A program made the position numbers and the translations under genes. From Aggregicoccus sp. 17bor-14 (lineage in GTDB: Bacteria; Myxococcota; Myxococcia; Myxococcales; Myxococcaceae): a stretch of 64,000 nucleotides of DNA. The notes beneath the pieces are model-generated. The model was not told where the DNA came from and searched no databases. It saw only the letters and a list, made by a program, of their open reading frames with translations. The stretch spans positions 124,001 to 188,000 of the forward strand of contig NZ_VJZZ01000003.1 in NCBI RefSeq assembly GCF_009659535.1, given 5' to 3'. Shown in pieces: positions 1-64,000 of the stretch (positions are counted from its first letter, which is position 1; each line of letters begins with the position of its first letter).

Positions 1-183
1 TTCATGTTCCCCCGCCTGCACGACCTGGCTTCCGCGCGCGCGGGGGGTGTGCCGCTCAAGGTCGGCTACGTGGGCCGTGCGGAGGCCGCGAGCCCCGCCA
101 CCGGCTTCACGAAGACGCACGACCTGGAGCAGCAGCTGATCGTCGAGCAAGCCGTCCTCCGAGGAAATACGAATGGCCGTTGA
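1..183 (+). CDS. sucA: 2-oxoglutarate dehydrogenase E1 component, C-terminal end (partial)
   Basis: The window opens inside this gene; only the last 60 codons are present. The frame reads to a TGA at 181-183. The visible tail contains [16 protein letters not shown] and the ending [10 protein letters not shown], which matches the extreme C-terminus of thiamine-diphosphate-dependent OGDH E1 (family knowledge). The enzyme decarboxylates 2-oxoglutarate in the TCA cycle and passes the succinyl group to the lipoyl domain of E2, which is encoded immediately downstream. Its stop overlaps the start of sucB by 11 bases, so the two are very probably one transcript with coupled translation. Confidence 0.88.
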
Positions 184-1405
184 GATCAAGGTTCCGCCCC
201 TGGGCGAGTCGATCACCGAAGCCGTCATCGGCAAGTGGAACAAGAAGGCCGGCGACGCCGTGAGCGCGGACGAGCCGCTCGTCGTGCTGGAGACCGACAA
301 GGTCACCATCGACGTGCCCGCTCCCGCCGCCGGCACCCTGGGCAGCATCGCGTTCAAGGACGGTGACAAGGTCACCGTGGGCGCCGTGCTCGGCACGATC
401 GAGGCCGGCGCCGGCGCTGGCGCTTCTGCGCCCGCGGCCGCCGCTGCGGCTCCGGCCGCTGCGCCGGCGCCTGCGGCCGCCGCGCCCGCGGGCCAGGACG
501 GCCAGCGCATCACCCCCACCGCGCGCCGCATGGCCGAGGACCACGGCCTGGACCCCGCGCAGCTCAAGGGCTCGGGCGCCGGGGGCCGCATCACCAAGGA
601 GGACGTGCTGGGTCACGTGAAGGGCGGCGCCCCCGCTCCGGCCTCCACGCCCGCCCCGGCCGCAGCGCCCGCCCCGGCCGCGCCCTCCGGCCCGCGCGCC
701 AACGCCGCGCGCGAGGAGCGGGTGAAGATGACCCCGCTGCGCCGCCGCGTCGCCGAGCGCCTGGTGATGGCGCAGAGCACCGCCGCCATCCTCACCACCT
801 TCAACGAGGTGGACATGGGCGGGGTGATGGCGGTGCGCAAGCAGTACAACGAGAAGTTCCAGGCCAAGCACGGCGTGAAGCTCGGCTTCATGAGCTTCTT
901 CGTGCGCGCCGCGATCGAGGCCCTCAAGGCCTTCCCGCAGATCAACGCGGAGATCGACGGCGAGGACGTGGTCTTCAAGAAGTACTACGACATCGGCGTG
1001 GCGGTGAGCGGCACCCGCGGCCTCGTGGTCCCGGTCATCCGGGACGCGGACCAGCTGGGCCTCGCGGACCTGGAGAAGAAGATCGCCGAGTTCGGCCAGA
1101 AGGCGAAGAACGACAAGCTCGCGCTGGCGGACCTGCAGGGCGGCACCTTCACCATCTCCAACGGGGGCACCTTCGGCTCCATGCTCTCCACCCCCATCCT
1201 CAACCCGCCGCAGACGGGCATCCTGGGGATGCACAACATCGTGGAGCGCCCGGTGGCGCGCGACGGCCAGGTGGTCATCCGCCCGGTGATGTACCTCGCC
1301 CTGTCCTACGATCACCGCCTGGTGGACGGCCGGGAGGCCGTGCAGTTCCTCGTCCGCATCAAGGACTGCATCGAGGACCCCACGCGCATGCTGCTCGAGG
1401 TCTGA
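173..1405 (+). CDS. sucB: Dihydrolipoyllysine-residue succinyltransferase, E2 of 2-oxoglutarate dehydrogenase
   Basis: 410 aa, a normal length for E2o. An N-terminal lipoyl domain (about residues 1-77) carries the attachment lysine K43 in ETDKV. An Ala/Pro-rich hinge follows, then the E3-binding peripheral domain (about 110-150, with [15 protein letters not shown]) and a second Ala/Pro hinge. The catalytic acyltransferase core ends with H381-R-L-V-D385-G, the active-site HxxxDG. It transfers succinyl from lipoamide to CoA in the cytoplasmic OGDH complex. It starts at ATG 173 inside the sucA 3' end, preceded by GAGGAAA. No E3 (lpd) gene follows; the next gene is a cold-shock protein on the same strand after 223 bases. 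Confidence 0.96.
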
Positions 1406-1628
1406 GCGAGCCGCCTCCTCCCCCCTCGGCCCCCGGGTCGGGGGTCCGATCAAAGCGTTGGCGATCCGGTGTTCTGGAGATGAAGTTTCCAGAAAACCGA
1501 AAATCGCCCCGGTGTGGCTGGACTTTCGGCCTCCCGGGTCACTAGAAGAGGGCTGCTCTTCCGAATGTGCGGAAGGGCGTAATGAGGGGGCCGCCCAACG
1601 GGCGGGCCCCGGTAGACAAGGAAGCGAA
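1406..1628 (+). promoter_or_regulatory. cspA promoter and structured 5' leader
   Basis: This 223-base gap is less GC-rich than its surroundings and holds three inverted repeats. A perfect 7-bp dyad TTCTGGA-N9-TCCAGAA lies at 1472-1494. A GAAGAG/CTCTTC hairpin lies at 1545-1561. A longer 11-bp arm pair with one mismatch lies at 1586-1596 and 1600-1610, directly before the AAGGAAG ribosome site at 1618-1624. A long structured leader is typical of cold-inducible csp mRNAs (family knowledge). Whether the first dyad is an operator or RNA structure cannot be decided from sequence. Confidence 0.5.
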
Positions 1629-1832
1629 ATGGCAACTGGTACCGTGAAGTGGTTCAACGACGCGAAGGGCTTCGGCTTCATCACCCAGGACGGGGGCGGC
1701 GAGGACGTGTTCTGCCACCACACCGCCATCCAGACCCAGGGCTTCCGCACCCTGGCTGAGGGTCAGAAGGTGGAGTTCGACGTCGGCCGTGGCCCCAAGG
1801 GCCTGCAGGCCCAGAACGTCCGCCCGCTGTAA
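1629..1832 (+). CDS. Cold-shock domain protein (CspA family)
   Basis: 67 aa, a standard single cold-shock domain. It contains the RNP1-type motif KGFGFI (with [15 protein letters not shown] at the N-terminus) and an RNP2-like segment DVFCHHTAI, where the usual DVFVHH reads DVFCHH. These OB-fold proteins bind single-stranded RNA or DNA and act as RNA chaperones in the cytoplasm. ATG 1629 was chosen because the domain begins there and AAGGAAG sits 4-10 bases upstream. The frame stays open back to 1458, but that extension matches nothing in the family. A strong terminator follows 36 bases after the stop, so the gene is probably monocistronic. Confidence 0.95.
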
Positions 1833-1868
1833 GGACGTTCAAGCCACGCCTCACGGGCTGGCTTGTCT

Positions 1869-1911
1869 GAGAGGCTCGGTACCCTTCGGGGCACCGGGCC
1901 TCTCGCTTTTT
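1869..1911 (+). terminator. Rho-independent terminator after cold-shock gene
   Basis: Arms GAGAGGC (1869-1875) and GCCTCTC (1898-1904) are extended inward by further pairing around a CTTCGG-type loop. TTTTT follows at 1907-1911. This is a classical intrinsic terminator for the upstream + strand gene. Confidence 0.85.
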
Positions 1912-1953
1912 GCAGGAGGGGTTCGCAAGCTGTACGAGCGTGAGGACACCCGC

Positions 1954-2802
1954 GTGAAGCCACCTGCCTCGCTCAAGGCCCTGGCCGCCCGCCTGGAGGC
2001 CTGTGGAGTGGACCCTTCGGGGCTCGCCCTGCTGCCCGGCGCGCGCGAGCCCCTGCCCCGGCTCGTGGTCCCGGGCGCCGGCGCGCGCGCCCTCTGGGAG
2101 CGGCTGCGCGAGGCGAGCTCCGACACCGGGCACTACCCGCTGCTGCTCGGCCCCGAGGACGAGCTGGAGCTGCTGCTCGAGCAGCTGGGGGCGAGCGAGG
2201 ACGAGGACACCGCCGCGCTGCTGAGCGAGGCGGAGCAGCTCGCGCCCGAGCCCGCGGGCTGGGCCGGGGCGCGGCTCGCCGGGCTCGTGCAGCTGATGCA
2301 GGCGGCGGGGCTGGAGCCGCAGCTGGATGCGCAGGAGCTCGCGGACGCGGAGGCGGCGCTGGAGGCCGAGGAGGCCGCCGAGGCGGGCGAGGCGGGCGGC
2401 GGAGGCCGGGCAGCGGCGGGGGGCCTGCGCTTCACGCACGAGGCGGGCACGGGGGCGCCCTTCGCGCGCGTGGCGCTCGCGCTGGTGCCGGCGTGCGCCG
2501 AGCCCTGGCAGGCGCCGGTGCGCCTGCGCTTCGGGGGCTTCAACGAGTGCCCCTCCCCTGCCCAGCACGGCGCCATGCTGCGGCACTGGCAGGGGCGCTA
2601 CGGGGCGGAGCCGGTGGCGCTGGGCCACGACACCCTGGAGCTGCGCGTGCTGCGCCCGCCCACCGAGCCCGAGGCCTGCCTGCAGCTCGCGCGCGAGCAG
2701 GCGGCCTACTGCGCCGAGCTCGCCGCCCCCGGCCCCGAGGCGCTCGCCCAGCTCGCCGGGAGGCTGCAGGGCGCGGGCAGCTGGCGCTTCTGGTGGGAGT
2801 GA
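1954..2802 (+). CDS. DUF4253 domain protein
   Basis: 282 aa, rich in Ala, Glu and Leu. The N-terminal part holds GHYPLLLGPEDELELLL. The C-terminal part holds HWQGRYGAEPVALGHDTLELRVLRPP (read as two adjoining motifs) and ends in WRFWW. That order and ending match DUF4253, a family of unknown biochemical function common in myxobacteria and actinobacteria. An acidic Ala/Glu-rich linker (about residues 125-165) separates the halves. GTG 1954 is chosen because GAGGA lies 7 bases upstream; the frame is open further upstream, but that part overlaps the terminator and cold-shock gene. It stands alone between a terminator and an M20 peptidase gene 61 bases downstream. Confidence 0.75.
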   Translation: MKPPASLKALAARLEACGVDPSGLALLPGAREPLPRLVVPGAGARALWERLREASSDTGHYPLLLGPEDELELLLEQLGASEDEDTAALLSEAEQLAPEPAGWAGARLAGLVQLMQAAGLEPQLDAQELADAEAALEAEEAAEAGEAGGGGRAAAGGLRFTHEAGTGAPFARVALALVPACAEPWQAPVRLRFGGFNECPSPAQHGAMLRHWQGRYGAEPVALGHDTLELRVLRPPTEPEACLQLAREQAAYCAELAAPGPEALAQLAGRLQGAGSWRFWWE

Positions 2803-2863
2803 TCAGCAGGGCTGTGCACACATGTGGGCGTGCCCCCCCGGCGCGGTGATAAAGGGAGGGGCC

Positions 2864-4312
2864 ATGAGCCAGCCGAGCTTCGACCCTTCCATCGCCAACG
2901 CCTCCTCCGAGCGCATCTGGGAGCAGGAGATCCTGCCCGCGCTCGAGCGCTACATCCGCATCCCCAACAAGAGCCCCGCCTTCGCCCCGGACTGGAAGGC
3001 CCAGGGCCACATGGACGCCGCCGTGCAGCTCATCGCTGGCTGGTGCCGCGAGCAGGTGGCGCACATCCCGGGGCTGAAGGTGGAGGTGGTGCAGCTCCAC
3101 AACGAGAAGGGCGAGGCGCGCACCCCGGTCATCCTCCTCGAGGTGCCGGGCTCCTCCGCCAGCAGCGACACCGTGCTGCTCTACGGCCACCTGGACAAGC
3201 AGCCGGAGATGACCGGCTGGCGCAAGGGGCTGAGCCCCTGGGAGCCCAAGCGCGAGGGCGACAAGCTCTACGGGCGCGGCGGCGCGGACGACGGCTACTC
3301 GGCCTTCGCGAGCCTCGCGGCGCTGCGCCTGCTCAAGGAGCAGGGCCTGCCGCACGCGCGCTGCGTGGTGCTGGTGGAGGCCTGCGAGGAGAGCGGCAGC
3401 TACGACCTGCCCGCGTACATCGAGGCGCTCGCGCCGCGCATCGGCAGCCCCAGCCTCGTGGTGTGCCTGGACTCGGGCTGCGCGAACTACGAGCAGCTGT
3501 GGATGACCACGTCCTTGCGCGGCCTGGTCGCCGGCAACCTGCGCGTGGACATCCTCACCGAGGGCGTGCACTCGGGTGACGCGAGCGGCGTGGTCCCCTC
3601 CTCCTTCCGCATCCTGCGCCAGCTGCTCAGCCGCGTGGAGGACGAGGCGACGGGCCGCATCAAGGTGGACGCGCTGCACACGGCCATCCCGCCCGAGCGC
3701 CAGGCGCAGGCGAAGGCCGTGGCGGACACGCTGGACAAGGATCTCTTCAGCCGCTTCCCCTGGGTCGAGGGCAGCCACCCCGTCTCCACGGACCACACCG
3801 AGCTGGTGCTCAACCGCACCTGGCGCCCCGCGCTCTCGCTCACCGGCGTGGACGGCATGCCCCCGCTCGCGAGCGCCGGCAACGTGCTGCGCCCCGGCAC
3901 CGCGCTGAAGCTCTCCATGCGCATCCCGCCCCGGGTGGACCCGTCCGCGGCGAGCCGCGCGCTGAAGGAGGCGCTGGAGAAGGACCCGCCCTACGGCGCC
4001 AAGGTGCGCTTCGAGGGCGAGAAGGCCAGCGCCGGCTGGGACGCGCCGCCGCTCGAGAAGTGGCTCGAGCAGGCCGTGGACGCCGCGAGCCGCACCTACT
4101 TCGGCAAGCCCGCCATGGCCCTGGGCGAGGGCGGCACCATCCCCTTCATGGAGATGCTCGGCCGCAAGTTCCCCAAGGCCCAGTTCCTCATCACCGGCGT
4201 GCTGGGGCCCGGCAGCAACGCGCACGGCCCCAACGAGTTCCTGCACATCCCCACCGGCAAGAAGCTCACCGCCTGCGTGGCCAGCGTCATCGCCGCGCAC
4301 GCGAAGCGCTGA
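2864..4312 (+). CDS. M20 family metallopeptidase (dipeptidase/carboxypeptidase-like)
   Basis: 482 aa, typical for the larger M20 dipeptidases. Family motifs appear in order: LLYGHLDKQPE (first metal-ligand His with its Asp), YGRGGADDGY (bridging Asp), VEACEESGS (catalytic Glu pair), CLDSGC, and the distal ligand region GSNAHGPNEFLHIP. The central region after about residue 210 (LRGLVAGNLRVDIL...EGVHSG) is the dimerisation/lid domain. The enzyme should bind two zinc ions and hydrolyse short peptides or related amides in the cytoplasm; the substrate cannot be read from sequence. No signal peptide is seen. ATG 2864 follows AAAGGGAGGGG, a strong ribosome site. It converges on the decarboxylase gene across a perfect stem-loop. 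Confidence 0.92.
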   Translation: MSQPSFDPSIANASSERIWEQEILPALERYIRIPNKSPAFAPDWKAQGHMDAAVQLIAGWCREQVAHIPGLKVEVVQLHNEKGEARTPVILLEVPGSSASSDTVLLYGHLDKQPEMTGWRKGLSPWEPKREGDKLYGRGGADDGYSAFASLAALRLLKEQGLPHARCVVLVEACEESGSYDLPAYIEALAPRIGSPSLVVCLDSGCANYEQLWMTTSLRGLVAGNLRVDILTEGVHSGDASGVVPSSFRILRQLLSRVEDEATGRIKVDALHTAIPPERQAQAKAVADTLDKDLFSRFPWVEGSHPVSTDHTELVLNRTWRPALSLTGVDGMPPLASAGNVLRPGTALKLSMRIPPRVDPSAASRALKEALEKDPPYGAKVRFEGEKASAGWDAPPLEKWLEQAVDAASRTYFGKPAMALGEGGTIPFMEMLGRKFPKAQFLITGVLGPGSNAHGPNEFLHIPTGKKLTACVASVIAAHAKR

Positions 4313-4322
4313 GGTCGCAGCC

Positions 4323-4350
4323 GCCCTCCTCCTTCACGAAGGAGGAGGGC
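4323..4350. terminator. Perfect stem-loop between convergent genes
   Basis: GCCCTCCTCCTT (4323-4334) and AAGGAGGAGGGC (4339-4350) form a perfect 12-bp stem with loop CACG, 11 bases after the M20 stop. There is no T-run, but the position between converging genes suggests a bidirectional terminator or 3'-end stabiliser. Confidence 0.65.
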
Positions 4351-4357
4351 GAGGCGG

Positions 4358-4393
4358 TCCCCTCTCCCCCTGGGAGCGGGGACGGGGTGAGGG
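4358..4393 (+). repeat. Palindromic intergenic repeat, copy 1
   Basis: Core pattern CCCTCTCCC..GGGAGxGGG followed by ACGGGGTGAGGG. It sits between the M20 stop and the decarboxylase stop, just after the stem-loop at 4323-4350. It shares its layout with five other copies in this window. Confidence 0.75.
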
Positions 4394-4403
4394 ACGTGCG
4401 GCC

Positions 4404-5810
4404 CTACCGCGCTCCCCGCTCCGCCCGGTACGCCGCGAGCACCGCCTCCGCCGAGCGGTCGATGTCCGCCTCCCGGGTGCTCGCGTTGGACACGCTCAGC
4501 CGCACCGCGGCGACGCCCTGCCACACGGTGCCGCCGAGCCAGCAGGTGCCCTCCTGCTGCACGCGGGCGATGACGGCGCGGGTGAGCGCATCTGCCTCGG
4601 CCGCCGAGAGCCCCGCGGGCGCGAAGCGCACCAGCGCCTGGTTGAGCACCACCTCGTTGAGCACCTGCACGCCGCCTTCCGCCGCGAGCCGCTCGGCGAA
4701 GCGCGCGGCGAGCCGGCAGCAGCGCTCCACCAGCTCGGCCACGCCCTCGCGCCCCAGCGAGCGCAGCGCCGCGTACACGGTGAGCCCGCGCGCGCGCCGG
4801 GACATCTCGAGCCCGTACTCCAGCGCGTTGCGCTCGCCGCCGCCCTGCGGGAGGTAGGCCGCGCTCACCGAGATGGCGTCCTTCAGCGCGCTCGCGGGCT
4901 GCACGGCCACCATCGCCGAGTCGTAGGGGACGTTGAGCCACTTGTGCGCGTCCAGGGCCCAGGACTGGGCGCGCTCGAGGCCGCGCACCAGGTGCCGGCG
5001 CGCCGGCGCCGCGGCCGCCCACAGGCCGAAGGCGCCATCCACGTGCAGCCAGGCCCCGCGCCGCTCGCAGGCGTCCGCGATGGGCTCCAGCGCGTCGCAG
5101 GCGCCGGTGTTCACGTTGCCCGCCTGGGCGCAGACGAGCACGGGCCCCTCGAGGCGCGCGAGCACCGGGCCCAGCGCCTCCGCGCGCAGCCGTCCCTGCG
5201 CGTCCACCGGCACCGCGTGCACGTCCCGCGTGCCCACGCCCAGGTAGCGCAGGGCGCGCTGCACCGAGGAGTGGGCCTCCTCGCCCATCACCACGTGCAG
5301 GGGCGGGCTGCCGCGCACCCCGTCGCGCTCCAGGTCCCAGCCCGCGCGGCGCAGCAGGGCGTTGCGCGCGGCGAGCATCGCGGTGAAGTTGGCCACCTGC
5401 GAGCCGGTGACGAAGCCCACGCCCGCCTCCTGCGGGATGCCCAGCAGCCCCTTCACCCAGGTGCCCGCCACCTCCTCGAGCACCGAGACGGCCGGGGACA
5501 TCACCGCGAGGCAGCCGTTCTGGTCCCACGTGGAGGTGAGCCAGTCGGCGGCGAGCGCCACCGGGAGCCGCCCACCGGTGACGAAGCCGAAGTAGCGCGG
5601 GCCCGCCATGGCCACCACGCCCGGGTCCGCGTCGCGGGCGAGCGCGGTGATGACCCGCCGTGGGTCCTCGCCCCGCTCCGGCAAGGGCCCGCCCAGCACC
5701 TCGCGCAGCGCCGCCACCCCTGCCCGGGGACCGACGTGGCGCTCGGGCAGGCCCTCCTCGTAGGCCGCGGCGAGCCGCAGCACCTCCTCCAGCAACGCAC
5801 GCGTGCTCAT
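4404..5810 (-). CDS. Pyridoxal-phosphate-dependent group II decarboxylase (aromatic-amino-acid decarboxylase-like)
   Basis: 468 aa. It matches the group II PLP decarboxylase fold: H180 in GEEAHSS stacks on the cofactor, H256-V-D258 is the usual HxD, and K290 in LDAHKWLNVPYD is the Schiff-base lysine. The N-terminal part has RYFGFVTGG and the segment WDQNG. Relatives decarboxylate L-DOPA, tyrosine, tryptophan or glutamate, releasing CO2 and the amine; the substrate here is uncertain. ATG 5810 is chosen since AGGAGG lies 8 bases upstream and the homologous fold begins there, although the frame is open to 5936. It is divergent from the YkgJ-like gene across 104 bases and converges on the M20 gene. 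Confidence 0.88.
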   Translation of the reverse strand: MSTRALLEEVLRLAAAYEEGLPERHVGPRAGVAALREVLGGPLPERGEDPRRVITALARDADPGVVAMAGPRYFGFVTGGRLPVALAADWLTSTWDQNGCLAVMSPAVSVLEEVAGTWVKGLLGIPQEAGVGFVTGSQVANFTAMLAARNALLRRAGWDLERDGVRGSPPLHVVMGEEAHSSVQRALRYLGVGTRDVHAVPVDAQGRLRAEALGPVLARLEGPVLVCAQAGNVNTGACDALEPIADACERRGAWLHVDGAFGLWAAAAPARRHLVRGLERAQSWALDAHKWLNVPYDSAMVAVQPASALKDAISVSAAYLPQGGGERNALEYGLEMSRRARGLTVYAALRSLGREGVAELVERCCRLAARFAERLAAEGGVQVLNEVVLNQALVRFAPAGLSAAEADALTRAVIARVQQEGTCWLGGTVWQGVAAVRLSVSNASTREADIDRSAEAVLAAYRAERGAR

Positions 5811-5914
5811 CCCTCGTGCCTCCTCTCGGGGTCCGCGGGCCATTGAGGCAGGCCCCCCGGCCCGCGGCAATCCTCTTCTCGTCCCGCCCTCCCGGGTGAA
5901 GACTGCGGAGCGAC

Positions 5915-6490
5915 ATGGATGCACGAGACAACGCACGGGACCTTCTGGATGGCGCGGCGCGCGCGGCGCTGGAGGCGCTCTACGCGCAGGCGGACGCGCG
6001 TGCCCGGGCGCTCGCCGCCGAGCGCGCCTCCTGGCCCTGCCGCCGCGGCTGCGACCACTGCTGCCGCCACCTCGCGGGTCCCCTGCCCGTCTCGGACGTG
6101 GAGTGGGCCTACCTGTGGGAGGGCTTCCTCGCGCTGGACGCAGGCACCCGGGCGGCGGTGCGCGAGCGCGTGGCGCGGATGGCGGAGGCGGGGGCGGCGC
6201 GCCCCTACACCTGCCCGCTGCTGGACCCCGCCACCGGCGCCTGCAGCGTCTACGCGCACCGCCCGCTCGCGTGCCGCACCTACGGCTTCGCGCTCGCCCG
6301 CGGAGAGGGGCTCTGGTGCCACCTCATCCTCGCGATGCTCGAGCGCGAGGGCGATGAGGGCCTGGTGTGGGCAAACCACGACGCGCTCGAGGACGCGGTG
6401 CACAGGCTCGCCCGCCGCCCCGCGCTCGGCTTCTTCGAGTGGTTCGCGGCGCATCCGCCCGAGCCCGCTCCGGAGCCCGGGGGGCCCTGA
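5915..6490 (+). CDS. YkgJ-family cysteine cluster protein
   Basis: 191 aa. The N-terminal cluster C42-x3-C46-x2-C49-C50 (CRRGCDHCC), with later cysteines in YTCPLLD, GACSVY and ACRTYGF, is the signature of the YkgJ/CxxxCxxCC family, predicted to bind zinc or iron. The middle and C-terminal parts are helical with no signal peptide, so it is probably cytoplasmic. The biochemical role of the family is not established. ATG 5915 is the first in-frame start of the divergent region. A GC-rich stem-loop follows its stop before the converging propeller gene. Confidence 0.85.
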   Translation: MDARDNARDLLDGAARAALEALYAQADARARALAAERASWPCRRGCDHCCRHLAGPLPVSDVEWAYLWEGFLALDAGTRAAVRERVARMAEAGAARPYTCPLLDPATGACSVYAHRPLACRTYGFALARGEGLWCHLILAMLEREGDEGLVWANHDALEDAVHRLARRPALGFFEWFAAHPPEPAPEPGGP

Positions 6491-6496
6491 ATGCAG

Positions 6497-6528
6497 CAGG
6501 GGCCCGGCGCTCTCGCACCGGGCCCCTG
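6497..6528. terminator. Stem-loop between convergent genes
   Basis: CAGGGGCCCGG (6497-6507) pairs perfectly with CCGGGCCCCTG (6518-6528) over a 10-base loop. It lies between the YkgJ stop (6490) and the propeller stop (6552). No T-run is present. Confidence 0.6.
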
Positions 6529-6551
6529 GGTCCTTCAGTCAGCGGGTCTCG

Positions 6552-8948
6552 TTACGGCACGAGCTCCCACACGGAGCGGCCGAAGGTGGCCGCGCGCACG
6601 AGGCTGGAGTCCGGGAGGATCTCCACGTCCGTCACCTCGACGAGCGGCATGCCGGCGCCGAAGCGGGCCCAGGTGGCGCCCGCGTCGGTGGAGCGGTACA
6701 CGCCCAGGTGGGTGGCTGCGTAGAGCGTGGTGTTGCTGCCCGGGTCCACCGTGATCTGGTTCACCGGCACGCCCGCAGGCAGGCCGTTGGAAAGCACCGT
6801 CCAGCTCGCGCCGAAGTCGGTGCTCTTCCACGCGTGGGCCTTGGTGCCGTCCGGCGCTACCGAGGCCACGTACACGATGTTGGGGTTCGCCGTGTCGAAG
6901 GCCACGTCGCTGATGCTCAGGCCGTTGTTGGGCAGCGCGGCGACCTGGGTCCAGCTGGTGCCACCATTGTTGGTGAGGAACACGCGGCCGCTGTTGGCCG
7001 CCACGCCGATGATGTTCACGTTGGACTTGGCCACGCCCACGTTGCGGATGAAGAGGCTGGTGGTGGGCAGGCCCGTCACGCCCAGCGCCGTCCAGGTGGT
7101 GGCGAAGTTGGTGGTCTTGTAGACCTTCGTGTTGGAGAAGGTGAAGACCGTGTTGCCCGTGGTGTCACCGGTCCAGCGGGTGAGCTTGGTGGTGAAGGGC
7201 GCCGTGCTGCTGTTGTTGCACTCGGTGATGCCCGAGCACGCGGAGGCGAAGTCGAGGCCCGCGTTGGTGCTCTTGTACACGCGCGCGTAGTACAGGGTGC
7301 CGAGCATCAGGCTCGCGTTGGTCGGGTGGATCTCCACGTCGAAGCCGTCGCCGCCGATCTCCTGGTTGAACACGCTGGTGTTGCCCACGCGCACGCGGGT
7401 GCCGTTGTCCTGCAGGCCCACGATGGAGGCGTCGCGGTTGGCCGCCGACATGCCCACGTCGTAGATGAGGTGGCTGGCGATGCCCACGTTCATGCTGTCG
7501 CTGAAGGTGGTGCCGCCGTCCTTGGAGACGAAGAGGCCGCCGTCCGAGCCGACGTACAGGTTGCCCGCCGCGTCGTAGGTCGCGGTGTGCATGTCCGCGT
7601 GGACGTAGGGCAGGCTGAACTGCGCGAGCCAGTTGGTCACCTGGGAGTAGGTGCCGCCGCCGTCCGTGGTCTTCGCCAGGTGCAGCGCGCCGCCGAAGAA
7701 CACCAGGTTCGGGTTCGTCGGGTTCACGATGAGCAGCTGGTCGTACCAACCCTGGGTGTTGAACACGGCGCTCACGGTGCGCGCCTCGGTGTTGCCGTTC
7801 TTGTAGCGCTTGCTGGCCGCGCCGAGCGCCGTCCAGGTCGCGCCACCGTTGGTGGACTTGAAAAGGTCCGCGAGGTCACCGGCGTGGTTGTCGGCGAGCG
7901 CGTACAGCGTGGCGGTGGTGGGGGTGCCGCGCGTGCTGGGGGCCGCGGCCACCGTCATGCGCTCCACGCCGGCGGTCACGCCCGTGGAGCGGGTCCAGGT
8001 GGCGCCGTTGTCGTTCGTCAGCCAGATCTGGCCCTCGGTGTTGCCGCTGGTGGCGCTGGGCTCGGCCTCCAGGGTGGCGACGAAGCGGCTCCCGCCGGCC
8101 CACGCGATGCTCCAGCCGTACGGGACCTCGTTGTAGCCGGTGGCGAGGCTCACCTGCGCCCAGGTGGCGCCGGCGTCCACCGAGCGGAAGAGGCCGCGGT
8201 TGGTGGTGGCCATCACGATGTTGCTGTTGCCCGGGGCCACCTGGATGTCGGTGATCTGGGTGGAGTCACCGAGGTACACGGTGTTCATCCAGGTGTTGCC
8301 GCCGTCCGTGCTCTTCACCAGGCCGATGCCGGTGCCGTCGAACGGGTCGCCGAGGCCCAGGTACAGGGTCTGGCTGTTGTTCGGGTCCATCTCCAGGCTG
8401 CCCACGCTGAGGCTGCCCAGGGTCTCGGTCTTGGGCGTCCAGGTGGTGCCGCCGTCGGTGCTCTTCCACACGCCGCCGCCCGCGAAGGCCGCATAGATGG
8501 TGGAGGGCGCGGAGGGGTCCACGATGATGTTGCGCACGCGGCCCGAGTCGGACTTGGTCAGGCTGGTGCTGCCGTTCTGCTCGTAGTTCGCCTTCGTGGG
8601 CCCGATGTTCACCCACGTGGTGCCGGTCGCCGCGATGGAGGCGGTGGGGTCCGTGCTGGGGCTGATGGTGGAGCCGGTGCCGGGCAGCGTGGAGGCGTAC
8701 TTCGCGCGCTCCTTCGCGGCGGCGTCGTTCATGAACTTCATGAACTTCGGCGAGAAGGGGCCGCCCTTCTTGGGGTTGGCGTTCCCGTGGCCGTAGTTGT
8801 CGTTGTACCACTCGTCACGGGCCGCCCGGCGCGCGCCAGGATCATCCGCGTCCTTGTCCTTGTCCTGCTCCTTCGCCACGGCGGGGACGGCAAGGCACAG
8901 CGCCACTGCTGCTGAAAGAATACGCTGCCACGAGCTCTGCTTTTGCAT
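6552..8948 (-). CDS. Secreted Asp-box (BNR/sortilin-like) beta-propeller protein
   Basis: 798 aa. A signal peptide (about residues 1-25, ending VPAVA) is followed by a short acidic Lys/Asp-rich segment. The body then carries many Asp-box repeats of the form S/T-x-D-x-G-x-T/S-W, for example KSTDGGTTW, KSTDGGNTW, RSVDAGATW, KSTDFGASW and RSTDAGATW. Each marks one beta-propeller blade turn, as in sialidase-like and Vps10/sortilin-like folds. No sialidase Arg triad or FRIP motif was noticed, so catalytic activity is doubtful; a binding or scaffolding role outside the cell is equally possible. ATG 8948 is placed at the signal peptide with AAGGGAG upstream. The 5' side shares a 224-base divergent promoter region with the SMC-like ATPase gene. 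Confidence 0.88.
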   Translation of the reverse strand: MQKQSSWQRILSAAVALCLAVPAVAKEQDKDKDADDPGARRAARDEWYNDNYGHGNANPKKGGPFSPKFMKFMNDAAAKERAKYASTLPGTGSTISPSTDPTASIAATGTTWVNIGPTKANYEQNGSTSLTKSDSGRVRNIIVDPSAPSTIYAAFAGGGVWKSTDGGTTWTPKTETLGSLSVGSLEMDPNNSQTLYLGLGDPFDGTGIGLVKSTDGGNTWMNTVYLGDSTQITDIQVAPGNSNIVMATTNRGLFRSVDAGATWAQVSLATGYNEVPYGWSIAWAGGSRFVATLEAEPSATSGNTEGQIWLTNDNGATWTRSTGVTAGVERMTVAAAPSTRGTPTTATLYALADNHAGDLADLFKSTNGGATWTALGAASKRYKNGNTEARTVSAVFNTQGWYDQLLIVNPTNPNLVFFGGALHLAKTTDGGGTYSQVTNWLAQFSLPYVHADMHTATYDAAGNLYVGSDGGLFVSKDGGTTFSDSMNVGIASHLIYDVGMSAANRDASIVGLQDNGTRVRVGNTSVFNQEIGGDGFDVEIHPTNASLMLGTLYYARVYKSTNAGLDFASACSGITECNNSSTAPFTTKLTRWTGDTTGNTVFTFSNTKVYKTTNFATTWTALGVTGLPTTSLFIRNVGVAKSNVNIIGVAANSGRVFLTNNGGTSWTQVAALPNNGLSISDVAFDTANPNIVYVASVAPDGTKAHAWKSTDFGASWTVLSNGLPAGVPVNQITVDPGSNTTLYAATHLGVYRSTDAGATWARFGAGMPLVEVTDVEILPDSSLVRAATFGRSVWELVP

Positions 8949-9003
8949 CACGCAACTCCCTTGGCCCTTGGGGCCACCCAGGTGAGGGCGCTGAGGGTAA
9001 GGG

Positions 9004-9068
9004 TGCGGCGTTCTGTCGCACCAGTTGCGGGGGCGGTGCGGGCGGTCGAATTGCGACATTCTGCCGCA
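9004..9068. promoter_or_regulatory. Pair of 17-bp inverted-repeat sites in a divergent promoter region
   Basis: Two sites of the form TGCGRC-N5-GYCGCA lie at 9004-9020 (TGCGGCGTTCTGTCGCA) and 9052-9068 (TGCGACATTCTGCCGCA), 48 bases start to start. They lie between the propeller gene (start 8948, minus) and the SMC-like ATPase gene (start 9173, plus). The repeated dyad looks like a regulator's operator pair. Nothing else was recognised in the 224-base gap. Confidence 0.55.
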
Positions 9069-9172
9069 CCGAACGGCCCCGTTGCGGGTTACATCGTCCA
9101 GTGCCGGACACTCCACTTCCCGCCTGCGCGGCCCGGCAGCGGCGCCAGGCTTCTGGTACGAGGGCAGTGTCG

Positions 9173-11032
9173 ATGACCGCGCGGCTGCTCAACGTCCGAA
9201 GGCTGCTCCGCTGGGCAGGCCCTGCCGAGGAGGCGCTCGACTTCCGCCCCGGCGTGAACGTGCTCGTGGGCGAGCCGAACACCGGCAAGACGCAGTGGCT
9301 GCGGCTGCTGGACTACCTGCTCGGGGACACGGGCGGCGTGGAGGACGCGCTGGGCGAGGAGTGCGCGCAGAAGTACGAGCGCGCCCAGGTGCAGCTCTCG
9401 GTGGACGGCGAGCCGCTGGTGCTCGAGCGGCGCTGGAAGGAGCGCGGGGCGCGCCACAAGGTGTTCGTGGACGGGCGGCCCGTACCCTCGGCGGAGTTCA
9501 GCGCCCTCTTCCTCGAGCGGCTGCGCATCCCCCAGGTGCGCATCCCGCGCGGCAACCCCTACTCGCCGCACACGTGGCCCGAGCTGAGCTGGCGCATGCT
9601 GCTGCGCCACCTGTACCGCGCGGAGGGGGCGTGGGGAGACCTCGCGCCGAAGCAGCCGGAGAGCGAGCAGTTCGCCGTGCTGCACCAGCTGCTGGGCACC
9701 GCGCCCACCGTCTTCTCGCCGGCCTTCGCGCAGCTCGTGGAGCGCCAGAAGCAGGAGGCGCGGCTCGAGGCCCAGGAGGCGGGCTTCGCCGAGGTGCTCG
9801 ACGACGTGGGGCGCGAGCTCTTGAGCGAGGCTGAAGCCGAGGGGGGCCTCTCGCGCGAGGGGCTGGGGGCCTCGGTCGCGCGCGTGCAGGCGGCGCTGCA
9901 GGAGCTGGAGGCGCGGCGCGAGGCCGCGCTGCAGCGGCTGCGCGAGGAGGCCGGCGCGCAGGCCGCGAGCGCGCTCTCACCCGAGGCTGCGGAGGCGGGC
10001 GCGGAGTTCGTCCGTCTGGGCGAGGCGCTGGATGCGGCGCGCGCCGAGCGCGAGCGCCAGGCGGCTGCGCGCGATGCCGCCACGGCGCGCTGCACGCAGC
10101 TCACGCGCGAGCTGGACGCGCTGCAGGCCCCGGCGCCCGCGCCCCCTCCCCTCGCCCACTGCCCCGCGTGCGAGCAGGTCGTGCAGTTGGCCTCCACGCC
10201 TCCGGGCTGCTGTTACCTGTGCCACCAGCCGGCGGCGAGCGCGCCCGTGGCGCCGGTGCTGAGCGCCGCGGCGCTGCAGGCGCAGCTGCAGGCGGCGCAG
10301 GAGGAGGCGGCGCTCGCGTACCGGCGCCTGCTCGAGCAGGAGGAAGAGGTGGCGCGCCTGGAGGGGCTGCTGCGTCCGGTGCGCTCGGCCGCCGCGTGGC
10401 TGCTGCCGCCGGAGCTCGGGGTGCTGGAGCAGGAGGCGGGGCGCCTCCAGGAAAGGCTGCGGCAGCTGCAGCGCCTGGAGCGCGCGCTCTCGCGGCGCGA
10501 CGCGCTGGGCGAGCAGCTCGCAGGCTTGCGCGCGGAGATGGCCGCGCTCGAGGCGCAGGCGTCACGGCGCGACTCCGAACCGGACTTCGTCGCGCTCGGA
10601 GACCAGCTCGCGGATGCGATGGCCGGGTACCTGAACGCCCTGGACGCGCGCGACCGCGAGCGCTGGGGCGGGCGCGCGGTCTCGGTGACGCTGACGCGCC
10701 AGACGGCGCAGCTGCTGGTGGACCGCAAGCCGTGGAGCCGCAAGCTGGGGGCGAACCTGCGCGCCTACTTCCTGCTCGCGTATCACTATGCGTGGCTGCG
10801 GCTGTGCCGCACCGAGCCCTTCACGCACCCCGGGCTCGTGGTGCTCGACTTCCCCGCGAACCTGGGCGAGTTCACCTCGAGCACCTCGGACCAGGAGCGC
10901 TACCTGCTCGCCCCCTTCGTCGGGCTGCTCAGCCGCCCGGACATGCAGGGCATGCAGCTCATCGCCGCGGGCCGGGCCTTCACCCGCCTGCCCGGTGCCC
11001 ACCGGGTGGACCTCTCGCGCCGCTGGCGCTGA
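9173..11032 (+). CDS. SMC/RecN-like AAA ATPase with zinc hook
   Basis: 619 aa. The N-terminal ATPase lobe has Walker A GEPNTGKT at residues 33-40. A long Glu/Gln/Ala/Arg-rich region (about 190-500) is predicted coiled coil. It is interrupted by a zinc-ribbon-like turn, C330-x2-C333 and C347-x2-C350, comparable to a Rad50 zinc hook. The C-terminal lobe has LVVLDFPANLGEF with D559 in the Walker B position but without the usual following Glu; E566 is nearby. The layout resembles DUF3732 and other small SMC-like ATPases, some of which act in DNA repair or defence. No nuclease partner is adjacent. ATG 9173 is preferred over the upstream in-frame start because the ATPase lobe begins there. A GNAT gene follows after 15 bases. 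Confidence 0.8.
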   Translation: MTARLLNVRRLLRWAGPAEEALDFRPGVNVLVGEPNTGKTQWLRLLDYLLGDTGGVEDALGEECAQKYERAQVQLSVDGEPLVLERRWKERGARHKVFVDGRPVPSAEFSALFLERLRIPQVRIPRGNPYSPHTWPELSWRMLLRHLYRAEGAWGDLAPKQPESEQFAVLHQLLGTAPTVFSPAFAQLVERQKQEARLEAQEAGFAEVLDDVGRELLSEAEAEGGLSREGLGASVARVQAALQELEARREAALQRLREEAGAQAASALSPEAAEAGAEFVRLGEALDAARAERERQAAARDAATARCTQLTRELDALQAPAPAPPPLAHCPACEQVVQLASTPPGCCYLCHQPAASAPVAPVLSAAALQAQLQAAQEEAALAYRRLLEQEEEVARLEGLLRPVRSAAAWLLPPELGVLEQEAGRLQERLRQLQRLERALSRRDALGEQLAGLRAEMAALEAQASRRDSEPDFVALGDQLADAMAGYLNALDARDRERWGGRAVSVTLTRQTAQLLVDRKPWSRKLGANLRAYFLLAYHYAWLRLCRTEPFTHPGLVVLDFPANLGEFTSSTSDQERYLLAPFVGLLSRPDMQGMQLIAAGRAFTRLPGAHRVDLSRRWR

Positions 11033-11047
11033 GGCGGAAGGACGCAC

Positions 11048-11512
11048 ATGACGAGCGACGTGCAGTGGATCTGGAGGCGCTTCGGCGAGCTGAGCGTGGA
11101 CGAGCTGTACCGCGTGCTCGCCCTGCGCTCGGAGGTCTTCGTGGTGGAGCAGAAGAGCATCTACCAGGACCCGGACGGCTACGACCGCGACAGCTTCCAC
11201 CTCCTCGCCCAGCTGCCGCGCCCCGAGGGCCCGCTGCTCGGCGCGTATCTGAGGGTGCTCCCGCCCGGGCTCAAGTACCCCGAGGCGAGCTTCGGGCGCG
11301 TGGTGACCGCGCCCTCCGTGCGCAGGATGAAGCTGGGCCACGGGCTCGTGGAGCGCGCGCTCGCGTTCCTCGCCGAGAAGTATCCGGGGGCGCCGCTGCG
11401 CATCGGAGCGCAGCACTACCTCGTGCGGTTCTACGGCGGGCACGGCTTCCGCCAGGTGGGCGACGTCTACGACGAGGACGGCATCCCGCACGTGGACATG
11501 GTGCGCCCCTAG
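11048..11512 (+). CDS. elaA: ElaA-type GNAT N-acetyltransferase
   Basis: 154 aa, close to E. coli ElaA in length. It has the family N-terminal pattern with ELYRVLALRSEVFVVEQ, followed by SFHLLAQL and the acetyl-CoA-binding region GRVVTAPSVRRMKLGHGLVE. The late segment IGAQHYLVRFYGGHGF is also characteristic. The family uses acetyl-CoA; its physiological substrate is unknown. It starts 15 bases after the SMC-like ATPase stop with GGCGGAAGGA upstream, so the two are probably co-transcribed. An intergenic palindromic repeat lies just past the stop. Confidence 0.85.
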   Translation: MTSDVQWIWRRFGELSVDELYRVLALRSEVFVVEQKSIYQDPDGYDRDSFHLLAQLPRPEGPLLGAYLRVLPPGLKYPEASFGRVVTAPSVRRMKLGHGLVERALAFLAEKYPGAPLRIGAQHYLVRFYGGHGFRQVGDVYDEDGIPHVDMVRP

Positions 11513-11548
11513 TCAGGGGTGAGGGTGCCGGGCGCAGCTGCGTGAAGG

Positions 11549-11583
11549 TCCCCGCTCCCCCTGGGAGAGGGACGGGGTGAGGG
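11549..11583 (+). repeat. Palindromic intergenic repeat, copy 2
   Basis: Reads TCCCCGCTCCCCC-TGGGAGAGGG-ACGGGGTGAGGG (given in three parts). It is located 36 bases after the elaA stop and 38 bases before the methyltransferase stop, between convergent genes. Confidence 0.75.
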
Positions 11584-11621
11584 ATGTCCGTCCGCGTGGC
11601 GCGCCCCTTCGCGCCCCGGCG

Positions 11622-12473
11622 TCAGGGCTCGAGAGAGCGCGCGAGCGTGAGCCGCGTCACGCCGCCGAGCGTGACGCGGTCGCCTCTGCGGCTCTTCTCG
11701 AGCTCGGCGCAGAGGGCGTCCTCCCATGCTCTGCGCTGCGGCTCTGGCAGCTCCGCGGCGAGCTTCACCACTGGCCCGTTCAACGTGCGCAGCCAGGTGA
11801 GGATGCCCGCTGCGTCCGGCGCTTCGACGACCGGGACCTCGAGCTCCTCCGAGGCCTCCACGTGAAAGCCCGTCCGCTCGAGCGCGGCCGTGAGGCGCGC
11901 AGGGTCCGCGTAGCGGAAGGCTCCCGGTGCGTCTTCACTGGGCAGCGGCGGGACGTCCCGGAAGCGCGCGAGCACCTGGCGCGGGAGCACCGCGTACGGC
12001 ACGCGCTCGGGCTCGGCCCACGAGGCGATGACGAGCGCGCCGCCGGGCTTCAGCGCGCGGTGGATGGACTGCAGTGCTCGCTCGGGCGCAGCCATGTACA
12101 TGAGGCCCCAGCGCACCGTGGCCACGTCGAAGCGCTCGGGCAGCTGCAGCGACTCCGCGTCCGCGGCCCGGAACTCCACGTTCGTGAGCCCCTCGCGCGC
12201 CGCGCGCTCGCGGGCCATCGGGAGCATTCCTTCGATGAGGTCCACGCCGAGCACCCTGCCCTGCGGACCCACCCGGTGCGCAGCTGGGAGGGCGGGCTCG
12301 CCGCGGCCGCAGGCCACGTCCAGGACGTGCATTCCTTCGGTGAGTCGAGCGAGCTCCAGCATGCGCTCGCTCACCGGCCGCGTGAGCCGCGCCTCCAGCT
12401 CGTCGTACTGGCGCCAGGCGTCCACCGTGCGCGCCCACGTGGACTCGACCTGGCGGTGCGGGTCTTCGCTCAT
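11622..12473 (-). CDS. Class I SAM-dependent methyltransferase (UbiE/COQ5-like)
   Basis: 283 aa. Motif I is VLDVACGRGEPAL, with the acidic end of beta-strand 2 in VLGVDLIEGML, and motif II-like RFDVATVRWGLMYM. Motif III is ALKPGGALVIASWAEP. These mark a Rossmann-fold methyltransferase using S-adenosylmethionine; the acceptor substrate is not evident. ATG 12473 is chosen because the fold begins right after it; the longer open frame upstream runs antisense-like through the preceding gene. Its start lies 13 bases beyond the stop of the Cys-rich protein gene, so the pair forms an operon. Confidence 0.87.
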   Translation of the reverse strand: MSEDPHRQVESTWARTVDAWRQYDELEARLTRPVSERMLELARLTEGMHVLDVACGRGEPALPAAHRVGPQGRVLGVDLIEGMLPMARERAAREGLTNVEFRAADAESLQLPERFDVATVRWGLMYMAAPERALQSIHRALKPGGALVIASWAEPERVPYAVLPRQVLARFRDVPPLPSEDAPGAFRYADPARLTAALERTGFHVEASEELEVPVVEAPDAAGILTWLRTLNGPVVKLAAELPEPQRRAWEDALCAELEKSRRGDRVTLGGVTRLTLARSLEP

Positions 12474-12486
12474 GGGCGCAGCCTCG

Positions 12487-13581
12487 CTAAGCCTCGATGA
12501 GGATGCGGTGGCGGTAGAGCTCGAGCAGCACATCCTCCCCGAGGTCCGCCTGCCTCTGCGTGCGCAGGCGCTCGCGGGTCTGGGGCACGCTGTCCCGGCC
12601 CGTGAACTCCACCAGCAGCGGGTAGGCCTCGCCCGGCAGCGCCACCGCGTCGTTCTCGCTGTACGAGCCCAGCGCCACGCTGCCGTCCGGCATCCAGCGC
12701 ACCGTCGCATCGGGGTTGAACTTGAGCGCGCGCGGCAGCGTGGGCTTCACCGACGCCTGGTGCAGGCGCTCGAGCACCGTCTGCTCGATCACCCCGTCGA
12801 GTCCCAGCAGCCGCTCGAGGTCCTCGGCCTTCAGGCCCTTCACCAGCGCGTGCGCCTCGAGGAAGAACTGCGCCTCGCGCCCCGCCCATGCGCCCCAGAG
12901 CGCGCGGTACTCCTTCTCCGGCAGCCCCCGCTCGTCCAGGTCGTCCGCGCTCAGGAGCGTGCCCGCAGGCTCCGGCTTGTCGCGCCGCGCGTGGATGTAC
13001 TCGGGCGCGAGCTTCAGCACCGCGTAGCGCGAGAGCTGGATCTCCGCGAGCGACAGGTACGTCTTCAGCGTCATCCAGAACTTGCGCCCGTCCGCCCCCG
13101 CCACGTACTTGCAGAAGAACGTGGAGCACACCGCCTCGCGGTAGCGCCAGATGGTGCAGTTGCCTTGGGCCCGCTCGTAGTACGGGCACAAGAGCGAGGT
13201 CGAGCGCCCGAACGCGCGGTTCGCGTTGCCGTACAGCAGCGTGTACCTCGCCGGCGGGTTCACCCACTGCGGCGTCACGCCCACGCGCGAGGCGAGCTTC
13301 TCGCCGATGCGCCGGCGACCCTCGGCCATCGCGGGGTCCGTGTCCGCGAGGATCGCCCCCACCAGGTAGTTGGGCAGGCGCGGGTGATAGGTGCAGCACT
13401 TGGTGTCCGGGCGGAAGAAGCGGCTCACCCCGTCCACCGGCGCCACTGCGTTGCCACACGAGCTCTCGCACATCGCGCACGAGGAGCAGGTGGCCTTCTC
13501 CTCCACGGGCACCTCGCGGTGGAAGAACTCGGGGAACAGGTCGCGGTAGAGCTCGGGGAGGCTGTCGAGAATCTGTGGCAT
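12487..13581 (-). CDS. Cysteine-rich protein, possible Fe-S or zinc binding
   Basis: 364 aa, not assigned to a named family. The first 160 residues hold ten cysteines: C32-x2-C35-x2-C38-x3-C42 (CSSCAMCESSC), C62-C63 in KCCTYHPRLPNYLVGAIL, C132, C142, C152 and C157. This spacing would suit one or two metal clusters. The remainder is mixed alpha/beta with few cysteines and no signal peptide. The CC..YHP stretch is reminiscent of YkgJ-like domains, but the overall length is much greater. It is the first gene of a two-gene operon with a methyltransferase, suggesting the two act together, possibly in a radical or metal-linked modification. That link is inference. Confidence 0.75.
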   Translation of the reverse strand: MPQILDSLPELYRDLFPEFFHREVPVEEKATCSSCAMCESSCGNAVAPVDGVSRFFRPDTKCCTYHPRLPNYLVGAILADTDPAMAEGRRRIGEKLASRVGVTPQWVNPPARYTLLYGNANRAFGRSTSLLCPYYERAQGNCTIWRYREAVCSTFFCKYVAGADGRKFWMTLKTYLSLAEIQLSRYAVLKLAPEYIHARRDKPEPAGTLLSADDLDERGLPEKEYRALWGAWAGREAQFFLEAHALVKGLKAEDLERLLGLDGVIEQTVLERLHQASVKPTLPRALKFNPDATVRWMPDGSVALGSYSENDAVALPGEAYPLLVEFTGRDSVPQTRERLRTQRQADLGEDVLLELYRHRILIEA

Positions 13582-13663
13582 CGCAGGGCCACCCGTACCA
13601 CGCCCCGCGCGCCCCTTCGCCTCCGAAGCTCGCGGCGCAGGCCTGCCCGGCCCACGGGCGGCC

Positions 13664-14635
13664 CTACTGCGGCGTGCCCTGCAGGCGCGAGAGCAGCGAC
13701 TCGAGGTGTGCGACCTCCAGCCCCGCCTCGCGCCCCGCCCGCACGTACTCCCCGAGCATCAGCCGGTTCTGCGCACCCACCTTGGTGAAGTGCACGCGCA
13801 GGTAGGTCTCCAGGTCGAAGGGCACGAGCCTGCTCGCGCGCGGCAGGAGCCGGAAGACGCCCGGACGCAGCAGCGCGAGCACGGCCCGCGCGCTCGCCCC
13901 CGTGCGCGCCGCGGCAGCCCGCGCCGCCTCGCGCGCGGCCGCGTGGGTGAGTGCAAGGTGGGAGGGCTCGAGCAGCGCGGCGAAGCGCCAGCCCGAGAGC
14001 TCCAGCCCCGCCACGAAGGCCGTGAGCACGCCCGCGGGCACCGCCACCGCGCGCCCCGCGTCACGGCTGCGCGAGGCCGGGTAGCCTCCCGCGCGCAGCG
14101 CCCGCACCACCGCGTCGCGGCGCGCCGCAGGCCCGCTGAACGCGCCGCGCGCGAGCGGCGGGAACCAGTACGCGGTGCCCGAAGAGGGCGATGCGCCCGG
14201 GGCGAGCGGCGCCGCGTAGCTCAAGAAGGGAATGGCGCCCGTGACGAGCCGCTCCGCCGGCACGTGCTGCAGGAGGAAGGCGCGGTCCTCGAGCGCCGGC
14301 TGCACCATCACCCACGTGGCCTCCCCCGTGCGCGCGGCGAGCGCCTCCACCCAGCCGCCTGCGCGCAGCGCTGTCGAGGAGACGCACAGCCACACCTGCT
14401 CGAAGGCGTCCGGGCGCACCTGCTCGGGTGAGGTGAGCACCTGCGCGGCCTGCAGCGTCTCGGTGCGCAGCGAGCGCCCGCGGTGCGCGTGCAGGGTGAA
14501 GCCCTCGCGCGCCTCGGCTGCATGGGACTCCTTCACGAGGAAGGACACCTCGCAGCCGCCGGCCTTCAGGAAGCGGGCGTACACCTGGCCGACGGCGCCG
14601 GCACCGACCAACAGGACGCGGGGACTCGTGTGCAT
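13664..14635 (-). CDS. Ketopantoate reductase-like protein (ApbA/PanE fold)
   Basis: 323 aa. The N-terminus LLVGAGAVGQVYARFL is an NAD(P)-binding GxGxxG motif of the PanE/ApbA superfamily. The C-terminal half is helical, as in that family (VGAQNRLMLGEYVRAGREAGL). The catalytic residues of true ketopantoate reductase are not clearly preserved in what I can see. A second and more typical panE gene lies at 33353-34294, so this copy may have another substrate. It begins 19 bases after the stop of the TPR-PEGA gene on the same strand, probably in one transcript with the kinase. Confidence 0.75.
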   Translation of the reverse strand: MHTSPRVLLVGAGAVGQVYARFLKAGGCEVSFLVKESHAAEAREGFTLHAHRGRSLRTETLQAAQVLTSPEQVRPDAFEQVWLCVSSTALRAGGWVEALAARTGEATWVMVQPALEDRAFLLQHVPAERLVTGAIPFLSYAAPLAPGASPSSGTAYWFPPLARGAFSGPAARRDAVVRALRAGGYPASRSRDAGRAVAVPAGVLTAFVAGLELSGWRFAALLEPSHLALTHAAAREAARAAAARTGASARAVLALLRPGVFRLLPRASRLVPFDLETYLRVHFTKVGAQNRLMLGEYVRAGREAGLEVAHLESLLSRLQGTPQ

Positions 14636-14654
14636 GAGCCCCCCTCTACACCCT

Positions 14655-15697
14655 TCAGGGCAGTCGCAGGCGCGCGCCGAACTGCAGGGTGAGGCGGTTC
14701 TGGTCGTAGCCGTCCGGCGCCGTGAAGAAGTGGCGCGCGCCCAGCTCGGCGAAGGGCGAGAGCCACGGGTTCACGGCGTACTCCGCACCGGCCGCGCCGC
14801 CGAGGCCCACCGCCAGGTCACCGCCGGGGAAGAGCACGGGCAGCTCCCCGGACACGTAGCCGCTGAAGCGCCCCGTCACCGGGACGATCGCCGCGCCGCG
14901 CAGGGTGAGGCCGAAGTCGCTGTAGAGGCGTGCGTCCAGCGTGGCGCGCAGGTGCTCGGTCTGCACGCCGCCGCCCACCTCGATGCCCGGGCCCTCCTTG
15001 ATCTGGAAGGGGTCCAGCGCGAGCCGCACGTCCGCCACCGGGTGGATGGCCTCGCGCGAGAGCGGCACCGGCGCGGGCTCGCTCTGCGCCGCGGGCGCCG
15101 GGGCGAGCGGCTGCGCGGGGGCCACTGCCGCGGGCTCGGGTGCGGACTCGGGGAGCGAGAGGGACACCTCGCTGGTGCGCCCTGCGCGCACGAGCACCTG
15201 CTCGGAGTCGCGCTGACGTCCATCCGGCGAGCGCACCTCCACCGCGTGCCGCCCGATGGGCACGCTGGTGCGCACCGGGGCGTTGCCTACCGGCCGGCCG
15301 TCCACCGTGACGCGGCCCCCGGCGCGTCCGCTCACCCGCACGCGCAGCTCACCGCGGGTGCGCGCGCGCAGGTCCTCCAGCTGCTGCACCAGCGCGGGGT
15401 CCACGCGCTCCGGGTCCAGCGCGGCCTCGGGGTCCGCCTCGAGCGCCCGCGCCAGCGCCTCCTCGCTGCGCGCCGAGTCCCGCAGGGCGGCGTAGCACTG
15501 GCCGCGCAGCAGGTGGATGCGCCCCAGCGTGCGCTCGTCGCGCGTCTCGGCAGCGGCCGCGTCCAGCGACTGCAGCGCCTGCTCGAACTCGCCGCGGTTG
15601 AAGGCGGCTTGCGCCACCTGCAGCCGCGCAGGGGGCGTGCGCGGCGGGCGGGCCCCCGGCGCCGAGAGCAGGAGCAGCGACAACAGCAGCGCGTGGC

Positions 15698-15701
<4 letters not shown>
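14655..15701 (-). CDS. Secreted TPR / PEGA / beta-barrel-like protein
   Basis: 348 aa. A signal peptide (about 1-18) precedes a TPR-like region (about 27-95, AFNRGEFEQALQSLDAA). A PEGA-like segment follows (about 115-175, with VTVDGRPVGNAPV). After a Pro/Ala-rich linker, the C-terminal third consists of amphipathic Gly/aromatic strands (LYSDFGLTLRGAAIVPV to LTLQFGARLRLP), which look like an outer-membrane beta-barrel or barrel-associated sheet. It starts inside the 3' end of the kinase gene (ATGA overlap at 15698-15701), so its translation is coupled to the kinase. A cell-envelope function sensed or controlled by the kinase is likely but unproven. Confidence 0.8.
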
Positions 15702-17140
<1,439 letters not shown>

Positions 17141-17299
17141 GGCCGCGACGCCTCGGCGCAGCAGGCGCGTGCGCGATGGGAGCTCGGGCGGCGGGAGGGG
17201 GACATACCGCCCGCCATCATACTGTTCCGCTGCAGCCAGGGGCAGCTTGCAGCGAGCGGGCGCAGGCCTGCGCGCCACACCCACCTCCACCTCCCTGCG

Positions 17300-17854
17300 C
17301 TACAGGCCTGCAGCCTCGCGCAGGGCGCGGAACATCCGGGCGAGCGCCTCGGGCTGGTAGTGGGCGTTGAGGCCGCTGGGGTTGGGCAGCACCCACACCC
17401 GGGTGTCCCCGAGCGGCTCGGGCTGCAGGCCGAGCGCCGCGCGCGGGGCGGCGAAGGCGCTGCGGTACGCCCCCACCCCGAGCACCGCGAGGAAGCGCGG
17501 GGCGTAGCGGCGCACCTTGCGGCGCAGCGCCTCGCCGCCGCGGGCGAGCTCCTCGGGCGTGAGCTCGTCCGCGCGGGCGCTCGCGCGGGCCACCACGTTG
17601 GTGATGCCCAGGCCGAGCTGCAGCAGCTCCCCCTGCTCGTGGGGCTGCAGCAGGCGGGGCGTGAAGCCGGAGGCGTGGAGGGCGGGCCAGAAGCGGTTGC
17701 CCGGCCGCGCGAAGTGGTGCCCCGTGGCGGCGGTGTAGAGGCCGGGGTTGATGCCGCAGAAGAGCACCCGCAGGCCGGGCGCGATGACGTCCGGCAGGGT
17801 GCGGTCCACGGCCGCGAGCAGCTCGGCCTTCGTCGGCTTGGGAGGCTTCGGCAT
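17300..17854 (-). CDS. mug: G/U (T) mismatch-specific DNA glycosylase
   Basis: 184 aa, slightly longer than E. coli Mug. It holds the family motif GINPGLYTA at about 34-42 (catalytic Asn in GINPG) and the second loop NPSGLNAHY near the C-terminus. FARPGNRFWPAL, typical of Mug/TDG, follows the first motif. The enzyme removes uracil or related bases opposite guanine in base-excision repair. ATG 17854 is only 19 bases from the start of the divergent VanY-type gene, so each promoter must lie inside, or very close to, the other gene. Confidence 0.92.
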   Translation of the reverse strand: MPKPPKPTKAELLAAVDRTLPDVIAPGLRVLFCGINPGLYTAATGHHFARPGNRFWPALHASGFTPRLLQPHEQGELLQLGLGITNVVARASARADELTPEELARGGEALRRKVRRYAPRFLAVLGVGAYRSAFAAPRAALGLQPEPLGDTRVWVLPNPSGLNAHYQPEALARMFRALREAAGL

Positions 17855-17873
17855 GCTGCGGCATGATGCACCC

Positions 17874-18566
17874 ATGCGCGAGCCCCCGGAAGCACTGCTG
17901 GTGGGACAGGACGAGGCGCCCATGGTGCCCGTCCCGGGAGGCGAGGCGCGCGTGCACCGCGAGGTGCTGCCCGCGCTGCAGGCGCTGCAGGCGGAGGCCT
18001 CGCGCGCGGGCTTCGCGCTCGAGGTGGGCAGCGGCTTTCGCTCCTTCGCGCGGCAGCTGCACATCTGGAACGCGAAGGCCCGCGGCGAGCGCCCGGTGCT
18101 CGATGCGCAGGAGCGGCCCGTACAGCTCGCCGCGCTCCCGCCGCTCGAGCGCGTGCACGCCATCCTGCGCTGGAGCGCGCTGCCGGGCGCGAGCCGCCAC
18201 CACTGGGGCACCGACCTGGACGTGTTCGACCGCGCAGCCCTCGCCCCCGGCGCCGCGTTCGAGATGCGCGCGGAGGAGACCGCGCCCGGAGGGCCCTTCG
18301 CGCCGATGCATGCCTGGCTGGATGCGAACCTGCACCGCTTCGGCTTCTTCCGGCCCTACGCACAGGACCTCGGCGGCGTCAGCCCCGAGCGCTGGCACCT
18401 GAGCTATGCACCGCTCGCCCTGCCCCTTCAGCGCGCGCACTCGCCCGGGCGACTCGCGCGTGCCCTGGAGGCGGCGCAGGTGGAGCTGGGGGACGTGGTG
18501 CTGCGCGAGCTCGATGCTCTCTACGCGCGCTACGTGGACAACGTGAGCCTGCCGGGCGTGGCTTGA
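17874..18566 (+). CDS. M15-family D-alanyl-D-alanine carboxypeptidase (VanY-like)
   Basis: 230 aa. Conserved VanY/M15 motifs are EVGSGFRSFARQ, the zinc-binding SRHHWGTDLDVFD (HxxxxxxD) and the distal ligand WHLSY. It should bind one zinc and trim peptidoglycan stem peptides. No signal peptide is visible at the chosen start, so either export is atypical or the protein acts on cytoplasmic muropeptides. Start ATG 17874 is the only in-frame ATG near the divergent mug start. A TPR lipoprotein gene follows 53 bases after the stop on the same strand. Confidence 0.85.
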   Translation: MREPPEALLVGQDEAPMVPVPGGEARVHREVLPALQALQAEASRAGFALEVGSGFRSFARQLHIWNAKARGERPVLDAQERPVQLAALPPLERVHAILRWSALPGASRHHWGTDLDVFDRAALAPGAAFEMRAEETAPGGPFAPMHAWLDANLHRFGFFRPYAQDLGGVSPERWHLSYAPLALPLQRAHSPGRLARALEAAQVELGDVVLRELDALYARYVDNVSLPGVA

Positions 18567-18619
18567 GGTCCACCGCGGGTTTGCGCGGCACGCCCTGCGC
18601 GGGCAGCATCCGCAGCCCC

Positions 18620-19963
18620 ATGCTCCGCTCCCCCTTCCTGCCCCTGCTCCTCGTCCTCGCGGGCTGCGCGTCGCACCGGCGCGCGCCCGCGAACGCTCCC
18701 GCCCCGCGCTACGTCCTGCTACTCGCGCCCCTGCACGCGAAGTCCCCCGAGGCGCAGGCCGAGGCCCAGCGCCAGCAGGAGCAGGTGGCGGCGACCTTCG
18801 CGCTGGTGGCCGAGGGGATGCCGGTCACGCTGGTGCAGCGTGCGGCGGCGGCGCCCGCGAGCGAGGCCGAGGCCGCGGCGCTCGCGCGGGCCCAGGGCGT
18901 GGACGCCACGCTCTGGGGAGAGGTGGGCGTCACCGAGGGCAAGTTGACGGTGCACCTGCGCTCCACCCTCGCGCGCGGCGACGATCTCGGCAGCTGGATC
19001 CCCGCCACCTACGCGCCACAGGACGAGGCCGCTGCGGCCGCGCGCGAGCGAGACAGCATCATCTTCGCGCAGAGCACGCTGTACGGCGTGAACCTCTGGC
19101 TCATGCTGCGCGACCAGCCGCGCGAGGCCGCGCAGCTCCTCTCGCAATACCGCGTCCTGCGCGCGGGCGACTTCGTGGACTGGAACCCGGACCTCATCTC
19201 GCGGCGCTGGGGGATGCTCGGGCGCCTGGAGCGCGACGGCGTCGCGGCCGAGAAGGCCTACCGGCGCGCGCTCGAGGACATCGCCGAGGTGCACCGCCGC
19301 CACCCGGAGACCTCGCCTCCCGTGAACAAGGAGGCCTTCTACAAGGTGGGCCTCGCGCGCGCCTTCCTCCTTCAGGGCCGGGCGCAGGAGGCTGTCTCGC
19401 TGCTCCAGGCCGTGCTCGCGCAGCCGCCGACGGTGTACGACGGCGAGGTGCGGCGCATCCTCGGCCGCGCGCTGCTCGCTGTGGGGGATGCGCCCGCGGC
19501 CGCGCAGGTGCTCGAGCCCGTGCGCAGCGCCAAGGACCCGGACACCGTGGCGCTCCGGCTGTACGTCGCCACGGGCCAGCCGCGCTTCGAGCGCAAGGAC
19601 GCGAGCGACTTCGAGCGGCTCCTGCTGGGCATCGTGTGGGGGGACGCAGCGCGGCTCGCCGCGCTCGTGCAGGAGCGTCCCGCGGGCGAGTGGCCCGTGC
19701 CGCTCGCGCGCCAGCTTCAGGAGCGCAGGGTGGACGAGCGCGCGCTGGAGGCAGCGGCGCACGCAGCGGACCCGGTCATCGCGCGCGCCCATCGCTGCGA
19801 GCTGCACTACCTGCTCGGGGAGGCGGCGCTCGCGGGCCTCGTCACGGGCAAGCGCGACCCCGAGGCGGCGCGGCGCCACTTCGAGGCGGCACTCGCCACG
19901 CGCGCCTTCGCCAATGACGGCTACGAGCTCGCGGACGCAGCGCTCGAGCAACTGCGACGCTGA
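18620..19963 (+). CDS. TPR-containing lipoprotein
   Basis: 447 aa. A type II signal peptide MLRSPFLPLLLVLAGC places the lipidated cysteine at C16. The mature part begins with a domain resembling a TolB/CsgG-like alpha-beta fold (AEGMPVTLVQRAA.., GVDATLWGEVGVTEG). TPR-like helices run from about 150 to 440 (GRLERDGVAAEKAYRRALEDI, EAARRHFEAALATRAF). Function is unknown; envelope assembly or scaffolding is a common role of such lipoproteins. ATG 18620 is selected at the signal peptide. A palindromic repeat follows the stop. Confidence 0.82.
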   Translation: MLRSPFLPLLLVLAGCASHRRAPANAPAPRYVLLLAPLHAKSPEAQAEAQRQQEQVAATFALVAEGMPVTLVQRAAAAPASEAEAAALARAQGVDATLWGEVGVTEGKLTVHLRSTLARGDDLGSWIPATYAPQDEAAAAARERDSIIFAQSTLYGVNLWLMLRDQPREAAQLLSQYRVLRAGDFVDWNPDLISRRWGMLGRLERDGVAAEKAYRRALEDIAEVHRRHPETSPPVNKEAFYKVGLARAFLLQGRAQEAVSLLQAVLAQPPTVYDGEVRRILGRALLAVGDAPAAAQVLEPVRSAKDPDTVALRLYVATGQPRFERKDASDFERLLLGIVWGDAARLAALVQERPAGEWPVPLARQLQERRVDERALEAAAHAADPVIARAHRCELHYLLGEAALAGLVTGKRDPEAARRHFEAALATRAFANDGYELADAALEQLRR

Positions 19964-20001
19964 ACGAGCGCGTCGCTCTCTCCGTTGCGGCGAAGCCGGA
20001 G

Positions 20002-20036
20002 TCCCCTCTCCCCCTGGGAGAGCGTCAGGGTGAGGG
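20002..20036 (+). repeat. Palindromic intergenic repeat, copy 3
   Basis: TCCCCTCTCCCCC-TGGGAGAG-CGTCAGGGTGAGGG, 38 bases after the TPR lipoprotein stop and about 80 bases before the DUF5131 start. The core arms are intact, while the right flank differs slightly from the other copies. Confidence 0.75.
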
Positions 20037-20115
20037 ATTGTCTGCCGCCCGCACGCACGGCATCCATGCAGGCGCCTGCCAGACGCACGGCCACTGTGCA
20101 TCTTGTGCTGCAGCG

Positions 20116-20946
20116 ATGGAGTGCGTGCACCACACCTTCAACCCCTGGTGGGGCTGTACCCGGGTGAGCCCGGGCTGTGACCACTGCTACGCGGAGGGCA
20201 TCGACGCGCGCGCAGGGGGCGGCCACTGGGGCAAGGGCGCTCCGCGCCGCACCTTCGGAGAGAAGTACTGGGCGGGCCCGCTCGCGTGGGAGCGCGAGGC
20301 CGTGCGCCGCGGCGAGCGCCAGCGCGTGCTCTGCGCCTCGATGGCGGACGTGTTCGACGCCGAGGCTCCCGAGGGCGAGCTGCCGAAGCTGTGGGCATTG
20401 ATCCAGCGCACCCCGCACCTGGACTGGCTGCTGCTCACCAAGCGCCCGGCCCGCATCGCGCGCAGCCTCCCTTCGGACTGGGGCGAGGGCTACCCGAACG
20501 CATGGCTGGGCGTGAGCGTGGAGGACGCGGACACGGCTGCCCAGCGGCTACCGGTGCTGCTCTCCGTGCCGGCCCGCCTGCGCTTCGCCTGCTGCGAGCC
20601 CATCCTCGGGCCACTGCCCCTGCGCCCCTGGCTCTCCGGCCTGGACTGGGTCATCGCCGGCGGCGAGAGCGGGCCGCACGCGCGCCCGCTGCACCCGGAC
20701 TGGGTGCGAGACCTCCGCGTTCAGTGCGTGGAGGCGGACTGCCCCTTCTTCTTCAAACAGTGGGGCGAGTACCTGCCGGGGGACCCGCGCTCCGCCGCGC
20801 CGGGCCGCCGCACCGGCCTGAGTGCGCGCCACCCTGGCTTCTACCGCGTGGGAAAGGTGCGCGCCGGCAGCGTGCTGGACAGCGTCACCTGGGAGCAGCT
20901 CCCCCGCGCCGCGCAGGCGTCAGCAGCGGCGGAGGCCCACGCGTGA
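20116..20946 (+). CDS. DUF5131 (phage Gp37/Gp68-like) protein
   Basis: 276 aa. The N-terminus HTFNPWWGCTRVSPGCDHCYA is the DUF5131 signature (NPWxGCxxVSPGCxxCYA), here quoted in overlapping parts: NPWWGCTRVSPGC and DHCYA. Further family segments are VLCASMADVFD, LDWLLLTKRP, WLGVSVED, CCEPILGPL and VIAGGESGPHARPLHPDW. The three N-terminal cysteines recall a radical-SAM-like cluster, but the function is unestablished. The family occurs in phages and as chromosomal genes. ATG 20116 lacks a clear Shine-Dalgarno sequence. Its stop overlaps the HIT gene (GTGA), implying translational coupling. Confidence 0.88.
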   Translation: MECVHHTFNPWWGCTRVSPGCDHCYAEGIDARAGGGHWGKGAPRRTFGEKYWAGPLAWEREAVRRGERQRVLCASMADVFDAEAPEGELPKLWALIQRTPHLDWLLLTKRPARIARSLPSDWGEGYPNAWLGVSVEDADTAAQRLPVLLSVPARLRFACCEPILGPLPLRPWLSGLDWVIAGGESGPHARPLHPDWVRDLRVQCVEADCPFFFKQWGEYLPGDPRSAAPGRRTGLSARHPGFYRVGKVRAGSVLDSVTWEQLPRAAQASAAAEAHA

Positions 20947-21392
20947 GCGGCTGGCGCGACGCGGAGTCCTGGGCCCGGCTGCTGCGCCCCGAGGGCTGCC
21001 CCATCTGCCAGGCCGGGGCCCCTCGCGACGTGCTCGCCGAGCTGGAGGCGTCCCGGGTGACGATGGACGAAGGCGCGCCGATGCGCGGGTACTGCTGCCT
21101 CGTGCTGCGCCGCCACGCGGTGGAGCTGCACGAGCTGGAGCCGCCCGAGGCCGCGGCCTTCATGCGCGACCTGCAGCGGCTCTCGCGCGCCGTGCAGGAG
21201 GTGACGGGCGCGGTGAAGCTGAACCTCGAGCTGCACGGCAACACGCTCCCCCACCTGCACGTGCACGTGTTCCCGCGCTACGTCGGAGACCCCTTCGAGG
21301 GCGGCCCCATCGACCCGCGCCGAGCCGGCGGGCCGGTCTACGGACCCGGCGAGCTCGCCCCGCTGCGCGAGCGGCTGCGCTCCCTGCTCTAG
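20943..21392 (+). CDS. HIT-family nucleotide hydrolase/transferase
   Basis: 149 aa. The histidine triad is H104-L-H106-V-H108 in LPHLHVHVFPRY, and a zinc-type CPIC (C19, C22) lies near the N-terminus, as in Fhit/HinT-like proteins. HIT enzymes cleave nucleoside phosphoramidates or dinucleoside polyphosphates in the cytoplasm. The start is GTG 20943, overlapping the TGA of the DUF5131 gene. This coupling suggests the two proteins work on related nucleotide or RNA substrates, which is inference. Confidence 0.88.
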   Translation: MSGWRDAESWARLLRPEGCPICQAGAPRDVLAELEASRVTMDEGAPMRGYCCLVLRRHAVELHELEPPEAAAFMRDLQRLSRAVQEVTGAVKLNLELHGNTLPHLHVHVFPRYVGDPFEGGPIDPRRAGGPVYGPGELAPLRERLRSLL

Positions 21393-21416
21393 CGCGCCGC
21401 CTGTACCAGAGCCCCT

Positions 21417-21445
21417 TTGACGCTCCGCGAGCGCTGTCCTAGGCA
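21417..21445 (+). promoter_or_regulatory. Possible sigma70 promoter of the S9 peptidase gene
   Basis: TTGACG at 21417-21422 and TAGGCA at 21440-21445 are separated by 17 bases, in the 120-base gap before the S9 peptidase start at 21513. The -10 is a weak match. Confidence 0.35.
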
Positions 21446-21512
21446 ATCGCGCAGCGGGGTCCTGCGTAGCCCCTGGCGAGCCGTGCACCCGAAGCCCCCT
21501 CGTGGAGGACTC

Positions 21513-23432
<1,920 letters not shown>

Positions 23433-23461
23433 GGCGCGGGCTTCCCTCCGCAGAGGACCGT

Positions 23462-23491
23462 GGGCACCTTCCGGCGTGATGGAAGGTGCCC
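23462..23491 (+). promoter_or_regulatory. Hairpin enclosing the DUF72 start codon
   Basis: GGGCACCTTCC (23462-23472) and GGAAGGTGCCC (23481-23491) form a perfect 11-bp stem with loop GGCGTGAT. The ATG of the next gene (23479-23481) sits in the loop and its last base in the stem. This could block ribosome access, or it could serve as the 3' end of the upstream peptidase transcript. Confidence 0.55.
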
Positions 23492-24255
23492 CCCTCATCG
23501 GCGTTGCCGGCTGGAGCCTCTCCAGCTCCGTCTTCGAGCACTTCCCCACCGAGGGCAGCCACCTCGAGCGCTACGCGCAGGTGCTGCCCGCGGTGGAGAT
23601 CAACTCCTCCTTCTACCGGCCCCACCGCCCCGCCACCTACGCGCGCTGGCGCGAGAGCGTGCCGGCCACCTTCCGCTTCTCCGTGAAGGTGCCCAAGGTC
23701 ATCACCCACGAGCAGCGGCTGAAGGACTTCCGTGAGCCGCTCGAGCGCTTCCTCGCGGAGGCCGCGCACCTCGAGGAGAAGCTGGGCTGCCTCCTCGTGC
23801 AGCTGCCGCCGAGCCTGCAGTTCGACGCGGCCGCCGCGGGCCCCTTCTTCGAGGCCCTGCGCGAGCGCACGGCGGTCGATGTCGTCTGCGAGCCGCGCCA
23901 CGTGACCTGGACGAGCGACGCCGCGCAGGCGCTGCTCGCGGGCTTCCGCGTGGGCGTGGTGCGCGCGGACCCGCAGGTGGTGCCCGAGGTGCCCGTGGGC
24001 GCGCAGGTCGCGTACTACCGGCTGCACGGCTCGCCGAAGATCTACCACTCGGAGTACTCCGAGCCGTACCTGGACGCGCTCTCGCGCGAGCTCGCGGCGC
24101 ACCGGTCGGCGGGCCGTCGCACCTGGTGCATCTTCGACAACACGGCGAGCTTCGCCGCGGTGCCCAACGCGCTCTCGCTCCTGCGCCGCCAACGCGACAG
24201 GGGCGCCCCGGGAGTGAGCCCGGGACGCCCCCTGGAGCCGCATCAGGCGCGGTGA
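23479..24255 (+). CDS. DUF72 family protein
   Basis: 258 aa. DUF72 signatures are GVAGWSL near the N-terminus, EINSSFYRPH, FRFSVKVPKVITHEQRL, LLVQLPPSLQF, YYRLHGSPKIYHSEY and CIFDNTA. The fold is a TIM-barrel-like domain; its biochemical role is unknown, although a metal or nuclease function has been suggested in the literature for relatives. ATG 23479 (GTG 23476 is also in frame) has no Shine-Dalgarno sequence and lies in a strong hairpin. The last 20 codons extend past the usual domain and contain a second hairpin. The stop is one base from the stop of the convergent M13 peptidase gene. Confidence 0.87.
   Translation: MEGAPLIGVAGWSLSSSVFEHFPTEGSHLERYAQVLPAVEINSSFYRPHRPATYARWRESVPATFRFSVKVPKVITHEQRLKDFREPLERFLAEAAHLEEKLGCLLVQLPPSLQFDAAAAGPFFEALRERTAVDVVCEPRHVTWTSDAAQALLAGFRVGVVRADPQVVPEVPVGAQVAYYRLHGSPKIYHSEYSEPYLDALSRELAAHRSAGRRTWCIFDNTASFAAVPNALSLLRRQRDRGAPGVSPGRPLEPHQAR
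24200..24231. terminator. Stem-loop inside the DUF72 3' coding end
   Basis: GGGGCGCCCCGGG (24200-24212) pairs with CCCGGGACGCCCC (24219-24231) with one mismatch and a 6-base loop. With only one base between the converging stops at 24255 and 24257, this is the only visible candidate for a shared termination structure. No T-run is present. Confidence 0.45.
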
Positions 24256-24256
24256 G

Positions 24257-26323
24257 CTACCAGATCTTCACGCGCTGGTCGGCGGGCAGGAACACCTTGT
24301 CGCCCTGCTTCACGCCGAAGGCCTCGTAGAACTCGGGCATGTTGCGCACCACGCCGTTCACGCGGAACTCGCCGGGCGAGTGCGAGTCGGTGAGCAGCAG
24401 CTGGCGCAGCGCATCGTCGCGGTAGAGACCGCGCCACACCTGCGCCCAGCCGAGGAAGAAGCGCTGGTCGCCGGTGAAGCCGTCGATGACCGGCGCGGGC
24501 TTGCCGCCGAGCGAGAGCTTGTAGGCCTTGTACGCGACGGTGAGGCCGCTCAGGTCGCCGATGTTCTCGCCCAGGGTGAGCTTGCCGTTCACCTTCATCC
24601 CGTCCAGCGGCGAGAAGGCGCCGTACTGGTCCGCGAGCATCCCGGTGCGCTGCTGGAACGCGGCCTTGTCCGCGCCGGTCCACCAGTCGCGCAGGTTGCC
24701 CTCGCCGTCCGAGCGGCTGCCCTGGTCGTCGAAGCCGTGGCTGATCTCGTGGCCGATGACGCCGCCGATGGCGCCGTAGTTGGTCGCGTCGTCCGCCGCG
24801 GGGTTGAAGAAGGGAGGCTGCAGGATGGCCGCCGGGAAGACGATCTCGTTCATCGTCGAGCTGTAGTAGGCGTTCACCGTCTGCGGCGTCATGTTCCACT
24901 CGCGCCGCTCGATGGGCCCCCCGAGGCGCTTCACGTCGCGGCGGAACTGGAAGGCGGCCGCGCGGCGCAGGTTGCCGACGAGGTCATCGCGCTTCACCAC
25001 CACGCCCGCGTAGTCCTTCCACTTCTCCGGGTAGCCGATCTTCACGTTGAAGCGCGCGAGCTTCGCCTGCGCCTGGGCCTTGGTCTCCGGGCTCATCCAC
25101 TCGAGCCCCTCGATGCCCTGCTGGAAGGCCGCGCGCAGGTTCGCCACCAGCTGCTGCATGCGCGCCTTGGAGTCCGGCGAGAAGTGGCGCTCCACGTAGA
25201 GCCGGCCCACCACCTCGCCCAGCGAGTCCTCCACCGCAGCGACGCCGCGCTTCCAGCGCGGGCGGTTCTCCTGCAGGCCCTGCAGCGTCTTGCCGCGGAA
25301 GGCGAAGCTCGCGTCCTCGAAGGCCTTGGAGAGGTTGGGCGCCGAGGCGTCCAGCACCTTGAAGGTGAGGTACTGCTTGAGCACGGGCAGCGGGAGCTCG
25401 GCGAGCTTCGCGCCGGCGGCCTGCAGGTAGTCCGGCTGGCGCACGATGACGGCCGGGGTCTTCTGCGCCTCGGCGGCCTTCAGGTACTGGGCCCAGCGGA
25501 AGCCCGGGGTGAGCTGGTCCAGCTCCGCCACGGTCTTCAGGTTGTAGGTGAGCTCGCGGTCGCGGTTCTTCGCGCGCTCCCACTGCTTCTCCGCGAGCGC
25601 GGTCTCCAGCGCCACGATGTCCTTCGCGGCCTGCGCGGGCTGCTTCTCGCCGGCGAGCCCCAGCAGCGTCTCGACGTACTTCGCGTACGCCGCGCGCGTC
25701 TCGACGAACTTCGGCTCCTGCTTCAGGTAGTAGTCGCGGTCGGGGAGCCCCAGGCCGCTCTGGTTCACGTAGACGATGTAGCGCGTGGCCTGCTTCGCAT
25801 CCTGGCCCACGTACATGACGAAGGGGGTCTGGATGCCCACGCGCTGCAGCTCGGCGAAGAGCGCGGGCAGCTGGGCCTTGTCCTTCAGCGCCGCGACGCG
25901 CGCGAGGTCGCCCTGGATGGGCTTGAGGCCCGCGGCCTCGATGCGCTCGGTGTCCATGAAGCTGAGGTAGAGGTCACCGACCTTCTGCGTGTCGCTGCCG
26001 CCCTTCTTCACCTTCGTGTTGGCGGCCTCCTCGATGATCTCGCGCAGCGCGGCCTCGCTCTTGTCCGCGAGCTCGATGAAGGTGCCGTAGCGCGCGCGGT
26101 CCGCCGGGATCTGCGCCGTCTTGAGCCAGGTGCCGTTGACGTAGCGGTAGAAGTCGTCCTGCGGGCGCACGCTCTTGTCGAAGTTCTGGGCGTCCACGCC
26201 CAGCGCGAGCGCCTTCTGCGCGGGCACCGGCTGCTGCTGCGCGCCGGCGGCGCTGCCGAGCAGGAGGCAGGCGCCGAGGGCGCCCGAGGTCCAGGGGGTA
26301 CGGAGTCGCTTGCGAAGGCTCAT
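24257..26323 (-). CDS. M13-family zinc metallopeptidase (PepO/neprilysin-like)
   Basis: 688 aa. A signal peptide (about 1-28, ending GSAAGA) is followed by the M13 N-terminal helical domain (DDFYRYVNGTWLKT). The catalytic domain has H525-E526-x2-H529 (GHEISHGFDD) and the third zinc ligand E586 with D590 in ENIGDLSG. NAYYSSTMNEIVFPAAIL, a substrate-binding NAYY motif, is also present. It is an endopeptidase acting outside the cytoplasm on small peptides. ATG 26323 was taken at the signal peptide. The 128-base upstream gap is shared with the divergent hypothetical gene at 26452. Confidence 0.94.
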   Translation of the reverse strand: MSLRKRLRTPWTSGALGACLLLGSAAGAQQQPVPAQKALALGVDAQNFDKSVRPQDDFYRYVNGTWLKTAQIPADRARYGTFIELADKSEAALREIIEEAANTKVKKGGSDTQKVGDLYLSFMDTERIEAAGLKPIQGDLARVAALKDKAQLPALFAELQRVGIQTPFVMYVGQDAKQATRYIVYVNQSGLGLPDRDYYLKQEPKFVETRAAYAKYVETLLGLAGEKQPAQAAKDIVALETALAEKQWERAKNRDRELTYNLKTVAELDQLTPGFRWAQYLKAAEAQKTPAVIVRQPDYLQAAGAKLAELPLPVLKQYLTFKVLDASAPNLSKAFEDASFAFRGKTLQGLQENRPRWKRGVAAVEDSLGEVVGRLYVERHFSPDSKARMQQLVANLRAAFQQGIEGLEWMSPETKAQAQAKLARFNVKIGYPEKWKDYAGVVVKRDDLVGNLRRAAAFQFRRDVKRLGGPIERREWNMTPQTVNAYYSSTMNEIVFPAAILQPPFFNPAADDATNYGAIGGVIGHEISHGFDDQGSRSDGEGNLRDWWTGADKAAFQQRTGMLADQYGAFSPLDGMKVNGKLTLGENIGDLSGLTVAYKAYKLSLGGKPAPVIDGFTGDQRFFLGWAQVWRGLYRDDALRQLLLTDSHSPGEFRVNGVVRNMPEFYEAFGVKQGDKVFLPADQRVKIW

Positions 26324-26451
26324 GGAATCCCGAAGGGTTGAGGTGAGGGGCACACATGCTCCCGCCTCTGCGGGGCCTGCGTCCAGGCCCCGCGAACGGC
26401 AGGCCCCCCTGCCCCATTCCCTGCGCGGTTGCTAAGACGGGCGGTGCGCCC

Positions 26452-27702
26452 ATGAGCCCTGCTCTCACCGTCCTGACCCTCGTCCTCACTGCCGCCAACC
26501 CGCGCATCGCCGTGCTCCCGCTGGAGGCCGGCGAGGGCGTGAGCGCCCCGACTGCACGCGCCGTCACCGAGGCGGTGGTGGCCGAGGTGCGCAAGCGCCC
26601 CGGCACGTCCTTGCTCACCCCGGACGAGGTCCAGAGCCTGCTCGCCGTGGAGCGCCAGCGCGCGGTGCTCGGCTGCGGGGATGGGGCCTGCGCGACCCAG
26701 GCGACCAGCGCACTGGGAGTGGACCAGCTGCTCGCGGGCAGTGTGGCGCACCTGGGGCAGAGCTGGCTGGTGAACCTGAAGCTGCTCGATGCGCGCAACG
26801 CCGGGCAGGTGGTGCAGGCCACGCGCCGGCTCAAGGACCGCGGCATCGACGACGTGCTGGACGTGCTGCCCGCCATGGTCGCGGAGCTGTTCGGCCCCCA
26901 GCGCGCGGACACGGTCGCGGCCGCGCCGAGCGCGCCCGCGCCCACGGCGGAGGCCGCGAAGGCCTCGAGCGGCGGTGAGGACACGCCCTTCACCCCGCGC
27001 CCGGAGAAGCTCACGCTGCTCACGGATGGGAGCGGGCACTACGTGGCCGTGGCGCCCTACGGGAGCACGGAGACGCCGCTGTTCGCAGGCGATGCGCAGC
27101 GGCTCTACGCCCAGCGCGTCATCGGCTCGAGCGCGAGCGGGGACACGGAGTTCGACTACGTGTTCTGGGATCCGCGCATCCGCGACGGCTGGCAGCGCAG
27201 CCTTTCCTTCAAGGAGAAGAAGTACGCGCTGCAGTGCGGGGACAAGGCGGTGGCGTACAAGGCCGTGCCCGCGCCCGAGGCGAAGAAGCTGCTCGCAAAG
27301 GCGCAGCTGCTGCGCCCGCGCTGGCGGCGGCAGGTGCACGCGCTCGCCCGCGACGAGAGCGGGACGTACTACCTGGTGGATGCACCTCGCGAGACGGAGG
27401 GCGTGCCCACGCCGTCGGCGGACGATGGCGTCGTCTACCGGCTCTTCGTGGGCGCCAAGGGGAAGATGCGCGAGCTCGCGCTCAACGACGCGGTGAGCGA
27501 TGCGGCGGGCACGCTGCTACTCACGCCCGAGGGCTCGCTGCAGTTCTCTTCGGACGGCGCGAAGGCCACGTGGAAGGCCGGGGGCGCGGTGACGCAGCTC
27601 ACCCCGGTGCCGCTCGACGAGAGCGCCGCCGCGGTCGCCTACGGCAAGCAGGGCCCCTATCGCGACGACCCGCTGCGCACCGCCTGCGACCCGCACCGGT
27701 AG
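26452..27702 (+). CDS. Hypothetical protein with TolB/CsgG-like N-terminal domain
   Basis: 416 aa, unrecognised as a whole. A short hydrophobic N-terminus (about 1-15) may be a signal peptide. Residues about 15-150 (RIAVLPLEAGEGVSAPTARAVTEAV.., GVDQLLAGSVAHLGQSWLVNLKLLD) resemble the alpha/beta domain of TolB- or CsgG-like proteins widespread in myxobacterial lipoproteins. Two cysteines in CGDGACA lie in the middle of that domain. The C-terminal 230 residues are beta-rich (YVFWDPRIRDGW, YRLFVGAKGKMRELALND) with no known motif. A palindromic repeat follows 14 bases after the stop and precedes the PhyH gene. Confidence 0.7.
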   Translation: MSPALTVLTLVLTAANPRIAVLPLEAGEGVSAPTARAVTEAVVAEVRKRPGTSLLTPDEVQSLLAVERQRAVLGCGDGACATQATSALGVDQLLAGSVAHLGQSWLVNLKLLDARNAGQVVQATRRLKDRGIDDVLDVLPAMVAELFGPQRADTVAAAPSAPAPTAEAAKASSGGEDTPFTPRPEKLTLLTDGSGHYVAVAPYGSTETPLFAGDAQRLYAQRVIGSSASGDTEFDYVFWDPRIRDGWQRSLSFKEKKYALQCGDKAVAYKAVPAPEAKKLLAKAQLLRPRWRRQVHALARDESGTYYLVDAPRETEGVPTPSADDGVVYRLFVGAKGKMRELALNDAVSDAAGTLLLTPEGSLQFSSDGAKATWKAGGAVTQLTPVPLDESAAAVAYGKQGPYRDDPLRTACDPHR

Positions 27703-27716
27703 CGTTCGCGAAGCGG

Positions 27717-27743
27717 TCCCCTCTCCCCCTGGGAGAGGGACGG
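27717..27743 (+). repeat. Palindromic intergenic repeat, copy 4 (shortened right flank)
   Basis: TCCCCTCTCCCCC-TGGGAGAGGGACGG, lacking the GGGTGAGGG tail of other copies. It ends 8 bases before the PhyH start codon, and the purine-rich GGACGGAAG that could act as ribosome site begins within it. Confidence 0.7.
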
Positions 27744-27751
27744 AAGACCCG

Positions 27752-28456
27752 ATGCCCGACCTTGCCCACTTCACGCAGTCACTCGCGCAGGAGGGCTTCG
27801 CGCTCGTTCCCTCAGCGATCTCTCCCGAGACCCTCGCGGACCTCTGCACCGCGCTCGCAGAGCCCCTACACGACGACGACCGTCGCCGCGGCGGACAGCG
27901 CGACGTCCTCGACCGCGTCCCCGAGGTGCAGTCCCTCGCGAGCTCCGAGCCCGTGCGCCGCCTCGCCGAGGCAGTGCTGGGCAGCGGCTGCTTTACCGTG
28001 CGCGCCCTCTTCTTCGACAAGACGCCGCGAGCAAACTGGAAGGTCCCCTGGCACCAGGACCTGACGATCGCCGTGAGGGAGCGCCGCGAGGTCGCGGGCT
28101 TCGGTCCCTGGACGACGAAGGCCGGTGCGACGCACTGCCACGCGCCGCGCGAGCTCCTCGAGCGAATGCTCTCTCTGCGCATCCACCTCGATGACTGCGC
28201 CGCGGACAACGGCCCGCTGCGCGTCATCGCGGGCTCCCACCGCGCGGGAATTCTCAGCGCCACGCAAATCGATGCGCTGAAGACCCGGCCCGAATCGGTC
28301 TGCACCGCGCAGCGAGGCGAAGTGCTCGCCTTCCACCCGCTCTTGCTGCACGCCTCCTCGCCCGCAGTGAGGCCGGGACATCGGCGCGTACTACACCTCG
28401 AGCTCGCGTCCGCATCGCTCCCGGAGGGACTCTCCTGGCGGTGGCAGCACGCCTGA
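27752..28456 (+). CDS. Phytanoyl-CoA dioxygenase (PhyH) family oxygenase
   Basis: 234 aa. The Fe(II) site is H101-x-D103 in PWHQDLTIAV and the distal H200 in LLLHASSPA, with the 2-oxoglutarate-binding basic pair at about R211-R212. SGC near residue 80 and DDCAADNGPLRVIAGSH (about 147-163) are typical of PhyH. The enzyme couples O2 and 2-oxoglutarate to hydroxylate an unknown substrate. ATG 27752 follows a repeat copy that seems to supply its ribosome site (GGAAG). The last 66 bases overlap a Leu-rich microprotein gene on the opposite strand. Confidence 0.88.
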   Translation: MPDLAHFTQSLAQEGFALVPSAISPETLADLCTALAEPLHDDDRRRGGQRDVLDRVPEVQSLASSEPVRRLAEAVLGSGCFTVRALFFDKTPRANWKVPWHQDLTIAVRERREVAGFGPWTTKAGATHCHAPRELLERMLSLRIHLDDCAADNGPLRVIAGSHRAGILSATQIDALKTRPESVCTAQRGEVLAFHPLLLHASSPAVRPGHRRVLHLELASASLPEGLSWRWQHA

Positions 28457-28573
28457 GCCCGGCTGCGGGCCTGGCTCCTCCCCCTCCGCGTCGTCGTTCG
28501 CTGCGTCGCGGGGCTCCTCGAATGAGCGGCGCGGCGGGACGTAAAGAAGCATCAGCAGCACGAGCAGGTCCAT
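28391..28573 (-). CDS. Leu-rich microprotein of the MDLL...ANDD family, copy A
   Basis: 60 aa, of no known family. It begins MDLLVLLMLLYVPPRRSF. A hydrophobic run (residues 3-12) is followed by a basic/Pro segment, then A25-N26-D27-D28 and an acidic tail AEGEE. Two paralogues in this window have the same layout. ATG 28573 has GGAG six bases upstream in the sequence GGAGAACCCGATG, identical to copy B. It is antisense to the end of the PhyH gene for 66 bases. A TGACA-N6-TGTCA dyad lies 56 bases upstream of its start. The hydrophobic stretch may anchor it in the membrane. Coding status rests on paralogue conservation. Confidence 0.6.
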   Translation of the reverse strand: MDLLVLLMLLYVPPRRSFEEPRDAANDDAEGEEPGPQPGSGVLPPPGESLRERCGRELEV

Positions 28574-28628
28574 CGGGTTCTCCGGTCGCCGGGGTGCATA
28601 CGACGAGAGGAACAATGGACCCGGGCCG

Positions 28629-28644
28629 TGACAGGGGGATGTCA
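28629..28644. promoter_or_regulatory. Conserved upstream dyad of microprotein A
   Basis: TGACAGGGGGATGTCA (TGACA-N6-TGTCA) lies 60 bases upstream of the microprotein A start on the minus strand. Equivalent sites precede copies B and C. On the minus strand it reads TGTCACG, the same heptamer as the -35 of the adjacent epimerase promoter. Confidence 0.5.
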
Positions 28645-28679
28645 GGTTTGTGCGCGGAGCGCGGCGCCAGGAGTGCACC

Positions 28680-28706
28680 TGTCACGCTGCGGCCGGTCGC
28701 CTCGTC
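28680..28706 (+). promoter_or_regulatory. ECF41-type promoter of the epimerase gene
   Basis: TGTCACG at 28680-28686 and CGTC at 28703-28706 are separated by exactly 16 bases. The published ECF41 consensus is TGTCACA-N16-CGTC. The predicted transcript start near 28713 leaves about 49 bases to ATG 28762. The matching ECF41 sigma factor is encoded convergently next to the epimerase. Confidence 0.75.
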
Positions 28707-28761
28707 TCGTGCGTGAAGGGTGCCGGAAGGGCCGGCACCGCACCTCGGGAGGAGCGAGCAC

Positions 28762-29745
28762 ATGCGGGTCTTCGTCACGGGCGCCACGGGCGTCATCGGT
28801 CGGCGGGTGGTTCCCCAGCTCGTCGCGGCAGGAGTGGACGTCACGGCGGTGGGGCGCACCGCCGAGAAGCGGGCGCAGCTGGAGCGGCTGGGCGCGCGCA
28901 GCGTGGCGGTGGACCTCTTCGACCGCGACGCGCTGCGCCACGCGCTCGCCGGGCACCAGGCGGTGGTGAACCTGGCCACGCACATCCCGGCCCCCGGGGC
29001 GCGCATGCTCCTGCCCAGCGCGTGGCGGGAGAATGACCGCGTGCGGCGCCTGGGCTCAGCGGCCCTGGTGGATGCCGCGCTCGCGGCGGGCGTGGAGCGC
29101 TTCGTCCAGGAGTCCTTCGCGCCCCTCTACGAGGACGGGGGCGAGGCGTGGATCGACGAGCAGTGGCCGATGCGCCCCGTCCGCTACAACCGCTCGGTGC
29201 TCGACGCCGAGGCCTCGGCCGAGCGCTTCACCCGGGCGGGCGGCATTGGAGTGGTGCTGCGCTTTGCCGCCTTCTACGGCCCGGACGCCCTGCACGTGCC
29301 CAGCACGCTGGACGTGCTCCGCCGCGGCTGGATGCCCCTGCCGGGACGGCGCGAGGCCTTCCTCGCCACCGTGTCGCACGACGATGCGGCGAGCGCCGTG
29401 GTCGCGGCGCTGCGCGCGCCTGCTGGGCGCTACAACGTCGTGGACAGCGAGCCCCTGCGCCGCGGCGAGTGGGCCGCGCTGCTCTCGGAGACGCTCGGCG
29501 TGCCACCCCCGCGCTTCCTGCCGGCGTGGACCTCGCGCCTGGGCGGCTCACTGATGGAGCTGCTGTCGCGCTCGCAGCGGATGTCCAACCGGAAGCTACG
29601 CGAGGCGACCGGGTGGACGCCCCGCTACGCGAGCGCACGCGAGAGCTGGCAGGCCCTGGTCACTCTAGTGACTGCAGGCGCAGCTTCTCCGGATTCACCA
29701 CGTTTCGCAGGGCGTGGATCTGCGCTCCATCCGTCTCGATCGTGA
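28762..29745 (+). CDS. NAD(P)-dependent epimerase/dehydratase-type SDR, ECF41-associated
   Basis: 327 aa. The Rossmann motif G7-A-T-G10-V-I-G13 is in VFVTGATGVIGRRVV. The extended-SDR catalytic position is Y142 in RYNRSVLDAE; the usual YxxxK lysine reads Val146, so catalysis may be altered. TVSHDDAASAVVAALRAP is the typical substrate-domain region. Epimerases are one of the three gene types (carboxymuconolactone decarboxylase, oxidoreductase, epimerase) that accompany ECF41 sigma factors. GGGAGGAG sits 7 bases before ATG 28762, and the gene has an ECF41-type promoter. Its 3' end overlaps the sigma gene by 86 bases in convergent orientation. Confidence 0.87.
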   Translation: MRVFVTGATGVIGRRVVPQLVAAGVDVTAVGRTAEKRAQLERLGARSVAVDLFDRDALRHALAGHQAVVNLATHIPAPGARMLLPSAWRENDRVRRLGSAALVDAALAAGVERFVQESFAPLYEDGGEAWIDEQWPMRPVRYNRSVLDAEASAERFTRAGGIGVVLRFAAFYGPDALHVPSTLDVLRRGWMPLPGRREAFLATVSHDDAASAVVAALRAPAGRYNVVDSEPLRRGEWAALLSETLGVPPPRFLPAWTSRLGGSLMELLSRSQRMSNRKLREATGWTPRYASARESWQALVTLVTAGAASPDSPRFAGRGSALHPSRS

Positions 29746-30514
29746 TGACGAACTCCGCGGTGCCGCCCACCCTGCCCACGATGGCGGGCCAGCCGTTGAC
29801 CTCCTCCGTCCCTACGGTGAGGCCCGTGGGGGCGGGGAACTTCTGGCGCAGGCCCACCAGGAAACGGGCGATGGCGGCGGCACCGTGCACGGGCTTGCTC
29901 GCTGCGCCGCGCACCTTGCCGTTGCTGTCTGCCCAGAGCGTGGCGTCCTTCGTCAGCGCGGCCTCGACTGCCTCCACGTCGCCCTTCCACACCGCCTGGA
30001 AGAAGGCCTCGAGCATGCGCTGGTGCTCCTCGCGCGAGGGCGCGAAGCGCGGCCGCCCCTCCTGCACGCGCGCGCGGGCCCGGTGCACCAGCTGGCGCAC
30101 GGCGGCCTCGTCCTTGTCGAGGATGCGCGCAATCTCCGAGTGGCGGTAGTCGAACACCTCGTGCAGGAGGTAGGCGGCGCGCTCCACCGGGCCGAGGCTC
30201 TCGAGCAGCACCAGGAAGGCGAGCGAGATGGCGCCGGAGTCCACGGGCTCGCGCGTGAGCACGGGCTCCGGCAGCCACGGCCCCACGTACTGCTCTCGCC
30301 TCGCACGCGCCGACTTGAGCTGGTCCATGCACAGCCGGCTGACCACGGTGGTGAGCCAGCCCTCGCTGGACTCCACGGTGGACGGGTCCACCGTGCTCCA
30401 GCGCAGCCAGGCCTCCTGCAGCACGTCCTCCGCCTCGGCCTTGGAGCCGAGCATCCGGTACGCGAGCGAGAGGAGCTTGCTGCGGTGCGCGACGAACTCG
30501 TCCTGCGTCTGCAT
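29660..30514 (-). CDS. ECF41-group RNA polymerase sigma factor with C-terminal SnoaL-like domain
   Basis: 284 aa. Sigma region 2 (about 5-75, AYRMLGSKAEAEDVLQEAWLRW) and region 4 (about 95-155) are followed by a fused SnoaL/NTF2-like domain (about 165-284). The three ECF41 signatures are present: WLPEP at 80-84, DSNGK at 196-200 (consensus DGGGK) and NPEKL at 274-278 (consensus NPDKL). In ECF41 proteins the C-terminal domain controls sigma activity instead of an anti-sigma factor. Start ATG 30514 has GGGAGG upstream. Its predicted target is the convergent epimerase. It lies 32 bases downstream of microprotein B on the same strand and may share its transcript. Confidence 0.93.
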   Translation of the reverse strand: MQTQDEFVAHRSKLLSLAYRMLGSKAEAEDVLQEAWLRWSTVDPSTVESSEGWLTTVVSRLCMDQLKSARARREQYVGPWLPEPVLTREPVDSGAISLAFLVLLESLGPVERAAYLLHEVFDYRHSEIARILDKDEAAVRQLVHRARARVQEGRPRFAPSREEHQRMLEAFFQAVWKGDVEAVEAALTKDATLWADSNGKVRGAASKPVHGAAAIARFLVGLRQKFPAPTGLTVGTEEVNGWPAIVGRVGGTAEFVITIETDGAQIHALRNVVNPEKLRLQSLE

Positions 30515-30546
30515 CTCGTGCCTCCCTGGCCCCGGGGGCCAGGACA

Positions 30547-30726
30547 CTAGACGAGCGCGGGCGTTTGCACGTGACAGTCCGCCCCTGCAGCCCCCCTCCG
30601 GGGGCCGCGTCCCGCGGGGGAATCCTCTGGCGCCACCTCCCGGTCGTCGTTCGCCACGCTCTGCGAGTCCGGGACGCCGTGGCGAGGGGCAGGGGACGGC
30701 AGCAACAGCAAGAGGAGCAGGTCCAT
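30547..30726 (-). CDS. Leu-rich microprotein of the MDLL...ANDD family, copy B
   Basis: 59 aa. It begins MDLLLLLLLPSPAPRHG. Seven consecutive leucines (3-9) are followed by a Pro/basic segment and then V24-A25-N26-D27-D28, at the same residue positions as in copy A. The start context GGAGAACCCGATGGACCTGCTC (shown as two pieces, GGAGAACCCG and ATGGACCTGCTC) is identical to copy A. It ends 32 bases upstream of the ECF41 sigma start on the same strand. A degenerate form of the conserved dyad (TGACG-N6-TGTCC) lies 57 bases upstream of its start. A short membrane-associated peptide co-expressed with the sigma factor is a reasonable inference. Confidence 0.6.
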   Translation of the reverse strand: MDLLLLLLLPSPAPRHGVPDSQSVANDDREVAPEDSPAGRGPRRGAAGADCHVQTPALV

Positions 30727-30782
30727 CGGGTTCTCCGGGAATGAGTCGTCCATTCGGCACCCGCGGATCTAGGGCTGCACCG

Positions 30783-30798
30783 TGACGCGGGGATGTCC
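30783..30798. promoter_or_regulatory. Conserved upstream dyad of microprotein B
   Basis: TGACGCGGGGATGTCC, the degenerate counterpart of the copy A and C dyads (TGACA-N6-TGTCA). It is 61 bases upstream of the microprotein B start measured to the outer half-site, against 60 for copy A. The rest of the 220-base gap to the acetyltransferase gene shows nothing recognisable. Confidence 0.4.
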
Positions 30799-30946
30799 GG
30801 ACGGTGAAGAAGTGTTGCGGCGGCCCGCACGGTGCCGGTGCCGGTTGCACGCCTACCCCGCACCCGGCCGGCAGGCGCTCCCGAAGTCCATGCGTACCTT
30901 GCCTCGTGGCGGCGGACGCGGCGGCCACACCGCACGGGGAGCACGC

Positions 30947-31504
30947 ATGAAGAGCGAGCGCCAGAAGATGCTCGACGGGGAGCTCTACGACCCGATGGAC
31001 GCGGAGCTGGTCGCGGGGCGCGTGCGTGCGCGCGACCTCTGCCAGGCGCTCAACGCCACCCGCGAGGCGCAGGCGGAGGAACGGCGGCGCATCCTGCGGG
31101 AGCTCTTCGGCCGGGGTGGCGACTCCGTGTGGATGCAGCCGCCCTTCTTCTGCGACTACGGCACGAACATCGAGCTGGGAGAGCGCGTCTTCTTCAACTT
31201 CAACTGCGTCGTGCTGGACGTGTGCCGCGTCAGCATCGGTGACTTCACGCTCTTCGGGCCCGCGGTGCAGATCCTCACGCCCATGCACCCGCTCGACGCC
31301 GAGCTGCGCCGCAAGCAGGAGTACGGCAAGCCGGTCACCATCGGCTCGGACGTGTGGGTGGGCGGCGGCGCCCTCATCCTGCCGGGCGTGCGCATCGGCT
31401 CGCGCGCCGTCATCGGCGCGGGCAGCGTGGTGACGCGCGACATCCCGGACGGGGTCTTCGCCGCAGGCAATCCGTGCCGCGTCGTGCGCGAGATCACGGA
31501 GTAG
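30947..31504 (+). CDS. Sugar O-acetyltransferase (maltose/galactoside acetyltransferase type)
   Basis: 185 aa, the expected length. The N-terminal Mac domain has KMLDGELYDPMDAEL. The left-handed beta-helix hexapeptide repeats follow (GTNIELGERVFFNFNCVVLDV, here in two pieces: GTNIELGERVFFNF and NCVVLDV). The catalytic region is LTPMHPLDAELR, and the end is GAGSVVTRDIPDGVFAAGNPC. These trimeric enzymes transfer acetyl from acetyl-CoA to sugar hydroxyls in the cytoplasm. ATG 30947 has GGGGAG upstream. It converges on the CysQ-type gene with 6 bases between the stops. Confidence 0.93.
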   Translation: MKSERQKMLDGELYDPMDAELVAGRVRARDLCQALNATREAQAEERRRILRELFGRGGDSVWMQPPFFCDYGTNIELGERVFFNFNCVVLDVCRVSIGDFTLFGPAVQILTPMHPLDAELRRKQEYGKPVTIGSDVWVGGGALILPGVRIGSRAVIGAGSVVTRDIPDGVFAAGNPCRVVREITE

Positions 31505-31510
31505 CTGCGC

Positions 31511-32338
31511 TCAGCGCTTCGCGAGTCCGGGCGCGAGCGCGGAGACGCGCGGCAGCACCGCGGCGTGCGCCCACGGCGTGCCCGCGAGCAGGCCGCGCAG
31601 GTTCTGCAGCTCGCTGCCGTCGTAGGAGTACGGCTTCCCGGCGAGGTCCGTGAACACGCCACCCGCCGCGCGCAGCAGGGCCTCCGGCGCACACGCGTCC
31701 CAGCGGTAGCTCTGGGGGCTCGTGTGCACGTAGATGTCCGCCTCGCCCTCGGCGATGAGGCCCGCCTTGAGGCCCACCGAGCCGCTCTCGCGCACCGCCC
31801 CCACGCCCAGCTGCTCGCGCAGGACGGGAGAGGAGACCGTGCGGTGCGAGCGCGAGACGACGAGCCGCGGCGCGCCCTCACCGGTGTCCTGCACGCGCAG
31901 GAGCTTCCGCGCACCCTCCGCCTCGAGCCAGCAGCCCTCGCCGACGACGCCCGCGTAGAGCCGGTCGCCCACCGGCCGGTACACCACGCCGAGGCGCGCC
32001 TCTCCGTCCACCGCGAGCCCCACGTGCACCGCGAACTCGCCGTTGCGCCGCACGAACTCGCGGGTGCCGTCCATCGGGTCCACGTACCAGCAGCGCGAGA
32101 AGCGGCGCGCGTCCGAGGTGTCCTTCGTCTCCTCGGCCACCACGCCGTCTCCGGGGAAGTGGTGGCGCAGGCGCTCGAGCAGCAGCGCGTTCGCGCGGTG
32201 GTCCGCCTCCGTCACCGGCCCCTGCCCTCCCGCCTTGTCCACCACGGCGAAGTCGGTCGCGTACACCTCCAGCAGCAGCGCGCCCGCCTGGCGCGCGAGC
32301 AGGGAGGCCGTCTGGAGCTCGGTGTCGAGGGAGGCCAT
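31511..32338 (-). CDS. cysQ: 3'(2'),5'-bisphosphate nucleotidase / inositol monophosphatase family
   Basis: 275 aa. Family motifs are VVAEETKD (metal-binding Glu-Glu), DPMDGTREF (DPxDGT) and WDACAPEALLRAAGG. These place it in the Li+-sensitive Mg-dependent phosphatase family; the DPMDGTREF sequence favours CysQ-type activity on PAP in sulfate assimilation rather than inositol phosphate. No signal peptide is present. The start is ATG 32338, divergent from the CinA-C gene across 85 bases. Confidence 0.88.
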   Translation of the reverse strand: MASLDTELQTASLLARQAGALLLEVYATDFAVVDKAGGQGPVTEADHRANALLLERLRHHFPGDGVVAEETKDTSDARRFSRCWYVDPMDGTREFVRRNGEFAVHVGLAVDGEARLGVVYRPVGDRLYAGVVGEGCWLEAEGARKLLRVQDTGEGAPRLVVSRSHRTVSSPVLREQLGVGAVRESGSVGLKAGLIAEGEADIYVHTSPQSYRWDACAPEALLRAAGGVFTDLAGKPYSYDGSELQNLRGLLAGTPWAHAAVLPRVSALAPGLAKR

Positions 32339-32423
32339 GGCTGGGCTCTCTTATGCACCTCGCCCCCGGACCTGTCACCCCGCATCCCGCGGCGCTGGCA
32401 TCCCGCGTCCGCTCCGCGTCACG

Positions 32424-32930
32424 ATGCTCGGCATGGGTGAGCAGGAGACGCTGGAGCAGAGGGCGGCGCGGGTCATCGCGGGGCTGCGGGCCCGTGGGCT
32501 GCGCGTGGCGCTGGTGGAGGCGAGCACCGGCGGGCTCACGGCCGCGAGCCTCGCTGCCGTGCCGGGCGCGTCCGCGGTGCTCGAGCGCGCGCTGGTGCCC
32601 TACTCCAACGCCGCGAAGGAGGAGCTGCTCGGCGTGCCGACCCAGCTCTTCATCGACCACGGCGCGGTGAGCGCGGAGGTGGCGCGCGCGATGGCAGAGG
32701 GATTGCTCGCCCGGTGTCCCGCGGACGTGGTGCTCGCGGAGACCGGCATCGCCGGGCCCGGCGGAGGGACGGCGCAGAAGCCCGTGGGGCTCACGTTCCT
32801 CGCGCTCGTGCACCGTGGCGTGGGCACGCGGGTGGAGCGGTTCCAGTTCGAGGGCGAGCGCCGTGAGGTGCAACGTTCGACGGCGCTCGCGGGGCTCGGC
32901 TTGTTGGAGGCCGTGGGGGGCGCGGGGTAG
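32424..32930 (+). CDS. CinA C-terminal domain protein (nicotinamide-nucleotide amidase, PncC-like)
   Basis: 168 aa, a stand-alone CinA-C. Motifs are VALVEASTGGLTAASLAAVPGAS (quoted in two parts: VALVEASTGG, LTAASLAAVPGAS), ALVPYSNAAKEELLGV, and AETGIAGPGGGTAQKPVGLTF, split likewise as AETGIAGPGGGTAQ and KPVGLTF. Typical PncC deamidates NMN to NaMN in the pyridine nucleotide cycle. In this protein the usual TAESCTGG reads VEASTGG. ATG 32424 or ATG 32433 (both in frame) may start translation; neither has a clear ribosome site. A repeat copy follows 10 bases after the stop. Confidence 0.87.
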   Translation: MLGMGEQETLEQRAARVIAGLRARGLRVALVEASTGGLTAASLAAVPGASAVLERALVPYSNAAKEELLGVPTQLFIDHGAVSAEVARAMAEGLLARCPADVVLAETGIAGPGGGTAQKPVGLTFLALVHRGVGTRVERFQFEGERREVQRSTALAGLGLLEAVGGAG

Positions 32931-32940
32931 GAACCCGGCA

Positions 32941-32976
32941 CCCTCACCCCGACCCTCTCCCAGCGGGAGAGGGAGG
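32941..32976 (-). repeat. Palindromic intergenic repeat, copy 5 (inverted orientation)
   Basis: CCCTCACCCC-GACCCTCTCCC-AGCGGGAGAGGG, the reverse complement arrangement of the other copies. It lies between the convergent CinA-C and YggL genes. Confidence 0.75.
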
Positions 32977-32985
32977 AAACGGTGG

Positions 32986-33312
32986 TTACTGGGGCTGGGC
33001 GTGCCAGGCGTCGACGAGCGGGCCCACCTTGGGGCTCGCAATCGCCGCGTCTCCGGCGAGCAGGGCCTGCACGCGCTCGCGGTGCTGCTCCGTCGCGCTG
33101 CCGCGGTGATCGAGCGTGACGAAGCCGTCGAGCCCCGCCGCGCTCGTCCCGCCTCCGAAGGCGAGCCCCTCGCGGGCGACCGCGTCCACGAAGCGCTCGA
33201 GGAAGGCATCGCGCCCCGCCGCGTCCACGCCCCCGCGGAACTGCGCCCCCACCTCGAAGCCCAGCTCGCGGAACTCCCCCAGGTACAGCTTCTTGCGAAT
33301 GCGCTTTTTCAT
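32986..33312 (-). CDS. yggL: YggL family (DUF469) protein
   Basis: 108 aa. The N-terminus MKKRIRKKLYLGEFRELGFE, with the central GRDAFLERFVDAV and GLDGFVTLD, matches the DUF469/YggL family. E. coli YggL binds the large ribosomal subunit. ATG 33312 is the conserved start; a GTG three codons upstream is in frame. It lies on the same strand as panE, 40 bases downstream of that gene's stop, and could belong to the panE-citrate synthase transcript. Confidence 0.85.
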   Translation of the reverse strand: MKKRIRKKLYLGEFRELGFEVGAQFRGGVDAAGRDAFLERFVDAVAREGLAFGGGTSAAGLDGFVTLDHRGSATEQHRERVQALLAGDAAIASPKVGPLVDAWHAQPQ

Positions 33313-33352
33313 GGCGCGCACCTATACCCGGCCGCGCTCGGCGCGCAATGGT

Positions 33353-34294
33353 TCAGGTGTCGCCCGCCGCAGCGCGCGCTGCCCGCTCGCGCGGAAGCAG
33401 CTCGGCGTAGAGCGCGCCGCACACGGGCGTGGGCACGCCCGACTGCGCGCCGAGCCGCACCACCGCCCCCATCCACTCCTCGAGCTCCGACGGACGCCCC
33501 GCCACGATGTCCCGGTGCAGCGAAGCCGTGGCCTCGGGCGGAAGCGAGTCCAGCCGCGCCATCGCCGTGCCCACCACGTCCTCCGGCAGGCGCACCCCGC
33601 GCGCCCGGGCGAGCTGGGCGATCTCCGTCATGGCGCCTTCGAGCTGCGCGCGGGTGCGGGGGTCGCTGCGCATGCCGCCCGCAGGCTTGCCCGCCGCCGC
33701 GCCCACCGCACCGTAGGGCCCGACGAAGAGCAGCTTGCTCCAGAGCGCCGCCTCGAAGTCCTCGGGCAGGAGCGCGCTGATGCCCGCGCGCTCGAAGAGC
33801 TTCTGCAGCGCGGCGAGGCGCGAGGCCTGCGCGGGCTGCAGTGCGCCGAGGGTCACGCTGAGCGGCCGCGCCGACCACCGCACGACACCGGGGGCCTCGA
33901 GGTAGCTCAGCATGTGGCACAGGCCGCCGGCCACCGGGCCCGGACCGAGCGCCGCCGCGAGGTGCGCCGCGGCCTCCACGCCGTTCTGCAGTGGCACCAC
34001 CAGCGTGTCCGGGCCGAGCACGGGCTTCAGGCGCGGCGCCATCGCGGGCAGCTGCCAGGTCTTGAGCGCGACGAGCACGTAGTCCACCGTGCCGAGCTGC
34101 TCCGGCGATTCTGCTGCCCTGAGCGGTCCGGTGCGCTGCTCTCCCGCGTCACCGCGCAGCACCAGGCCCTCGGACTTCAGGGCCGCGAGGTTCTTGCCTC
34201 GCACCACGAAGGACACCTGCTCTCCGGCGAGGGACAGGAGGCCTCCGAGAAGGCCTCCCACCCCGCCCGCACCGACGATGAGGAAGCGCGCCAT
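33353..34294 (-). CDS. panE: 2-dehydropantoate 2-reductase
   Basis: 313 aa. The NADP motif is G8-A-G10-G-V-G13 in FLIVGAGGVGGLLGG. Family features are VALKTWQLPAM, VVPLQNGVEAAAHLA, KLLFVGPYGAVGA and LHRDIVAGRPSELEEWMGAVV; the last contains the family's catalytic and cofactor-proximal Asp/Glu region. It reduces ketopantoate to pantoate for CoA synthesis. AAGGAGG lies 3-9 bases before ATG 34294. It begins 17 bases after the citrate synthase stop, so the two share an operon; a link between CoA supply and citrate synthesis is plausible. Confidence 0.9.
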   Translation of the reverse strand: MARFLIVGAGGVGGLLGGLLSLAGEQVSFVVRGKNLAALKSEGLVLRGDAGEQRTGPLRAAESPEQLGTVDYVLVALKTWQLPAMAPRLKPVLGPDTLVVPLQNGVEAAAHLAAALGPGPVAGGLCHMLSYLEAPGVVRWSARPLSVTLGALQPAQASRLAALQKLFERAGISALLPEDFEAALWSKLLFVGPYGAVGAAAGKPAGGMRSDPRTRAQLEGAMTEIAQLARARGVRLPEDVVGTAMARLDSLPPEATASLHRDIVAGRPSELEEWMGAVVRLGAQSGVPTPVCGALYAELLPRERAARAAAGDT

Positions 34295-34311
34295 GGGCCT
34301 CCTTCTATCTC

Positions 34312-35388
34312 TTACGAGGGACGCGCGCCCACGTAGCGAGAAGCAGGACGGATGAGGCGGGCGAGGGCCCGCTGCTCCTGCACGTGTGCGTACCAGCCCG
34401 CCACGCGGCCCACCGCGAAGGTGGGGGTGAAGAGCGTGCGCGGCAGCCCCACCGTGTCCAGGAGGACGGCGGTGTAGAACTCCACGTTCGCGTGCAGCGA
34501 GCGGTTCGGATAGCGCGTGCGCAGCACGCCCTCCGCCGCGCGCTCCACCGCCCGCGCGAGCGCGACCCGGCCCGTGGTCACTCCCGCGCGCTCGAGCCGC
34601 TCCACCTGCGCCTCCAGCACCGCGGCCCGCGGATCGCGCACCCGGTACACCCGATGCCCCATGCCCATGATGCGCCGCCCCGCGGCGAGCTCGCCCTCGA
34701 GCCAGCTCTGCGCGCGCGAGGGCTCCCCGATGGCATCCAGCATGTCCAGCACCGGCCCGGGCGCCCCGCCGTGCAGCGGGCCCTTGAGCGCGCCCACCGC
34801 GGCGGTGATGGAGGACACCGCGTCCGAGCCGGTGCTCGCCACCAGCCGCGCCGCGAAGGTGGAGGCATTCATCCCATGGTCCGCCACCGTCACCAGGTAC
34901 GCGTCCAGCGCCTGCGCGAGCGCCTCGGGCGGCCGCTCCCCCGTCACCATCCGCAGGTAGTCCTCTGCGTGGCCGAGCGAGGCCTCGGGCGCTACTGGCG
35001 CGAGCCCGCGCTGCACCCGCGCCCACGCCGCCGCGAACACCGCCACGGCTGCCGTGAGCTGCTCGGCCTCGCCTGCGTCGGGGCGCAGCGGGAGCTGCGC
35101 GATGCAGGCGCGCAGTGCGTCCATCCCGTCCGGCATCGCGAGCGCCCCCGAGAGTGCGGGCACCTGCGAGAAGGCGGCCACCCGGGCCGCGCCGAGCTGC
35201 GCAGGGGCGAGCTTCCCGGTCCACAGGAGCCCGCTCACCTCCTCGAAGCGCCGGCGCCCGGCGAGCGCCTCGATGTCGTGCCCCGCCACGATGAGCTGAC
35301 CGCGCTCGCCGTCCACCTCGCTCAGCACCGTCTCGGCCACCACCACGCCCTCCAGCCCACTCGCCACTGCATCCCGTCTCGCTTCCAT
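34312..35388 (-). CDS. Citrate synthase family protein
   Basis: 358 aa, shorter than GltA and like the archaeal/Bacillus-type enzymes. It has GPLHGGAPGPVLDML (first catalytic His) and GMGHRVYRVRDPRA (second His). The third catalytic position is NVEFYTAV, where the usual Asp in NVDFYSG is Glu. The C-terminus FAVGRVAGWYAHVQEQ and RPASRYVGA retain substrate-binding arginines. It should condense an acyl-CoA with oxaloacetate, if the Glu is functional. ATG 35388 is divergent from an HTH-containing paralogue across a 170-base region with repeated operator-like sites; panE follows. Confidence 0.88.
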   Translation of the reverse strand: MEARRDAVASGLEGVVVAETVLSEVDGERGQLIVAGHDIEALAGRRRFEEVSGLLWTGKLAPAQLGAARVAAFSQVPALSGALAMPDGMDALRACIAQLPLRPDAGEAEQLTAAVAVFAAAWARVQRGLAPVAPEASLGHAEDYLRMVTGERPPEALAQALDAYLVTVADHGMNASTFAARLVASTGSDAVSSITAAVGALKGPLHGGAPGPVLDMLDAIGEPSRAQSWLEGELAAGRRIMGMGHRVYRVRDPRAAVLEAQVERLERAGVTTGRVALARAVERAAEGVLRTRYPNRSLHANVEFYTAVLLDTVGLPRTLFTPTFAVGRVAGWYAHVQEQRALARLIRPASRYVGARPS

Positions 35389-35442
35389 CGTCGTCCTCCC
35401 TCACCAGGTCCTGCGCCTGTGTCTAACGGGAGGCCCTGCTCC

Positions 35443-35537
35443 ATCAACGTTGATTCGACAATCCACCTACGCGGCCTGATACACCCTCCGTGCAGAGTGA
35501 GCGCACTGGTCCGCGCAAGGTTGATTCGACAATCCAC
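35443..35537. promoter_or_regulatory. Direct-repeat operator candidates between the citrate synthase genes
   Basis: GTTGATTCGACAATCCAC occurs twice without mismatch, at 35449-35466 and 35520-35537, 71 bases apart. Each contains the small dyad GATT-N4-AATC. The first copy overlaps a perfect 12-bp palindrome, ATCAACGTTGAT, at 35443-35454. The adjacent HTH-citrate synthase is the obvious candidate binder. Confidence 0.65.
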
Positions 35538-35558
35538 GTTGGCCGCCGGAGGCACGCC

Positions 35559-36803
35559 ATGGCGAAGGATGACGGTGACGCGGAGCTCTCCTCGGCCGAG
35601 GCCGCGGCGCTCCTCGACGTGAAGCTGCCCACCCTCTACGCGTACGTGAGCCGGGGGCTCCTGCACAGCATCCCCAGCCCGGACACGAAGAAGCGGCGCT
35701 ACCGGCGCGAGGACGTGGTGCGGCTCAAGGCGCGCCACGATGCGCGCTCGGGCCACGGCCCGGTGGCAGCCAGCGCGCTGCGCTGGGGCGAGCCGGTGCT
35801 GGACTCGGCCATCACCTCGGTGAGCGGCGGGCGGCTGCGCTACCGCGGCCACGACGCGGTGGAGCTCGCGACGGGGGGCACCCACTTCGAGGCGCTCGCC
35901 GAGCTGCTGTGGACGGGAGCGCTTCCCGCGGAGCCTCCCGCGTGGAGCGCACCGGGGCTGGGGCTTCCCGGCGCAGTGCTCGCCTCACTCGTGGGCAACG
36001 CCCCCGCGCCCGTCTCCGTGCTGCAGGTGCTGGTGCCGGCGCTGGGGGCGCGCGATGCAGACCGCTTCCTCGCCACGCCCGAGGCGGAGCTGCCCCGGGC
36101 GCGCGTGCTCCTCCTGCGCATGGCGGCGGCGCTCGCCCTGCCCGCTTCGCCGTCGCGGGCGCAGGCGGCGCTTCAGGCGCCGAGCGTCGCGCACGCGGCC
36201 GTCGTCGCGCTGGGGGCGCGTCCCACGCCGGGGGCGGTGCGCCTCGTGGACCTCGCGCTGGGGCTGTTCGCGGACCACGAGCTCAACGCCTCCACCTTCA
36301 CCGCACGCGTCGCCGCCTCCACCGGGACGGACCTCTACGCGTGCATCGCGGCGGCGCTCGCCTCGGTGTCCGGCCCGCGCCACGGGGCGAGCTGCGACCG
36401 GGTGGAGGCGCTGCTCGCGGAGGTGGGCCGCCCGGAGCGCGCCGCGAGCACCCTGCAGGCACGCGCGCGCCGGGGCGACGCGCACTTCGCCTTCGGTCAC
36501 CTGCTCTACCCTGCGGGCGACCCACGCACCCAGCCCCTGGTGCAGGCGGCGCTCGCGCTCGCCCCCAAGCTCCCGGCGCTGCGCACCCTGGAGGCAGTGA
36601 TTCAGGTGGGCGAACAGGCGACCGGGCAGCGGGCTGCGGCGGACTTCGGCCTGGTGGCGGCAGCGCTCGCGGCGGGGCTGCCTCCGGGCTCGGCCACGGC
36701 CCTGTTCGCCCTGGGGCGCACCGCAGGCTGGGTGGCGCACGTGCTGGAGCAGCGGGCCGCGGGGTTCCTCCTGCGGCCGCGCGCCCGCTATGTAGGCCCG
36801 TGA
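35559..36803 (+). CDS. Citrate synthase with N-terminal MerR-type HTH domain
   Basis: 414 aa. Residues about 9-60 (LSSAEAAALLDVKLPTLYAYVSRGLL, in parts LSSAEAAALLDVKL and PTLYAYVSRGLL, then KKRRYRREDVVRLK) form a MerR/excisionase-like winged helix. The rest is a citrate-synthase fold: GPRHGAS and FGHLLYPAGDPR keep both His positions. AADFGLVAAAL keeps Asp, and the C-terminus keeps ALGRTAGWVAHVLEQ. The Arg of GHR is Leu. Such HTH fusions suggest a DNA-binding enzyme sensing acyl-CoA or oxaloacetate (inference). GGAGG precedes ATG 35559. It is divergent from the other citrate synthase across two perfect repeats. Confidence 0.9.
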   Translation: MAKDDGDAELSSAEAAALLDVKLPTLYAYVSRGLLHSIPSPDTKKRRYRREDVVRLKARHDARSGHGPVAASALRWGEPVLDSAITSVSGGRLRYRGHDAVELATGGTHFEALAELLWTGALPAEPPAWSAPGLGLPGAVLASLVGNAPAPVSVLQVLVPALGARDADRFLATPEAELPRARVLLLRMAAALALPASPSRAQAALQAPSVAHAAVVALGARPTPGAVRLVDLALGLFADHELNASTFTARVAASTGTDLYACIAAALASVSGPRHGASCDRVEALLAEVGRPERAASTLQARARRGDAHFAFGHLLYPAGDPRTQPLVQAALALAPKLPALRTLEAVIQVGEQATGQRAAADFGLVAAALAAGLPPGSATALFALGRTAGWVAHVLEQRAAGFLLRPRARYVGP

Positions 36804-36867
36804 AGCGGGGTCTCCGAGGCCCCACCCCGTGGCAGGCGGGGGCGAGTGTGATAGAGCCGCGCGCCCC

Positions 36868-37743
36868 ATGCAGTCCATCCTCCTCGTCCTGCTCGGCGCC
36901 TGCAGCTACGGCGCGCTCTCCACCCTGGTGAAGCTCGCCTACGGGCGCGGCTTCGGCACGGGCCAGGTCGTCGGCAGCCAGATGCTGCTGGGGGCGGCCC
37001 TGTGCTGGCTGCTCGCGCTCGCGAAGGGCCGCTCGCGCGCGAGCCCGCGCCAGGCGCTCGCGCTGATGGCCGCGGGCGCGCCCGTGGGGCTCACCGGCTG
37101 CCTCTACTACGCGTCCCTGCGCTACCAGGGCGCGGCGCTCGCGGTGGTGCTGCTCTTCCAGTTCACCTGGATGGGCGTGCTGGTGGAGGCGGTGCAGGCG
37201 CGGCGCTGGCCGGGCAAGGAGAAGCTCGCGAGCCTCGGAGTCCTCGCGCTGGGCACGCTCTTCGCGAGCGGCGTGGCGGAGGGCGGGGCGGGGAGCCTCA
37301 GCCTCATCGGGCTGGGCCTCGGACTGCTCTCGGCTGTCTCGTACACGGCCGTCATCCTCGCCAGCGGCAAGGTGGCGCTCGCCATCGATCCCTTCGTGCG
37401 CAGCGCGTGGATGGTGACGGGCGGGCTGGTGGTGGCGCTCGCGGTGTTCCCGCCGGCCTTCCTCGTGGACGGGTCGCTCACGCACGGACTGTGGCCGTGG
37501 GGGCTCGCGCTGGGCTTCCTCGGGATGGTGGTCCCCACGGTGTGCTTCGCGCGCGGGATGCCGCACGTCGGCCCGGGGTTGGGCGCGATCCTCGGCGCCG
37601 CGGAGCTACCCACCGCGACGCTGATGGCCACTGCGGTGCTCGGCGAGCAGATGACGGCGCTGCGCTGGGTGGGCGTGGTGCTGGTGCTCGCGGGCGTGGC
37701 GCTGCCCGAGCTGCGCGTGCGGCGCGCGGCCGTGCAGGCGTAA
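36868..37743 (+). CDS. EamA/DMT-family transporter
   Basis: 291 aa with about ten predicted membrane helices in two EamA-type halves (first about 1-135, second about 145-285). Examples are ILLVLLGACSYGALSTLVKLA and GVVLVLAGVALPELRVRR, each split by loops. A charged RRWPGKEKL loop separates the halves. DMT proteins export metabolites or amino acids; the substrate is unknown. ATG 36868 follows the HTH-citrate synthase stop by 64 bases on the same strand. Co-transcription with the citrate synthase is possible. Confidence 0.88.
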   Translation: MQSILLVLLGACSYGALSTLVKLAYGRGFGTGQVVGSQMLLGAALCWLLALAKGRSRASPRQALALMAAGAPVGLTGCLYYASLRYQGAALAVVLLFQFTWMGVLVEAVQARRWPGKEKLASLGVLALGTLFASGVAEGGAGSLSLIGLGLGLLSAVSYTAVILASGKVALAIDPFVRSAWMVTGGLVVALAVFPPAFLVDGSLTHGLWPWGLALGFLGMVVPTVCFARGMPHVGPGLGAILGAAELPTATLMATAVLGEQMTALRWVGVVLVLAGVALPELRVRRAAVQA

Positions 37744-37859
37744 CCGAGCGCCTTCGGATATTTCGCACCCCGAGGCAGCCGCCCGCTTGCGCTTCCGCTG
37801 CGGGCTCGGGCATCGTCGCGCGGGAAAGGGCGGCTCGGGTCGGCGAGCCGCGCAGCTCC

Positions 37860-38690
37860 ATGCGCACGCTGCATCGCTCCCTCGCCCTCGCCTCGCTCGC
37901 TCTCGCACTCGCCGGCTGCAGCAACTCCCTCAGCGTCCAGGAGCGGGCTGCGGTTCGGCAGGACGCGCTGAAGTTCATGAGCGGGTCCCGCATGCATCTC
38001 GACTCCGGGCTCGCGCTGTACTGGCTCCTGGAGCGCGACCGGGTCCTGCCCACGATGACGCCGGAGCAGGCGCTGGACGCCATCCAGGCGAGGGGAGACA
38101 CGGGGTGCGAGATCTACACTCGCGCGACCTCGACGACGCTGCGTGTGGAGGATGGGCCGCAGGTCAACGGCTGCTACTTTGGAATCGACAAGGGCGCGCT
38201 CTACACGGTGACGGCCGCCCGGGACACCGCGGGCGAGCTGGAGCTGAACGTCCAGGCAGAACTTGCGGACGGGAGCACCTGGTCTGGGCGGCACGTCGTA
38301 CGCCCCTCGTCTGAGCACTCACCTTTCGAGATCGAGGCACCTTCGCTGAGCTTCAAGGGCACGGCGCGGTGGGCGCCCTCGGGCGGGCGCTTCACGCTCG
38401 ACGGGACGGGCGAGGCGCTCTGGTCCGGCGCCGCTGCGCGCCCGTACCGCATGGAGGAGTTCATCCTGTCGCCCGGAAGCTGCGCTCCCGCCTGGGGCGA
38501 CCTGGTCATCGAGTACCAGGACGGGCTCGAGTACGCGGATCTCGATGCCCCGGACCGGCCCCAGCGCATCGACGGCCCGCTCGAAGCGGCCCTGCACTTC
38601 GAGCCGGGCGTGGTCGCCGTCACGCTCGATGGCAAGCGCGAGTCGCGCTACTTCGACGAGCTTCAGTGCACCAACCCCTGGGCCTTCTAG
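37860..38690 (+). CDS. Predicted lipoprotein, unknown function
   Basis: 276 aa. The type II signal peptide has the lipobox LAGC with C20 (MRTLHRSLALASLALALAGC). The mature protein is a mixed alpha/beta protein with eight further cysteine or aromatic-rich strands (GCEIYTRATSTTLRVEDG, NGCYFGIDKG, FDELQCTNPWAF). No family was recognised. ATG 37860 is fixed by the signal sequence. The C-terminus is 8 bases from the stop of the convergent ZIP gene, leaving no room for a separate terminator. Confidence 0.75.
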   Translation: MRTLHRSLALASLALALAGCSNSLSVQERAAVRQDALKFMSGSRMHLDSGLALYWLLERDRVLPTMTPEQALDAIQARGDTGCEIYTRATSTTLRVEDGPQVNGCYFGIDKGALYTVTAARDTAGELELNVQAELADGSTWSGRHVVRPSSEHSPFEIEAPSLSFKGTARWAPSGGRFTLDGTGEALWSGAAARPYRMEEFILSPGSCAPAWGDLVIEYQDGLEYADLDAPDRPQRIDGPLEAALHFEPGVVAVTLDGKRESRYFDELQCTNPWAF

Positions 38691-38698
38691 GCCTCCCC

Positions 38699-39466
38699 TC
38701 AGGCCGTCTTGCTCAGCACGAAGGCCGCGAGGAAGCCCAGCACGGTGATGAGGCCGCTGAGGTTGTGCGTGCCCTCGAAGGCCTCGGGAATCATCGTGTC
38801 ACTGAGCATCGCGAGGATGGCCCCGGCCGCGACCGCGTTGGTGACGGCGACGGCCGCGGGGCTCACACCCTGGAAGGCCACGTAGCCCACCAGCGCGGCG
38901 AGCCCCGAGGCGAGCGCGATGCCGCCCCACACCCCGAACACGTAGCCGCGGCTGCGCCCCGCGCGCCGCATCCCGGCGCTGCTGGAGAGCCCCTCCGGCA
39001 CGTTGGAGAGGAACACCGCCGCCACCGCCACCAGGCTCACGGTGCCGCCCGCGAGCAGGCTCACTCCGATGACGATGGACTCCGGGATGCCGTCCAGCAG
39101 CGCCCCCAGCGCGATGGCGAGCCCGCCGCCGCCCTCGCCCTGTCCCGAGGCCTTTCGCTCCTCGGCCTGCTGGGTCCCGGAGCGCTTGCGGTGCTTCGCT
39201 CCATGGCGCGCGAGCAGGATGCTCGCGGCGCTGTACACCCCGGCGCCCGCGACCGCGCCTCCCCCTGCGCTCCACGCTCCGCCCTGCTGGAAGGCCTCGT
39301 CCATCAGCTCGAAGGAGAGCGCCGAGATGAGCACCCCGCTGCCGAAGGCCATGATGCCGGCGATGAGCCGGCGCGGCAGAGGCGCGAAGTAGCCCACCGC
39401 GGCCCCGAGCAGGAGCGCGCTGCCCGCGAGCAGCCCCCACAGCCCCGCCTGCAGCCACCCCGGCAT
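38699..39466 (-). CDS. ZIP-family metal transporter
   Basis: 255 aa with about eight membrane helices. ZIP features are SFELMDEAF in an early helix, then LDGIPESIVIGVSL and LSNVPEGLSSS, where the HNxPEG-type motif is present in DGIPES and NVPEG forms. A His/Lys/Arg-rich loop (HGAKHRKR) lies between helices, as expected for ZIP. It likely imports divalent metal such as zinc. ATG 39466 shares its A with the TGA of the upstream glucose dehydrogenase gene (TGATG), so translation is coupled. Zinc supply to that zinc enzyme would make sense (inference). Confidence 0.88.
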   Translation of the reverse strand: MPGWLQAGLWGLLAGSALLLGAAVGYFAPLPRRLIAGIMAFGSGVLISALSFELMDEAFQQGGAWSAGGGAVAGAGVYSAASILLARHGAKHRKRSGTQQAEERKASGQGEGGGGLAIALGALLDGIPESIVIGVSLLAGGTVSLVAVAAVFLSNVPEGLSSSAGMRRAGRSRGYVFGVWGGIALASGLAALVGYVAFQGVSPAAVAVTNAVAAGAILAMLSDTMIPEAFEGTHNLSGLITVLGFLAAFVLSKTA

Positions 39467-40515
39467 CACGCCTCCTGCTCGAAGCTCCACACGGTCTTCA
39501 CGTCGTCCGGCCGCCGCTCGAGCGCCTCCTGCCAGCGCGAGAGCGGCACCTCGCGGGTGATGAGCCGCGAGAGCCAGGCCGGGTCTGCGCGGGCGAGCGC
39601 CTCTGCGCCCTTCTCATAATGGCGCCGGTTCGCGTTCACGCTGCCGAACACCGCGTTGTTCTCCAGCACCAGCTCGCGGTTCAGCATCCCGAAGTCCACC
39701 GCGATGTTGCGCCCGCCCGAGGAGACGCCGGTGAGGCACACGATGCCGTTGGGGCGCACGAGCGTGAGCGCCTCCACGACGAGTTCGCCCACGCCGGTGC
39801 ACTCCAGCACCACGTCCACCTCGCCCACCTCGCGCATCGTGGCGCAGTGGTAGTGCGCCCCCAGCGCGCGCACGAGCCCCGGCTTGGGCCCCTCCTTCAC
39901 GCGGTCCAGCACGTGCACCTCGAGGCCCCGCTGCACGCCCATCAGCGCGCCCAGCAGCCCGATGGGCCCGGCGCCGGTGATGAGCACGCGCTCGGGCGTC
40001 CAGCGCGCGCGCTCGCCGATGCGCTCCACGTGCTCCCACGCCTTGGCGAGCACGCTCGCGGGCTCCAGCAGCACGCCGCGCAGGCCGAGCCCCGGGTCCA
40101 CCTTCACCGCGAACTCCGGGTGCAGCCGGAAGCGCTCGCTCGCGTAGCCGTGGCGCTCCTTGATGCCGCGCTCGGTGTACTGGCCGTTGCGGCACATGTC
40201 CCATTCATTCACGGCGCAGTTCGCGCAGGGCACCGGGTCCGGCCTGCGCACGATGCCCACCACCAGGTCCCCGCGCGCGAAGCCGCTGCCGGGCGGCGCC
40301 TCGAGCACCTCGCCGAGGGACTCGTGCCCCAGCACCAGGCGCCTCTCTCCGGGCGGCGCCCAGCCGTAGGTGCCGCCCAGGATCTCCCGGTCCGTGCCGC
40401 ACACGCCCACGGCCCGGGTGCGCACGAGCAGCGCGCCCTCGGAGGGGGGCGGCTCGGGCACCTCCTCGAGGCGCGCGCTGTTCGGGACCTTCGGCTCGAC
40501 GGTGAGGGCTCGCAT
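39466..40515 (-). CDS. Zinc-dependent glucose 1-dehydrogenase-like MDR enzyme
   Basis: 349 aa. It has the N-terminal medium-chain dehydrogenase fold with catalytic zinc ligands C39 and D42 in GVCGTD, H64-E65 in GHES, and structural-zinc cysteines C97, C100 and C108. It has an NAD(P)-binding Rossmann segment VLITGAGPIGLLGALMG. The overall pattern, with EFAVKVDPGLGLRGVLLEPASVLAKAW, resembles archaeal-type glucose 1-dehydrogenase. It would oxidise glucose to gluconolactone. It starts 15 bases after the stop of the GH15 gene and overlaps the ZIP gene start; together they form an operon of glucose release, oxidation and metal supply. Confidence 0.88.
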   Translation of the reverse strand: MRALTVEPKVPNSARLEEVPEPPPSEGALLVRTRAVGVCGTDREILGGTYGWAPPGERRLVLGHESLGEVLEAPPGSGFARGDLVVGIVRRPDPVPCANCAVNEWDMCRNGQYTERGIKERHGYASERFRLHPEFAVKVDPGLGLRGVLLEPASVLAKAWEHVERIGERARWTPERVLITGAGPIGLLGALMGVQRGLEVHVLDRVKEGPKPGLVRALGAHYHCATMREVGEVDVVLECTGVGELVVEALTLVRPNGIVCLTGVSSGGRNIAVDFGMLNRELVLENNAVFGSVNANRRHYEKGAEALARADPAWLSRLITREVPLSRWQEALERRPDDVKTVWSFEQEA

Positions 40516-40530
40516 CGCGCGGGTCTCCTT

Positions 40531-42351
40531 TCAGCACCCGTTGCGCCGCTGCTGCGCGGGCCCAGGCTCGGCCTGGGGAGTGAGGTTGAGGGCGGTGTTG
40601 ATGAGGCCCACGTGGCTGAAGGCCTGCGGGAAGTTGCCGAGCTGCCGCTTCCCTCGCGCGTCGTACTCCTCGCTCAGGAGCCCCACGTCGTTGCGCAGCG
40701 AGAGCAGGCGGCGGAACAGCGCCTCGGCCTCGGCGGTGCGCCCCATCAGCGCGTAGTTGTCCGCGAGCCAGAAGGAGCAGGCGAGGAAGGCGCCCTCCCG
40801 GCCCGGGAGCCCGTCCACCGCGTGGCCGCTCGTCTCGGAGTCCTTCGCGGGCGAGTAGCGCATGACGAAGCCGTCCTCCAGCAGCTCGCGCTCGATGGCC
40901 GCGACGGTGCTCGCGACGCGCGGGTCCGTCGCAGGGAGGAAGCCGACCAGGGGCATCAGGAGCAGGCTCGCGTCCAGGCGATCCGAGCCGTAGGCCTGCG
41001 CGAAGGCGCCCTTCCCGGAGTGGAAGCCCTTCGCGCACACCTCGCGGTGCACCTCGTCGCGCAGGGCGCGCCAGCGCTCCACCGGCCCCTCCAGCCCGCT
41101 CTTCTCCACCGCCTTCACCGCGCGGTCGAAGGCCACCCAGGTCATCATCTTCGAGTGGGTGAAGTGCTGGCGGGGCCCGCGCACCTCCCACAGCCCCTCG
41201 TCCGGCTGCTGCCAGGCGCCCTCCAGGTACTCCATCAGCGCGACCTGCATGCGCCAGGAGTTCGCGTCCGAGTCGAGCGTCGTGCGGCGCGCCTGGTGCA
41301 GCGCGTCCATCACCTCGCCGTAGACATCCAGCTGCAACTGGGTTGCAGCAGCGTTTCCCACCCGCACGGGGCGCGAGCCCGCGAAGCCGGGCAGCCAGTC
41401 CACGGTGTACTCGGGCAGGCGCCGCTCGCCGGCCAGGCCGTACATGATGCGCAGCTGCGAGGGGTCTCCGGCCACCGAGCGCAGGAGCCAGTCGCGCCAG
41501 GCGGCGGCCTCCTTGCGGTAGCCGTTGAGGATGAGCGCGGTGAGGGTGAAGGTGGCATCGCGCAGCCAGCAGTAGCGGTAGTCCCAGTTGCGCACCCCGC
41601 CCAGCCACTCGGGGAGCGAGGTCGTGGCCGCCGCGACGATGCCGCCGGTGGGGGCGTAGGTGAGGGCCTTGAGGGCGACGAGCGAGGAGAGCACCTCGTC
41701 CTTCCACGGCCCCCGGTACGTGCACTGGTGCGCCCAGCGCTCCCACCAGTGCTGGGTCTCCCCCACCTCGCGCACGGCATCCAGCGCCGGGGGCAGCGGC
41801 GTGTGCGAGGGGTGCCAGGTGAGCACGAAGGGCACGCGCTCCCCTTCGCGCACGCGGAACTCCGCCACGGTGGTGAGCCCCTCGCCGTGGGTGGGCACGG
41901 GCGTGCGCAGGAGCAGCGCGTCCGGCCCCGCCACCGCCTGCAGCGCGCCGTCCTCGCGGCGCACCCAGGGGACGACGGAGCCGTAGTCGAAGCGGATGAT
42001 CAGCTCCATGCGCAGCGTCACCTCGCCGCTCACGCCCTCCACCAGCCGCACCACGTCCGGGTCGTGGCCGCGCGGCGGCATGCAGTCCACCACCCGCACG
42101 CGCCCCGTGGGCGTCTCGTGCTCCGTCTCCAGCACCAGGGTGCCGGGGCGGTAGCGGCGGCGGGTGGAGCGCACCTCGCCCACGGGCGCGAGCAGCCAGC
42201 GGCCGTGGCCCGGCTCGCCGAGCAGCGCCGCGAAGCAGGCCGCGGAGTCGAAGCGCGGCAGGCACAGCCAGTCGATGGAGCCCTCGCGGCTCACCAGCGC
42301 CGCCGTCTGCGTGTCCCCCAACAGCGCGTAGTCCTCGATGCGCGGCGCCAT
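40531..42351 (-). CDS. Glycoside hydrolase family 15 protein (glucoamylase/trehalase-like)
   Basis: 606 aa, typical for bacterial GH15 enzymes such as the mycobacterial trehalase. The N-terminal beta-sandwich carries YALLGDTQTAALVSREGSIDWLC. The (alpha/alpha)6 barrel has NWDYRYCWLRDATFTL, a proposed acid Glu in QQPDEGLWEVRG and a base Glu in LLSEEYD. No signal peptide is present, so it acts in the cytoplasm. Release of glucose from trehalose or short alpha-glucans would feed the adjoining glucose dehydrogenase. ATG 42351 is preceded by GGGAGGGATAT. It is 13 bases downstream of the histidine kinase stop. Confidence 0.92.
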   Translation of the reverse strand: MAPRIEDYALLGDTQTAALVSREGSIDWLCLPRFDSAACFAALLGEPGHGRWLLAPVGEVRSTRRRYRPGTLVLETEHETPTGRVRVVDCMPPRGHDPDVVRLVEGVSGEVTLRMELIIRFDYGSVVPWVRREDGALQAVAGPDALLLRTPVPTHGEGLTTVAEFRVREGERVPFVLTWHPSHTPLPPALDAVREVGETQHWWERWAHQCTYRGPWKDEVLSSLVALKALTYAPTGGIVAAATTSLPEWLGGVRNWDYRYCWLRDATFTLTALILNGYRKEAAAWRDWLLRSVAGDPSQLRIMYGLAGERRLPEYTVDWLPGFAGSRPVRVGNAAATQLQLDVYGEVMDALHQARRTTLDSDANSWRMQVALMEYLEGAWQQPDEGLWEVRGPRQHFTHSKMMTWVAFDRAVKAVEKSGLEGPVERWRALRDEVHREVCAKGFHSGKGAFAQAYGSDRLDASLLLMPLVGFLPATDPRVASTVAAIERELLEDGFVMRYSPAKDSETSGHAVDGLPGREGAFLACSFWLADNYALMGRTAEAEALFRRLLSLRNDVGLLSEEYDARGKRQLGNFPQAFSHVGLINTALNLTPQAEPGPAQQRRNGC

Positions 42352-42364
42352 ATCCCTCCCTGCG

Positions 42365-45262
42365 CTAGTGCAGCAGCGGCTTCGTGCGCCCGTTGGGCGC
42401 GGGAGCCCCTCCCGTGAGCTCGTCTCCCAGCGCGCGGCGCACCTCGCGCGGCAGCGCGTCCAGCGACGTGGCCACGCCGGCCGGAGCCGCGCTGGCGGTC
42501 GCCACGCCGTCGTGCGCAGGGGGCGGCCCCTGCGGCGCGCGCGCGTGCAGGGACATCAGGCGCAGCCCGGGCCGCAGCGCGGCGAGCTGCGCGGAGAGCC
42601 TCTCGCGCTCCGCCTCGTCCAGGTCCGCGACCGCGAGCGCCACCCGGCCCCGGTGCGCGCGCAGGCGGGCCTCGGCGTCCGCCGCGTCGTGCGCGGGCAG
42701 CACCGTGAAGCCCTCCCCCTCCAGCACCCGCTGCACGAGGGCGCGCAGCTCCGGCTCGCGCTCGATGACCAGCACGGCCTCGGGGGCCGCGGCGGCGCGG
42801 GGCGCGGGCGCGGCGAGGCGGGGGAAGTAGAGGCGGAAGGTGGTGCCCTGCCCGGGGGCGCTGTCCACGCGCACGTGGCCGCCGCTCTGGCGCACGATGC
42901 CGTACACCGCGGGGAGCCCGAGGCCGCTGCCCTCGCCCAGGCCCTTGGTGGTGAAGAAGGGCTCGAAGAGGTGGCTGCGCGCCTCCTCGCTCATCCCCTC
43001 GCCGCTGTCCTGCACCTCGAGCACCACGTAGTCGCCCTCGGGCAGCCCCTCGCGCGCGCCGGCCTCCGCGTGGGAGGTGACGAGCGCGAGCTGGCCGCCG
43101 TGGGGCATGGCGTCGCGGGCGTTGGCCGCGAGGTTCACCAGCACCTGCTCCAGCTGCATCGGGTCCACGCGGATGCTGCCCGCCTCGAGATCCAACCGGT
43201 AGTCGAGCCGGATGCCCTCACCCAGCAGCGCGCGCAGCGCGGGGCCCAGCTCCCACAGGGCGCTGCTCGCATCCAGCACCACCGGGCGCAGCATCTGCTT
43301 GCGCCCGAAGGCGAGCAGCTGCCGCGTGAGCCCCGCGGCGCGCGCGGCCGCGCGCTGGATCTGCCGCGCCGAGCCCTCCACGGTGCGGTTGCCCCCGCCG
43401 AGGCGCTGCAGGCGCTCGCAGTGGCTGAGGATGACGGTGAGCAGGTTGTTGAAGTCGTGCGCGACGCCGCCCGCGAGCTGTCCCACCGCCTCCATCTTCG
43501 CCACCTGCCGCACCCGCTCCTCGAGCTGCTGGTGCTCGGTGATGTCCTCGGCGAGCGCCACCACGCAGTCCTCGCCCAGCAGGCGCACCTGCACGAAGGA
43601 GGCGAGCACCACGCGCTGCTCGCCGCTCTTGCGCCGCAGGTGCATCTCGCGCTGCACGAGCCTCCCCTCGCGCCGCAGCACGCTGATCAGCTCCTCGCGC
43701 TCCTGCGGCTCCATCCACAGCGAGAGCTCGCGCGTGGTGTGGCCCAGCAGCTCCGCGCGGGAGTAGCCGCTCGCCTCCACGAAGCTGTCGTTCACGTCCA
43801 GCACGCGCCCGTCGTGCAGCGTGGCGAGCAGGATGGGCAGGGGCGCGGCGTGGAAGATGCGGCTGAAGCGCTCCTCGCTCTGGCGCAGCGCCTCCTCGGC
43901 GCGCCGGCGCAGCGTCACGTCCTTGCTGAAGCCGCTCACCCCCACGATCTCGCCGCCGTCGCGGATGGGGTAGAGCGAGACGAGGTAGGCGCGCCGCCGC
44001 CCGTCCACCACGTACTCCTGCTCGTCCGTCACGTGCTCGCCGGCGCGGGCGCGCGCATACAGCGCCTCCCAGCGCTGGGCGGCCTCCGGGTGCTGGGCGC
44101 GCAGCATCTCGGGGAAGGCGCTGCCGGGGCGCAGCTCCACGTCGAAGGCGTCGCGCGCGAGCTCGCGAAAGAAGCTGTTGGCCACCACCACGCGCCCCTC
44201 GCGGTCCACCGACCAGAGCGCGTCCTGCGTGTTCTCGAGCAGCGCGCTCAGGTCCGCGCGCGAGCTGCGCAGCTCGCGCTCGCTGCGCTTGAAGTCCGTC
44301 ACGTCGTGGGCGAGCCCCAGCACGCCAGGGCCCCGCCCGCCCGCGCCCGGCAGCGGCTCGAGCACCACGCGGAAGGTGCGCCCCTGCACGTTCACCTCGG
44401 AGCTCACGTGCTCGCCGTTGAGCGCGCGCCGGTGCTGGGCGCGCAGGGGGCGCAGCGCGGCGCCGTCCAGCAGCCCCTCCCCCACCCGCCGCTCCATCAG
44501 GCCCTGCGCATCCAGCCCCAGCGAGGCGAGCGCCGTGCCCTGCACGCTGGTGAGCCGCAGCCGCTCGTCCGTCGTCCACAGCACCGCGGGCAGCTGCTCG
44601 AGCAGCAGGCGCTGGCGGGCCTTGTCCTCCGCGAGCTCCTGCTCGCGGCGCTGGCGCGCCGTCACGTCGGTGCCCACCACGAGGAAGCCCGCGGGGCGGC
44701 CGCCCGAGTCCCTGCGGGGCCGGAAGCGCAGCTCCAGCACCCGCGGGCCCCCTTCCGCCTCCTCCTCCACCACCTCGGTGAAGCGCTCGCCGCGCAGCGC
44801 CCGCGGCGCGCTCGCCGCGAGCCAGGGCAGCAGCTCCATCAGCCCCGCGGCCGGCTGGCCCACCAGGCGCCGGGGCGGGACGCGCAGCGCCTCGCCCTCC
44901 GCGAGCACCACGCGGCCCCGGCCGTCGCAGGTGACCAGCAGCAGCGGCGCCTCCTGCAGCGCGTCGAGCGCCTCGAGCGCCTCGGGGGCGCGCGCGGGCA
45001 GCAGGGCTTCCGGTGCTTCAGCGGTGCGCGGCGCCTCGGGAGCGGGCTCGTCGGCGAGCCGGGGCGCGGCCTCCTGCTCGCGGCGCAGCCCCCAGGCCCC
45101 CCAGAGCAGCAGCGCCACCGCGAGCGCGAGCAGGGGTCCCGCGAGCGGCGAGCGCAGGCCCGTTCCGGCCCCCGCCCCCAGGGAGCTGGCCAATGCCACC
45201 AGCCCTCCCAGCAGGACGAGTCCGAGCGGGAGCGCCTTGTGCTGCGCCGCACGCGCGCTCAT
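42365..45262 (-). CDS. PAS-containing membrane histidine kinase with degenerate receiver
   Basis: 965 aa. Two N-terminal membrane helices (about 10-60) precede four PAS domains (about 90-200, 210-330, 340-450, 465-590). The HisKA phospho-accepting H602 is in GGVAHDFNNLL, followed by HATPase motifs NARDAM, DSGEGM and GLGLPAV. The C-terminal receiver-like domain (about 855-935) lacks the acidic pair and probably is not phosphorylated. It overlaps the upstream receiver gene by 4 bases (ATGA), making the two a coupled two-component pair. Confidence 0.92.
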   Translation of the reverse strand: MSARAAQHKALPLGLVLLGGLVALASSLGAGAGTGLRSPLAGPLLALAVALLLWGAWGLRREQEAAPRLADEPAPEAPRTAEAPEALLPARAPEALEALDALQEAPLLLVTCDGRGRVVLAEGEALRVPPRRLVGQPAAGLMELLPWLAASAPRALRGERFTEVVEEEAEGGPRVLELRFRPRRDSGGRPAGFLVVGTDVTARQRREQELAEDKARQRLLLEQLPAVLWTTDERLRLTSVQGTALASLGLDAQGLMERRVGEGLLDGAALRPLRAQHRRALNGEHVSSEVNVQGRTFRVVLEPLPGAGGRGPGVLGLAHDVTDFKRSERELRSSRADLSALLENTQDALWSVDREGRVVVANSFFRELARDAFDVELRPGSAFPEMLRAQHPEAAQRWEALYARARAGEHVTDEQEYVVDGRRRAYLVSLYPIRDGGEIVGVSGFSKDVTLRRRAEEALRQSEERFSRIFHAAPLPILLATLHDGRVLDVNDSFVEASGYSRAELLGHTTRELSLWMEPQEREELISVLRREGRLVQREMHLRRKSGEQRVVLASFVQVRLLGEDCVVALAEDITEHQQLEERVRQVAKMEAVGQLAGGVAHDFNNLLTVILSHCERLQRLGGGNRTVEGSARQIQRAAARAAGLTRQLLAFGRKQMLRPVVLDASSALWELGPALRALLGEGIRLDYRLDLEAGSIRVDPMQLEQVLVNLAANARDAMPHGGQLALVTSHAEAGAREGLPEGDYVVLEVQDSGEGMSEEARSHLFEPFFTTKGLGEGSGLGLPAVYGIVRQSGGHVRVDSAPGQGTTFRLYFPRLAAPAPRAAAAPEAVLVIEREPELRALVQRVLEGEGFTVLPAHDAADAEARLRAHRGRVALAVADLDEAERERLSAQLAALRPGLRLMSLHARAPQGPPPAHDGVATASAAPAGVATSLDALPREVRRALGDELTGGAPAPNGRTKPLLH

Positions 45263-45666
45263 GCATCCGGCCCCAGCACCTCCCGGACGCGGCCGGTGAG
45301 GTCGTCGAAGGTGAAGGGCTTGGAGAGCACCTCGGTGCCGTGCGGCAGCTCCCCGTCGTCCGAGAGGGCCCGCCCGCTGAAGCCCGTCATGAAGAGCACC
45401 TTCAGACCGGGGCGGCGCTCGAGCAGCCGCTGAGCGAGCGTGGGGCCGTCCATGCGCGGCATGAGCACGTCGGTGAGCAGCAGGTGGATGGGGCGCGGGT
45501 AGTCCGCCGCGAGGCGCACGGCCTCTTCGCCGCTGCCCGCCTCGAGGATGCGGTAGCCGCGCTCGCGGAGGATCTCCGCGGTCAGATCCCGCACGTCCGG
45601 ATCGTCGTCCACGACGAGCAGGGTCTCGTTCCTGTCTGTCTGGTCTCCGACCGAGTGGGTGAGCAT
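45259..45666 (-). CDS. Single-domain response regulator
   Basis: 135 aa, a stand-alone receiver domain. The acidic pocket is D20-D21-D22, the phosphoacceptor D66 is in LLLTDVLMPRMDG, and LSKPF supplies the conserved Lys. It has no output domain, so it probably relays phosphate or binds a partner protein. It starts at ATG 45666 and its stop overlaps the histidine kinase start (ATGA at 45259-45262), indicating tight co-expression with that kinase, from which it may receive phosphate. Confidence 0.92.
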   Translation of the reverse strand: MLTHSVGDQTDRNETLLVVDDDPDVRDLTAEILRERGYRILEAGSGEEAVRLAADYPRPIHLLLTDVLMPRMDGPTLAQRLLERRPGLKVLFMTGFSGRALSDDGELPHGTEVLSKPFTFDDLTGRVREVLGPDA

Positions 45667-45808
45667 GCGCGCAGCTCCAATGGCACTGCGCGTTGAAACT
45701 ATGAACCCCCGGTGTCGAAGGTGAGCGCCCCCACGCTCCCGCGGGCGCTATTCGCCGCGCCCGGGTGCTCGCCTGCCCTGCCGGGGCCCGCGCTGGCGGG
45801 GAATCCCC

Positions 45809-47038
45809 CTACTCCACGCGCATCGCTTCCACGGGATCCAGCTTCGCGGCGCGCGCCGCCGGGTAGATGCCGAAGCCCAGGCCCACCACCGAGCTCATCA
45901 GCAGCGAGACGCCCACGGCCCAGGCGGGCACGGTGGCCGGCAGCCCCATCATCCAGCGGGCGAGGAAGGCGAGGAAGTAGCCGAGCAGCACGCCGAGCAC
46001 GCCGCCCACCAGGCTGAGCATCACGGCCTCGGTGGCGAACTGGGCGAGGATGCGCCGCTTGCGCGCGCCCAGCGCCTTGCGGATGCCGATCTCCCGGGTC
46101 CGCTCCGTCACGCTCACCAGCATGATGTTGAGGATGCCGATGCCGCCCACCACGAGCGACAGCAGGCACACCCCGAAGCTCGCCGCGCTGATGACCCGCG
46201 AGATGTTGTTGAACATCTCCGTGCTGCTCTCGTTGGAGAAGAGCGCGAAGTTGTCCTCCTGGTCCGGCTTCAGCCCGCGCCGCCGCCGCATCAGCTGCAC
46301 CACCTCGTCCTGGGCGCGCTGCATGACCTCCCCGCTCTGGGCGCGGATGCTGATGAACACCGAGCGGTTCTGGCCGTAGAGCGGGTAGAAGGTGGAGAGC
46401 GGGATGACCACCTGGTTGTCCATGCTCCCGCCGCCGAGGAAGGAGCCGCGGCGCTTGAGCGTGCCCACCACGCGGAAGGTGCGGCCCTTGATGCGCACGT
46501 CCTGGCCCAGCGGGTCCGCGCCGGGGAAGAGCCGGTCGATGACGTCCGCGCCCAGCACCGTCACGCGCCGGCCGTCCAGGTACTCGGCGTCGCTGAAGGC
46601 GCGGCCCGTCTCGAGGGACACCGCGTTGGTCTGGAAGCCCTCCGGGGTGATGGCCCACACGCTCACGCCGTTCTGGGTCTCGCGCTCGGCGGTGGAGATC
46701 TTCTGCCCGCCCTCGCTGTCCTCGCCCGCCGCCGTGAGGATGTCCGGCAGGCTGAGGATGGCGGCGCGGTCGTCCAGCGTGAGGTTGGGGCGCTTGGAGA
46801 GCTTCTCGAAGTCGAAGCGCCCGAAGCCGCGCGGCATCTTCTGGATCTGGAAGGAGTTGGCGCCCAGGTCCGAGAGGTCCGTGCTCACCTTGATGCGCAG
46901 CCCCTCGATCATCGCCATCATCGAGACCACGGTGGTGACCCCGATGACGATGCCCAGCAGCGTGAGCACCGAGCGCAAGGGGTTGCCGAGGAAGGTCCCC
47001 AGGGCGAGACGGAAGTTGTCGTAGGCGAAGGTGAGCAT
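45809..47038 (-). CDS. MacB-like ABC transporter permease
   Basis: 409 aa with the MacB/FtsX type VII topology. One N-terminal membrane helix (about 20-45) is followed by a large periplasmic MacB-PCD domain (about 60-270). Three C-terminal helices (about 285-395) follow, with LVSVTERTREIGIRKALGA, the hallmark RTREIGI and KALGAxxxxIL motif. It probably works with an ATP-binding subunit encoded elsewhere to expel or move lipoprotein, antibiotic or peptide substrates. Its start is 2 bases from the stop of the second permease gene. 142 bases separate its stop from the response regulator. Confidence 0.92.
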   Translation of the reverse strand: MLTFAYDNFRLALGTFLGNPLRSVLTLLGIVIGVTTVVSMMAMIEGLRIKVSTDLSDLGANSFQIQKMPRGFGRFDFEKLSKRPNLTLDDRAAILSLPDILTAAGEDSEGGQKISTAERETQNGVSVWAITPEGFQTNAVSLETGRAFSDAEYLDGRRVTVLGADVIDRLFPGADPLGQDVRIKGRTFRVVGTLKRRGSFLGGGSMDNQVVIPLSTFYPLYGQNRSVFISIRAQSGEVMQRAQDEVVQLMRRRRGLKPDQEDNFALFSNESSTEMFNNISRVISAASFGVCLLSLVVGGIGILNIMLVSVTERTREIGIRKALGARKRRILAQFATEAVMLSLVGGVLGVLLGYFLAFLARWMMGLPATVPAWAVGVSLLMSSVVGLGFGIYPAARAAKLDPVEAMRVE

Positions 47039-47040
47039 GG

Positions 47041-48264
47041 CTACTCGTAGCGGAGGGCTTCGACGGGATCGAGGTGCGCGGCGCGCGCCGCCGGCCAGAT
47101 GCCGAAGACGAGCCCCACGAAGGCGGAGAAGCCGATGCCGAAGGCCACCGTGCCCGGGCGCACCGTGGCGGCGAGCGGCGTCACCATGGCGAGCAGCACC
47201 GCGATGGCGAGCCCCAGCGCGGTGCCCAGCGCCCCGCCCACGGCGGACACGGCGCTCGCCTCCATCAGGAACTGCAGCACGATGGTGCGGCGCTTGGCGC
47301 CCAGCGCGCGCCGGATGCCGATCTCCCGCGTCCGCTCGCGCACGCTCACCAGCATGATGTTCATGATGCCGATGCCGCCCACCAGCAGGGTGATGAGCCC
47401 CACGCCCAGCGCCGCGCCGAACAGCGCCTGGGTGAGCTGGGCGAAGGTGTTGGCGAGCTGCTCGGGGCGGTTGATGGAGAAGTCGTCGGCCGACTCCGGC
47501 GGCGTGTGGCGCGCGCGGCGCAGCGCCCCGATGAGCGCGTCCTCGGTGGTGATGACGTTCTCCGGGCTGTCCACCGCGGCCGTGATGCTCAGGGGCCGCT
47601 TCATGCCGAACTGGTTCAGGAAGGTGTGCAGCGGGATGATCGCGGTGAGGTCCTGGCTCTGCCCGAGCACCTCGCCCTTGGGGCTGAGCACCCCCACCAC
47701 CCGGAAGCTGCGGGTGTCCACGCGGATGCGCTGGCCCAGCGGGTTCACCGTGGGGAACAGGCCGCGCGCCACCTCCGCGCCGATGACGGCCACGCTGCTG
47801 CGCGCGTCGTCGTCCGCGTCACTGAGGAAGCGCCCCGCGGCGAGCTCGTAGTTGGAGACCTGCGCGAACTCCTCCGTGGTGCCGGTGATGCGCACGCTCG
47901 CGAGTTCCTTGCCCAGGAAGCTCACGTCCGCGGTGCGCCCCGCCGTGGCCGCCACCGCCACGATGTGCGGCTGCGCCCGCACCACGTCCACCAGCTCCAG
48001 CTTCAGGTCCTTGCGGTTGCGGAACTCCCACCAGTCCCCCTTCATCACCCAGGGGAACTTGGAGACCTGCATCGAGTTCGCCCCGATGCTCGCCAGCTGG
48101 TCCGCGAAGGACTTGTTGAGCCCCTGGATGATGCCGACGATGCACAAGAGCGTGCACACGCCCACCCCGATGCCGATGGTGGTCAGCACGGTGCGCATGC
48201 GGTTGGCCCTCAAGGAGAGGGCGGCGATGCGCCCCCCCTCCACCACGTCCACGCGAAAGCTCAC
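47041..48264 (-). CDS. MacB-like ABC transporter permease, second subunit
   Basis: 407 aa, paralogous in layout to the gene just downstream. A single N-terminal membrane helix with ANRMRTVLTTIGIGVGVCTLL is followed by a periplasmic domain (about 60-270). Three C-terminal helices with VRERTREIGIRRALGAKRR and the ending LDPVEALRYE complete it. The pair could form a heterodimeric MacB-type permease; no MacA-type adaptor or ATPase is in the window. The start is GTG 48264, with a GGGGGG ribosome-like stretch. An ECF-type GGAAC-N16-CGTT promoter lies about 57 bases upstream. Confidence 0.92.
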   Translation of the reverse strand: MSFRVDVVEGGRIAALSLRANRMRTVLTTIGIGVGVCTLLCIVGIIQGLNKSFADQLASIGANSMQVSKFPWVMKGDWWEFRNRKDLKLELVDVVRAQPHIVAVAATAGRTADVSFLGKELASVRITGTTEEFAQVSNYELAAGRFLSDADDDARSSVAVIGAEVARGLFPTVNPLGQRIRVDTRSFRVVGVLSPKGEVLGQSQDLTAIIPLHTFLNQFGMKRPLSITAAVDSPENVITTEDALIGALRRARHTPPESADDFSINRPEQLANTFAQLTQALFGAALGVGLITLLVGGIGIMNIMLVSVRERTREIGIRRALGAKRRTIVLQFLMEASAVSAVGGALGTALGLAIAVLLAMVTPLAATVRPGTVAFGIGFSAFVGLVFGIWPAARAAHLDPVEALRYE

Positions 48265-48320
48265 GGCCGGCCCCCCGGGGGCGTCAGGAATGGCAACGGG
48301 AAGGGTGACGCCCGCGGCCC

Positions 48321-48345
48321 AACGCCCGGGCGTGCCCTCTGTTCC
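48321..48345 (-). promoter_or_regulatory. Possible ECF-type promoter of the MacB permease pair
   Basis: On the minus strand, GGAAC (48345-48341) and CGTT (48324-48321) are separated by 16 bases, about 57 bases before GTG 48264. GGAAC-N16/17-CGTT is a known ECF-type pattern; the match may be coincidental. Confidence 0.35.
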
Positions 48346-48401
48346 CGAGATACGCGCCTAGCACAGGGCGATTGCACCTGCCCGAAAGGACGAGGCGACG
48401 C

Positions 48402-48695
48402 CTAGGGCAGGAGCGGCAGCAGCTCCGCTCCGTCCCGCTCCGGGTCCAGCTCGAGCTCCGGCTCCCCGCCCAGCTGCCCCAGCCCGTCCGGCCCCACGCA
48501 GGCGGCCACCCGCCCCGGCGGGCAGAGGCCGAAGCAGCCCGAGGCGAGCACGGGGACAGGCCTCCCCGCGGCCGAGAGCGTGTGGCGGATGCGCCGGGGC
48601 AGGTCCACCCCGCCCGCCCGGGTGGGCAGCCGGGTGAGGCACTCGTGGCACACGTGCACCGCGGTCTGCGGAGCCCCGGGGGACGCGCCGCTCAC
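48402..48695 (-). CDS. (2Fe-2S) ferredoxin-like protein, second of tandem pair
   Basis: 97 aa. The cysteine pattern CHEC (near residues 16-19) and CFGLCPPGRVAAC matches the thioredoxin-like (2Fe-2S) ferredoxin family. The pattern CxxC...CxxxCPxGRxxxC is shared with the upstream copy. The C-terminal tail is acidic (GEPELELDPERDG). The start is GTG 48695, overlapping the upstream stop (GTGA at 48692-48695). It is likely an electron carrier or cluster sensor and is probably translated as a coupled pair with the other copy. Confidence 0.8.
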   Translation of the reverse strand: MSGASPGAPQTAVHVCHECLTRLPTRAGGVDLPRRIRHTLSAAGRPVPVLASGCFGLCPPGRVAACVGPDGLGQLGGEPELELDPERDGAELLPLLP

Positions 48696-48985
48696 GGGCG
48701 CCCCAGCGCCGCCGCCACCCCGGCCACCAGCGCATCGAGCTCCTCGGGCGGCGTCCCGGGGTCCAGCAGGAGGTAGCGGTCCGCCCCCGCGCCGCTCGCC
48801 ACCGCGCAGATGCGGCCCCTGGGGCACACGTCCAGGCAGCTGCTCTGCGCCACGCGGACGCGCTTGCCCAGCGCCCGCTTGAGCCGCTTGCGCAGCGCGC
48901 CCGCCCCGCCCGCCTTCTTCGCGCACTTGCGGCACAGCAGCAGGAGGGCCTCGTGGGGCGGCGGAATCTCTCGGAGCGGGGCCAT
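48692..48985 (-). CDS. (2Fe-2S) ferredoxin-like protein, first of tandem pair
   Basis: 97 aa. C18-x2-C21 (CRKC), C50 and C54 in SSCLDVCPRGRIC and C60 make the thioredoxin-like (2Fe-2S) pattern. A strongly basic segment LRKRLKRALGKRVRV lies between the cysteine groups. The length and pattern match the second gene of the pair; sequence elsewhere differs, suggesting an old duplication. A perfect 14-bp palindrome (48987-49000) covers the position just upstream of ATG 48985. No partner enzyme is adjacent. Confidence 0.82.
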   Translation of the reverse strand: MAPLREIPPPHEALLLLCRKCAKKAGGAGALRKRLKRALGKRVRVAQSSCLDVCPRGRICAVASGAGADRYLLLDPGTPPEELDALVAGVAAALGRP

Positions 48986-48986
48986 G

Positions 48987-49000
48987 GGGAAGCGCTTCCC
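48987..49000. promoter_or_regulatory. 14-bp perfect palindrome at the ferredoxin start
   Basis: GGGAAGCGCTTCCC lies one base upstream of the ferredoxin ATG (48985). It could fold in mRNA over the ribosome site or be an operator. The rest of the 240-base divergent gap to the cupin gene shows no other feature. Confidence 0.45.
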
Positions 49001-49225
49001 TAACGCGGGCGCGCGGCCGGGGAAACGCCGCAGGCGGCAGAGCGTGCTCCCGGCGGCGGTTCCCCTCCCCAGCGGGCAGGCGTCGCGCCCCGGGCGGCTC
49101 GCACCTGCGTGCCATGTGCGGCGCGCCCGGCATTGCCACCCTTGAGGCCCTACGTGCGCCGTCACGACCCGAGGAGACAGGCTCCCCCCGCCGCGCCGGG
49201 CGCCTTCCCCGCGAGGTCGAACCCC

Positions 49226-49636
49226 ATGGCAGGCATTCAAGTGAAGCGCTTCAACGCGCCGGACGAGGCGCGCAAATTCCCGCACGGCAACGTCGCGCTG
49301 CTGCAGTTCGGCTCGGACACCGTAGGGCTCGCCACCTTCGAGCCCGGCTGGAAGTGGTCCAAGGACGTGATGCCCATCGCCGGGACGTCCAGCTGCAAGG
49401 CGGCCCACAGCCTCTACGTGCTCTCCGGACGCATGCATACGGTGATGGACGACGGCGAGACGGTGGACGTGGGCCCCGGCGACTTCGCCACCATCGCGCC
49501 GGGCCACGACGCCTGGGTGCTGGGAGACGAGCCCTGCCGCATGCTCGACTTCACCGGCATGGAGCACTACGCCCAGCCGGGCGCGGGCGCCGCGCGCGGT
49601 GCCAACGCTCCCCGCCCCGAGGCGCGTCCGCACTAG
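49226..49636 (+). CDS. Cupin domain protein
   Basis: 136 aa, a single small cupin. The cupin pieces are KAAHSLYVLSGRMHTVMDDGE, quoted as KAAHSLYVLSG and RMHTVMDDGE, and VDVGPGDFATIAPGHDAWVLG. The metal-binding His/Glu set is incomplete: of the usual G(X)5HXH(X)3-4E motif only a His remains in AAHS, so metal binding is uncertain. No enzyme activity can be assigned. ATG 49226 is the start near the cupin fold; upstream in-frame codons exist. A stem-loop follows the stop, before the transketolase gene. Confidence 0.78.
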   Translation: MAGIQVKRFNAPDEARKFPHGNVALLQFGSDTVGLATFEPGWKWSKDVMPIAGTSSCKAAHSLYVLSGRMHTVMDDGETVDVGPGDFATIAPGHDAWVLGDEPCRMLDFTGMEHYAQPGAGAARGANAPRPEARPH

Positions 49637-49659
49637 GCCGCTCCCGAGCGCCCGCCCGA

Positions 49660-49688
49660 GCGGGGAGGCTGGCTGTCCGCCTCCCCGC
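49660..49688 (+). terminator. Stem-loop after the cupin gene
   Basis: GCGGGGAGGC (49660-49669) and GCCTCCCCGC (49679-49688) form a perfect 10-bp stem with a 9-base loop, 23 bases after the cupin stop. A T-run occurs only further downstream (about 49710), so termination may be weak. Confidence 0.5.
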
Positions 49689-49760
49689 CCGGAAGCCTAG
49701 AGGGGCGCCTTTTTGCGCTTGTGCAGGGGGCGATTGCTGTAAGTCTCCGTCCCCAGCCCC

Positions 49761-51812
49761 ATGCGCCCTCTCGACAAGAACGTCCTCTCCCAGGCCGCCA
49801 CGGTTGCTCGCGGCCTTGCCATCGACGCCGTCCACGCCAGCCAGAGCGGCCACCTCGGCCTGCCCCTGGGCTGCGCGGAGATCGGCGCGGTCCTCTACGG
49901 CGCGCTCCTGCGCCACTCGCCGGAGCACCCGGCCTGGATGAACCGCGACCGCTTCGTGCTGTCGGCGGGCCACGGCTCGATGTTCCTCTACGCGTGGCTG
50001 CACCTCGCGGGCTACCCGGACATGACGCTGGAGGAGGTGAAGCGCTTCCGCCAGCTGGGCAGCCACACCCCGGGCCACCCCGAGCTCACCCACGCCCCGA
50101 GCGGCGTGGAGACCACCACGGGCCCGCTGGGCCAGGGCATCGCCAACGCGGTGGGCATGGCGCTGGCCGCGAAGATGGCCGAGGCGCGCTTCAACACCCC
50201 CGAGCACCGCATCTTCGACCACCACGTGGTCTGCCTCGCCGGCGACGGCTGCCTGCAGGAGGGCGTGGCGCTGGAGGCGGTGGAGTTCGCCGGGCACCAG
50301 CAGCTGGACAACCTCACCCTCATCTACGACGCCAACGCCGTCACCCTGGACGCGATGGCGAAGGTGACCCAGAGCGCCGACACCGCGAAGCACTTCGAGG
50401 CCATCGGCTGGGACGTGCAGACCATCGACGGCCACGACATGGACCAGGTCCAGATGGCCGTCACCCGCGCGCGCAAGGCGGGCAGCGGCAAGCCGCAGCT
50501 GATCATCGCCAAGACGCTCATCGGCAAGGGCATCCCCGAGGTGGAGGGCACGGCGAAGGCTCACGGCGAGGGCGGCGCCAAGTTCGGCGACGCCGCGCGC
50601 AAGGCCATGGGCCTGCCCGCCGAGCACTTCTACGTCTCGCCCGAGGTGCGCCAGTTCTTCGACGCGCGCAAGAAGGAGCTCGCGGCCGAGCACGCCGCGT
50701 GGCTGAAGACCTTCGAGGCCTGGAAGAAGGCGAACCCCACGCTCGCCGAGCAGCTCGCGGTGAGCCGCGCCTACGCGCACACGGTGGCCAAGGACACCGA
50801 CAAGCGCACCCCGGACACCAAGGCGCTGTTCGACGTGATTCCCCCCTTCGCCGCGGACAGCAAGATTGCGACGCGCAAGGCGGGCCAGGACGTGCTGCAG
50901 CCGCTCGCCAAGGCGGACCCGCTGCTCATCGGCGGCAGCGCGGACCTCTACGGCTCCACGCTCAACTACATCGGTGACCTGAAGGCGCGCGACGACGACT
51001 TCAGCCCGGCGAACCGCACCGGCCGCAACATCCCCTTCGGCATCCGCGAGCACGCCATGTGCTCCGTGATGAACGGCATCGCGGCGCACGGCATCTTCCG
51101 CCCCAGCGGCGCCACTTTCCTCGTCTTCGCGGACTACTGCCGCCCGCCCATCCGGCTCGCCGCGCTCAGCCACCTGCCCGTGCTCTACGTCTTCACCCAC
51201 GACAGCGTGGGCGTGGGCGAGGACGGCCCCACCCACCAGCCGGTGGAGACGGTGCCCGGCCTGCGCGTCATCCCCAACCTGGACGTCATCCGCCCCGCGG
51301 ACCCCGAGGAGACGGCCGGCGCCTTCGTCGCGGGCCTCGAGCGCACCGACGGCCCCACCCTGCTCGCCCTCACCCGCCAGGCGGTGCCCCTGCTGGACGA
51401 GGTGCCCGTGCAGACGCGCCGCGAGGGCGTGCTCAAGGGCGGCTACATCCTGAAGAAGGAGACCGCGCCGCTCGAGCTCATCCTCCTGTCCGCGGGCAGC
51501 GAGGTGCAGCACGCGCTCGCCGCCGCGAAGCAGCTGGGCGCGGGCACGCGCGTCGTGAGCATGCCCTGCTTCGAGCGCTTCGACCGCCAGCCGGCCGCGT
51601 ACCAGGAGTCGGTGCTGCCGCGCTCCTGCCGCCGCCGCGTCTCCATCGAGGCCTCGGTGCCCAGCAGCTGGGCCAAGTACGTGGGCCTGGACGGCGCCAC
51701 CATCGGCATCGACCGCTTCGGCCTCTCCGCCCCCGGCGCCACCGTCATGAAGGAGCTGGGCATGACGGCCGAGCACGTGGTGCAGGTGGCGAAGAGCCTG
51801 CCGAAGAGCTGA
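49761..51812 (+). CDS. tkt: Transketolase
   Basis: 683 aa, the standard length. The thiamine-diphosphate pocket is [13 protein letters not shown] (GDG...N motif with the Asn later in YDANAVTL). The middle Pyr domain has GIREHAM (catalytic Glu) and [17 protein letters not shown]. The third domain begins near residue 540. It transfers two-carbon ketol units in the pentose phosphate pathway. ATG 49761 lies at the conserved N-terminus ([21 protein letters not shown]). A strong intrinsic terminator follows the stop. Confidence 0.97.
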
Positions 51813-51840
51813 GCCGCGCTCCCTTCCGAGCTTCACACCG

Positions 51841-51881
51841 AGGCCGCCCGTGCCCCCCGCACGGGCGGCCTCCGTATTTTT
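51841..51881. terminator. Intrinsic terminator after transketolase
   Basis: AGGCCGCCCGTGC (51841-51853) pairs perfectly with GCACGGGCGGCCT (51859-51871) over a CCCCC loop, and TTTTT follows at 51877-51881. It lies between the transketolase stop and the convergent NTF2-like gene (51908). Confidence 0.9.
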
Positions 51882-51907
51882 CAGATGCAACTCTGTTGCA
51901 GAGGTCG

Positions 51908-52858
51908 CTACAGCCGCTCGCCGCCGGGGCTGCTGCTGCCCAGGTCGACGATGTAGCGCAGGCTGCCATCCGCCTCGCGCACCCACACGGAGAAGTACTT
52001 CCCGTAGGCCAGGCCGCTGCGGCGCTTCTGCACGAAGGGGCCCACGGTCCAGGCGAGGTCGCCACTGCCCGCGGCGCCGCCCAGCTCGGGCGCCCAGGTG
52101 AGCGCGGAGGGCGGGCCGTCGGGCACGGGCGCGCCGCGGTCGCAGGTGTCGCCTCCGTACGTGTCGTCCGCGGCAAAGGTCCAGAAGGCCGCGCCGATCC
52201 CGTGAGTGGCCGCGTAGGTGTTGAAGGCCGCGTCGGTGGCGAAGGCCTCCGCCACGTAGGGCGCGGGGTCCTCTGGCCGGCCGTGGTCGCGCTCGCGCGG
52301 GTGGAAGGCGGCGCAGCCCTCGGGCAGGTCCGGCAGCGGGCCGGGACCGGGAGCGTGGTCGTTGCTGACGAGGCCGCGCAGCGAGGCGCTCAGCCGCCAC
52401 GTGTTCCCGTGGTCCCGCTTCCACACCGAGACGTACTGTCCGTACCAGCGCCACACCGTGCCGTCGGGGCGCTGCTCGTCCTGCCACACGCGGCCCGTGG
52501 TGTAGCCCAGCGTGCCGTCCGCGCTCACGTCCCAGCGCAGGGGCTCCCAGCTCATGCGGCCGGTGGCGCTCTCCAGGGGCGTGGTGGCGAGCCGCTCGGC
52601 GATGGCCTCGCGCCCGCGCAGCGCGTACTCGCCGTCCAGCAGCAGCACCGCGTCCTCGGCGAGGAAGGGCGTGAAGCCCCGCGCGGAGCCCAGTAGCTGC
52701 GTCGCCGAGGACTGCGCCACGTCGGTCGCGTACAGGAGCTCCCGCTCGCGCCACAGCCCGTCTCCAGGCTTCCCCCTCCCCTCGCGGGCGGCCGCCGGCA
52801 GCGCAGCGAGACACAGCAACAGCGCGACGGCCAGCCGCGCGGTGATCTTCCTCTTCAT
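51908..52858 (-). CDS. Secreted protein with two NTF2/DUF4440-like domains
   Basis: 316 aa. A signal peptide (about 1-24, ending PAAA) is followed by a SnoaL/DUF4440-like domain (about 40-165, GFTPFLAEDAVLL.., WRWYGQYVSVWKRDHGNTWR). A second similar segment (about 200-310) ends with GKYFSVWVREADG and YIVDLG. The two halves look like an internal duplication of an NTF2-like fold, with a cysteine pair GCAAF/DTCDRG. The function is unknown; such domains bind small ligands. ATG 52858 is set at the signal peptide. It runs on the opposite strand to transketolase, converging on its terminator. Confidence 0.8.
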   Translation of the reverse strand: MKRKITARLAVALLLCLAALPAAAREGRGKPGDGLWRERELLYATDVAQSSATQLLGSARGFTPFLAEDAVLLLDGEYALRGREAIAERLATTPLESATGRMSWEPLRWDVSADGTLGYTTGRVWQDEQRPDGTVWRWYGQYVSVWKRDHGNTWRLSASLRGLVSNDHAPGPGPLPDLPEGCAAFHPRERDHGRPEDPAPYVAEAFATDAAFNTYAATHGIGAAFWTFAADDTYGGDTCDRGAPVPDGPPSALTWAPELGGAAGSGDLAWTVGPFVQKRRSGLAYGKYFSVWVREADGSLRYIVDLGSSSPGGERL

Positions 52859-52998
52859 GTCGAACCCCTCCGTTGCGCGGGGAGAGATGTCCCCGCGCGG
52901 AGCACCGTACGGAGAGGCGCGCACACGCTCCGCGACTATCCCGGGGTGCGGCCGGCGCGTGCCGCGAGCCGGCCCGCCGGGGCGGCGAGGCGGTGCGC

Positions 52999-53787
52999 TC
53001 AGCGGCCGGAGAGCAGCGCGTCCAGGCGGTCGCGGAAGCTGCGGCTGAGCTTGAGCTTGTGCCCGTCCTGCAGCACCACCCAGTACTCGCCGTGGAAGAG
53101 CGGCTCGAGCGACTTCACCCGCGCCACGTTCACCAGGGTGGAGCGGTGGATGCGCAGGAAGCGCTGCGGGTCCAGCTGCGTCTCCAGCTCGCGCAGGCTC
53201 TGGCGCAGCAGGTGGCTCTTCCCGCCCGCGTGCACCTGCACGTAGTAGTCGTCCGCCTCCACCCAGTCCACCTGCTCCACGGGCAGCAGCGTCACCCTTC
53301 CCGACTCGCGCACCACCAGGCGCTCGAGGTGGCGCGGCGCGCTCGGCGCGGGAGGTGCTGCGGGCGAGGCGACCATGCCCGCGAGCTGCTGCGCGAGCGC
53401 CTGCAGGCGCTGGCCGCGCACGTGCGCCTTGGCGCGGGCGAGCACCGTGGCGAAGCGCTCGTCGTCATACGGCTTGAGCAGGTAGTCCACCGCGCGCACC
53501 TCGAAGGCGCGCAGCGCGTGCTGCTCGAAGGCGGTGACGAAGACCACCGCAGCCTGCGTGCCCGCGGCCTCGAGCAGCTCGAAGCCATCCATGCCGGGCA
53601 TCTGCACGTCGAGGAAGAGCAGGTCCACCGGGCGCTGCTTGAGCAGGCGCACCGCCTCCTGCGGCCGGCCGCACTCGCCCACCAGCTCCACCTCCGCGTC
53701 CGCGGAGAGCAAGACCTGCAGGCTCTTGCGCGCGAGCCGCTCGTCGTCCACCACCAGGGCGCGGATGGGGGCTGCGGGGGGCGTCAT
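52999..53787 (-). CDS. LytTR-family response regulator
   Basis: 262 aa. The receiver domain has D14-D15, phosphoacceptor D60 in LLFLDVQMPGMDG and a Lys in LLKPYD. An Ala/Pro linker leads to a LytTR DNA-binding domain (about 155-258, VDWVEADDYYVQVHAGG; LETQLDPQRFLRIHRSTLVNV in parts LETQLDPQRFL and RIHRSTLVNV). It controls transcription under the paired kinase. ATG 53787 overlaps the kinase stop by 4 bases (ATGA), so both are translated together. LytTR systems often govern envelope or exopolymer genes. Confidence 0.94.
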   Translation of the reverse strand: MTPPAAPIRALVVDDERLARKSLQVLLSADAEVELVGECGRPQEAVRLLKQRPVDLLFLDVQMPGMDGFELLEAAGTQAAVVFVTAFEQHALRAFEVRAVDYLLKPYDDERFATVLARAKAHVRGQRLQALAQQLAGMVASPAAPPAPSAPRHLERLVVRESGRVTLLPVEQVDWVEADDYYVQVHAGGKSHLLRQSLRELETQLDPQRFLRIHRSTLVNVARVKSLEPLFHGEYWVVLQDGHKLKLSRSFRDRLDALLSGR

Positions 53788-54881
53788 GCGGCCTCCGGGG
53801 TGGCGGCGGCAGGGCGGAAGGGCAGCGCCACCTCGGCGAGATGGCCCTCGCCGCTGGGGCGCAGCGCGAGGTGGTGCGCCTCGCCGTAGAGGTGGCGCAG
53901 GCGCGCGCGCGTGTTGCTCAGGCCGATGCCGCCCGGGTCGTCCGCCCCGTCACCCTCCCGCGCCTTCGCGCCTCCTGCGCCCCAGTCCTGCACCTCGAGC
54001 CAGAGCTGGTCGCCCTGGCGGCGCACGCGGATCTCCACGCGCCCCTCCCCTTCCGCGCTGGTGCCGTGGTGCACGGCGTTCTCCACGAGCGGCTGCAGGA
54101 GCAGCTGGGGCACCAGCGCATCGGCGGCCGCCGGGTCCACGTGCACCCGGGTGCTGAGCCGGTCCTCGAAGCGCGCGCGCTCGATGCGCAGGTAGCGCTC
54201 CACCAGCTCCAGCTCCTGGCGCAGGGGCACCTCCTGCACGCCTTCTGCGCGCAGCACCGCACGCAGCAGGTCCGCGAGCCCCGCCACCACCTGCAGCGTG
54301 CGCTGGCGCTCGCCCGAGCGCACGAGGCCCGAGACGGTGTTGAGCGCGTTGAAGAGGAAGTGCGGGCGCAGCTGCATCTGCAGCGCGGTGAGCTGGCTGC
54401 GCAGGAGCTGCGCCTGCAGCTCGGTCGCGCGCACCTGCCGCTCCACCAGCAACCGGTGGAAGCGCAGCGCGTGGCCCAGGCCCAGCACCGCGAAGTAGCT
54501 GAGCAGGTTGGCCATCACCCCGCCGAGCAGCATCGCGAGGAAGCCCGGGCTGCGCCGGCCCATCAGCGCCATCGTCGCCGCGGCCTGGGCGCCGTCCACG
54601 GTCCACGCGAGCGCGAACACGCCCAGGTGGGCGCTCACGGCCCGCAGGCTGGGCCGGTCCAGCGGGAAGCGCTCCGTGGCCCGGATGATGAACGGCGTGG
54701 CCAGCGCCCACACCCAGCAGCTCTGCAGGACGCTGAGCAGGTAGTCCCAGCGCGGCAGGGGACGCCCCGCCGCGAGGCCCGAGAGCACCGGCTGTAGACA
54801 GGCCACGGCGCCCACCGCCGTCCACGCGGCGAACACGAGCAGGGCGCGGCGGAGGCGGGCGGAGGGCGCAGGAGCGGGCAT
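53784..54881 (-). CDS. LytS/YehU-type sensor histidine kinase
   Basis: 365 aa. Four or so N-terminal membrane helices (about 10-145, ALLVFAAWTAVGAVACL to NLLSYFAVLGLGHAL) precede the His_kinase domain with H174 in LRPHFLFNALNTVSGL. HATPase motifs are PLVENAVHHG, GGIGLSNTRARL and the Asp in VQDWGAG. It has no extracellular sensor domain beyond the membrane loops. It phosphorylates the LytTR response regulator whose start overlaps its 3' end. ATG 54881 is the start before the first helix. The next gene upstream is a GAF-type kinase on the same strand, 38 bases away. Confidence 0.93.
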   Translation of the reverse strand: MPAPAPSARLRRALLVFAAWTAVGAVACLQPVLSGLAAGRPLPRWDYLLSVLQSCWVWALATPFIIRATERFPLDRPSLRAVSAHLGVFALAWTVDGAQAAATMALMGRRSPGFLAMLLGGVMANLLSYFAVLGLGHALRFHRLLVERQVRATELQAQLLRSQLTALQMQLRPHFLFNALNTVSGLVRSGERQRTLQVVAGLADLLRAVLRAEGVQEVPLRQELELVERYLRIERARFEDRLSTRVHVDPAAADALVPQLLLQPLVENAVHHGTSAEGEGRVEIRVRRQGDQLWLEVQDWGAGGAKAREGDGADDPGGIGLSNTRARLRHLYGEAHHLALRPSGEGHLAEVALPFRPAAATPEAA

Positions 54882-54919
54882 GGCGGGGCCGGGAGGATTC
54901 CCGGCGCGGGTGCGCCGAG

Positions 54920-57712
54920 TCAACCCGGGTGGCCACCCTCCTCCGGGCAGCGGGACGGGAGCGGGACGGGCGCTCCGCTGCGCGGCAGCCACACGCGGAA
55001 GGTGCTGCCCTCGGCGGGGCGGCTGTGCGCCTCCACCCGGCCGCCCATCGCGCTCACCAGCTGCTGGGTGATGTAGAGCCCGAGGCCCAGGCCGCCATAG
55101 TGGCGCACGCTCACCGCGCGCTCGAACAGGCCGAAGATGCGCGGCAGGTCCTCCGGCGCGATGCCGATGCCCCCGTCCTGCACCTCGAGCAGCGCGCCGC
55201 CGTCCGCCGCGGCCGCCACCCGCACCTGCACCGGCGTGCCCGCGCCGTACTTCGCGGCGTTGGTGAGCAGGTTCTCGAGCACCTGCCCCACCCGCATCAC
55301 ATCCCAGCTGCCCTCGACCGGCAGGGGCGCCTCGAGCGACACGGCGCACCCCGCCTGCTCCAGCAGGCCGCCCAGCCGCTCGAGCGCGCCCTGCGCCGCG
55401 GCGCGCAGGTCCATGGGCGCGGGGCGCAGCTCCAGGCGCCCGCCGCGGATGCGGCTCACGTCCAGCAGCCCGCCCACCCGCTCGCTCAGGCGCACCAGCT
55501 GCCGGTCCACCACCTGCAGCCGCTGCCGCGCCCGCGCGTCCCCCTCGCTCGCGCGCGCGAGCAGGGCCACCTGCAGCTTGAGGCTGGTGAGGGGCGTGTT
55601 CAGCTCGTGGCTCGCCACCGCGAGGAACTCGTCGCGCAGCCGCACCGCCTCCCCCAGCTCCTGCACCAGGGCCTCGCGCTCCTGGGCGGCGCGGCGGCGC
55701 TCGGTGACGTCCTGCATCGTGCCGGCGAGCCTCACCAGTCGCCCCGCCTCGAGGTGGCGGCGCCCGGTGCCGCGCACCCAGCGCTGCTCCCCGGCCGCGC
55801 CGAGGACGCGGTACTCCGCCTCGTAGCGCTCGGGACCGGCCGGGTCGAGCAGCTGGTCCATGAGGCCCTGCAGCGGGGCCCGGTCCTCGGGGTGCACGCA
55901 CGCGAGGAAGCCCTCGAAGCCACCGATGGGAGCGTCCGGCGCGAGCCAGAAGAGAGACCGGCAGCGCGCATCCCAGCTGTGCTGGTCCGCCCGGACGTCG
56001 TACTCCCAGATGCCCAGCTCCGCCGCCCGCACCGCCAGCTCCAGGCGCGTGCGCTCGCGCTCCAGCTCGCGCCGATCCGCCTCCGCCGCCTCGCGCAGCG
56101 CCCGCTCGGCGGAGAAGAGCGCGGCGCGCTCGAGCGCCTGGGCACACTGGCGCGCGATCGCCTCGAAGAGGGCGCGCTCCACCGCGGAGAAGGAGCTTGG
56201 CGTGTCCCAGCCCAGGGTGAGGAAGCCCTGCAGGCCGCGCTCGCCGAGCAGCGGGAGCATCGCGCGCCGGCCCTCGCCCGTGGCCTCCGCGTGGCCGCTG
56301 AAGGCGGGCGCGGTGCGCTCCAGCTCCTCGATGCCCGAGAACCACAGCGCCTCGCCCCGGGCGAGCGCCTGCGCGGTGGGGGCGTCGTCGCTCAGCTCGA
56401 TGGGAAGCGCTTGCACGGCCTGCATGCCGTAGCCGTGCAGCAGGTGCAGCTGGTCGCCCGCGGGCCTGCGCACCCACACGCCCACGCGCGGCGCGCCGCT
56501 CGCACGCTGGGCCTCGGCGACGACCGCGGCGGCCACCTGCTCGGCCGAGACCGCACGGGAGAGGGCACCGGTGAGCGCCTGCAGCCGCTCGGTGCGCTCG
56601 CGCGCCTCCTGGGCCTCGCGGTAGAGGCGGGCGCGGGCGAGCGCGTGCGCGCAGTGCGTGGCGAGCTGGCAGAGGAAGCCCTGCTCCTCGGGCTCGAAGG
56701 GGTGCACCCCCTCGAAGCTGACCGCGAGCACGCCCGCCACGCTCCCATCCACCAGCAGCGGCAGGCTCACCGAGCTGAACTGCGCGGAGGTGCGGGCCAC
56801 GGCCACGGCCGCCTCGGGGAAGCGCTGCTCGCAGTCCTCGCGCGAGGCGATCCACACGGGGCCGCCCGTGCGGGCGGCCTCGGCGATGGGAGCGTGCGCG
56901 GCGAGCGGCACGCGCCGGAAGCGCTCGAGGGTCGAGTCGGGGTAGCGCGCGGCGCGCAGCAGCGTGAGCACGCCCTCCTCGCGCCCCAGCTCCCACGCCG
57001 CCGCGCCTCGCGTGCCCTGCACCTCGAGGGCGTGCTCGAGCACCACCCCGGTCACCTCCAGGGGCGTGGCGGCCGTGGAGAGGGCGGCCGTGAGCCGCTG
57101 CAGGCGCAGGGCCCGGTCCGCCGCGCGCTCGGCCCGCTCGCGCGCCGCCTGCTGGGCGGCGTGCAGGCGCGCGCGCTCCAGCGCCTGGGCACACAGGTGC
57201 GCGAGCGCACCGGCCACCTCGCGCTCCTCCGGGGAGAAGCGCTGCGGGGCCGCGAAGCCGAACGAGAGCGCGCCCAGCACGCGCCCCTCCAGCACGAGCG
57301 GGAGCAAGAGCCAGGCCTCGCGCTCGATGGACGAGGCACCGCGCGCGGCCACGGCGGGGTAGCGCGCGAACAGCGCCTCCCGCGACTCGAGCCACACCGG
57401 CGTGCGCCCGAGCATGGCGTCGCCGAGCGGGAAGTCCCGGGTGAGGGGGAGGCGCCGCCAGCGCTCGAAGGCCTCACTGCCGTTGCCGCGCTCGCCCACG
57501 GCGAAGGCCGCGTCTCCCTCCGGGGTCGTGGCCCACACCATCCCCGCCGCGCCGCCGAGCGCAGGGACGGCGTGCGCGAGCACCGTGTCCGCCACCTGCT
57601 CGGAGGTGAGGGCCTCGGAGAGGGCGGCCGCGAGCTGGAAGAGGCGCGCGGCGTAGGGCCGGGGCGGCTCGCAGGTCCCGGCGGGAGCAAGCGGAAGGGA
57701 CGCGGTCGTCAT
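54920..57712 (-). CDS. Soluble histidine kinase with three GAF domains and a PAS domain
   Basis: 930 aa. There are three GAF domains (about 20-175, 190-345, 365-520; each has the LPLLxxGxxxGxLxxxF pattern) and a coiled coil (about 530-560). A PAS/PAC domain follows (about 560-680; WEYDVRADQHSWDARC). HisKA has H702 in VASHELNTPLTSLKL, and HATPase has NAAKYG, GGIGIAPEDLP and GGLGLGLYI. No membrane segment is visible, so it senses an intracellular signal. No receiver partner is fused or adjacent. ATG 57712 is at the first GAF helix. Microprotein C lies 125 bases upstream on the same strand. Confidence 0.93.
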   Translation of the reverse strand: MTTASLPLAPAGTCEPPRPYAARLFQLAAALSEALTSEQVADTVLAHAVPALGGAAGMVWATTPEGDAAFAVGERGNGSEAFERWRRLPLTRDFPLGDAMLGRTPVWLESREALFARYPAVAARGASSIEREAWLLLPLVLEGRVLGALSFGFAAPQRFSPEEREVAGALAHLCAQALERARLHAAQQAARERAERAADRALRLQRLTAALSTAATPLEVTGVVLEHALEVQGTRGAAAWELGREEGVLTLLRAARYPDSTLERFRRVPLAAHAPIAEAARTGGPVWIASREDCEQRFPEAAVAVARTSAQFSSVSLPLLVDGSVAGVLAVSFEGVHPFEPEEQGFLCQLATHCAHALARARLYREAQEARERTERLQALTGALSRAVSAEQVAAAVVAEAQRASGAPRVGVWVRRPAGDQLHLLHGYGMQAVQALPIELSDDAPTAQALARGEALWFSGIEELERTAPAFSGHAEATGEGRRAMLPLLGERGLQGFLTLGWDTPSSFSAVERALFEAIARQCAQALERAALFSAERALREAAEADRRELERERTRLELAVRAAELGIWEYDVRADQHSWDARCRSLFWLAPDAPIGGFEGFLACVHPEDRAPLQGLMDQLLDPAGPERYEAEYRVLGAAGEQRWVRGTGRRHLEAGRLVRLAGTMQDVTERRRAAQEREALVQELGEAVRLRDEFLAVASHELNTPLTSLKLQVALLARASEGDARARQRLQVVDRQLVRLSERVGGLLDVSRIRGGRLELRPAPMDLRAAAQGALERLGGLLEQAGCAVSLEAPLPVEGSWDVMRVGQVLENLLTNAAKYGAGTPVQVRVAAAADGGALLEVQDGGIGIAPEDLPRIFGLFERAVSVRHYGGLGLGLYITQQLVSAMGGRVEAHSRPAEGSTFRVWLPRSGAPVPLPSRCPEEGGHPG

Positions 57713-57836
57713 GGGGATGGGGGCGGACGCTCGGAGCGCGGGGGAGAAGGCGGCGCACCATGGCCGCGGCCGTCCCCCACGACAAGGCCCCGCCCCCGGG
57801 GGTGCCGCACACCCGACGTTCGCCGCCCGCGAGACG

Positions 57837-57980
57837 CTAGGGCGCGGGGCGGAGCGGGTGCGCCGATGGCGGGGGAGGTGCGGGCTCGGCGTCGTCGTTG
57901 GCCGCGCGAGGGAGCGGCCGCGTGGCGGGGGCGAGCGCGGGGCGGAAGTCGGCGAGCAACAGCAAGAGGAGGAGGTCCAT
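57837..57980 (-). CDS. Leu-rich microprotein of the MDLL...ANDD family, copy C
   Basis: 47 aa. It begins MDLLLLLLLADFRPAL and continues to A27-N28-D29-D30 and AEP, then a Pro-rich tail. Seven leucines match copy B, and the ANDD block is offset by two residues against copies A and B. The start context GGAGTCCCCGATG is closely similar to A and B. Its stop is 124 bases before the GAF kinase start on the same strand. A conserved dyad (58115-58130) lies 135 bases upstream of its start. Synonymous differences from copy B (CTC versus CTG, GCC versus GCG) support real translation. Confidence 0.58.
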   Translation of the reverse strand: MDLLLLLLLADFRPALAPATRPLPRAANDDAEPAPPPPSAHPLRPAP

Positions 57981-58114
57981 CGGGGACTCCGGCGCGCTCC
58001 GGGTCGGACGCCGACACCCCTCCGGAAGCGCAGGCGGAGGGACCCGGGGCTGCAGGGCAAGGCGCGTGCCGTACCTGCACCGCGGTGGCGTGCACCCGGT
58101 GTCGCAGGGGCGCG

Positions 58115-58164
58115 TGACAGCCCTCTGTCAGGAAATCCGACGGCGCCGTTCGAAAGGCCTGACA
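58115..58164 (-). promoter_or_regulatory. Conserved dyad and near-ECF41 promoter upstream of microprotein C
   Basis: TGACAGCCCTCTGTCA at 58115-58130 repeats the TGACA-N6-TGTCA dyad of copies A and B. Just upstream on the minus strand, TGTCAGG (58164-58158) and CGTC (58142-58139) are separated by 15 bases, one short of the ECF41 spacing. The 282-base gap holds only these and the divergent Notum-like start region. Confidence 0.4.
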
Positions 58165-58262
58165 CGGCCGTGGTACCGGGCGGCAGGAAGCGATGTTCAG
58201 CCCCGCACGGGCGTCGCGCGGCCTGCTTGAAGGGCGCTGCGCCCGGCCCCATTCGGAACGGC

Positions 58263-59384
58263 ATGCGCGCCCCCCTGCTGCTGCTCTCGCTCCTCGTGCT
58301 CGCTCCCGGCTGCGGTGACTCCGCGGCCAAGGACACCCTCGACGTCCCCGAGAACCAGTGGACCTGGGTGCCCTTCGCGGAGTCGCGCTGCATGAACGGC
58401 ACCCCCACGGGCATCGGCGTGTACCGCGCCCCCCAGTCCACCGAGCTGCTCATCTACCTGGCGCCCGGCGGCGCCTGCTTCAACGCGGAGACCTGCGCGC
58501 GCGCGAGCTATCCGGATGGCTACGGAGAGCCGGAGTTCCGCCTCGAGGTGCTGCTCGCGGGCAACCGCGGCGTCTTCTCCCGCAGCGCCGCGGACAACCC
58601 CTTCCGCGACTGGAACGTGGTGTACGTGCCGTACTGCAGCGGCGACGTGCACGCGGGCCGCAACCCGGCCGGGCCCGAGGGCCGGGTGCACGTGGGCTAC
58701 GAGAACCTGGGCGCGTACCTCGCGCGCGTGGTGCCCACCTTCGGCGGAGCCACGAAGGTGGTGCTCGCGGGCTCGAGCGCCGGGGGCATCGGCGCCGCGC
58801 TCAACTTCGACCGCGTGCAGCAGGCCTTCGGCAACACGCCCGTGCAGCTGCTCGACGACTCGGGCCCCATGTTCGACGAGGCCTTCCTGCGCCCCTGCCT
58901 GCAGGAGCAGTGGCGCCAGGCGTGGAACCTCGACGCGGCCTTCCCTGCCGACTGCAGCGACTGCACCGGCCCGCAGGGGGACTACGTGAACCTGTTCGGC
59001 TTCCTCGCGCGCAAGTACCCCGAGCGCCGCTTCGGCCTCATCTCCTCCACGCAGGACCAGACCTTCCGCTTCTACCTCGGCTTCAGCGACCTGGGAGACA
59101 ACCCCGACTGCACCGTGTCCGAGCCCATGGATGCCGCGACCTTCGAGGCCGGGCTCGCGGCGCTGCGCACGCGGCTCTCCGCAGACACGAACTTCCAGTT
59201 CTTCTCGCCCGCGAGCGAGAAGCACGTGTACCTGCTGGACCCCTCCCTCTCCGCCACGCAGGTGCAGGGGGTGAGCCTCTCCACCTGGCTCGAGGGGCTC
59301 GCCGAGGGCCAGCCGGGCTGGGGAAGCGTCGTCGGCGCCGGCACGGGCAGTCACGAGCGTGCGGCGCCCGGAGCGCCGCGCTAG
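58263..59384 (+). CDS. Pectin acetylesterase/Notum-family lipoprotein
   Basis: 373 aa. A lipoprotein-type signal ends APGC with C17. The mature protein matches the PAE/Notum family: [28 protein letters not shown], and the nucleophile S172 in [14 protein letters not shown] late Asp in SSTQDQTF and His in ASEKHVYLL complete the probable triad. Several cysteines (CFNAETC, CLQEQ, CSDC) suggest disulfides in an exported protein. Such enzymes remove O-acetyl or O-acyl groups from polysaccharide or protein; the substrate is unknown. Its stop shares a CTAG with the convergent UppS stop. Confidence 0.87.
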
Positions 59385-60154
59385 CGCGCGCCGGTGGACG
59401 CCTCCAGGCCGCCGAAGCGGCGCTGGCGCCGGCCGAGCTCGGTGACGGCCGCGCCGAGCGCCGCGGCATCGAAGTCCGGCCAGGCGACGGGGGTGAAGTA
59501 CAGCTCCGCGTAGGCGCTCTCCCAGAGCAGGAAGTCGCTCAGCCGCTGCTCGCCTCCGGTGCGGATGAGCAGGTCCACGTCCGGCGCGGGACGGTCCGAG
59601 CCCGGCGCGAGGCCGCAGGCGAGCTCCCTGCGGCTGCGCGGGCCACTCTCCGCGGCCCTCACGATGGCATCGCGCGAGGAGTAGTCGATTGCCAGCCGCA
59701 GGCACAGCACGGTGCCCGCGGCCGTGGCCGCTTCGGCCGCGGCAATCTCCGCCTGCACGCGCGAGGGCAGCCGGTCGCGCCGCCCCAGCACCTCCACCCG
59801 CACGCCCTTCTCGACGCAGTTCGCTCGCTCCGTGCGCAGGTAGGTCTCCATCAGGCGCAGCAGCGCGCGCACCTCGGGGCCCGGCCGCTTCCAGTTGTCC
59901 GAGGAGAACGCGTACAGCGTGAGCACGGCGATGCGCTGCGCCGGCGCGGCCTCGACGACTCGACGCACGGCTGCGACGCCCGCGGCGTGCCCTGCCGTGC
60001 GCGGCAGCCCGCGCGCCTGCGCCCAGCGCCCGTTGCCATCCATGATGATGGCGACGTGCAGCCCGGCGTCCTCCTGCGCCGCGCGTGGAACCTCCGCGAC
60101 GGGCCGCAGCGGCGCCCTCTGCATCGAGTCCTGCGCATTCGAACCGAAAGCCAT
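59381..60154 (-). CDS. uppS: Isoprenyl transferase (undecaprenyl diphosphate synthase family)
   Basis: 257 aa. Family signatures are [14 protein letters not shown] with D39 as the metal-binding Asp, [31 protein letters not shown] and [11 protein letters not shown]. This is a cis-prenyltransferase making undecaprenyl diphosphate, the lipid carrier for peptidoglycan and polysaccharide. The N-terminal 25 residues precede the core and are atypical. GGGAGGG lies before ATG 60154. No cdsA or dxr gene is beside it, unlike many genomes, so this may be a second copy (inference). Confidence 0.92.
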
Positions 60155-60268
60155 GAGCCCTCCCGCGGTGTGTCCTGGAGGGTAGGCAGAGCGCCGCCGC
60201 GCAGCGCCCGCGCACTGCGCGAGCGGTCGGCAGCGGCGGCCGAGTGGTCGATGCGTCGGCGTGCTCCG

Positions 60269-60301
60269 TCCCCTCCCTCGCGGAGAGGGCCGGGGTGAGG
60301 G
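60269..60301 (+). repeat. Palindromic intergenic repeat, copy 6 (divergent core)
   Basis: TCCCCTCCCTCGCGG-AGAGGGCCGGGGTGAGGG, in the 162-base gap between uppS and the DoxX-like gene. The left arm is altered (CCCTCCCTCGCGG), but the right half matches the other copies. Confidence 0.65.
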
Positions 60302-60316
60302 ATTGCCTCCCCGGGC

Positions 60317-60925
60317 TCAGACAGTCCGGCGCGCCACGCGGAAGGGAAGCCGCAGCCTGATTCCGTCCGCCGTGGCCAGCGCGCCCGCCCCTGCCGCCAT
60401 CAGGTACACGGCGTACTCGGCCTGCGAGAGCCCGGAGAGCACCATCGCCGTGGCGAAGGCGAGCAGCAGCAGCGCTGCGCCCGCTGCGGCAAGGCGCGGG
60501 CGCACCCCCAGCAGGAGAAGGACCCCGAGCGCCCCTTCGGCCAGCGTCGCCAGGACCGCGAGCGCAGGCGCCCAGGAGGGCGGGGCGAAGGCGTTGACCT
60601 CGGCGGTGTAGGTGACGAAGTGCGCGAAGTCGCCCCACCCCACTCCCGGCGTCCCCGGGGGGCCGCGCAGCCCGAGGCGGTCCGCCACGTTCCACACGAA
60701 CGAGAACCCGATGAGCAGCCGCGCGGGGAGTGCGAGCAGCGGCACCCGCCCGCGCGAGGCCCACAGGGCGAGCGCCGCAGGAAGGAACAGCAGCGGGTAG
60801 AGCAGCTCCGAGGGACGCGCATGGCCACGCAGCAGCGCGTGTGCAGTCCACGCTCCCTGCCCGAGTACGAGCACGCCGAGCAGGCCGAAGGCGAGCGGCC
60901 GTGCGTGCTGCAGCCGCGCGCTCAC
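60317..60925 (-). CDS. DoxX/MauE-like membrane protein
   Basis: 202 aa with about six membrane helices (for example ARPLAFGLLGVLVLGQGAW, LLYPLLFLPAALALW, GALGVLLLLGVRPRLAAAG). The FVWNVADRLGLRG and FVTYTAEVN loops resemble DoxX-type proteins. Related proteins form part of oxidoreductase complexes in membranes; the role here is unknown. The start is GTG 60925, overlapping the cupin stop (GTGA at 60922-60925). The pair is divergent from the MocR regulator, which may control it. Confidence 0.75.
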   Translation of the reverse strand: MSARLQHARPLAFGLLGVLVLGQGAWTAHALLRGHARPSELLYPLLFLPAALALWASRGRVPLLALPARLLIGFSFVWNVADRLGLRGPPGTPGVGWGDFAHFVTYTAEVNAFAPPSWAPALAVLATLAEGALGVLLLLGVRPRLAAAGAALLLLAFATAMVLSGLSQAEYAVYLMAAGAGALATADGIRLRLPFRVARRTV

Positions 60926-61392
60926 GCCGGCACCCCGGGCGCGGAGAGGTCCCGCGCCTGCAGGCCGTGCTCGGCGCAGTAGCGGCGGTAGGTCTCCACG
61001 AGCGAGGCCGCGGTGTCGCGGCGCAGTACCGCCCCGCTCGCATCCAGGTACTCCATCGCCCCGTGCGCGACGATGTGCACCACCACGGGCTCCTCGCCCA
61101 CCGCGCGCCAGCTGTCCACGTTGCCCGCGGGCTCGTACACGTACCCGCCCGGCCCCACGCGCTCGCCCGTCTCGCACAGCTCCCGGTAGCCCGAGAGGTT
61201 CACCGCGTGCACCTCGCCCTGGTGGCGGTGCAGCGGCACGAGCGTGCCCGGCTCGAGCCTCAGCAGCAGCACCCGCCCGCGCTCCTTCTGGAAGATGCAC
61301 AGGGGCTTGAAGCTCTCCCCGGGGCCGAGCGGAATCCAGGGGAGCGAGGCGTCATCGACGGCGTGGGAGGCGTGGTGCGCAGGCAGGGTCAT
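60922..61392 (-). CDS. ChrR-like cupin protein (2,4'-dihydroxyacetophenone dioxygenase type)
   Basis: 156 aa. The cupin fold is seen in PLCIFQKERGRVLLLRLEPG, PLHRHQGEVHAVNLSG (metal-ligand His and Glu) and VYEPAGNVDSW. This resembles the ChrR/DHAD-type cupins. A carbon-carbon or oxygenase activity on an aromatic ketone is possible but not shown. ATG 61392 is the first start. It overlaps the DoxX-like gene by 4 bases and is divergent from the MocR regulator by 104 bases. Confidence 0.82.
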   Translation of the reverse strand: MTLPAHHASHAVDDASLPWIPLGPGESFKPLCIFQKERGRVLLLRLEPGTLVPLHRHQGEVHAVNLSGYRELCETGERVGPGGYVYEPAGNVDSWRAVGEEPVVVHIVAHGAMEYLDASGAVLRRDTAASLVETYRRYCAEHGLQARDLSAPGVPA

Positions 61393-61496
61393 GGGCGGTT
61401 CTCCAGCTTCGGGACACGGCCATGCTGCGCCCGGGCTTGGTTCACCTGAAGGGCCAGGATTGACAATTCCTGCTGGGCCAAGTTCCCTCCCGTCCC
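61393..61496. promoter_or_regulatory. Divergent promoter region between MocR regulator and cupin-DoxX operon
   Basis: A TTGACA -35-like element lies at 61460-61465, within CCAGGATTGACAATTCCTGCTGG (split here into CCAGGATTGACAATT and CCTGCTGG), an imperfect dyad of 23 bases. The position fits a MocR operator. No strong -10 was found 17 bases downstream. Confidence 0.45.
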
Positions 61497-62969
61497 ATGG
61501 AGCTGCACCTCACCCTGCAGGGCCGGGGAGACCTCGTCCGGCAGATCCACCGCCAGCTGCGCGACGCCATCCTCGAGGGGCGCCTCGCTCCGGGCGAGCG
61601 GCTGCCGCCCACGCGCGAGCTCGCCGCGCGGCTCTCGGTGGCCCGCAACACGGTGGCGGTGGCGTACGAGTGGCTGAGCGCGGAGGGGCTGCTGAGCGGC
61701 CGGGCCGGCGCGGGCAGCTTCGTGGAACAGCCGCCCGGGGCTTCGCGCCCAGCGCGGGTGCGCAGCGCAGCGGGCGCGCCGCTCGTTCCGCGCCCGCAGT
61801 GGCGCCACCTCGAGGCCCCGCTCGACCGGGGCCCCGCCCCGCCCTACGACTTCGATGCGGGCGTGCCCGACGCGCGCCTTTTTCCCTACGACGCGTGGCG
61901 CAGGCACGTGGCCCGGCAGCTGCGCGCCTCGGCGCTGAGGGGCGGTGACGCGGACCCCGCGGGGCTGCCGCGGCTGCGCGCGGCGCTGGCGCATCACGTC
62001 GCCCTCGCGCGCGGGGTGCGCGCGGCCGCCGAGGACGTGCTCGTCACCAGCGGGGCGCAGGGGGCGCTGGACCTCATCGGCCGGGTGCTGCTCGAGCCAG
62101 GCGCACGCGTGGCGGTGGAGGAGCCAGGCTATCCTCCCGCACGCCGCCTCTTCGAGTCCCTCGGCGCCCGCATCGCGCCCGTGCCGGTGGATGCGCAGGG
62201 CCTGCGGGTTGACGCGCTGCCGGAGGACGCGCGGCTCGTCTACGTGACGCCCTCGCACCAGTTCCCGCTGGGCATGCCGCTCTCCCACGCGCGGCGGGTG
62301 GCGCTGCTCGCGTGGGCGGAGCGGCGCAACGCGGTGCTCGTGGAGGACGACTACGACAGCGAGTTCCGCTTCGGGGGCCGTCCGCTCGAGAGTCTGCAGG
62401 GCGCGGACCGCACCGGTCGCGTGCTCTACGTGGGCTCGCTCTCCAAGGTGATGCTGCCCTCCCTGCGCCTGGGCTTCCTCGTGGCGCCGGCCTCGCTGCA
62501 GCCCGCGCTCCGGGCGGCGAGCGCGCTGGGCGTGGGGCACTGCCCCCTCCCCGAGCAGGCCGCGCTGGCGCGCTTCATCGAGGACGGACTGCTCGCACGC
62601 CACGTGCGCCGCATGCGCCGCGCCTACGCCGCCCGCCACGCGCGCATCCTCGCGGCACTGCAGGGCGACTTCGGCGAGTGGCTCGAGCCCGTGGCGAGCG
62701 AGACGGGGCTGCACCTCACGGCGCACCTGCGCGCAGGGGGCGTGGCGCGGGAGGCGGACATCGTGCGGCGCGCGCTGGAGGCAGGCGTTCGCGTGGGCCG
62801 GCTCTCCGCGCTGTGCGCCGCGAAGGTGCCTGCGGCCGGCCTCGTGCTCGGCTACGGCGCCATCGCCCTGCCCCGCCTCGACGAGGGGCTGCGCCGCCTG
62901 CGTGCGGCCTGTGCGGCGGCGGCAGTGTCGCGTCACCCGGCGCGTCCCGCGCGAGGCCCGCGTCGCTAA
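61497..62969 (+). CDS. MocR/GntR-family transcription factor with aminotransferase domain
   Basis: 490 aa. The GntR-type winged helix (about 8-75, GDLVRQIHRQLRDAILEG, LAARLSVARNTVAVAYEWL) is joined to a fold-type I aminotransferase domain (about 115-465). K317 in VGSLSKVMLPSLRLGF is the PLP lysine, and DDYDSEFRF holds the phosphate-site Asp. MocR proteins sense PLP or an amino compound and act as regulators, often of the divergent operon. ATG 61497 is the only near start; a TTGACA element lies about 30 bases upstream. Its TAA overlaps the convergent propeller gene stop (CTAA). Confidence 0.92.
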   Translation: MELHLTLQGRGDLVRQIHRQLRDAILEGRLAPGERLPPTRELAARLSVARNTVAVAYEWLSAEGLLSGRAGAGSFVEQPPGASRPARVRSAAGAPLVPRPQWRHLEAPLDRGPAPPYDFDAGVPDARLFPYDAWRRHVARQLRASALRGGDADPAGLPRLRAALAHHVALARGVRAAAEDVLVTSGAQGALDLIGRVLLEPGARVAVEEPGYPPARRLFESLGARIAPVPVDAQGLRVDALPEDARLVYVTPSHQFPLGMPLSHARRVALLAWAERRNAVLVEDDYDSEFRFGGRPLESLQGADRTGRVLYVGSLSKVMLPSLRLGFLVAPASLQPALRAASALGVGHCPLPEQAALARFIEDGLLARHVRRMRRAYAARHARILAALQGDFGEWLEPVASETGLHLTAHLRAGGVAREADIVRRALEAGVRVGRLSALCAAKVPAAGLVLGYGAIALPRLDEGLRRLRAACAAAAVSRHPARPARGPRR

Positions 62970-64000
62970 GGCCCGCCACCGAGGGGCGCTGCGCCCGCCA
63001 GCCCCTCGACGAGGAAGAGGCGAGAGAGCACCTCGTTGTAGCTGTACGCGTACGAGGTGCCGTCCGCGCTGAGCGAGAGCGTGAGCACCGAGACGAGCCC
63101 GGGCCGCTCGAGGCGCGCAGGCAGGGAGAGGTGGGGCGTCAGGGCGCCAGTGCGCAGCTCCACTCGCGACACGCGCACCGGCAGCGAGATGCTGCGCAAA
63201 TAGAGCGCGGCGCCGCCCGCCTCCCACCCCACCACCGACTGCTCCGCGAAGCGCCCCGGTACGTGCTCCGGCGCTCCGCCGCGCGTCGGGATGAGGCGCA
63301 GCCCACCCTCCTCGTCCACTGCCGCGAGCCGCTCCCCATCCGGCGAGAGCACGGCCTCGGGCGCGAAGCCCTCCTCGGTGAGCGGCTGCGCGGGGCCGCC
63401 CGCGAGCCCCTGCACCCACCAGCGCGCGGGCCTCCCGGGCGCGCTGCCGCGCAGCAGCAGGCGCTCGCCGTCCGGAAAGAAGCGCGCCCCGAGCAGGACC
63501 TGGAGCGGCGCCATCGACAGCTGCCGCGCCGCGCCGGGCCCCGTGGGCAGGAGCGACAGCTGCGCCTCGTCCCCGTAGCGCAGGGTGAGCGCCCAGCGGC
63601 CATCCGGGGACAGGGCGTAGGGGATGCCGTCCCCGAGCCGCACCGGCGGCGCGCCGTCGGTGGTGCCCAGGTACGCGCCGTAGCTCGCCCCCTCGCCGGC
63701 GCTCATCTCCGTGAAGAGCAGCGTGCGCCCGTCCGGAGAGAGGTACGTAAAGAAGGAGCCGTCGGCGAGCGTCAGCTCGCGCTCCTCGCCCCCGCGGCCG
63801 AACACCATCCCGGTGCGCAGCGCCTGGTGGTCCAGGAGCACGGCCCCGCTGCGGGCGATGTCCTGGAGCACCACGCGCCCGGGTACCCGGTCCACCAGCC
63901 GCGGCTCGCCACCGGGGCGCACCGCGTAGAGCGCGTAGTCCACGTCCGTGCGCGAGCCGGTGAACCACACCTCGTCGCCTCCGGGAGCCCACGCGAGGCC
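62966..64000 (-). CDS. TolB/PD40-type beta-propeller protein (partial at window edge)
   Basis: At least 345 codons, with the N-terminal end outside the window. The visible part consists of PD40-like repeats (YLSPDGRTLLFTEMS, ALSPDGRWALTLRYGD, VLSPDGERLAAVDEEG). It begins with LAWAPGGDEVWFTGSR, a form seen at the C-terminal propeller of membrane-linked Ser/Thr kinases in myxobacteria. Whether a kinase domain precedes it is not visible. It may bind partner proteins outside or inside the cell. The convergent stop overlap (CTAA at 62966-62969) ties it to the MocR gene end. Confidence 0.78.
   Translation of the reverse strand, partial: GLAWAPGGDEVWFTGSRTDVDYALYAVRPGGEPRLVDRVPGRVVLQDIARSGAVLLDHQALRTGMVFGRGGEERELTLADGSFFTYLSPDGRTLLFTEMSAGEGASYGAYLGTTDGAPPVRLGDGIPYALSPDGRWALTLRYGDEAQLSLLPTGPGAARQLSMAPLQVLLGARFFPDGERLLLRGSAPGRPARWWVQGLAGGPAQPLTEEGFAPEAVLSPDGERLAAVDEEGGLRLIPTRGGAPEHVPGRFAEQSVVGWEAGGAALYLRSISLPVRVSRVELRTGALTPHLSLPARLERPGLVSVLTLSLSADGTSYAYSYNEVLSRLFLVEGLAGAAPLGGGP

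Follow-up and report, generated by a model that had tools for sequence, protein, structure and literature searches.

In the window, the whole 64-kb stretch of DNA that we analysed, an extracytoplasmic-function sigma factor gene of the ECF41 type and an NAD-dependent epimerase gene face each other between two very small open reading frames, a third copy of which lies some distance away. The features of the locus, and those elsewhere in the window or genome that bear on it, are as follows.

28391..28573 (-): microprotein A, 60 aa, MDLLVLLMLL...AANDDAE; points away from the epimerase gene
28628..28645 (-): palindrome TGACATCCCCCTGTCAC(G) upstream of A
28680..28706 (+): predicted ECF41-type promoter of the epimerase gene, TGTCACG-N16-CGTC, exact; 55 nt from -10 to ATG
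28762-29745 (+): NAD-dependent epimerase/SDR gene, 327 aa; PF01370 at E 3.6e-20 and an NmrA match
29660..30514 (-): ECF41 sigma factor gene, 284 aa, SigJ-type; sigma2, WLPEP linker, sigma4 and a SnoaL_2 extension with DSNGK and NPEKL
30547..30726 (-): microprotein B, 59 aa, MDLLLLLLL...VANDDRE; upstream of the sigma gene in the same orientation, with 32 bp between the two
30550..30576 (-): predicted ECF41-type promoter of the sigma gene, TGTCACG-N16-CGTC, exact; 35 nt from -10 to ATG
30782..30798 (-): degenerate palindrome GGACATCCCCGCGTCAC upstream of B
57837..57980 (-): microprotein C, 47 aa, MDLLLLLLL...AANDDAE, a third paralogue 27 kb away with no ECF41 neighbour
58114..58131 (-): palindrome TGACAGAGGGCTGTCAC(G) upstream of C
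C8:162569-163417 (another contig of the same genome): second ECF41 sigma gene, 66% identical to the sigma of the window

The sigma protein consists of sigma2 and sigma4 domains only (Pfam Sigma70_r2 at residues 9-70 and Sigma70_r4_2 at 99-149), followed by a C-terminal extension with a SnoaL-like fold (SnoaL_2 at 169-230), which is the layout of ECF41 factors with their extension of about 100 aa. Its best NCBIfam models are the SigX4 and SigJ subfamilies, and the nearest solved structure by sequence is that of M. tuberculosis SigJ (PDB 5xe7; phmmer, E 1.3e-46, 162 bits). WLPEP lies in the sigma2-sigma4 linker at residues 80-84 and is kept in 19 of 20 aligned relatives; in the extension, DSNGK at residue 196 and NPEKL at 274 correspond to the DGGGK-like and NPDKL-like motifs of ECF41 proteins. 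Among the aligned ECF41 relatives (n=20), WLPEP and NP(D/E)KL are almost unvarying, and all 20 carry DGGGK or DGGGR at the position of DSNGK, which on this alignment is a variant of DGGGK that the window sigma has in common with M. tuberculosis SigJ. An earlier note, made by reading the DNA, had picked out WLPEP, DSNGK, NPEKL and a SnoaL-like tail at 29660-30514, and the Pfam, NCBIfam and SigJ matches bear this reading out. A scan of the sigma against named genomes returned only one distant Bacillota locus.

ECF41 genes are adjacent to a gene for a carboxymuconolactone decarboxylase (CMD), an oxidoreductase or an epimerase, and have no anti-sigma gene. Here the partner is the convergent epimerase gene, the 3' end of which overlaps that of the sigma gene by 86 bp, and Pfam searches found no anti-sigma gene among the neighbours (epimerase, PhyH, hexapeptide acetyltransferase and the microproteins). 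The identification of the locus as ECF41 with an epimerase partner, also made in the earlier note, is well supported and agrees with the published description of the group (PMC3426412). Among 91 other family genomes no relative of the epimerase reached E<=1e-50, so the gene may have been acquired from outside the family.

A predicted ECF41 promoter precedes both genes, where the group would have one ahead of the partner, the sigma gene or both. The site ahead of the epimerase gene, which the earlier note had reported at 28680-28706, is an exact TGTCACG-N16-CGTC and agrees with the published promoter definition (PMC3426412); the sigma gene's own site (30576-30550, minus strand), absent from that note, sits within the 3' end of microprotein B. 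The window has two matches to the pattern TGTCAC-N17-CGTC where 0.11 would be expected, and none of 100 shuffles gave two. At both sites the -35 element ends in G (TGTCACG), whereas the published consensus ends in A (TGTCACA); the closest relatives' ECF41 sites also have the terminal G. A G+C-rich hairpin is possible in both ECF41-driven 5' untranslated regions (30515-30549 and 28707-28761), just past the predicted start site. These hairpins were considered as a conserved element and dropped, as the relatives do not have them.

Across the whole 6.9-Mb genome, TGTCACR-N16-CGTC occurs six times, compared with one match in the reversed control. Two of the sites belong to the window locus and two to the second ECF41 locus, on contig C8, where TGTCACG-N16-CGTC stands before the sigma gene and before its CMD partner; the remaining two are antisense within called genes and are probably chance matches. 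We then considered 21 further ECF41 loci, namely the C8 paralogue and 20 loci in relatives. At 20 of the 21 the motif is present, its spacer being 16 or 17 bp (0.35 sites in total expected by chance), and it lies 6 to 55 nt from the start codon. In several relatives (L038, L039, L040, L041 and L053) the start codon follows the CGTC of the predicted promoter after only 8-9 nt, which suggests that these loci would give leaderless messages; such a distance, as for leaderless mRNAs, points to the motif being in promoter position. In relatives, the partner is an FAD-dependent oxidoreductase or a CMD protein at some loci; in four genomes it is a multi-pass membrane protein. This last, the promoter-bearing partner at L059, L060, L061 and L062 (genomes G039, G004, G025 and G012), has no Pfam match at usual thresholds and is not a CMD protein, an oxidoreductase or an epimerase.

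Together, these observations make it very likely, with a probability of about 90%, that the sigma factor gene, the epimerase gene and their two promoters form a self-contained ECF41 regulatory module. The terminal G of the -35 elements and DSNGK in place of DGGGK are the points of sequence that tell against it. As each of the convergent genes has an inward ECF41-type promoter, the sigma factor is predicted to regulate itself and one target. By analogy with studied members, in which the SnoaL-like extension has been described as an inhibitory domain thought to act through conformational change (PMC8999054), the sigma factor would be held inactive by its own SnoaL_2 extension and not by an anti-sigma protein. 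A signal, probably a small ligand, would then change the conformation of the sigma factor. RNA polymerase carrying it would start at the two inward-facing TGTCACG-N16-CGTC sites, and the epimerase/SDR gene and the sigma gene would both be switched on, giving positive autoregulation.

The microproteins have to be placed relative to this module. A and B are paralogous open frames with a common start region, CCGGAGAACCCGATGGACCTGCTC, and the common peptide ANDD; A and the upstream PhyH gene overlap, the latter at its 3' end. C is followed on the same strand, after about 124 bp, by a GAF-PAS-HisKA histidine kinase reading frame, and it is divergent from a pectinacetylesterase-like gene. The family pattern (MDLL...ANDD) has exactly three matches in this genome, A, B and C, and none in the reversed control; 95 further family genomes lack it, and a looser pattern run on 195 genomes of the phylum returned A, B and C together with three AT-rich, seemingly unrelated matches. 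As a protein query against its own genome, A matched itself and gave weak matches that include B. None of the three matches a Pfam model, and neither A nor B an NCBIfam model. Several leads were discarded. In a search of 79 genomes (this one and relatives) for the microprotein start sequence, the match in G014 lies inside a long gene, the match in G029 is its counterpart, and G007 gave one match, no more than its control. A tmRNA was considered as a source of the ANDD motif, and the window has none.

Upstream of the microproteins lies a palindrome, TGACA-N6-TGTCA followed by CG, which is exact before A and C and degenerate before B. In its exact form with CG, the palindrome is present at just three sites in the genome: besides those of A and C, there is one before a gene of the GFA (glutathione-dependent formaldehyde-activating) family (L111, G000:C5:341997-342014). 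That site and the palindrome site of A have ACAAACCTGACAT....CTGTCACGG in common. An element GACATCCCC-N2-GTCACGG was also sought in the family; it gave scattered one-mismatch matches in which no shared context was found, and was abandoned. We found nothing on TGACA-N6-TGTCA in the literature. Before A and C, the right half of the palindrome reads TGTCACG and is identical to the ECF41 -35 element, and no CGTC follows it there at the right spacing.

The earlier note had suggested that A and B join the ECF41 response, either as part of the regulon or by acting with the sigma factor. Their placement invites the idea: they lie directly outside both ends of the module, B has the orientation of the sigma gene and precedes it by 32 bp, and the palindrome before A holds the very heptamer used as the local -35 element. 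However, that heptamer has no properly spaced CGTC downstream, and TGTCAC-N17-CGTC is found upstream of none of A, B and C. The statement that A and B bracket the module is literally right, but the third copy, at 57980-57837, is outside the locus and away from any ECF41 gene. The earlier note had proposed a survey of ECF41 loci in relatives for flanking ANDD microproteins; no MDLL/ANDD peptide was found at the 13 relative loci scanned, nor at the C8 ECF41 locus. We therefore regard membership of A and B in the ECF41 response as very unlikely; A is probably outside the module, and B, from its distance to the sigma gene, may share a transcript with that gene by read-through.

The spacing of B and C from the genes downstream of them raises another reading, in which the sigma gene has B, and the gene of the GAF/PAS histidine kinase has C, as a leader open reading frame, so that a palindrome-controlled transcript running through the short frame into the regulator gene beyond it would be a second input to sigma expression. 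Palindrome-like elements upstream of all three copies fit this proposal, but directly downstream of A no gene runs in its direction (the convergent PhyH gene comes next), and the palindrome of B is degenerate; on balance we think it unlikely. The three copies might instead belong to a short dispersed DNA element and not encode proteins at all, given that blocks of conserved DNA (CCGGAG-N2-CCCGATGGACCT-S-CTC and AACGACGAC) are separated by diverged sequence and that the copies are limited to one 30-kb stretch. Against this, the first nine codons of B and C are the same but for two synonymous third positions, and C departs from A and B in spacing by two codons, both of which favour real coding; moreover, each ATG is preceded by a plausible ribosome-binding site, and third codon positions are rich in G+C. 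A non-coding origin is accordingly doubtful. More elaborate still is the proposal that all three genome-specific microproteins (MDLL-LL...ANDDAE), with a TGACA-N6-TGTCA-type palindrome upstream of each, are leader frames or small regulators that provide a shared second input to the ECF41 sigma factor and the GAF/PAS histidine kinase, which we hold to be quite improbable. Taken by their sequences, the microproteins are a separate, lineage-restricted family with an upstream palindrome of its own.

The ECF41 module formed by the sigma factor, the epimerase and their promoters is of interest as a clean two-promoter case in which the sigma factor is predicted to act on its own gene and on one neighbouring target. 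Its rare convergent order, together with the second ECF41 locus in the same genome, offers a chance to test cross-talk and positive feedback. The microprotein family, for its part, is new sequence confined to one genome.

Group ECF41 was defined by Wecke et al. 2012 through the features matched here, with the partners collectively termed COE (PMC3426412), and because these features agree, the window locus is, as far as its sequence tells, an ordinary member of the known family, uncommon only in its convergent order with both promoters. Like the ECF41 factors with COE partners, Ecf41Bli and Ecf41Rsp among them (PMC3426412), it has the characteristic domain layout, the WLPEP linker motif and the conserved C-terminal extension, and like published ECF41 loci it has no anti-sigma gene, an epimerase (PF01370/NmrA) partner and TGTCAC-N16-CGTC (PMC3426412). 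The published promoter, TGTCACA-N16-CGTC, precedes COE genes and often ECF41 genes too; convergent order accounts for 9 loci (2%) in the table of Wecke et al., and in that order the motif usually stands before only one gene (PMC3426412). The locus here differs in that its sigma and epimerase genes are convergent and both promoter-bearing, and in that the -35 element ends in G. M. tuberculosis SigJ (5xe7) has the same architecture and an identical DSNGK, although its sequence likeness to the window sigma is only moderate. Closest to hand is the C8 locus of the same genome, which, like the window locus, has TGTCACG-N16-CGTC before both the sigma gene and its partner, but in which the partner is a CMD gene in tandem with the sigma gene, in place of a convergent epimerase gene, and which is without microproteins.
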